Assembly (NCBI GenBank): GCA_030428695.1
Contig: JAUIEM010000079.1
Span: 1-28,196, forward strand
Source of the DNA: a bacterium
GTDB taxonomy: Bacteria; Planctomycetota; J058; JAJDCP01
Direction: 5' to 3'
Length of the DNA: 28,196 nt
The position numbers and the translations under genes are program-made. The notes under the pieces are model-generated. The model made no database searches. It had not been told where the DNA came from and saw only the letters and a list, made by a program, of their open reading frames with translations. This document shows positions 1 to 28,196 of the stretch, piece by piece. The stretch's first letter is position 1, and the number at the start of each line of letters is the position of its first letter.

Positions 1-2
1 CC

Positions 3-701
3 CTCATCCCGTCCCCGATCATGACCGCGATGCAGGCCGGCGAGCTCGGCAGGTTCGAGGAGCTGACCCGGTGCGGCTCCGATGTGCAGGACGCGCTGAT
101 CTCGATCCTGTCCGAGAAGTACATCAGCATCCCCGAGCTCAAGGACGACAACGCGGTCTTCGCCGAGCCGGGCTTCAACATCATCGCGACCGCCAACAGC
201 CGCGACCGCGGGGTCAACGACCTGTCCAGCGCGCTGAAGCGGCGCTTCAACTTCGTCCACATCCCGGTCGTCACCAACAAGAAGACCGAGCAGCAGATCG
301 TGATGTTCCGCGTCGCCGACCTGCTCAAGCGCAACAAGTTCGAGGTCGAGATCCCGCCGGCCCTGCTCGAGGTCGTCCTGCAGACCTTCGCCGACCTGCG
401 CCGGGCGGCCGCCGCCGCGACCTCCGACGACGAGAAGCTCGAGTCGGCGCTCAGCACCGCCGAGCAGATCGGGGCGATGGAGGACGCGATCCTGCACAGC
501 CAGTTCTTCGGCGACAAGGCCCTCGAGGCGGGCGTCCTCGCCCGCTCGCTGATCGGCACCCTGGTGCGGCGGGTGCCGGAGGACGTGTCGGTGATGAACA
601 AGTTCTGGCACGCCGTGGTCGAGGACCACGCGAAGAAGACCAAGGGCCCGTGGGAGGACTTCCTCGCCGGGGGCAAGGCGGCGATGACGCTGTACAAGTA
701 G
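3..701 (+). CDS. MoxR-family AAA+ ATPase, C-terminal part (5' end outside window)
   Basis: This is the distal part of a MoxR-type AAA+ ATPase; the reading frame is open to the window edge, so the real start lies upstream. The visible 233 codons begin after the expected Walker A and Walker B motifs, which are not in the window. Seen here are the segment GRFEELTRC..DVQDALISILSEK, a sensor-1 strand (NIIATANSRDRG) and the following arginine-finger region (SSALKRRFNF), then an alpha-helical lid domain. MoxR ATPases act as chaperone-like remodellers, usually with a vWA-domain partner. The next gene, 68 bp downstream, encodes a DUF5682 protein, a known neighbour of MoxR genes, so the two are probably one operon. 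An in-frame ATG at position 21 is not a plausible start because conserved AAA+ sequence precedes and spans it. The family assignment is firm; the biological target is unknown. Confidence 0.9.
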   Translation, partial: LIPSPIMTAMQAGELGRFEELTRCGSDVQDALISILSEKYISIPELKDDNAVFAEPGFNIIATANSRDRGVNDLSSALKRRFNFVHIPVVTNKKTEQQIVMFRVADLLKRNKFEVEIPPALLEVVLQTFADLRRAAAAATSDDEKLESALSTAEQIGAMEDAILHSQFFGDKALEAGVLARSLIGTLVRRVPEDVSVMNKFWHAVVEDHAKKTKGPWEDFLAGGKAAMTLYK

Positions 702-713
702 GGCCCGGTTCCT

Positions 714-749
714 CCGATTCCGAACCCGATCCCGATTCCGATCCCGATG
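714..749. repeat. Six tandem CCGANN hexamers
   Basis: Six consecutive hexamers (CCGATT, CCGAAC, CCGATC, CCGATT, CCGATC, CCGATG) fill most of the 68-bp gap between the MoxR stop codon and the DUF5682 start. A change in copy number would alter the spacing between two probably co-transcribed genes without altering either protein. Confidence 0.85.
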
Positions 750-769
750 CAAGCGGCCGAGGACCCCCC

Positions 770-3700
770 ATGGCGAAGAAGAAGAAGGCGAAGACGCCGG
801 CCGCCGGCCCCCCCGCGGGAGCCCTCGGCGAGCAGCTGCTCGAGGCGGCCGCGCGCTTCAAGCCGGACAGCCAGCCCCTCGGCGGGCTGCTCGCCGAGCT
901 CGCGGACGACGTGCGCAAGGTCGCCGAGGAGCCGCTGACCATCCTGCCGGTCGCCCACCACTCGGCGGCCTGCGCCCTGCACACCCTGCGCCGGCTGCGG
1001 GAGCAGGCGCCGCGGGTCATCTTCATCGAGATCTGCGAGGACCTCGCCGCCTCGATCGCCGAGCTCAAGGACTGCAAGCTGCCGGTCGCCCTGCAGGCCT
1101 TCGCCAGCGCGACCGAGGCCTTCCCGGCCGGCTGGACCCCGCTCAGCGTGGTCGCCCCGCTCAGCGAGTTCTCCGCCGAGTACCAGGCGATCGCCTTCGC
1201 CCTCGCCCACAAGGACACCGACGTCGTGTTCGTCGACCGCAGCGTCGACCACGTCTTCCAGTGGCACCGCGACCACGACACCAACCCGATGCCGGAGCCG
1301 GAGGAAGAGGACGCCGACGAGGAAGAGCAGCTGCACAGCACGGCCGTCGGCATCGAGGTCGGCTCGATCGTGCCGAGCTTCGGCGCCTTCCGCGAGGCGC
1401 TGCTCGAGAACGCCCGGGTGCGCCACTTCTCCGAGTGGTGGGACCTGTACGTCGAGCAGGCCACCCTCGGCGTGGACTTCGACGCCTGGCGCGCGACGAT
1501 GGTGTTCATCGGCAGCCTGTTCCGCAAGGTCGGCACCGAGGCCGCCCGGCTGGAAGAGCTGCGGATGCGCGAGCGCTACATGTGGACGCGCATCAAGACC
1601 TGGCTCCGCGAGCACGAGGTCGCGCCCGCGGACGCCCTCTACATCTGCGGCGCTTCCCACGCCGCGGCGGATGTTCCGGAGTGGGGAACCGCCGCGCTCG
1701 GCACCCCCGAGGACCCGCTCTGGGAGGTTCCGCCGCGCTCGGAGACCGACTGGCTGTACGGCTTCATCCCCTCGAGCTACGCCGCGATCGAGCACCAGTT
1801 CGCCCATCCGCGGGGCACCCTGGCCCTGGCGGAGACGACCTGGAAGAAAGCCTGCGGCGACAACAAGCTCAAGCCCTTCACCCTGAGCGCGCGCACCAAG
1901 CAGAGCAAGGCGCGCAAGCCGAAGAAGCCCGGGCCCCAGGGCAAGGCGACCGGCCTGCTCGGGCTGATGACCGACAGCCCCTCCCACGGCGGCCGCGACG
2001 CCCAGCAGCTGGTCGGATGGTGCACCGACATCGTCGGCCTCGCCCGCAAGAACCGCTACCTCGCGAGCACCGCCGACGCGATCGCGATCTACGAGACCTC
2101 GGTGCTGCTCGCCGGCCTGCGGGGCCGCCCGCACCCCTCCCCCTACGACTTCGTCGACGCCGCGATCACCTGCCTCGAGAAGACCGAGCCGCCGGGCCGC
2201 CGCGACGTGCGCCAGCTGTGCGGGATCCTGCTCGGCGGCGACCGCATCGGCCAGGTCGGCTACAGCTCGCTGCCGCCCTTGGTGCGCGACATCTACGACC
2301 GCCTCGAGCCGGCGGGCGTCAAGCCGAAGAAGACGACGATCACCCGCTGCCTGATCGACTTCAAGAGCCCGGAGGGCGCGGCCCTCAAGCCCTGCTCGGA
2401 GCTGCTCTGGCGGCTGGTCTACCTGCTGCCCCGGGCGGGCCTGGCGCGGCCGATCATGGGCGAGAAGAAGCTCGGCCAGGAGCCGATGCAGGAGAGCTGG
2501 GACATCAAGCTCGGCGGCTACGAGCAGCGCGCGGCCATCCAGCTCGCCTACGAGGGCGTGACCGTCGAGCAGGTGCTCGAGCAGCGGCTGAAGAAGCAGG
2601 CCCTGAAGAGCGCCGCGAAGACCACCGAGGTGCTCGCCCTGGCCGAGGACAGCATCCTCTATCTGTCCAGCCCCCGCCTGACCGAAGAGCTCGGCGAGCG
2701 CGCCGTCTACCTGCTCGGCCACACGGTCGGCGCCGACGAAGCCGAGGAGGTCTTCCGCCGCGTGCGGCGCCTCGTCCACTACTACCGCGCGACGCCGGGC
2801 GGCCTGCCCCACTGGCTGAAGGACTTCGTCGCGATCGGCTACCGCCACTACGCGACCCTGCTCCCCGAGGCCTTCGGCGACCAGGGCACGACGCCCCAGG
2901 CCGTCGCCGGCATGCTCGGCTTCCTGTTCACCCTCGAGAGCCTGGCGCTCGCCCTCGGCTGCTCCCGCAGCCAGGTCTCCATCGCCCTGCAGCAGGCGGC
3001 GCGGGAGGCCGAGGATCCGCCCAAGCTCGGGCTGTTGTGGGCGGCGGAGTTCCTCCTGCAGATCCGCGACGAGGCCTCGCTGCGCGAGGAGTTCCAGCAG
3101 ATCTTCGGCCACCCCCTCAGCCTGCGCGCCTTCCCCGCCTACCTCGGCGGCTTCGTCCTCGCCCTCGGCTTCACGCCGCTGGTCGCGGGGCTCGCCGTCG
3201 AGCTGCTCGGCATGGCCTTCGCCGAGCTGCCGGACAAGGTGCTGCTGCCCTGGCTGCCGGGCCTGCTGAGCAGCCTGTCCGAGTTCTCCGCCGAGGTGCT
3301 GCCGAGCCTGTTCAAGGAGGCCTTCGCCAGCCAGCCCCGCAACCTCGCCGCCCTCGACACCTGGACGCCCCCCTGGGAGCGCGCGCTCCCAGCTTCCTCA
3401 CCGGCCTCCACGGCCGGGGCCGTCCTCGCCCCCGAGGAGGCCGCCGCCCGCGCCCTGCTCGACGACCATCGCGCGGCCTGCGAAGCCCACGCCGGCCGGC
3501 TCGGCCTGGCACTGGACTGGCGGGCGCCCGCACCATCGGGCGGAGCTCCCGCGTTGGAACCCGGGGAAGCGGCGGCCCAGGAGCTGCTGTTCGCCTTCCG
3601 TGGGGCGGCGCTCGCCCACGCGGGGCGGCGCGGGCTGACCGGAGAGTGGACCCTGGCGGGGGCGGGAGCTGCCGAGGGAGCTCCGGCGGATGCGTCCGCA

Positions 3701-3805
3701 GCGGCGGCCCGGGAGCTGCTCGCGGCGTATCCGGCGGCGTTGGAGGCGCGGGCGGGGGCGGTGGGGGTAGAGGAGAACAAGAAGAAGACGGAAGACCTGA
3801 GCTGA
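770..3805 (+). CDS. DUF5682 family protein (TraB/EreA-like), with C-terminal triple repeat
   Basis: The protein has 1011 residues. The start at 770 has a GAGGA ribosome-binding site six bases upstream and opens with a lysine-rich MAKKKKAK; upstream codons in this frame overlap the MoxR gene and are not used. Residues 58-65 (ILPVAHHS) and 83-90 (VIFIEICE) match the start of the DUF5682 domain, and residues 265-298 carry a MRERYM motif and YICGASHA; together they resemble the TraB/EreA/ChaN-like fold with conserved His and Glu residues. A strongly acidic insert lies at 175-187. The middle (about 330-870) is helical and leucine/alanine rich. Residues about 886-1005 form three related units of roughly 40 residues. 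DUF5682 genes are commonly found with MoxR ATPases, vWA and SWIM proteins; enzymatic activity has not been shown to my knowledge. The domain call is strong and the function unknown. Confidence 0.85.
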   Translation: MAKKKKAKTPAAGPPAGALGEQLLEAAARFKPDSQPLGGLLAELADDVRKVAEEPLTILPVAHHSAACALHTLRRLREQAPRVIFIEICEDLAASIAELKDCKLPVALQAFASATEAFPAGWTPLSVVAPLSEFSAEYQAIAFALAHKDTDVVFVDRSVDHVFQWHRDHDTNPMPEPEEEDADEEEQLHSTAVGIEVGSIVPSFGAFREALLENARVRHFSEWWDLYVEQATLGVDFDAWRATMVFIGSLFRKVGTEAARLEELRMRERYMWTRIKTWLREHEVAPADALYICGASHAAADVPEWGTAALGTPEDPLWEVPPRSETDWLYGFIPSSYAAIEHQFAHPRGTLALAETTWKKACGDNKLKPFTLSARTKQSKARKPKKPGPQGKATGLLGLMTDSPSHGGRDAQQLVGWCTDIVGLARKNRYLASTADAIAIYETSVLLAGLRGRPHPSPYDFVDAAITCLEKTEPPGRRDVRQLCGILLGGDRIGQVGYSSLPPLVRDIYDRLEPAGVKPKKTTITRCLIDFKSPEGAALKPCSELLWRLVYLLPRAGLARPIMGEKKLGQEPMQESWDIKLGGYEQRAAIQLAYEGVTVEQVLEQRLKKQALKSAAKTTEVLALAEDSILYLSSPRLTEELGERAVYLLGHTVGADEAEEVFRRVRRLVHYYRATPGGLPHWLKDFVAIGYRHYATLLPEAFGDQGTTPQAVAGMLGFLFTLESLALALGCSRSQVSIALQQAAREAEDPPKLGLLWAAEFLLQIRDEASLREEFQQIFGHPLSLRAFPAYLGGFVLALGFTPLVAGLAVELLGMAFAELPDKVLLPWLPGLLSSLSEFSAEVLPSLFKEAFASQPRNLAALDTWTPPWERALPASSPASTAGAVLAPEEAAARALLDDHRAACEAHAGRLGLALDWRAPAPSGGAPALEPGEAAAQELLFAFRGAALAHAGRRGLTGEWTLAGAGAAEGAPADASAAAARELLAAYPAALEARAGAVGVEENKKKTEDLS

Positions 3806-3904
3806 GATGGCGACCAATCTTGGGTTGAGGACAGCAGTCATTCAGCGAGGGGAGAAGAGGAAGAAGTTCTATGTTAAGTTCACTTCACTTCACTGGAGGA
3901 ATTT

Positions 3905-4110
3905 AACGCAGAGGCTCAGAGACGCAGAGGCGCAGAGGGGGTGTCTCTTCCGCTTCTATCGACGAATCCTGGAGAGGACCAACTAAGCGAAGGGAAGAAG
4001 AAAAGCAGAAAAAAAGAAAAAGAAGAAAGAGATATCTATAAGGAAGAAACAACTCGCCCCTCCGAAACAGGCCTCTTCTCTGCGCCTCTGCGCCGCTGCG
4101 CCTCTGCGTT
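3905..4110. repeat. Imperfect 34-bp inverted repeat enclosing a purine-rich tract
   Basis: The 318-bp gap between the DUF5682 stop and the convergent HEAT-PDZ gene holds arms at about 3905-3938 and 4077-4110, each built from reiterated CGCAGAGG-like octamers. About 30 of 34 positions pair. The spacer contains a nearly pure purine run (about 3989-4032) and AT-rich sequence unlike the G+C-rich surroundings; upstream, at 3879-3894, the pentamer CACTT recurs. No ORF is credible here. The stem could end transcription from both sides. Similar CGCAGAGGCGCAGAG-type repeats occur between genes in many bacteria, from memory and not checked. Confidence 0.75.
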
Positions 4111-4123
4111 GACTTCGTAAAGC

Positions 4124-5413
4124 CTACCGCTCGATCCGCACCGGCAGCCGCACCTGCTGCCCGTCACGCCGGAAGTCGAGCTCGTACGCGTCGACAGCCT
4201 TCAGCTCGTCGTAGAGCTCCCAGACTCCCTTGACCCCCTCCATGCGACGCCCGTTGACGGCCGTGATCACGTCGCCATCGCGCATCCCGAGCAACCGGGA
4301 GATGCTACTCCGCGGACCGAGCTTCTCGAGCGTCACCTCGATGCTCCCGTCGTCCATCTCCTGGTAGGTCGCGTAGAAGGTGTTGAGCAGCTCGACGACA
4401 GCGATCTTGCTCTGGTACTTGTCCTGCAGGGGCCCCGCGATCCCGACCTCCGGAGCGATGAACACATCGCCTTCCCACTCCCCCTCGCTGAAGCCGCGCG
4501 GCAGCGTGCGACCGGAGGAGTCCCTGGCGGGCGGAGGAGGCGGTGGCGGCGCGGCCGGCGCGACGGGAGCCACCTGCGGGGTGCCGACCAGCCCCGCGAA
4601 CAGCCGGTAGCGGCGGTCGCCCACGCGCAGGCTGACCATGTCCGACCCACCGGAGCTGAGCTCGAAGCTGCGATCGAAGCCGAGCTGCTCGCCGCCGCCC
4701 TCGACCCACAGCTGCAGGTGGACGCGGAAGCCGCGGTCGGTCCTCTCGGCGGCGGTCTCGAGCTTGACCTCGACCTCGCCGTCCGACCAGGCCAGCTCCT
4801 GGCTGCGGCCGGGGGAGATGCGCTCGCGGGTGGCGAGCAGGCACGCGTCCTCGCGGGCCCGCAGCGCGGCCCAGACCTGCGCGACCCCCTGGGGCAGGGC
4901 GCCGGCGTCCGGGTCTTCGCGGTACAGGCCAACCCGCAGCACGGGCAGGTCGTTCCGGGCGGGCGGCCTGTCGTGGAGCAGCGGGGGGCTCGCGCCGTCG
5001 AGGCGGGCGAGGGCCTGCTCGACGGCGCGGACGACGTCCGCGTCCGGGTGCTCGAGCAGCGCTCGGAGCCCTTCCCTGTCGTCGCTGCGACGCAGGTCGA
5101 GCACCGCCCGCAGACGGGTCGCGGGGTCGCCGCTCTCGATCCGGTCGCGCAGCTCGTCGATGGTCGGCGTGCGCAGCTTCCCGATCACCCGGACCAGGGC
5201 CGCTTTGACTTCCAGGTCGTCGCTGCTCCGCAGCAGCTCGCTCAGGGCGGGGATCACGGTCCGGTCGAGGGCGGACAGCTCGTCGACGAGCCCCTCGATC
5301 GTCGCGGCATCCCCCGCCGCCGCCGCAGCTCGCACGCACTCGAGCAGCTCGTCGCGGTCGCTCTGCGCCCAGAGCAGGCACGCCATCGCGAGCAGCACCA
5401 GTCCTCTTCGCAT
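4124..5413 (-). CDS. Secreted HEAT-repeat/PDZ-domain protein (GspC-like PDZ)
   Basis: The protein has 429 residues. The ATG at 5413 follows an ideal AGGAGG ribosome-binding site. Residues 1-18 form a signal peptide ending ...LLWAQS, so the protein is exported. Residues about 45-140 are alpha-helical repeats of HEAT type (for example VKAALVRVIGKL, ATRLRAVLDLRR, VVRAVEQALARL). Residues about 155-275 form a beta-rich segment that I do not recognise. A proline-rich linker spans 284-296. Residues 355-427 resemble the PDZ domain of type II secretion GspC, including RLLGMRDGDVITAVNGRRM at 373-391. No other secretion gene is present, so a role in type II secretion is not supported; a periplasmic scaffold is the safer reading. 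It is divergent from the kinase gene, with 144 bp between the starts. The protein probably interacts with peptides or partners rather than catalysing a reaction. Confidence 0.85.
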   Translation of the reverse strand: MRRGLVLLAMACLLWAQSDRDELLECVRAAAAAGDAATIEGLVDELSALDRTVIPALSELLRSSDDLEVKAALVRVIGKLRTPTIDELRDRIESGDPATRLRAVLDLRRSDDREGLRALLEHPDADVVRAVEQALARLDGASPPLLHDRPPARNDLPVLRVGLYREDPDAGALPQGVAQVWAALRAREDACLLATRERISPGRSQELAWSDGEVEVKLETAAERTDRGFRVHLQLWVEGGGEQLGFDRSFELSSGGSDMVSLRVGDRRYRLFAGLVGTPQVAPVAPAAPPPPPPPARDSSGRTLPRGFSEGEWEGDVFIAPEVGIAGPLQDKYQSKIAVVELLNTFYATYQEMDDGSIEVTLEKLGPRSSISRLLGMRDGDVITAVNGRRMEGVKGVWELYDELKAVDAYELDFRRDGQQVRLPVRIER

Positions 5414-5451
5414 GTCCACCTCCTGTGTACCCGTCTGATTCGTCGGGCTGG

Positions 5452-5480
5452 GGCGGGCGCGAGGCCCGCCTTGTTTCTGC
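5452..5480. terminator. Hairpin with TTGTTT tail in the divergent intergenic region
   Basis: A perfect 7-bp stem (GGCGGGC/GCCCGCC, 5452-5458 and 5464-5470) with a 5-base loop is followed on the plus strand by TTGTTTC. It looks like an intrinsic terminator that would stop plus-strand transcripts arriving from inside the HEAT-PDZ gene. On the minus strand it would lie in that gene's leader. Confidence 0.4.
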
Positions 5481-5524
5481 CAATCTACCATCGCCAGCCT
5501 GCTGAGCGCGACAGGGGAATCCGC

Positions 5525-5530
5525 TACAGT
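5525..5530 (+). promoter_or_regulatory. Possible -10 element for the TPR kinase gene
   Basis: TACAGT, preceded by CCGC, lies 27 bases before the kinase start. The downstream GG matches the GCTAC..TGG context found before the SARP gene. The -35 match is poor (CTGAGC at 17-bp spacing), so this is tentative. Confidence 0.3.
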
Positions 5531-5557
5531 GGAGGCTCCCCCAGCGAGGAGTCCGGG

Positions 5558-8500
5558 ATGGATGCCGAGAGCCTGACCGAGCTCTGGAGCGTGACCGCGG
5601 GCCACGACCTCGACGCCCCCGCCGACCGCACCTACCCACGCGCCGACCTGGTCGCGGATGGGACGTTCGAGCCCGACCTCGAGTTCGTCCCCCTCGAGAA
5701 GATCGGCAGCGGCGGCTTCGGCAACGTCTTCCGCGCGCGGCAGCCCGTGCTGCATCGGGACGTCGCCCTGAAGATGTTGCGCGAGCCGCAGCCGAGCCGG
5801 ATGGGGCGCTTCATCGCCGAGGCGGTCGTCACCGGCCAGCTCGAGCACCCGAACGTCGTCCCGGTCCACACCCTCGGCGCCGACCCCGACGGCGCCCTGT
5901 TCCTCGCGATGAAGCTGGTCACCGGGGAGACGTGGGCGGCGCGGCTGGCGCACGAGCGGCCCGCGGAGAACCCCGACGCGCTGCTGCCCGCGCTCGAGGT
6001 CCTGCTGCAGGTGTGCAACGCGGTCGCCTTCGCCCACAGCCACACGATCGTGCACCTCGACATCAAGCCGGCCAACGTGATGCTCGGCGGCTTCGGCGAG
6101 GTGCTGCTGATGGACTGGGGGCTGGCGATGGGCTTCGGCGCGCCGGTCGCCGGCATCCCCCACCGCTCGCTGCTGCGCGGGCCCTGCGGCACGCCGGCCT
6201 ACATCCCGCCCGAGCTCGCCCGGGGCGACGGGGACGCCCTCGGCCCGCTCGCGGACATCTACCTGCTCGGGGCGGTGCTGTGCGAGCTGTTGACCGGCGT
6301 CCCGCCCCACCACGGACGCAGCCTGCGGGACGCGCTGCTGTCCGCGGCCGAGCCCGCGCGGCCGGACTTCCCCGCCGCCGTCCCCGAGGAGCTGCGCGCG
6401 ATCTGCCTGCGGGCGCTCGCCTTCGACCCCGCGGAGCGCCATCCCGACGTCGCGAGCTTCCAGGAAGAGCTGCGCGTCTACCTGCGCCACCGGGAGAGCC
6501 TGCTGTTGACCAGCCGCGCCGCCGACGAGCTGGCGGCCTGCCGGGCGCGGGCCGCGGAGGACGGCGGCGGGGAGGCGCTGTACGAGCAGCTCGGCGGCGC
6601 GGTCACCCGCTACGTCGAGGCCCGCGAGCTGTGGCGGGGGAACCTCCGCGCCCTCGCCGGGGAGCGCGCGGCCCGCGCGTCCTACGCCGAGACCGCGCTG
6701 CGCCGCGGCGACCTCGGGCTCGCCGCCTCCCAGGCGGCCGCGCTGGCCGCCCTCGAGGAGGGCGACGGGCAGGGAAGCGCCCTCGCCGCCCGCATCGACG
6801 CGCGGCGCGCCGCCGTGGTCCGGCAGCGGCGCCGCCAGCGCCGGCTGCTCGGGGCGGCCTTGTGCTCGATCATCGGGCTGCTGATCCTCGCCGGGGTGCT
6901 GCTCGAGCAGCGCGACCGGGGCATCCGGCGCGGTCAGGAGCAGGCCGAGCGCACCGCGGGGATCGCCCAGGGCGCGCTGCACACCGTGGTCGAGGAGGTC
7001 CGCCGGGAGCTGATGGGCGAGCTGCAGAGCGCGCCCTCGCGGGCCGCGGCCGAGCGCATCCTGCGCGCCTCGCTGCGCAGCTGGGAAGAGCTGCGGGATG
7101 CCCGGGTCGCCGCCGACGCGGTCTCCCTCGGCAGCGCCCGGGCACGGCAGACGGTCGGCGAGCTGCTGCTGGTGATCGAAGGCGATGTGTCGGGGGCGCG
7201 GCGGGAGCTCGAGGCAGCGGCCACGATCTACGCGCGCTACCTCGACGACCCGCGCCACGCCGAGCAGGCCTGGCGCTCGCTGACCGGGACGCGCAGCCAG
7301 CTGGTCAGCGCGCTGCTGATGCTCGGCGATGCCGCGGCTGCGCAGGAGGTGGTCTCCGCCGCCCTCGCGAGCAGCGAGGAGCGCCGCGCCCTCAGCGACG
7401 AGCCCGCCCTCGAAGAGCTGCACGCCGAACTGCTCGGGGCCCAGGCCGACATCCTCGCCCGCGCGCACTCCTGGGTCGACGCCGAGGACTTCGCGAGCCG
7501 CTGCCTCGCCCTGCGGCGCGCGGCCCTGCGACGCCAGCCGGAGCAGATGGGGGCGTGCTTCGACCTCGCCGTCGCGCTGCTCGACCGCGCCCGCATCCGG
7601 CAGCAGCGCACGGCCTGGAAGGCGGCGATGGCCGACGCCGAGGAAGGTGTCGAGGCGCTGCGGCTGCTGACGGCGCGCTTTCCCTTCCACGCCGACGTCC
7701 ACGCCCAGCTCTCGCGCGGCCTGGTGTTCCTCGCCGCGGCCCGGATCGACGCCGGCCGCCCCGGCGCGGCGCTCGCGGCCCATGAGGAGGCGATCGCCTG
7801 CGGCGAGACGCTGGTCGCGCTCGACCCGGAGAACGCCTCCTTCCGCGCCCGGCTCCTCGCCGCCCACGAGGCCGCGGCGGTGGTGCGCGCGCGGGTCGGC
7901 GAGCCCGACCGCGCGCTCGCGCACTGCGTGGCGGGGCGCTCGCTGGCCGAAGACCTGCACGCCCGCGACCCCGACAACCTCCTGCACACCTACACCCTGT
8001 GCGACCTGCTGCGGCTCGAGGCCTTCGTCCTGCGCCGCCTGGGCCGCGACCGCGAGGCGGACGCCGCCCTGCGCCAGGCCGAGGCGCAGCTCGCCGAGGC
8101 GCCGGCCACGGACGTCCAGGCCCGGATGCTGCGGGCGGCCTGCGCGGCGATCCGGGGCGAGGCGGCCCTGGCCGGCGGGGAACCGCACGAGGCGCTGTTC
8201 CAGCTCGAGAGGGCCCGCGACGAGCTGATCGCGCTGCGCGGGCAGGCGGACGACCGGCCGCGGCTCAGCGTCCGCTTGTGCGAGGTGTTGCGGCGGCTGG
8301 CGGAGGTCCACGAGCACGGCGGCGACTGGGACCGGGTGCTGACGACCTACGACCGCGCGGCGGCGCTCGCCGACGAGGTCCTCGCCGCCGACCCGAGCCA
8401 CTGGGCGGCGCGCTTCCACCGCGCCCAGTGTGGGATCTCCCGCGCCCGGGTGGGGTTGATGCTCGGCCGCTACGATCCGGCCGCGGCGGAGCTGGCGACG

Positions 8501-9814
8501 GAGATCGAGCGGCTGGCCGGGCTGCTCGACGACGACCCCTCGCTGCGCGGGCCGCGGCGGGAGATCGCCGTCGCGACCTCGCAGCTCGCCCAGATCTACC
8601 GCGAGCGGGGCGAGCACGAGAGCTTCCAGGCCCTGGTCGAGGACGCCCACGCGACCTTCGACGCCCTCGCCGCTGCCGCGCCGACCTTCGTCGCCCGCGA
8701 GGACCGCGCCCGCAGCCTGAGCCTGCTCGCCCTGGTGCGGGCCGCCCAGGGCCGCCCCAACGACGCCTCGGAGGCCTTCGCCCTGGCGGAGGAAGAGCTC
8801 GCCGCGCTGCTCGAGCAGCGGCCCTCCGCGCAGCTCGCGCAGACCCTGCTGGTGTGCCATCGCAACCGCCTCGGCAGCCTCGACCAGCTCGGCCGCGAGG
8901 ACGAGCTGGGGGCGCTGCTCGAGCGCTACGCGGCGGTCGCGGACGCGCTCGCCGCGCGTTTCCCGGACGCCGTGCTGCTGCGCTTCGAGCGGGCCATCGC
9001 CCTGCGCCGCCGGGGCCAGTCCCTCGCCCGCGCCGGTGAGGTCGAGCGGGGCCGTCGCGCGTTCCGGGCGGCGATCGGGCTGTTCGAGGAGCTGACGGCG
9101 CTCGATCTCGCGCACCCCCTGTTGGCCGAGGAGCACTATCACGCGGTCGATGAGCTCGGCATGACCTACCTGACCGCCCACGACTTCGAGCCGGCGATCC
9201 GGCTCTTCCGCAGCAGCCTCGCCCTGGCCGAGGGGCGCGACGCCGGGAGCGTCAGCGTCCGCCGCGACCTCGCCCGCACCCACTACCACCTCGCGATCGG
9301 CCTCTGCGCCGAGGAACAGCACGACGAGGGCCTCGCCCATCTCACCCTGGCCGTCGAGATCGGCCGGGGCCTCGTCGACGAGCTGCCGTCCCACGCGTCC
9401 GAGCTCGCCTCCCACGAAGGCATCCTCGAGCAGATGCGCGGGCTGGTGCGCGAGCACCATCTCCGCCTCGGCCTGATCGAGCCGGAGACCGCCGCGGACT
9501 GGGGGGTGCTGATCCGCCAGGCGGCGGCGAAGCGGCGCTGGGCCGACGCCGTCGCCGGCTACGAGGGCCTGTTCACGGTGCGGGAGGCCCACTTCGAGGA
9601 GCTGTACAACGCCGCCTTCTGTGCGCTGCAGGCAGCGCAAGAAGCGGCCGCGCCCGCGGGCTTCCACGCCCAGGCCTTCGCCTGGCTGAGGGGCTGCAAG
9701 GAGCGCGCCGCCCGCGACCCGGACCTCGCCCCGCGCTGGCTCGAGCTCCGCGACACCGAGCCGACGCTCGCCCCCTTGCGCGAGCTCGAGGAGTTCTCGA
9801 CGCTGCGGGAGTGA
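5558..9814 (+). CDS. Transmembrane Ser/Thr protein kinase with C-terminal TPR region
   Basis: The protein has 1418 residues. The ATG at 5558 has a GAGGAG ribosome-binding site and gives a kinase domain about 45 residues in. The kinase domain covers about 43-310: glycine loop IGSGGFGNVF (48-57), catalytic Lys in VALK (K72), catalytic loop HLDIKPANVML (H166, D168, N173), metal-binding DWG (D186) in place of DFG, and GTPAYIPPE in the activation segment. Leu replaces Arg of HRD, so it is not an RD-type kinase controlled by the usual activation-loop contact. One membrane helix lies at about 430-450 (LLGAALCSIIGLLILAGVLL). Residues about 470-1418 are alanine/leucine/arginine-rich helical pairs typical of TPRs, presumably outside the cytoplasm. 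DWG kinases with DIYLLGAVL motifs are frequent in Planctomycetota and related groups. The SARP gene follows after 50 bp. Substrates are unknown. Confidence 0.93.
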   Translation: MDAESLTELWSVTAGHDLDAPADRTYPRADLVADGTFEPDLEFVPLEKIGSGGFGNVFRARQPVLHRDVALKMLREPQPSRMGRFIAEAVVTGQLEHPNVVPVHTLGADPDGALFLAMKLVTGETWAARLAHERPAENPDALLPALEVLLQVCNAVAFAHSHTIVHLDIKPANVMLGGFGEVLLMDWGLAMGFGAPVAGIPHRSLLRGPCGTPAYIPPELARGDGDALGPLADIYLLGAVLCELLTGVPPHHGRSLRDALLSAAEPARPDFPAAVPEELRAICLRALAFDPAERHPDVASFQEELRVYLRHRESLLLTSRAADELAACRARAAEDGGGEALYEQLGGAVTRYVEARELWRGNLRALAGERAARASYAETALRRGDLGLAASQAAALAALEEGDGQGSALAARIDARRAAVVRQRRRQRRLLGAALCSIIGLLILAGVLLEQRDRGIRRGQEQAERTAGIAQGALHTVVEEVRRELMGELQSAPSRAAAERILRASLRSWEELRDARVAADAVSLGSARARQTVGELLLVIEGDVSGARRELEAAATIYARYLDDPRHAEQAWRSLTGTRSQLVSALLMLGDAAAAQEVVSAALASSEERRALSDEPALEELHAELLGAQADILARAHSWVDAEDFASRCLALRRAALRRQPEQMGACFDLAVALLDRARIRQQRTAWKAAMADAEEGVEALRLLTARFPFHADVHAQLSRGLVFLAAARIDAGRPGAALAAHEEAIACGETLVALDPENASFRARLLAAHEAAAVVRARVGEPDRALAHCVAGRSLAEDLHARDPDNLLHTYTLCDLLRLEAFVLRRLGRDREADAALRQAEAQLAEAPATDVQARMLRAACAAIRGEAALAGGEPHEALFQLERARDELIALRGQADDRPRLSVRLCEVLRRLAEVHEHGGDWDRVLTTYDRAAALADEVLAADPSHWAARFHRAQCGISRARVGLMLGRYDPAAAELATEIERLAGLLDDDPSLRGPRREIAVATSQLAQIYRERGEHESFQALVEDAHATFDALAAAAPTFVAREDRARSLSLLALVRAAQGRPNDASEAFALAEEELAALLEQRPSAQLAQTLLVCHRNRLGSLDQLGREDELGALLERYAAVADALAARFPDAVLLRFERAIALRRRGQSLARAGEVERGRRAFRAAIGLFEELTALDLAHPLLAEEHYHAVDELGMTYLTAHDFEPAIRLFRSSLALAEGRDAGSVSVRRDLARTHYHLAIGLCAEEQHDEGLAHLTLAVEIGRGLVDELPSHASELASHEGILEQMRGLVREHHLRLGLIEPETAADWGVLIRQAAAKRRWADAVAGYEGLFTVREAHFEELYNAAFCALQAAQEAAAPAGFHAQAFAWLRGCKERAARDPDLAPRWLELRDTEPTLAPLRELEEFSTLRE

Positions 9815-9830
9815 CGGGCCAGCCGTCCTC

Positions 9831-9844
9831 CGTTGTGCTACCCT
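9831..9844 (+). promoter_or_regulatory. Possible extended -10 promoter before the SARP gene
   Basis: CGTTGTGCTACCCT lies in the 50-bp gap after the kinase stop and ends 20 bases before the SARP start. TGCTACCCT reads as an extended -10 (TGN plus hexamer). The CGYTGTGCTAY core recurs at 20881 and, on the minus strand, at 22783. No good -35 is visible, so it may be an activator-dependent or internal promoter. Confidence 0.35.
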
Positions 9845-9864
9845 GGGGAGAAGAAGAGGAAGCG

Positions 9865-11511
9865 ATGCCCCGCCTGGACCTGACCCTGCTCGGCTGCCTG
9901 CGCATCGCCGTCGACGGCGAGGTCGTGCGCCCGGAGACCCGCAAGGCCGAAGCCCTGCTCGTCTATCTCGCCCTCGCCGAGCGGCCCCCGCGGCGGGCCG
10001 ACCTCGGCGCATTGTTCTGGCCCGACACCGCGCGCAGCAAGCAGCTCGGCTCGCTGCGCCGCAACCTCTCCGCCCTGCGCAAAGCGCTCGGCCCGGACGC
10101 CCTGGTCAGCGACGGCGAGCAGATCGGGCTCGCCGCCGACTGGAAGCTGGCCGTCGACGTCCGCGAGCTCGCCGCCTGCGCCCGCCGGGTCGAGGCCCTC
10201 GACGACGAGGCCGCGAGCCGGCTCGCGGCGCGCCTCGACGCGATCGAGGATCCCACCCTGCTCGCCGGCTTCCACCCCCGGGCCTGTCCGGGCTTCGAGC
10301 TCTGGCGCAACGAGGTCAACCAAGCGGTCGCCCGCGACTTCCGGCGCGGGGTCGAGGCCCTGCGCGAGCGCGCGGCGCAGGCGGGGAACGCGGACGAGGC
10401 CCTGGCGTGGAGCCGGCGGCTGCTCGCCCTCGACCCCTGCGACGAGCGCTTCCAGCGCGCCCATCTGCGGCTCCTTGCCGACGCCGGACGGCGCGCCGAG
10501 GCCCTCGCGCACTACCGCGACTTCGCCTCTGTGCTCGAGCGGGAGCAGGGCCGCCAGCCCCACGCGGCGACCTCTCGCCTGCACCTGGAGATCCTCGCCG
10601 CGCCCGCGCCCGCGCCGACCCCGCTCCCCGTCCCTGCGCCCGCCGGCGCCGCCCTGATCGGGCGGGAAGAGGCGCTCGCGGCCGGCGCCGCCCAGCTCCG
10701 CGACGAGACCTGCCGCTGGCTGACCATCAAGGGCGCCGCGGGCATCGGCAAGACCGCCCTCGCCCGCGCCCTGCTGGCGGAGCTCGTGGGCGACTTCCCC
10801 GACGGCCAGACCTGGCTCGACGCCGCGGAGCTGCCGCCCGGGCGCCCCCTGGAGGAGGCGCTCTGCGCCGCTCTCGGCGCGCGCAGCCTGCGCGCCGCGC
10901 TGCACCGGAGGCGTCTCCTGCTCGTGCTCGACGGCCTGCAGGCCACACCCGCCGTCGCGGAGCTCGCGCGCGCGATCCTGGCCTGCAAGCAGGTGACGGT
11001 GCTCGCCACCGCCCGCGCCCGGCTGCGCTGCCAGGCGGAGTGGGTGCACGAGCTCGACGGCCTGGCGCCGGACGACGCCGCCGCCCTGTTCCTCGAGCGG
11101 GCCCGCGCCACCGCCCTCGACTTCTCCCTGCCCGCGGCCCAGCGGCCGGCCCTCGCCGAGCTGTGCGCGCTGTGCGGCGGCCACCCGCTCGCCCTCAGCA
11201 TGTGCGCCGGCTGGGTGCGGGTGCTCGACTGCGCGGAGATGGTCGCCGAGCTGCGCGCCAACCTCGCCTTCCCGCACCCCGTCGACGACCCCGAGGCGGG
11301 CCTCGGCGCCCTGTTCCGGTCGAGCTGGGAGCGCCTCGAGCCCGCCGCCCGCGCGGCGCTCTGCCGCCTCGCCACCGCCCCGGACCCCATCTCCCCCGCC
11401 CGCCTGCTCGCCCTGGCCGACGCCTCCTGGCTGCGCCGCGACGGCGGGGCGCTGGTCATCGAGCCGGTCTTCGCCCGTTTCGTCGCGGCGGAGGCGGGGT
11501 CGGGGAGGTAG
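9865..11511 (+). CDS. SARP/BTAD-family transcriptional regulator with P-loop NTPase domain
   Basis: The protein has 548 residues and is probably a cytoplasmic DNA-binding regulator. The ATG at 9865 has AGAGGA upstream; an in-frame ATG 54 bases earlier overlaps the kinase stop and would add a non-conserved acidic tail. Residues 3-95 are an OmpR-type winged helix of SARP kind (LDLTLLGCLRIAVDGE; QLGSLRRNLSALRKALG). Residues about 100-250 are the helical BTAD. An Ala-Pro linker (251-268) leads to an NB-ARC/STAND-like domain: IGREEAL at about 272, Walker A GAAGIGKT at about 291-298, Walker B LLLVLDG at about 350, and GGHPLAL, the counterpart of the GLPLAL motif. The C-terminal TPR array seen in AfsR-type proteins is absent. 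It lies directly after the kinase gene, so phospho-control, as known for AfsR with AfsK, is attractive but inferred. Confidence 0.9.
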   Translation: MPRLDLTLLGCLRIAVDGEVVRPETRKAEALLVYLALAERPPRRADLGALFWPDTARSKQLGSLRRNLSALRKALGPDALVSDGEQIGLAADWKLAVDVRELAACARRVEALDDEAASRLAARLDAIEDPTLLAGFHPRACPGFELWRNEVNQAVARDFRRGVEALRERAAQAGNADEALAWSRRLLALDPCDERFQRAHLRLLADAGRRAEALAHYRDFASVLEREQGRQPHAATSRLHLEILAAPAPAPTPLPVPAPAGAALIGREEALAAGAAQLRDETCRWLTIKGAAGIGKTALARALLAELVGDFPDGQTWLDAAELPPGRPLEEALCAALGARSLRAALHRRRLLLVLDGLQATPAVAELARAILACKQVTVLATARARLRCQAEWVHELDGLAPDDAAALFLERARATALDFSLPAAQRPALAELCALCGGHPLALSMCAGWVRVLDCAEMVAELRANLAFPHPVDDPEAGLGALFRSSWERLEPAARAALCRLATAPDPISPARLLALADASWLRRDGGALVIEPVFARFVAAEAGSGR

Positions 11512-11699
11512 GCCCGGCAGGTTTCGAGGCCCGCGCGGGCACGAGCCCCAAGGCGGAGACTACTGACACTCCGCGGCACATGAACTGCCGTTGATTGTCG
11601 ACCTCGCACGCCGCTGCGAGGCCCACCGGCGCCCTTCCGCTGCCCTTTACCGGCATGCCAATTGCATCACTTTTGTCAGTACGACGGGAGGAGCCGCCG

Positions 11700-12167
11700 A
11701 TGGGATCGACCGCGAGCATCGCACTGGCCAACGCGCAGGGGGCGCCGGAGGTCTATCCGCGCGCCCTCCTCGTCCTCAGCGGGGAGAGCCAGGGGCGTGT
11801 GTTGCCGCTGCTGCCCCGGGGCCTGAGCATCGGCCGCTCGCCGCGCTGCGACCTCTGCATCGGCCGGGCCGGCGACGGCACCAGCCGGCTCCACGCGGAG
11901 ATCTCGCGCACCGGGCGCTACGCGGCGATCGAGGACAGAAGCCGCAACGGTCTGCTGGTCAACGGCCGCCGATGCCGCCGGCGGATGCTCGCCGACGGGG
12001 ACCTGATCAAGATCGGCCGCACGGTGCTGAAGGTGCTCGCCGATCCCTCCGAGGTCGCATTCTACCGCCAGATCGGCGGCGGACACCGGGTCGATCTCCC
12101 CCGCGAAGCGCCCGCGGGCCGGTCGTTCCCTCGCTGGGAGCCCGGCGACATCTTCTCCGGGCTGTAG
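11700..12167 (+). CDS. FHA-domain protein
   Basis: The protein has 155 residues. The ATG at 11700 is preceded by GGGAGGAG; an upstream in-frame ATG at 11595 lacks a ribosome-binding site and adds 35 residues with no domain similarity. Residues about 22-115 are a forkhead-associated domain with its signature residues: G45-R46-S47, S62-R-L-H65 and N83-G84. FHA domains bind phosphothreonine peptides, commonly products of Ser/Thr kinases. The remaining 40 residues are not recognised, so this is a stand-alone reader rather than a fusion to an enzyme. The kinase and SARP genes on the same strand upstream make it a likely phospho-adaptor of that module, which is an inference. Its stop lies only 3 bp from the stop of the convergent acyltransferase gene, leaving no room for a terminator. 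Confidence 0.88.
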   Translation: MGSTASIALANAQGAPEVYPRALLVLSGESQGRVLPLLPRGLSIGRSPRCDLCIGRAGDGTSRLHAEISRTGRYAAIEDRSRNGLLVNGRRCRRRMLADGDLIKIGRTVLKVLADPSEVAFYRQIGGGHRVDLPREAPAGRSFPRWEPGDIFSGL

Positions 12168-12170
12168 GCC

Positions 12171-13019
12171 CTACTGCGCCGCCAGCTCGTCGAGCAGCGT
12201 CTGCATCCGCGCCCGCACCGCGCGGTCGAGGCGCGCGACCCGGTCTTCCTCCGCCAGGCCCTCTGCAGGCGGCAGAACGGGCCGGCCGATGCGGAAACGC
12301 AGCCGGGTCGGCAGGGGGATGTGCGGAAGCGGACCGACCCCGAGGCCCCACGGCAGCGACAGGTGGATCGGGAAGACCTCCGAGCGCGCGAGCTTGTAGA
12401 TGCCGAGGGCGCGCCCGAGCCAGCGCCCGTCGCTGAGCACGCGCAGGGTCTCGTGGGCGCCGGCGCAGGCGATCGGCAGGATCGGGACGCCGGCCTCGAG
12501 GGCGAGCCGGGCGTAGCCTCTGCGCTTCCCCCAGCGCAGGCGGTAGCGGTCGCGGTAGGGGCGCCAGGTCTCGACGTCGCCGCCCGGCATCACCAGCACG
12601 TCCCGCCCGAGCTCCGTCAGCGTCCGCAGGGCGACCTCCTTGTCGGCGCGCAGCACGCCCCCGCGGGCGAAGGGCTCGGCGACCGCCCGCAGGGTGAAGA
12701 CCATCTCGTGGGCGAGCGGATGCAGCGGCCGCGCGACCCCGAACTGCCGGTACCAGCCATGGACCAGCCCCCAGGTGTCCGGGATGGTCGTGCCGCCGGA
12801 GTGGTTGGCGACGACGAGCAGCGGCCCGGCCGGCACGTGCTCGAAGCCCTGCCAGCGGACCGGGAACCAGGAGCGGAACACCCAGTCGAGGCGCCCCATC
12901 GCGCGCTCGACCGCCTGCGGCTCGAAGGCCTCTGGGTCGGTGCCGAGGGCGCGGTTGCCGAGCGCGTCGAACCAGCGGCTGAACCATCCGCGTCGGGTCG
13001 GGGCCGTGCTGGCGGTCAT
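12171..13019 (-). CDS. Lysophospholipid acyltransferase-like protein (LPLAT superfamily, MGAT-like)
   Basis: The protein has 282 residues. The ATG at 13019 follows CAGGAGGC. Residues 68-81 (LVVANHSGGTTIPD) match the NHSGG...D active-site block of the MGAT/DGAT-like branch of the glycerolipid acyltransferases, with H73 and D81 eight apart instead of the usual four. Residues 143-151 (VMPGGDVET) match the second conserved block, followed by the typical GKRRGYARLALEAGVPILPIACAGAHET. The enzyme would transfer an acyl chain from acyl-CoA or acyl-ACP to a lipid acceptor at the inner membrane; which acceptor cannot be told. It stands alone on the minus strand, convergent with the FHA gene. ATGTTTTACAT (13093-13103), about 75 bp upstream of the start, is an exact dyad that could be an operator. 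Confidence 0.85.
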   Translation of the reverse strand: MTASTAPTRRGWFSRWFDALGNRALGTDPEAFEPQAVERAMGRLDWVFRSWFPVRWQGFEHVPAGPLLVVANHSGGTTIPDTWGLVHGWYRQFGVARPLHPLAHEMVFTLRAVAEPFARGGVLRADKEVALRTLTELGRDVLVMPGGDVETWRPYRDRYRLRWGKRRGYARLALEAGVPILPIACAGAHETLRVLSDGRWLGRALGIYKLARSEVFPIHLSLPWGLGVGPLPHIPLPTRLRFRIGRPVLPPAEGLAEEDRVARLDRAVRARMQTLLDELAAQ

Positions 13020-13131
13020 CGTCTGCCTCCTGGAGGTTGTTCCCGGCCATCCAGCCTACCCCAGCAGCCGCGGGCTGTTCAGCCTTTGACAGATGTTTTA
13101 CATTCGCGGCTCGCCCGCTGGAGGGCCGCGC

Positions 13132-13365
13132 GTGCCGCCTCCCCTGTCCGCCCTGGCCGACGACCTGCGCCTGCTCGCCTACCCCTGGGCGGATCCCGCC
13201 GCGCTCCGCGCCTTCCAGGTCCGGCGCCTGCGCCAGCATGGTCGCCCACGCGGACGGCACCCCCGCCGCGCCCGGGGAGCGCGGGGAGGTGGTGCCGACC
13301 AACCTGCACCGCCTGGTGCCAGCCGTACATCCGCTACCGGCGCGGCGCCCTCGCCGGGGGCGGGC
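13132..13365 (+). pseudogene. Remnant of a PaaK/CapK-like adenylate-forming enzyme
   Basis: The 496-bp gap between the acyltransferase start and the pentapeptide gene holds a broken gene. Frame 1 (from a GTG at 13132) reads ADDLRLLAYPWADPAALRAF followed by QVRRLRQH, which looks like the N-terminus of a phenylacetate-CoA ligase/CapK relative. At about 13237 the similarity moves to another frame, HADGTPAAPGERGEVVPTNLH, a C-terminal block of the same family. Near 13320 it moves again, to PYIRYRRG, the block that normally follows TNLH; one surplus C in CTGGTGCCAGCCG explains this shift. The roughly 250-residue middle of the enzyme is absent. The sequence is therefore an internally deleted, frameshifted relic. 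Family matches are from memory of conserved motifs. Confidence 0.65.
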
Positions 13366-13471
13366 ACCGTCGGCGGTGGGGCCACCGCCGGCTCCGCGCC
13401 GATGCACCAGGATTCCTGCTGAATCAACCGGGCTTTGCAATTTCCTCGACAGCTCCCCGGGAGCCGACGGG

Positions 13472-13477
13472 TACAAT
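13472..13477 (+). promoter_or_regulatory. Possible -10 element of the pentapeptide gene
   Basis: TACAAT lies 38 bases before the start codon, close to the sigma-70 consensus. A TCGACA at 13446-13451 would be a -35 but at 20-bp spacing, which is long. Just upstream is the palindrome CTCCCCGGGAG. Confidence 0.35.
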
Positions 13478-13515
13478 CGAGTTACTGAACCGAGAGCCCA
13501 CACCCAGGAGAGATC

Positions 13516-14436
13516 ATGCCCACGCTCGAGCATTTCCTCGAAACCGGCGACGGAGTCCGCGGCAACTTCGTCAGCGCTGACCTTCGCGACGTCGAGCTCC
13601 AGAACGTCGACCTCAGCTACGCGAAGCTGACCAACGCCAAGCTCCAGGGAGCCGAGCTCACGGGCAAGTTCATCAACACCGACCTGAACGGCGCGAACCT
13701 GACCGACTGCTCCCTGCGCGGGGACATGTACGGCATCGTGCTGACCAGCGTCACGGTGACCCGGGCGAAGCTCGGCGGCAACTTCGCCAAGGCCGACCTG
13801 CGCGAGATGCCGATCCGCAGCCTCAGCGCCTTCCGCCCGACCAGCCTCGAGCGCACCAACCTCGAGGGCGCGAACCTCGACGGGGTCACGCTCGGCAAGA
13901 TGAAGATGCTGTGGACCCGTTTCCGCCGCGCCTCGATGCGCAAGATCAAGCTCAGCGGCCTGATGGCCCACGCCGACTTCAACCAGGCCAAGCTGGTCGA
14001 CGCGCAGCTCGAAGGGGTGTTCGAGAAGGCGCGCTTCCACAACGCCCGCCTCGACCGCGCCCAGATGCGCGGCAAGTTCCGCGACGCCCAGTTCACCGCC
14101 GCCAGCGCGATCGGCGCCAGGCTCGAGGGCGACTTCACGACCGCGAGCTTCGGCCGCGCGAAGCTCGAAGAGGCCCACCTCAAGGGCACCTTCGCCAAGA
14201 CCGACTTCGCGAGCGCGAACCTGACGATGGCGACCCTCATCGGCACCTTCCATCTCGTCCGCTTCAACAATGCGATCTTCCGGGACACCCACATCGAGCT
14301 GAAGAAGGGCGACAAGCCGCCGCGGCTGAGCCGCACCCAGCTCGAAGGGCTCCGCCAGCCGCTGCCGGAGTGGGCGCAGGAAGCCCTCGAGAAGGACGAC
14401 CGCAAGCAGCCGACCGGCGGCCGCCGCACCACCTGA
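13516..14436 (+). CDS. Pentapeptide-repeat protein
   Basis: The protein has 306 residues. The ATG at 13516 has CAGGAGAG upstream. Nearly the whole length, about 15-260, consists of pentapeptide-like units with A or polar residues before central L/F, for example ADLRD, VELQN, VDLSY, AKLTN, AKLQG, AELTG, then AKLVD, AQLEG, ARFHN, ARLDR. Such repeats fold as a right-handed quadrilateral beta-helix. Some relatives (Qnr, MfpA) mimic DNA and protect gyrase, but most have no known role, and this one has no signal peptide and no fused domain. The last 45 residues are charged and not repetitive. Many units are interrupted by longer GxF steps (GKFINTD, GDFTTAS, GTFAKTD), giving a secondary period of about 20 residues. 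It is monocistronic: its own promoter and a strong terminator bracket it. The fold is certain and the function unknown. Confidence 0.92.
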   Translation: MPTLEHFLETGDGVRGNFVSADLRDVELQNVDLSYAKLTNAKLQGAELTGKFINTDLNGANLTDCSLRGDMYGIVLTSVTVTRAKLGGNFAKADLREMPIRSLSAFRPTSLERTNLEGANLDGVTLGKMKMLWTRFRRASMRKIKLSGLMAHADFNQAKLVDAQLEGVFEKARFHNARLDRAQMRGKFRDAQFTAASAIGARLEGDFTTASFGRAKLEEAHLKGTFAKTDFASANLTMATLIGTFHLVRFNNAIFRDTHIELKKGDKPPRLSRTQLEGLRQPLPEWAQEALEKDDRKQPTGGRRTT

Positions 14437-14457
14437 TCGCCAGGCGCTCCAGGCACC

Positions 14458-14487
14458 GAGGCCGCCCTCACCGGGCGGCCTCTTCGC
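14458..14487 (+). terminator. Terminator hairpin of the pentapeptide gene
   Basis: A perfect 10-bp stem (GAGGCCGCCC/GGGCGGCCTC) with loop TCACC begins 22 bases after the stop codon and is followed by TTCGC. The U-tract is short, but stem strength and position favour an intrinsic, possibly bidirectional, terminator; the convergent YkgJ gene ends 17 bases further on. Confidence 0.75.
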
Positions 14488-14498
14488 ATCCGGCCCCG

Positions 14499-15992
14499 TC
14501 AGCCGCCGAGCACCGCCCCGAGCGCGGCACACACCGGCCAGGCCCAGGCCTCCCAGGTCAGGAACAGCTCCTCGAGCTCGGGGTGGAACAGGAGCCGCAC
14601 GGTGACCGCGTGGCCCGCGTCGAGGTGCCGGGGAAGCACCGCCGGCGCGCCCTCCGCCGCCGCTCGCTGGCGCCCGCCGTAGAGCACGAGCAGCGTGTAC
14701 AGGGCCAGCCGCAGGAAGCCGGCACGCACGCGGCCCGCCACCAGGGCCTGGCGGCCGAACAGCCGCTGCCGCAGGCCGATCCGCAAGAGCTCGTCGACCG
14801 CCGCCTCCCAGGGCAGCGCGCGCAGCGCCCGGTACGGACCCTCCAGCCGGCCACCCGCCGCCGCCCGGGCCTGGCTCTCAACCAGGTGCAGGAGCGGCAG
14901 CAGCTCGCCGATCTGGCGCAGCCGCCTGGCCGACTGGGAGCCCTGCGGACCGGCAGCGAGCTCGACCGCCAGCCGCGCGACCAGCGCCGCGCACAGCTCG
15001 GCGACGGCTTCCGGCGCGTCGTCGGAGGTCGGCAGCGGCGGGGGAGCCTCCTCCAGCGCCCGGCCGAGCCCGCGCTCCGGCTCCCCTGCCTCGAGAGGAC
15101 ACGCCGCCGCCGCCCGGCCGAAGCCCCGCGCCCGGGCGGCCAGGCGGGCGAGCAGCGCCGGGGCCGACGCCTCGCCCTCCCCGGCCTCGCGCACCAGGAC
15201 CCGCTGCAGGCGCAGGAAGGCCCCGAAGTCGATGGCCAGGCCGCGGCCGACGAAGACCGTCGGGTGCTCGAGCTCGGGGCTGCCGAGCAGGGGCAGCAGG
15301 CGCTCGAGGTCCTCGGTGACCGGCGTGCCCTGCGTCGCCGAGCGCGAGAAGCAGGAGCACGCGCCCTTGTCGTACAGCTTGAGCCCGGCGACCGTCGCCT
15401 GGGCGGTGTAGGGGAACAGCCGGCAGACCCGCGGCTTGGCCTCGGCCCCGAAGGCCGCGTGCAGCCCGCAGCGGGCGTCCTCGCGCTGGAACACGCAGCG
15501 TTCCTCGCCGGCGAGGAACACCCGGAGGGCACCGTCCGGCCCGCGCAGCGAGCGGAACCACGGCCCCTCCCCCAGCCCGGCGCCGGCCAGGTCGAGGGCC
15601 TCGATGCGGGCGACCTCGTCGGCGGAGAGCGGACCGAAGCGGAAGCTACGGCAGCAGTCCCCGCTCTCCTGGCAGGCGAAGCGGCCCTCGCGCAGCAGCG
15701 ACAGGGGCGCGTCGAGCGTCCCCTGGCGGTGGGCGCGCAGGCGGGCGACGGTCTCGGTCCCCGCGCCCTCGAGCAGGTGCAGCAGCAGGTAGCGGCGCAC
15801 GACCGCCTCGACCTCGGCGGGGTCGTCGTCCCCGGCCAGATCGCGCAGCGGGCGCCCGTCGATGCGGCGCGTGACGCGGGCGGTCTCCGGGTCGAGCCCG
15901 ATGCGCAGGCCGGTCAGGCCGTCGACCAGGCGGACACCGTCCTCGTCGGTCTCGACCCGCACCTCGGGCCGGAAGCGCGGGCGGAAGCCCAC
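14499..15992 (-). CDS. YkgJ-family cysteine-cluster protein, long form
   Basis: The protein has 497 residues. The start is a GTG at 15992, four bases after the trmB stop, so the genes are translationally linked. The cysteine-cluster core is at residues about 105-215: C107 and the pair C113-C114 in FACQESGDCC, C166 and C175 in CVFQREDARCGLH, C190 in RVCRLFPY, and C212/C214 in GACSCF. YkgJ-type proteins are annotated as putative Zn- or Fe-binding or Fe-S proteins; no reaction has been established. The core is preceded by about 100 residues and followed by about 280 helical, leucine/alanine/arginine-rich residues, making this much longer than typical small YkgJ proteins. The tail contains a hydrophobic stretch (LRLALYTLLVLYGG) but no clear membrane domain. 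Pairing with a tRNA methyltransferase may be chance. Confidence 0.82.
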   Translation of the reverse strand: MGFRPRFRPEVRVETDEDGVRLVDGLTGLRIGLDPETARVTRRIDGRPLRDLAGDDDPAEVEAVVRRYLLLHLLEGAGTETVARLRAHRQGTLDAPLSLLREGRFACQESGDCCRSFRFGPLSADEVARIEALDLAGAGLGEGPWFRSLRGPDGALRVFLAGEERCVFQREDARCGLHAAFGAEAKPRVCRLFPYTAQATVAGLKLYDKGACSCFSRSATQGTPVTEDLERLLPLLGSPELEHPTVFVGRGLAIDFGAFLRLQRVLVREAGEGEASAPALLARLAARARGFGRAAAACPLEAGEPERGLGRALEEAPPPLPTSDDAPEAVAELCAALVARLAVELAAGPQGSQSARRLRQIGELLPLLHLVESQARAAAGGRLEGPYRALRALPWEAAVDELLRIGLRQRLFGRQALVAGRVRAGFLRLALYTLLVLYGGRQRAAAEGAPAVLPRHLDAGHAVTVRLLFHPELEELFLTWEAWAWPVCAALGAVLGG

Positions 15993-15996
15993 GCCC

Positions 15997-16689
15997 TCAG
16001 CTCCCCGCGGTCCGCGGCTCTGCCCGGCGCACCCCCGCCAGGCAGCGGAAGGCGAGCCGGTGGATCGGCTTGCCCGCGGCCCGGTACTTGACCTCGTAGT
16101 TCGTCGGCTCGTAGGCGTCCCAGCCGCCGTCGCAGGGCTCCCAGGTGGCGGTGCGTCCGGCGAAGGCCTCGCACATCCCCTGGAAGTAGCCCTCGTGGTC
16201 GGTCGCGAGGCGGAAGCGCGCGCCGTGGGCGACCCGCGTCTCGAGCTGCGCGAGGAAGGCGTCCTGGATCAGCCGCCGCTTGTGGTGGCGCTTCTTCGGC
16301 CAGGGGTCGGGGAAGAACACGTGCACCCCGGTCACCTTCCCGGGCTCGAGCCCATTGCCGAAGACCTCCGAGGCCTCCGCCCGCAGCAGCCGCAGGTTCC
16401 GGATCCCCCGCTTCGCCGCCCGCTCGGCCGCCAGCCGCACGTACGGCAGCGACAGCTCGATCCCCAGCCAGGCCTTGTCCGGCGCGGCCTGGGCCGCCGC
16501 GATCAGGGAGCGTCCCTTGCCGAAGCCGATCTCGACCTCGAAGTCGGGGGAGCCGGGGAACAGCGCCTCCCCGCGCACGTGCTCGGCGAGGCGCTCGCGC
16601 TCGACCGGCACGAGCTCGATGGGGCCGCCGTCAAAGGGGCGGGAGATGTAGATCTGACCGGCACCGGGCCGGGGGGCACAACGGCTCAT
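15997..16689 (-). CDS. trmB: tRNA (guanine-N7)-methyltransferase
   Basis: The protein has 230 residues, a normal TrmB length. It uses S-adenosylmethionine to make m7G46 in the variable loop of tRNAs, in the cytoplasm. Family motifs are clear: the SAM-binding EIGFGKG (53-59), GIELS (76-80), the hallmark FFPDPWPKKRHHKRR (125-139), LATDHEGY (161-168) and the C-terminal TNYEVKYRAAGKPIH block. The ATG at 16689 follows GAGGACGC, a modest ribosome-binding site, and there is no better upstream alternative. The YkgJ-family gene begins four bases after the stop. The upstream region has a GCGGGC/GCCCGC hairpin within the first 60 bases and then an inverted-repeat element. This is a conserved housekeeping gene and the assignment is secure. 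Confidence 0.95.
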   Translation of the reverse strand: MSRCAPRPGAGQIYISRPFDGGPIELVPVERERLAEHVRGEALFPGSPDFEVEIGFGKGRSLIAAAQAAPDKAWLGIELSLPYVRLAAERAAKRGIRNLRLLRAEASEVFGNGLEPGKVTGVHVFFPDPWPKKRHHKRRLIQDAFLAQLETRVAHGARFRLATDHEGYFQGMCEAFAGRTATWEPCDGGWDAYEPTNYEVKYRAAGKPIHRLAFRCLAGVRRAEPRTAGS

Positions 16690-16768
16690 CGCGTCCTCGG
16701 GGGCTGGCGGGCGGAGCCCGCGGATCCAGATCGGCGCGCGGAAGGGTGCTCCGGGCGCGCGGGAGGTC

Positions 16769-16928
16769 AGGCAGTGTCAGGCAACAAATCCTCGCTTTTC
16801 GGTGAAGCGAAAGTCGTCGATAGCAAGGAGCGAGAAGCTCGCAAACGGGCCGTATTCGGACAACGAGCGACGCAGCCAGCGGCGGCGAGGGCCAGCGAAA
16901 ACGAGGATCTGTCGCATGACACTGCTTA
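16769..16928. repeat. 160-bp element with about 33-bp terminal inverted repeats (MITE-like)
   Basis: The left arm 16769-16801 and right arm 16896-16928 pair over GCAGTGTCA.GC.ACA.ATCCTCG followed by TTTTCG, with three substitutions and one extra base. The interior holds a small hairpin, GCGAG-AAG-CTCGC (16830-16842). There is no transposase. No clear target-site duplication is visible. It sits between the divergent trmB and lysoplasmalogenase genes and ends 47 bp before the latter's start, so it may supply or disrupt their promoters. A non-autonomous transposable element or a REP-like structured repeat are both possible. Confidence 0.75.
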
Positions 16929-16975
16929 GTATAGGGAGATCGCTCGCCGCCTCAAGATTCGCTCCGGAGACCCCG

Positions 16976-17596
16976 ATGGGCCGACGCCTGCTCCTCCCCT
17001 TCAGCCTGCTCGCCGCGATCCTGTTCCTGGTCGGCCTCAGCGCCGACGTCCACATCCTTCGCCTCGTGACCAAGCCGGTCCCGGTCATCGCCCTGCTGCT
17101 CTGGCTGTGGCCCGCCCGCGGCCCCTACCGCCGCTGGGTGCTCGTCGGCCTGGTCTGCTCCCTGGCCGGCGACCTCCTGCTCGAGATCGACCGCGAGCGC
17201 CTGTTCGTCGCCGGCCTCGGCGCCTTCCTGCTCGGCCACCTCGGCTACACGACCGCCTACATCGCCCGCGAACGCCGCCTGCGCTTCCTCCGCGCCCTCC
17301 CCTTCGCCCTCTGGTGCGGGGGCCTGCTCGCCTGGCTATGGCCGGGCCTCGGCAAGATGGCCGCGCCGGTCACCGTCTACACCGCCGTGATCGGCACGAT
17401 GCTCTGGCGCGCCGCCGCCCTCCCCCAGGACCGGCTCGGCCGGCTGGCCCTGGGCGGGGCGGTGCTGTTCGCGCTGTCGGACTCCCTGATCGCGATCAAC
17501 AAGTTCGGCGAGCCGTTTCCGTACGCACGGCACGCGATCATCATCCTGTACTGGCTCGGACAGTGGGGGATCACGGCGGCGGCGAAGCGGGCTTGA
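16976..17596 (+). CDS. YhhN/TMEM86-family membrane protein (putative lysoplasmalogenase)
   Basis: The protein has 206 residues, the usual size for the family, and is almost entirely membrane-embedded with about seven or eight hydrophobic helices. The ATG at 16976 (MGRRLLLPFSLLAA) has a CCGGAG ribosome-binding site; earlier in-frame starts at 16802 and 16918 lie inside the inverted-repeat element and would add a non-hydrophobic leader. Family features include KPVPVIALLLW (about 39-49), GDLLLE (about 66-71), the LGHLGYTTAY segment (about 84-93), and ALSDSLIAINKF near the C-terminus; conserved acidic residues in the membrane are thought to form the active site. YhhN relatives hydrolyse the vinyl-ether bond of lysoplasmalogens, but few bacterial members have been tested. 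Whether this organism makes plasmalogens is unknown. Confidence 0.88.
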   Translation: MGRRLLLPFSLLAAILFLVGLSADVHILRLVTKPVPVIALLLWLWPARGPYRRWVLVGLVCSLAGDLLLEIDRERLFVAGLGAFLLGHLGYTTAYIARERRLRFLRALPFALWCGGLLAWLWPGLGKMAAPVTVYTAVIGTMLWRAAALPQDRLGRLALGGAVLFALSDSLIAINKFGEPFPYARHAIIILYWLGQWGITAAAKRA

Positions 17597-17744
17597 CTGT
17601 CGTGTCCCACCCTGACGGCGCTGCGGGTTCGGCTCGATCGGTAGGCTTCCCAAAACAGAATTTCTATACTGACCTCCGCACAGGTTTCTTTCCGTGGCTC
17701 GAAGAGACACGGAGCTCGAATCGAATAGACTACTGACGGACACT

Positions 17745-17916
17745 TGACCTCAGCTCAGCATGAGTTCTGTCCCGGTCCGACGGGCGGGGGTAAACCCCGC
17801 CCCTACATGGTCATCGAGCAGACGTAGAACAGACATGTAGGGGAGGGGTTCACCCCCTCCCGTCGTTCGTTCGGGAACCGACCTTGTCTCGCGGAACAGA
17901 ACTTATGCTGAGGTCA
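17745..17916. repeat. Nested inverted-repeat element containing two head-to-head hairpin units
   Basis: This lies in the 458-bp gene-free region 17597-18054. Outer arms are 17745-17773 and 17893-17916 (TGACCTCAGC..ATGAGTTCTGT against its near complement; the left arm has a duplicated TCAGC). Inside are two inverted copies of a 32-base unit, 17778-17809 and 17834-17865, differing at three positions. Each unit is itself a hairpin with an 8-bp stem: GGGCGGGG/CCCCGCCC and GGGAGGGG/CCCCTCCC. There is no ORF or target duplication. The rest of the gap (17597-17744) shows only a small CCGTG/CACGG hairpin and a repeated GCTCGAA. Confidence 0.8.
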
Positions 17917-17917
17917 G

Positions 17918-17983
17918 TAAGGAACCCAAGAAGCCAGGAAAAGAAAGAGGCCCTCTTCTTTTCCTGGCTTCTTGGGTTCCTTA
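17918..17983. repeat. Perfect 28-bp-stem palindrome (possible bidirectional terminator)
   Basis: Arms 17918-17945 and 17956-17983 are exact reverse complements with a 10-base centre that can also pair in part (GAGG/CCTC). One arm begins TAAGGAACCCAAGAAGCC. It directly abuts the nested element and lies 71 bp beyond the stop of the ABC ATPase gene, between convergent transcription units. It would be an extremely stable hairpin in RNA and a cruciform candidate in DNA. Confidence 0.9.
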
Positions 17984-18054
17984 TAGAAATTATCTCTTCA
18001 CTAACGAATAGAACCACACAAACAAGCCAAGACCTGCTCGCTGTAGTCCCCCCG

Positions 18055-18831
18055 CTACCGCCGCATCCCCAGCAACACCTCTTCCTTCACGCTCTCCCAG
18101 ATCGTGCTCTTCAACTCCGTATACCGCGGCGTGTTCTGCAGCTCCACCCCGCGCGGATGGGGCAGATCGTTGACCAGCTCGAGCTTGATCCTCCCCGGCC
18201 GGGCGGACATCACGACGATGCGGTCGGCGAGCAGCAGCGCCTCGTCGATCGAGTGGGTGATGAACAGCACGGTCTTGGCCTCCGCCCGCACGATCTTGAC
18301 CAGCTCGCCCTGCAGCACCTGGCGCGTCATCGCGTCGAGGGCGGCGAAGGGCTCGTCGCAGAGGAGGACCTCCGGGTCGTTGGCGAGGGTGCGGGCGAGG
18401 GCGACGCGCTGCTGCATGCCGCCGGAGAGCTGGGAGGGATAGTGGTCGCGGAAGTCGGCGATGTCGATCAGCCGCAGGAGGTCGTCGACGCGGGCCTTGA
18501 TCTGCTCCTGCGGGACGCCGCGCAGAGCCGGACCGAAGCCGATGTTGCGCTCGACGCTCAGCCACGGGAAGAGGGCGTACTTCTGGAAGACCATCCCGCA
18601 GCGCGGCTCGACGTCGCGGATCTCCTCGCCGTCGAGCAGCACGCGCCCGGAGCTCGGCCGCAGGAAGCCGGCGAACTGGTTGAGCAGCGTCGACTTGCCG
18701 CAGCCGGAGGGGCCGACGATGACCAGCAGCTCGCCCTGGGCGACCGACAGCGAGAGGGCTTCGACGGCGACGACGTCTCCGAAGCGCTGGCTGACCTTCT
18801 CGGCGATGAGGGTCGGGGGCTTCTCAGTCAT
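18055..18831 (-). CDS. ABC transporter ATP-binding protein, NitT/TauT (SsuB/TauB) type
   Basis: The protein has 258 residues. It is the cytoplasmic ATPase that powers the importer encoded by the two genes upstream. All ABC motifs are intact: Walker A GPSGCGKST (40-48), Q-loop Q83, signature LSGGMQQR (135-142), Walker B LLCDEP (156-161), D-loop ALDAMTR and the H-loop His in THSIDEA. The sequence after the Walker B, with VMSARPGRIK, is typical of the nitrate/sulfonate/taurine group. The ATG at 18831 lies within the end of the permease gene; the two frames overlap by 8 bases, pointing to coupled translation. The C-terminus is short, with no regulatory domain. The substrate is not predictable from the ATPase. 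A perfect hairpin 71 bp downstream may end the operon. Confidence 0.94.
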   Translation of the reverse strand: MTEKPPTLIAEKVSQRFGDVVAVEALSLSVAQGELLVIVGPSGCGKSTLLNQFAGFLRPSSGRVLLDGEEIRDVEPRCGMVFQKYALFPWLSVERNIGFGPALRGVPQEQIKARVDDLLRLIDIADFRDHYPSQLSGGMQQRVALARTLANDPEVLLCDEPFAALDAMTRQVLQGELVKIVRAEAKTVLFITHSIDEALLLADRIVVMSARPGRIKLELVNDLPHPRGVELQNTPRYTELKSTIWESVKEEVLLGMRR

Positions 18832-19768
18832 GGGGCCCCCGGTGGCGCCAGGGCAGGAGCCAGCGCTCGAGGCGCGACATCAGCGCGTCGAGCACGAGCA
18901 CGACGCCGCTGATGCAGACCATGCCGGCGAGGACGGCGCTGGTGTTGAAGACCTCCTTCGAGTTCCAGATCAGCGAGCCCAGGCCCTCGTTGGTGCCGAC
19001 GATCTCGGCGGAGATCACGCAGGTCCAGGCGATCGCGAGCACGACCTTCAAGCCGCTGAGGATGTTCGGGAGGGCCGCGGGCAGCAGCACCCGGGTGATC
19101 AGCTGGCGCTTGCTCGCGCCGAGGTTCTGGGCGGCGAGCAGCAACGCGGGGTCGACCTTCATCGTCGCCTCGAGGCTGTAGATCAGGGCGGCGGAGAAGC
19201 TGCCCATGAAGATGATCGCGAGCTTCTGCAGCTCGTCGACCCCGAACCAGATCACCATCAGCGGCACCCAGGAGATCGAAGGCAGGGGGCGCAGGAAGCT
19301 GACGATCGGGTTGATCAGCGCCCGGATGCGCGGGAACAGCGCCATCACCACGCCGAGCGGCACCGCGACCAGGGAGGCGATCAGGAAGCCGGCGACCACC
19401 CGCCACGAGCTCGCCAGGATGTGCTGGCCGAGGGTGATCGGGCGCGTGCGCGTGCGCTCCGTCAGCAGGCGCCAGGCCTCGGCGAAGGTGTTCTGGGGCG
19501 ACTCGAGGGCGCGCCGGTCGATCAGCGGATGGCTGACGGTCAGGGTGTCGTAGAGCTGCCGCCCCGGGACCCGCGTCACCGCGCTCTCCCCCGCGACCGG
19601 GTCGAAGTAGGCGAGCTCCTCGTACTCGACCTCCCGGGCGACGTGGCGGGTCTCGCTGCGCACGGGGATGCTGGTCAGCGCCCACCACAGGGCGAGGGTC
19701 GCGAGCACGCCGGCGCAGCCGAGCAGGAAGTTCGAGCGCCGGGGCAGGGTGCGGGGAAAGGCGAACAC
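18824..19768 (-). CDS. ABC transporter permease, NitT/TauT (SsuC/TauC) type
   Basis: The protein has 314 residues from the GTG at 19768, one base after the solute-binding-protein stop (TAG-C-GTG). No strong ribosome-binding site is seen, so re-initiation is likely. Upstream in-frame codons lie inside the preceding gene and encode an Arg/Pro-rich shadow. Hydrophobic segments begin at about 14-32 and continue from about 124. The cytoplasmic coupling motif is the LGASKRQLITRVLLPAALPN region in the C-terminal half. Between the first membrane segment and the domain core lies an extra polar stretch of about 75 residues (35-110), much longer than the short loop common in this family. SWVPLMVIWFGV and EIVGTNEGLGSLIW are typical family sequences. 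It forms the membrane pore, presumably as a homodimer. Confidence 0.9.
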   Translation of the reverse strand: MFAFPRTLPRRSNFLLGCAGVLATLALWWALTSIPVRSETRHVAREVEYEELAYFDPVAGESAVTRVPGRQLYDTLTVSHPLIDRRALESPQNTFAEAWRLLTERTRTRPITLGQHILASSWRVVAGFLIASLVAVPLGVVMALFPRIRALINPIVSFLRPLPSISWVPLMVIWFGVDELQKLAIIFMGSFSAALIYSLEATMKVDPALLLAAQNLGASKRQLITRVLLPAALPNILSGLKVVLAIAWTCVISAEIVGTNEGLGSLIWNSKEVFNTSAVLAGMVCISGVVLVLDALMSRLERWLLPWRHRGPHD

Positions 19769-19769
19769 G

Positions 19770-20801
19770 CTACTGGTACAGCGCCGGCCAGGTCCACAGC
19801 GCGGGCTCGGGCACGGTCTCGACCAGGCCGATCTTCTGCAACGTCGCGGCGGCGACCGGCGCCTGGCCGAGCAGCCGGGCCTCACTCATCGTCAGGCGCT
19901 GTGCCTCGAAGTCGAGCCAGGTGAAGTTCTTCAGGGCGGTCTCTACCGCCTCGCGGGAGGTGCTGCCGGCGACGCGCTCGGCGACGATCTCGAGCAGCGC
20001 GGCGGGGTGCGCCTCGCACCAGGCGACGGCCTCGAAGTAGGCGCGGAAGAAGCGGCGGGCGCGGTCGGGGTCTTCGTCGACCCAGGTCTTGCTCGCGCAG
20101 ATCACGTCCGGCCCGGTCATCGTCTGGAACTGCTGGTAGATCGTCGTGTCGCGGTCGGTGCCGAGGACGACGGCGTCGGGCAGGGCGCGCAGCTGCGAGT
20201 AGTACGGCTCCCAGATCGCCCCGGCGGCGGCGTCGCCTTCCGCGACCAGGGTGATCACGTTCTCGTTGTCCGCATGGGTGATCGTCACGTCGGTCGCGAT
20301 GTCGAGGCCGGCCTGCTCGAGCAGCGCCGCGACGGTGACGTGCACCGAGCTGCGAGCGCTGAGGGCGATGGTCTTGCCTTTCAGCCCGGCGACCGACGAG
20401 ACGCCGACGGCGACCAGCCCCTCGTTGCCCGGGGCGTTGTTCTGGCTGCCGATCCAGTAGAAGTTGCGGCGCTCGTCGGCCATCGCCATCAGCATCGCGA
20501 CCTCGCCGAGGCTCGAGAACTGGGCCTGGTTGCCCTCGAGGGCGTTGACCCGCTCGGAGCTTCCGCCGAAGCTCTTGTCGACGACGTGGAAGCCCGCCTT
20601 CTCGAAGATCCCGTGCTTGATGCCGACCCAGACCGGGGCGTGGCCGTACCAGTTCGAGCCGGCGTAGTGGACCGTGGCGAGAGCGGTGCTGTCGCCGCCG
20701 TCGCCGCTCGGCGAGGCGTCTCCACAACCGAGCAGGAGGGCGGCGAGAAGGCAGGGGATGAGGGAGCGCAAGGGAACCCCCGGAGCGTCACGTCGGGCCA
20801 C
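19770..20801 (-). CDS. ABC transporter substrate-binding lipoprotein, NitT/TauT type
   Basis: The protein has 343 residues if the GTG at 20801 is used; this start has GGGAG eight bases upstream and gives a 25-residue lipoprotein signal ending LLLG-C26. A TTG at 20771 is an alternative that keeps the same lipobox, whereas the ATG at 20924 would put a long basic stretch before it and overlap the divergent gene. The mature protein begins with a Ser/Gly/Asp-rich tether, then SNWYGHAPVWVGIKHGIFEKAGF, the signature start of NMT1/TauA-like binding proteins, with LEGNQAQFSS and GLKGKTIALS further on. Substrates in this family include nitrate, taurine, alkanesulfonates and pyrimidine precursors; none can be chosen. 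It would be anchored at the periplasmic face. First gene of the three-gene operon. Its upstream TTGCTATTC may be an extended -10. Confidence 0.9.
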   Translation of the reverse strand: MARRDAPGVPLRSLIPCLLAALLLGCGDASPSGDGGDSTALATVHYAGSNWYGHAPVWVGIKHGIFEKAGFHVVDKSFGGSSERVNALEGNQAQFSSLGEVAMLMAMADERRNFYWIGSQNNAPGNEGLVAVGVSSVAGLKGKTIALSARSSVHVTVAALLEQAGLDIATDVTITHADNENVITLVAEGDAAAGAIWEPYYSQLRALPDAVVLGTDRDTTIYQQFQTMTGPDVICASKTWVDEDPDRARRFFRAYFEAVAWCEAHPAALLEIVAERVAGSTSREAVETALKNFTWLDFEAQRLTMSEARLLGQAPVAAATLQKIGLVETVPEPALWTWPALYQ

Positions 20802-20880
20802 TGTATCAGCTCCCGTGGCCGAATAGCAAACGCCGTACGGACGTCGGCGGGGGCGGCGTCGGCCCTTCCCCGGGAGCGTC

Positions 20881-20894
20881 CGCTGTGCTATAGG
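20881..20894 (+). promoter_or_regulatory. Probable extended -10 promoter of the secreted-protein gene
   Basis: CGCTGTGCTATAGG contains TGC plus TATAGG and ends 28 bases before the ATG at 20923, giving a short leader. The CGYTGTGCTAY core is shared with sites at 9831 and, on the minus strand, 22783. The -35 region (TTCCCC) matches poorly. Confidence 0.5.
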
Positions 20895-20922
20895 ACCGAC
20901 GAAACAAACCAGGAGACACGAC

Positions 20923-21798
20923 ATGCCGCGAGCCCTCCTTCTCAGCCTGTGCCTGGGTCTCTGCGCCCTCGCCCAGGAGACCGCGACCCTGCGCTACAAC
21001 TTCCAGCCCGGCAGCGAGCTGCGCGTCGAGCAGAGCCAGACCACCACGCAGAGCCAGAGCCTGCAGGGAGAGACCTACGAGAGCGAGCTCTCCCAGACCT
21101 CGACCCTCCTCTGGCAGGTCCGGGAGGTCGCCGAGGACGGCACGGCGGCGCTGAGCCAGACCATCGAGCGCATCGTCGCCGAGGGCACGTCGGTCTACGG
21201 CGACGAGCGGTACGACTCGGCCGATCCGGAGTCCACCCCCGGGCTGATGACCGAGAGCCTCGCGGCGACCGCCGGGCTGGCGCTGGACTTCACCGTCGGC
21301 GCGCGCGGCGCGCTGACGATCACCGGCGGCCTGGACAAGGCGCGCGAAGCGCTCGAAGGCTCGTCCGAGGCGCTCGCCAGCCAGCTCGAGAGCATGATCG
21401 AGCGCTCGATCCCCGGGCTGCCCGAGGAGGCGATCGCGGTCGGGCACTCCTGGACGCGCGCGGACGACACGCCCCTGCCGGACATCGGCATCCTGACCCT
21501 GACGACCACCTACACCTTCGAGGGCGTGGAGGAGGTCCACGGCCGGACCTGCTGGAAGCTCGGCATCGCGCTCGGCGCGTCGGTGGAGAACACCCCCGGC
21601 GGCGCCGCAACCGCGGGCGTGACGTTGCATCGAGGCGAAGGCCTGGTGTGGATCGACGTCGCCGAGGGCTTCCCGATCGCGGGCAGCTCGACGACGGACA
21701 TGGAGATGACGATCACGATCAAGGCGACCACGGGCGCCAAGGTGATGACCACGCGCAACCTCACCGTCGGCAGCGCACGCCCCGTCGACACCGACTGA
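20923..21798 (+). CDS. Secreted protein of unknown function (DUF6263-like)
   Basis: The protein has 291 residues. The ATG at 20923 has CAGGAG nine bases upstream. A signal peptide covers residues 1-17 (MPRALLLSLCLGLCALA), with probable cleavage before QET. The mature part starts TATLRYNFQPGSELRVEQSQ, the kind of strand seen in secreted proteins annotated DUF6263 and similar families, then continues as a beta-rich domain with few cysteines (only one in the mature part, in HGRTCWKL). A low-complexity stretch rich in Thr/Ser/Gln occupies 38-62. Near the C-terminus, VWIDVAEGFPIAGSSTTDMEM resembles the end of lipid-binding or outer-surface beta-barrel-like folds, but I cannot name one. It is monocistronic, divergent from the ABC operon and convergent with the TPR gene, with 13 bp between stops. 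The family call is tentative. Confidence 0.8.
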   Translation: MPRALLLSLCLGLCALAQETATLRYNFQPGSELRVEQSQTTTQSQSLQGETYESELSQTSTLLWQVREVAEDGTAALSQTIERIVAEGTSVYGDERYDSADPESTPGLMTESLAATAGLALDFTVGARGALTITGGLDKAREALEGSSEALASQLESMIERSIPGLPEEAIAVGHSWTRADDTPLPDIGILTLTTTYTFEGVEEVHGRTCWKLGIALGASVENTPGGAATAGVTLHRGEGLVWIDVAEGFPIAGSSTTDMEMTITIKATTGAKVMTTRNLTVGSARPVDTD

Positions 21799-21811
21799 GC
21801 CGTTGAGGCGC

Positions 21812-22744
21812 TCAGGCCGCGACCGCGATCAGGTCTTCGAGCTGGTAGCGGCAGTTGACCGTGTGCGGGTGGTCGCTCCCGAGCCGCTCCTCGAAGATCG
21901 CGTAGGCTTCCTCGAACAGCGCCTCCGCCCGGGCGTTGAAGCCCTGCTCCGCGCGCACCGCCCCGAGGTTGTGCAGGGAGATCGCCAGCGACACGTGGTC
22001 CGGCCCGAAGGCGCGGCGCTTGCGCCGCACGCAGCGCCGGTACAGGCGCACCGCCTGCGGCCAGTCCTGACGCTCGGCGGCGAGGCTGGCGAGGGCGTGC
22101 AGGGTGATCGCGATCGCCCGCGTCGCCGGCTCCGGCTGGCGCTCGTGGATGTTCAGGGCGTGCGCGAAGCAGTCCTCGGCTTCCTCGAGCCGGCCCTGCC
22201 CCTGCAACAGCCCGCCGAGCGCGCAGATGTCCGCCGCCAGGCGCGGGTGCCGGCGCCCGTCCAGCCGCCGCCGCAGACGGATGCCGCGCCGCGCCAGACG
22301 CTCCCCGCACAGGGGGCGGCCGGCGGCGAGCTCGAGGCTCGCGAGGTTGTGGTAGACGTCGGCGGCGAGGTCGCTGGTCGACTCGTCCGCCCGGCGCAGG
22401 ATTCCGAGGGCCCGACGGTAGGCGGCGCGACCGGCGTCGAAGGCGCCGAGGCTCTTGCAGCACAGGCCGCGGGACAGGTGCAGCGGGGCGAGCTCGGTGC
22501 TCTCGGAGCCGTACAGGCCTTCGGCGAGGCCGAGGGCTTCGTCGGCGAAGGCGAGGGCATCGCTGTAGCGCCCCGAGAGGCGCAGGGCGTCGCTGGCCAT
22601 GGTCAACAGCTCGAGGCGCACCGAGGGCTCCCTCGCGGCGGGGTCGACGCCGGCGAGGGCGTCTTCCAGGACGTCGGCGGCGGCGGTGAAGTCGTCGCGC
22701 TCGAGCAGCTCTTCGGCTTCGGCGCGCAGCTCATGAACGTGCAT
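21812..22744 (-). CDS. Tetratricopeptide-repeat protein
   Basis: The protein has 310 residues, and there is no signal peptide, so it is probably cytoplasmic. The ATG at 22744 follows AGGAGGAG; longer upstream reading in this frame is Arg-rich and not conserved-looking. Five to seven TPR-like helical pairs run from about 5 to 300, with characteristic A-x-x-x-Y/L-x-x-A-L spacings: AAADVLEDALAG, SDALAFADEALGLAE, AGRAAYRRALGILR, EEAEDCFAHALNIHE, PQAVRLYRRCVRRKRR and ARAEALFEEAYAIFEE. The H-V-S/H-P-H-T pattern before each late helix (FGPDHVSLAISLHNLG, LGSDHPHTVNC) is typical of the TPR_12/kinesin-light-chain subtype. These repeats bind other proteins, so it is a scaffold rather than an enzyme. Its promoter region holds a dyad and tandem 9-mers that suggest regulation. 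Confidence 0.88.
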   Translation of the reverse strand: MHVHELRAEAEELLERDDFTAAADVLEDALAGVDPAAREPSVRLELLTMASDALRLSGRYSDALAFADEALGLAEGLYGSESTELAPLHLSRGLCCKSLGAFDAGRAAYRRALGILRRADESTSDLAADVYHNLASLELAAGRPLCGERLARRGIRLRRRLDGRRHPRLAADICALGGLLQGQGRLEEAEDCFAHALNIHERQPEPATRAIAITLHALASLAAERQDWPQAVRLYRRCVRRKRRAFGPDHVSLAISLHNLGAVRAEQGFNARAEALFEEAYAIFEERLGSDHPHTVNCRYQLEDLIAVAA

Positions 22745-22771
22745 CGTGTGTCTCCTCCTGTTGAGAGGAGA

Positions 22772-22790
22772 GGTAGCACAGCGTGTGCCA
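22772..22790 (-). promoter_or_regulatory. Promoter of the TPR gene: extended -10 or sigma-54-like
   Basis: On the minus strand TGGCACACGCTGTGCT (22790-22775) fits the sigma-54 pattern, with GG and GC ten bases apart and two departures from consensus. It overlaps CGCTGTGCTACC, the extended -10-like motif shared with two other genes, and the exact dyad GCACA-GCG-TGTGC (22776-22788). The site lies 28 bases before the start. Only one of these readings may be right. Confidence 0.45.
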
Positions 22791-22830
22791 GAGTTGCATC
22801 GCCCAGCGGGCGGACCGGGGCGCGGCCTGC

Positions 22831-22872
22831 TTCCCGGAATTCCAGGAAGTTCCCGGAATATCGGGAGAACGC
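22831..22872. repeat. Tandem TTCCCGGAA boxes upstream of the TPR gene
   Basis: The 9-mer TTCCCGGAA occurs at 22831-22839 and 22850-22858, 19 bases apart. The first box runs into CGGAATTCC and the second into CCCG-GAATAT-CGGG. It lies about 40-80 bp upstream of the candidate promoter, a position suited to activator binding. No protein is known to bind it. Confidence 0.5.
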
Positions 22873-22944
22873 GTCTGAAAGCCCAGGTTTCGCCCCGCGC
22901 GCTTCGCCGTCCATGGCTGGTGGAGGGTCCGCGCTTCTGGTCAG

Positions 22945-23274
22945 CTAGTGGTCCGGCTGCAGAGCGGTTGGGCCCGCGCCCTTCGCGACGCTCCCCCGCC
23001 CCTCGCAGCGCAGGCAGCGCCTGCTGCCGGCACAGGGCGGGCAGGCCTCGCCCGCGCGCTGCCCGCTGCCGTCGCAGAAGCTGCACGCGCCGCTTCCGGC
23101 GCACTCCGGGCAGGTCTCCTGGACCGGGTTGCCTCCCGACCAGGGCGGGGCGTTCTCGTCGTACCGCGCGTCATAGCCCGCCCGCGCCCGGCCCTGCGCC
23201 TCGGGGAACAGCGCCGGATCGGGGGACTGGCAGCCGAGGACCGCGGTGAGGACGACGAGGAAGGCGCCCCGCAT
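22945..23274 (-). CDS. Small cysteine-rich lipoprotein with DnaJ-like zinc-finger motifs
   Basis: The protein has 109 residues. Its ATG shares its A with the TGA stop of the SUKH gene (TGATG), so the two are translated together. Residues 1-15 (MRGAFLVVLTAVLGC) form a lipoprotein signal with C15 as the likely lipidated cysteine. Four CxxC pairs follow at C55/C58, C64/C67, C78/C81 and C87/C90, in the CxxCxGSG style of the DnaJ cysteine-rich domain, enough for two zinc sites. There is no J-domain or other part of DnaJ. A metal-binding zinc finger on the periplasmic side of a membrane is unusual; a protein-binding or thiol role is possible but unproven. The final 18 residues are unstructured. Confidence 0.78.
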   Translation of the reverse strand: MRGAFLVVLTAVLGCQSPDPALFPEAQGRARAGYDARYDENAPPWSGGNPVQETCPECAGSGACSFCDGSGQRAGEACPPCAGSRRCLRCEGRGSVAKGAGPTALQPDH

Positions 23275-23846
23275 CACTCCGGCCTCGTCCAGGCTTCGCG
23301 CACGGCGTCGATGCCGGGGTCGATGCTGCGGATATAGTCGAGGTCGGTGTACCAGGGCTTTTCCTCGACGCCCTGCTTCGGATCGCCGTCCTCGTCGTAG
23401 AATTTCGGGAGGATGGTGCACACCAGCTCGAAGAACTTCGCGAAGCTGCTCGCGATCGGGTGCGTGACGAAGCCTTCCCGCCACTGCCAGAACACCACCG
23501 GGCACTCCGCGTTGTCGTCGAGCGCGTCGGTGTCGAGGCAGAAGTAGTTGCCGCGCCCGTCCGGCCGCAGCACGACGAGACCCGTCGGGAAGCCCGAGGT
23601 GTTCGCGCGCTCGAACAGGGTCAGCTCGACGCTGTCGAGGTGGCGCTCGACCGGCGGCACCCCGTAGATGAACTCGCCGGGGATGCGCCCGCCATTGTGG
23701 CGCCGCAGGAACTGGCAGTAGGAATCGGGGAGCCCGACGCCGAGGGCGTTCTCCGCCTCGCCGATCGACGCCTCGGGAGCGGGCGGGTTCAGGGCGAGAG
23801 CCTGCTTCTCGAAGTACTCGAGGGCCTTGAACGCGGCGTCGAACAT
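23274..23846 (-). CDS. SMI1/KNR4 (SUKH) family protein
   Basis: The protein has 190 residues. The ATG at 23846 follows TGGAGGAT; further upstream the frame is Arg/Ser-rich with no domain. Residues about 28-60 carry the SUKH hallmark: IGEAENALGVGLPDSYCQFLRRHNGG, then the FIYGV strand. Later conserved parts include GNYFCLDT and VVFWQWREG. SUKH proteins serve in many bacteria as immunity proteins for secreted toxins, and in yeast in cell-wall regulation. No toxin gene lies in the window next to it, so immunity cannot be claimed. The coupled downstream gene encodes a lipoprotein with zinc-finger motifs, an unusual partner. The protein has no signal peptide and should act in the cytoplasm. The domain assignment is fairly secure. 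Confidence 0.85.
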   Translation of the reverse strand: MFDAAFKALEYFEKQALALNPPAPEASIGEAENALGVGLPDSYCQFLRRHNGGRIPGEFIYGVPPVERHLDSVELTLFERANTSGFPTGLVVLRPDGRGNYFCLDTDALDDNAECPVVFWQWREGFVTHPIASSFAKFFELVCTILPKFYDEDGDPKQGVEEKPWYTDLDYIRSIDPGIDAVREAWTRPE

Positions 23847-24026
23847 CGGGATCCTCCAGAGACGCGGAAGACGGACGCCGCCGCTCCCGGTGCGTCCGCA
23901 CTTTGCCCGACCTGCCACGCCGGCGCAAGCTTTTCCGTCCGCTCCCCGGCTGAGGGCCCGGAAAGAAGTCGACGAGGCCTCGTCGAGGCATTGCGCGGCG
24001 TCGAACGGCGCGCTGCACAGCCGTGA

Positions 24027-24116
24027 CATTTTGACGCGTTGCGTCGCAAGGGCGGGTCTGGCCGAGACGATGCAGGCGCCTCGACAGCGCCAATGGCACG
24101 AAAGGCTGTCAAAATG
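24027..24116. promoter_or_regulatory. Possible upstream activator dyads for the sigma-54 promoter
   Basis: CATTTTGAC (24027-24035) and its exact complement GTCAAAATG (24108-24116) form a spaced inverted repeat. Within the left part is GACGC-GTT-GCGTC (24033-24045). They lie about 115-205 bp upstream of the sigma-54-type promoter at 24231, the usual distance for enhancer-binding proteins. The role is inferred from position. Confidence 0.4.
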
Positions 24117-24230
24117 ACCAGACCCTCGCCGGGCCCTGGGCGCATCAGGGAACGATTCCTGCACACCGAACACCTTGTACGCCAAGAACTTGGACCGACC
24201 CCACAAGAGAGGGCGTCGCGCAGAGCGCTT

Positions 24231-24248
24231 TTGGCACGGGTCTTGCTT
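24231..24248 (+). promoter_or_regulatory. Consensus sigma-54 (-24/-12) promoter
   Basis: TTGGCACGGGTCTTGCTT matches YTGGCACGRNNNTTGCW at every specified position, with GG and GC ten bases apart. It faces away from the SUKH gene and towards the 3' end of the convergent glycosyltransferase gene. No protein-coding gene on the plus strand follows, so the expected product is an RNA. Confidence 0.65.
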
Positions 24249-24257
24249 TCACTTCTG

Positions 24258-24380
24258 GCGTACCATCCGGGTCCAGATTCACCAGGCGACCCACACACCT
24301 GCTCCGAACTTCCCTCAGCCTCACCGCTGCGAGGTGGCGAGGCTCCAACCGAGCCAAGGCCGGGTCCCCGACCCGGCCTC
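24258..24380 (+). ncRNA. Candidate sigma-54-dependent small RNA
   Basis: A start about 12 bases after the GC of the sigma-54 promoter and an end at the first terminator-like hairpin would give an RNA of about 120 bases. It contains an internal stem (AGCCTC/GAGGCT, 24317-24342) and C-rich unpaired stretches such as CCATCC and TTCACC that could pair with ribosome-binding sites. The overlapping 155-codon ORF has neither a ribosome-binding site nor recognisable protein features. The existence of the RNA is inferred from promoter and hairpins only. Confidence 0.35.
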
Positions 24381-24418
24381 ACGCATTTGTTGGCGGCTCA
24401 GCCCGGTCGGTGACCGGG
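24357..24418. terminator. Two consecutive terminator-like hairpins
   Basis: The first is a perfect 10-bp stem AGGCCGGGTC/GACCCGGCCT (24357-24379) with loop CCC. The second is a 7-bp stem CCCGGTC/GACCGGG (24402-24418) with loop GGT, followed by ATTTC. Neither has a full U-tract. They could end the candidate small RNA on the plus strand and the glycosyltransferase transcript on the minus strand. The rest of gene-free 23847-24593 shows nothing else I can support. Confidence 0.5.
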
Positions 24419-24593
24419 ATTTCGTCGCGAGGGCCCGGAGACCCCTTGCGATCGGGCGCTTCGAGCAGCGGAGCCGTTTCATGGCTCGCACACCGTCCAC
24501 AGGTGAGCAGCGCAGAAGGCTCGAAGTGCCCGAGATCTGCGGCATCCGGGTCCGCAGCAGGAATCCCGGTGTAGCAGACGGGATCCATCGGGC

Positions 24594-25832
24594 TCAGAGC
24601 TCGATCGGCGCGCTCGCCTCCTTGCCGAGCAGGCGGGAGTAGGCGCGCACCACCGCGCGCACCATGCTGTCGAGGCGGTGGGCGCTCGCGACGTGCTCGC
24701 GGGCGCGGCTGCCGAGCTCGACCCGCCGCTCGTGCTCCTTCAGCAGGCCGGCGAGAGCCTCCTTGAGCGAGGCGGGCTCGCGGTCGGGCAGCAGGGTGCC
24801 GAGGCTCTCCTCCTTCAGGATCGTGTAGCCGCCGCCGATCTCGGTGACGACCACCGCGATCCCGTGGGCCATCGCCTCCAGGATCTCGCGCTCCCCGCCC
24901 GCACACTCCGCCGGGCAGACGTAGACCTCGACGACGTCGAAGGGCTCCATCGCCGGCGGATACTCCGGCGTGAAGGTGATGGTCTCGAGCAGCCCGAGCT
25001 CCTTGACCAGGTGCCCGAGCTCGGTGCGCAGCGGCCCCTTCCCGATCAACAGGCCGTGGAAGGCGACGCCGTCGTCCGCCAGCAGCTTGAAGGCCCGCAG
25101 CAGCGACGGCAGCCCGCACTCCTCGCGCAGGGGCCCCTTGTAGGCGATCACGGGCAGATGGCTCGCCGAGGGCTCGGGGGTCGGCTCCGGGCTCTCGAGG
25201 TAGCGACTGCCGATCTGCCAGGGGGTGCGCTGCTCGCGCTCGAGGAGCGTGTCGGCTCCGGTCAGGGGCAAGCTCTGGTGGGTGAGCTCGATCAGCTCGT
25301 CGTAGGGGCTCGGGCCCTTGCTGCGGCGCTCCCGGCGGGTCCCCTTCTCCGGGACGCTGACGCCGAGGGGCAGCAGCTGGACGCGGTCCTTGGCGACGCC
25401 GTGGTTGTTGACCAGGTCGACCCGCACCGACTCGCCCGTGACCAGGAACAGGTCGACCCCACGCGCGCGGCTGAGCGGCGCGTTGCGGACCTGGCTGACG
25501 ACCAGCTTGCAGCCGAGCAGCCAGGAGAGCACCCCCGCCTGGACCAGCAGCCGGGTGTCGAACAGGTGCAACACGTCGGGCTGGAAGCCGCTGTCCTGGA
25601 TGCGGTAGGCCGCCTGCCAGGCGCTGAGCCGCCCCCCGAGCAGGCCGCGCAGCGACTGCCAGAGGCAGAGGGGCTCGAGGGCCGGCGGCACGATCCCCCC
25701 GTCGAGCAGCAGACGCACGGGGGCGCCCCAGCTGTGCAGGGCCGCGGCGAGGTCGAGCATGATGCCGGTCGCGCCCCAGGGAGCAGCCTCCTCGGCGACG
25801 AACAGCACGCGCGGCTTGGACTCTTCCGCCAC
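24594..25832 (-). CDS. GT4-type glycosyltransferase
   Basis: The protein has 412 residues from a GTG at 25832, two bases after the kinase stop (TGA-GC-GTG), with a G-rich sequence as weak ribosome-binding site; translational coupling is likely. Two Rossmann-like halves fit the GT-B fold. The N-terminal half opens RVLFVAEEAAPWGATGIMLD, and DVLHLFDTRLL follows later. The C-terminal half has IAYKGPLREECGLPSLLRAF, HGLLIGKGPLRTELG, and the donor-binding block ECAGGEREILEAMAHGIAVV followed by TEIGGG (about 305-330), which holds the acidic pair typical of GT4 enzymes. It would transfer a sugar from a nucleotide-sugar donor to an unknown acceptor at the cytoplasmic face. A glutamate/serine/proline-rich insert (about 170-220) separates the halves. 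Being coupled to a Ser/Thr kinase gene suggests phospho-control of surface glycan synthesis, which is inferred. Confidence 0.87.
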   Translation of the reverse strand: MAEESKPRVLFVAEEAAPWGATGIMLDLAAALHSWGAPVRLLLDGGIVPPALEPLCLWQSLRGLLGGRLSAWQAAYRIQDSGFQPDVLHLFDTRLLVQAGVLSWLLGCKLVVSQVRNAPLSRARGVDLFLVTGESVRVDLVNNHGVAKDRVQLLPLGVSVPEKGTRRERRSKGPSPYDELIELTHQSLPLTGADTLLEREQRTPWQIGSRYLESPEPTPEPSASHLPVIAYKGPLREECGLPSLLRAFKLLADDGVAFHGLLIGKGPLRTELGHLVKELGLLETITFTPEYPPAMEPFDVVEVYVCPAECAGGEREILEAMAHGIAVVVTEIGGGYTILKEESLGTLLPDREPASLKEALAGLLKEHERRVELGSRAREHVASAHRLDSMVRAVVRAYSRLLGKEASAPIEL

Positions 25833-25834
25833 GC

Positions 25835-28196
25835 TCAGCCCCCGTCCCCGTCCGCATCGGGACGGGTGATCGCCTTGTTGTAGAAGCGGATGCTGGTCTT
25901 GTAGGCCTCCTTTGCCTGCCCGTATTCCTTGCGGATCAGGAAGCTGTCGCCGTCGAGCAGGCTCTTGCGCGCCTTCTCCGCCGCGGCGGGCACCGGTCCC
26001 CCCCACTGGGCGAGGAAAGTGTTCCAGCGCCCGGCGGCGTAGCCGACGTCGTTGCGCAGCGAGCGCAGGTCGGGAGGGGCCGCGTGGAGGGCCTGCTGGG
26101 AGATCTCCGGCAGGTCGAGGGTGCCGTCGCCGAACAGCTCCACCCCGCCGTTCCCCCGGTTCCCTCCCGACGGATCCGGTGTCGGCTCGGGATCGCGCAG
26201 GCCGTTGATCACGAAGCCGATCAGCGCGACCGCGATCAGGGCGTAGGCGACGATCAGGGGCGGAGAGAGGAAAGGCGAGCCTTCGGCCGCGGGAGCCGCG
26301 AAGGGCGGCCCGGGCCGGGGCAGCTCGGGGGGCGCCGGCGCGGGCACCTCGCCGCTTCCGACCGTGCGGCGCGGGCGCAGGCCGGTACCTCCCTGGTCGA
26401 AGGTCGAGCCGGTCAGGGGCGCGATCGCCTCGGCGAGCTCCTTGCCGGTCTGGAAGCGATGGATCGGGTCCTTCTGCAGGAGCCGGGTCACGATCTGCCC
26501 CATCGCCGACGACAGACCCGGACGGGACACCGAGATGTTCGGCGCCGGGTGCATCAGATGCTGTTCCATCAGGTTGGCCGACGACGGACCCGGGAAGACC
26601 TGCGCGCCGGTCAGCATCATGTACAGCGTGCAACCGAGCGAGTAGAGGTCGGAGCGGTGGTCGGTCTTGCGGCTGTCCCGCCACTGCTCGGGGCTCATCG
26701 TCGCCGGGGTTCCCATCACGGTGCCGGGCACCGTGAACTCGCCGTCCCCCTCGTTCGCCGCCTTGACCAGGCCGAAATCGGCGATCTTCACCCGGCCCTC
26801 CACGGTCAGGAGCAGGTTGTCCGGCTTGATGTCGCGGTGGACGATGCCCTTCTCCGCCGCCGCCCACAGCCCGAGGGCGGTCTGGAACACGATCTCGGCC
26901 GCCGTCTGCTCTTCGAGCCGGCCCTCGGCGGCCATCAGCTCCTTGACCGAGCCCCCGCCGCAGTAGCCCATCGCGATGAAGTACAGCCCCTCGGCCTCGA
27001 ACATATCGTAGACCGGCACGATCGCCGGGTGGTCGAGCTTGGCCAGCGACTGCGCCTCACGCTCGAAGCGCTCGATCAGCTCGCGGTCGTTGGACAGGGC
27101 CGGCGGCAGCACCTTGACCGCGACCGTGCGTTTGAGCTTGAGCTGGCGGGCCCGGAAGACCGCGCCCATCGCGCCCTCGCCGAGCAGATCCTGGATCTTG
27201 TAGCCCGCGAGGGTGCGGCCGAGGAAGCTCTGGAAGGTCGAGCCGTGCCGGCTGAAGGGGACGCCGCCTTGGGAGTGCGGGCTGTCGACCGCGGTCTCCG
27301 CCGCGAGCAGCTCGCGCTGGCTCTCGGACAGCTCCCGGGCGTGGACCGCCGGCGCGGGGCGGGCTCCTGCCGATGGGGCTGCCAGCGGCGCCGGAGCAGG
27401 CGCCGGAGCCGGCGCCGGACGCGGCGCCGCGACGGCCTGCGGAGGCTGCGGACCCCGCGGATGCGCCCCCGCCGCGTGGGGGTGCGCCCCCGCGGGCGGC
27501 GCGGCGTGGGGCTGCGCCGCGGGCGGCGCGTGGGCATAGGCGGGCTGGCGCGCCCCGGGCGGCGGTACGGAGCCCGGGGGTTGACCGCGCGCCGGCTGCA
27601 CAGCGGGCCGCGGAGGCCGGCCCTGCGGCGCGCGCCCGGACGCCGGCGGACGGCCGCTCGCGGGCCGCGCCTGGCCACGGCGGGGAGCCGCGTAGCCAGC
27701 CGGCGGTCGCTGCCGGTACCCCGCCGACGAGCCCGGCGGCGCTCCGGGCGCCGGCGCTCCTCGCGCCGCGGGATGCGCCGAAGCCCCCGCGCCGGCCGGC
27801 GGCCCTCTTCGCGCCGCGGGATGGGCGGAAGCGCCCGCGCCCGGATGGGTCCCCGGCGCCTGGCTGTGCGGCCGGGCGGCTGCCGGCGGCGCCGCCTGTG
27901 GGGGGTAGCCTGCCGGGTACGCGTAGCCCGGCGGCTGCGGACTCCCCTGCTGGTGCGGATGCCCCGCTGGCGGATAGCCCGCCGGCTGCGCATGTCCCGC
28001 CGCAGGCTGCCCTGCCGGGGGCTGCCCCGCCGGGGGCCTCCCCGCCGCAGGCTGCCCCGCCGGGGGCCTCCCCGCCGCGGCGGGCTGCCCCGCCGGCCAC
28101 GCTCCGTGCCCGCGCCCCGGGTGGGACCCTGCCCCGCGCGGTTGCCCCGCGGCCGCCGCGCGTCCGCTCACGGGCGCGGCTGGAGCGTGTCCGCAG
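25835..28196 (-). CDS. Transmembrane Ser/Thr protein kinase with long low-complexity N-terminus (runs off window)
   Basis: The frame is open to the window edge; a GTG at 28171 could be a start, giving 778 residues, but upstream codons keep the same composition, so the gene is probably longer. Residues about 1-270 (counted from that GTG) are Pro/Ala/Gly/Gln/His-rich with internal repeats. The kinase domain covers about 320-590: LLGEGAMGAVFRA glycine loop, VAVK lysine, catalytic HRDIKPDN (about 26820-26845), DFG (26771-26779) and GTPATMSPEQW. It is an RD kinase with all catalytic residues, unlike the HLD/DWG kinase at 5558. A membrane helix (SPPLIVAYALIAVALIGFVI) lies at about 26200-26260, followed by about 120 exported residues ending in a helical AEKARKSLLDGDSF...YGQAKEAYKTSIRFY segment. 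The coupled downstream gene is a glycosyltransferase. Substrates are unknown. Confidence 0.93.
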   Translation of the reverse strand, partial: CGHAPAAPVSGRAAAAGQPRGAGSHPGRGHGAWPAGQPAAAGRPPAGQPAAGRPPAGQPPAGQPAAGHAQPAGYPPAGHPHQQGSPQPPGYAYPAGYPPQAAPPAAARPHSQAPGTHPGAGASAHPAARRGPPAGAGASAHPAARGAPAPGAPPGSSAGYRQRPPAGYAAPRRGQARPASGRPPASGRAPQGRPPRPAVQPARGQPPGSVPPPGARQPAYAHAPPAAQPHAAPPAGAHPHAAGAHPRGPQPPQAVAAPRPAPAPAPAPAPLAAPSAGARPAPAVHARELSESQRELLAAETAVDSPHSQGGVPFSRHGSTFQSFLGRTLAGYKIQDLLGEGAMGAVFRARQLKLKRTVAVKVLPPALSNDRELIERFEREAQSLAKLDHPAIVPVYDMFEAEGLYFIAMGYCGGGSVKELMAAEGRLEEQTAAEIVFQTALGLWAAAEKGIVHRDIKPDNLLLTVEGRVKIADFGLVKAANEGDGEFTVPGTVMGTPATMSPEQWRDSRKTDHRSDLYSLGCTLYMMLTGAQVFPGPSSANLMEQHLMHPAPNISVSRPGLSSAMGQIVTRLLQKDPIHRFQTGKELAEAIAPLTGSTFDQGGTGLRPRRTVGSGEVPAPAPPELPRPGPPFAAPAAEGSPFLSPPLIVAYALIAVALIGFVINGLRDPEPTPDPSGGNRGNGGVELFGDGTLDLPEISQQALHAAPPDLRSLRNDVGYAAGRWNTFLAQWGGPVPAAAEKARKSLLDGDSFLIRKEYGQAKEAYKTSIRFYNKAITRPDADGDGG
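28021..28080. repeat. 30-bp tandem repeat inside the kinase N-terminus
   Basis: Two adjacent 30-base units (28021-28050 and 28051-28080), beginning GCTGCCCCGCCGGGGGCCTC, differ at one position; a partial third unit follows at 28084. They encode repeated Pro-Ala-Gly-Gln/Arg-Pro. The length is a multiple of three, so copy-number change would keep the frame. Confidence 0.85.

Follow-up and report, generated by a model that had tools for sequence, protein, structure and literature searches.

A sigma-54 consensus site in a gene-free spacer and the short non-coding RNA it may drive

The spacer and its consensus site

The window, as we call the whole stretch of 28,196 nucleotides that was analysed, contains a gene-free spacer of 747 bp (23847-24593). 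It lies between two genes of the same strand, and the gene on its right is itself followed by a Ser/Thr kinase gene. The features of the region are as follows.

23274-23846, minus strand: SMI1/KNR4 (SUKH) family gene (PF09346, E 2.8e-19), the left neighbour, reading away from the site
24027-24230, plus strand: stretch for which activator dyads had been proposed; its close-spaced inverted repeats are at chance level
24231-24247, plus strand: match to the sigma-54 -24/-12 promoter consensus, TTGGCACGGGTCTTGCT
24258-24420, plus strand: putative non-coding transcript, its inferred start 12 nt after the -12 GC
24317-24344, plus strand: imperfect hairpin AGCCTC/GAGGCT with an inner stem, from folding
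24357-24379, plus strand: perfect 10-bp stem with loop CCC and no T-tract after it
24402-24418, plus strand: perfect 7-bp stem with a loop of 3, then ATTTCG
24452-24533, no strand assigned: further inverted repeat with 15-nt arms (93%), lying 61-142 nt past the stop codon of the glycosyltransferase gene
24594-25838, minus strand: group 1 / family 4 glycosyltransferase gene, the right neighbour, reading towards the site

The original prediction described the spacer as free of genes, with no coding gene after the promoter on the plus strand, and a codon-usage scan of all six frames of 23847-24593 agreed with this. The best 50-codon window scored -0.15, whereas the 16 window genes, from which the codon table was itself built (the gene at 846-3805 being left out), ranged from 0.15 to 0.74. 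The spacer thus lacks a coding frame, as a regulatory small RNA should. An Rfam search returned nothing reaching gathering scores, and three weak matches (E 0.27 to 0.82) were taken as chance.

The same scan bears on the idea that a short protein is encoded behind the promoter, such as one of 53 codons starting at an ATG near 24481, where GGAG provides a plausible ribosome site. Such a role would fit the planctomycete class described below, in which most sigma-54 sites precede genes. Against it, every 50-codon window in the six frames scored below 0, in a scan that covers the 53-codon frame up to 24593, and the frame itself runs into the opposite gene. We consider this explanation very improbable.

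Sigma-54 promoters, which are used for stress and nutrient responses, follow the consensus YTGGCACG-N4-TTGCW, with GG at -24 and GC at -12. In TTGGCACGGGTCTTGCT the GG occupies 24233-24234 and the GC 24245-24246, so that 24231-24247 has the -24 GG, the -12 GC and the spacing of exactly 10 bases that mark a sigma-54-dependent promoter. It is the sole exact TGGCACN5TTGCW in the window. Dinucleotide shuffling of the window gave a mean of 0.02 matches (2 of 100 shuffles with one match each), and 400 order-2 Markov simulations gave none. Both the full consensus at this position and the claim that a chance match in 28 kb is unlikely are therefore upheld.

The proposed activator dyads upstream of the promoter were not confirmed by the same kind of comparison. 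With gaps of up to 30, the region 24027-24230 contained one inverted repeat with arms of at least 6 (1.3 expected from simulations) and eight with arms of at least 5 (5.7 expected, P 0.19). Imperfect pairs of 11-mers at wider spacing (at most 2 mismatches) were slightly in excess, with seven against 2.9 expected (P 0.08), a figure that in part counts one pair several times through overlap. Since the close-spaced repeats are at chance level, we dropped the dyads as evidence for the promoter.

Hairpins downstream of the site

The segment 24258-24420 was predicted to fold at -70.4 kcal/mol, more stably than shuffled sequence (z -2.7). Within it, 24281-24400 reached z -2.9, which ranks it among the lowest 2% of the 702 windows, and further on 24441-24560 reached z -3.5. 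When the spacer was simulated 300 times with a first-order model, 1.3% of the runs had a 10-bp stem and 1.3% had at least three 7-bp stems. Across the window as a whole, perfect stems were near expectation: those of at least 8 bp numbered 13 (9.9 expected) and those of at least 10 bp numbered 2 (0.9 expected). A terminator scan of 23700-24700 found none on the plus strand and two on the minus strand. The terminator-like hairpins of the original prediction are thus present as 10-bp and 7-bp stems and mildly enriched, but they lack the T-tract that commonly goes with the stem-loop at the 3' end of a small RNA, and our placing of the 3' end of the putative transcript near 24380 or 24420 is a guess. 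The strongest folding of the 702 windows (z to -9) lies elsewhere, at 17597-18054, where a YhhN gene and an ABC-transporter ATPase gene converge. It comprises two long inverted repeats, one of 28 nt and perfect (17918-17945/17956-17983), the other of 32 nt at 91% (17778-17809/17834-17865).

Several of these structures could have a different owner. The glycosyltransferase transcript of the opposite strand is an equally possible source of the hairpins, which would then form its 3' end, and the inverted repeat at 24452-24533 may be the 3' end of that gene. A rival explanation builds on this: the consensus match would be accidental, and the hairpins would represent either the end of the minus-strand glycosyltransferase transcript or ordinary GC-rich spacer. 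Consistent with it, the minus strand folds about equally (-81.3 kcal/mol, z -2.0), and one of the two minus-strand terminator-like sites, at 24136-24120, has a T-rich tail. The window's second perfect 10-bp stem, at 14458-14482, likewise has no T-tract and sits between two convergent genes, from which we infer that such stems may mark transcript ends here. The chance-level dyads fit this explanation as well, whereas the expectation of only 0.02 matches in the window speaks against an accidental site. The comparison with other genomes, given below, adds a point on each side; overall, we judge the explanation unlikely, though deserving of weight.

A second alternative accepts the promoter and dispenses with a free small RNA. 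A longer antisense transcript would read across the spacer and the 3' portion of the glycosyltransferase gene, whose expression it would lower. The gene is indeed on the opposite strand and would be reached 336 nt after the inferred start, and the plus strand has no T-tract terminator before 24594; on the other hand, several GC-rich hairpins intervene between promoter and gene, and hairpin ends of this kind also occur in a sigma-54-associated RNA described below. We regard the antisense transcript as improbable. One result counts against a free small RNA: 24258-24316 showed no base-pairing signal with the starts of 16 window genes, for each of which a fraction of at least 0.16 of the shuffles paired equally well.

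Sigma-54 sites and a small RNA in a class of Planctomycetota

The lineage from which the window comes is thinly sampled. The nearest homologue of its TrmB was 72% identical (P0024), and the homologous TrmB loci among the matches listed were distant ones only. With P0024 as the query, 40 of 392 Planctomycetota genomes matched at E 1e-32 or better, and the best 12 matches, 17 of the 40 in all, came from the class of G133. We therefore used this class (20 genomes, Planctomycetota) as a stand-in, which is not proven kin of the window lineage. Indeed, a quick TrmB tree placed the window lineage outside the class and gave it no settled position in a phylum, so that any inference from the class is indirect. 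The nearest homologue of the glycosyltransferase was 57% identical (P0002), its sequence patterns had no close relative in the genome contigs searched, and it had no match at E 1e-30 among the 392 genomes, nor P0002 at E 1e-22 in the 20 genomes of the class. A DUF5682 protein (window 770-3805) has named close homologues from Myxococcota, Cyanobacteria, Chloroflexi and an 'Alphaproteobacteria' bin; since these names span several phyla, it places the window nowhere, and the protein is perhaps often exchanged between phyla.

The spacer itself had no homologue by blastn in the 20 genomes of the stand-in class (best E 0.005 over 33 bases). A covariance model of 24258-24420, built from the window's own sequence as its single member, gave E of 1 or less in 3 of the 20 genomes, the best match scoring 24 bits (E 0.010). 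We took these matches as generic hairpins.

The class does use the promoter type. We found rpoN in 18 of its 20 genomes and the exact motif TTGGCACGN4TTGCW at 37 sites in 15 of the 20, as against 4 for the reversed control; it was absent from the two genomes that lack rpoN, and also from three that have it. Thirty of the 37 sites, those with loci, were read manually. Twenty-six preceded a plausible gene, meaning a same-strand start within about 300 bases, and four preceded one and the same small RNA. A mechanical count agreed with this reading. The sites lay outside coding-like frames in 25 of 30 cases, compared with 159 of 915 positions (17%) taken as controls from these loci, and a coding-like frame started nearby on the same strand in 24 of 30 (126 of 915 controls, 14%). 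These 30 sites are not independent, because many are orthologous (clpB, ECF sigma). From their N-terminal sequences, we take the genes behind them to encode an ECF sigma factor (10 sites), ClpB (9), Hsp20, a UspA-like protein and others; the name DnaK among them is likewise our reading of an N-terminal sequence. Exact sites stand before presumed clpB in L097, L102, L103, L106, L114, L115, L118, L119 and L124, and also before presumed Hsp20 (L095) and an ECF sigma factor. Together, these sites possibly represent a stress regulon under sigma-54.

The excess over the reversed control argues against an accidental match in the window, but one base points the other way. Immediately before TTGC the window site has C, and all 37 sites of the class have G or A. 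Sites with a pyrimidine here numbered 0 in the class (3 for the control), and 148 against 30 for the control in the 392 genomes of the phylum, where C and T were counted together and 45 of the 148 stem from four genomes. Among 21 sites with C before TTGC (20 hand-picked from the listed sites, plus L186), at least 15 preceded a plausible gene by manual reading, and a few, such as L186, did not. L186, which comes from a genome of the phylum searched, has a sigma-54 consensus site at about 1500, TTGGCACGGCCCTTGCT, in a 68% GC stretch with no clear gene downstream.

The small RNA behind the four sites proved to be class-wide. Its 30-nt core, GGAAGACCGGCCCCCAAGCCGTTTTCTACG, occurs once and exactly in 16 of the 20 genomes (at 1501-1530 of the full-length loci in L129-L144), and in 16 of 16 a sigma-54 site lies upstream, the distance from its GC to the core being 12-14 bases; one of these sites has CTGC in place of TTGC. 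The alignment comprised 15 of the 16 copies (L141, cut by a contig end, was left out), and the RNA has 23 predicted pairs. The 10 pairs of the first hairpin, which has a C-rich loop (CCCCAA), are uninformative because they never vary, but the second hairpin shows compensatory changes at 9 of its 13 pairs. The covariation score was 0.29, whereas shuffles gave 0.08 and slid controls no more than 0.04. Six of the 15 copies end in a hairpin without a long T-tract, and this counts against the antisense transcript considered above.

With stricter filters, the model of this RNA matched 18 of the 392 phylum genomes at E 0.01 or less; 16 were those of the class, and the two outside it were weak (E about 0.001). 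Four loci that were tried gave no Rfam match, and the RNA is apparently undescribed. Eight genomes (L162-L169) contain a second, weaker model match of 40 to 57 bits about 120-180 bases from the first, which we read as a tandem, diverging copy.

We rejected the possibility that the window carries this RNA. An 18-nt part of the core had no match there even with 3 mismatches allowed, the first 14 nt of the core with 2 mismatches matched three times (1.0 expected), and the best score against the covariance model (R1) was 9.5 bits (E 0.43). By these sequence comparisons, any RNA made from the window site is outside both the class family and the Rfam families.

A candidate sigma-54-dependent RNA and its known counterparts

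The results presented above suggest that 24231-24247 is probably a genuine sigma-54 promoter. A promoter with no coding gene behind it is the likelier reading of the site, because the motif is rare by chance and about ninefold more frequent than its reversed control in the stand-in class, and because that class provides a direct precedent for a small RNA driven by sigma-54. Short structured RNAs are thus, by this precedent, among the products of promoters of this kind.

We therefore favour, as the best single reading and with a probability of about one half, a short non-coding transcript dependent on sigma-54. Against it count the failure to find a homologue of the segment in the 20 genomes of the class, the lack of a T-tract, the missing base-pairing signal with window genes and the C before TTGC. 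The consensus site, the lack of coding signal and the hairpins were observed directly, and to these the reading adds sigma-54 binding, transcription, the transcript ends, an activator and a target. In the proposed mechanism, the working promoter would drive an RNA that starts near 24258 and ends in the hairpin region 24357-24420. It would appear only once an enhancer-binding activator, whose gene lies elsewhere, has responded to its signal. Known sigma-54-dependent small RNAs act by base-pairing with target mRNAs, and the RNA proposed here would most likely do the same. The regulated small RNA of the original prediction thus keeps its promoter, rare by chance, and gains a precedent in the class of G133; its close-spaced dyads are at chance level, and its hairpins lack a T-tract.

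The regulatory RNAs of Planctomycetota, and those of deep lineages that have no firm placement, seem to have received little attention, and none of the titles listed in literature searches for Planctomycetes or Planctomycetota together with sigma-54 concerned RNAs of this kind. Sigma-54 sites that precede no gene offer an easy search criterion for RNAs made only under given conditions; indeed, it was the orphan site of the window that led to the class-wide RNA in the class of G133. We tentatively suggest that in these possibly planctomycete bacteria sigma-54 might control small RNAs, both class-wide and lineage-specific (24258-24420 would be an example), besides stress and surface genes.

Two comparisons within this study help to place the candidate. 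It resembles the small RNA of the class of G133 in its near-identical sigma-54 site, its intergenic position, its two hairpins and the missing long T-tract seen in some copies of that RNA, and it differs in that neither the core nor model R1 is matched in the window. With the GC-rich hairpin ends of convergent genes, such as 14458-14482, it shares a perfect GC-rich stem without a T-tract. In contrast to those ends, the spacer lies between two genes of the same strand, so that only the sigma-54 transcript itself could act as the convergent partner.

Finally, regulatory small RNAs that depend on sigma-54 are known elsewhere, namely GlmY (with the activator QseF), CrcZ and CrcY (CbrB) and Qrr1-5 (LuxO). 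The segment of the window differs from these in having no Rfam match, no T-tract terminator on its strand and no target among the starts of 16 window genes. The arrangement is otherwise alike: in each of these systems a sigma-54 promoter is followed by a short structured non-coding segment, and the activator is encoded elsewhere. With GlmY, CrcZ and Qrr already described, the RNA proposed for the window would extend a known type.
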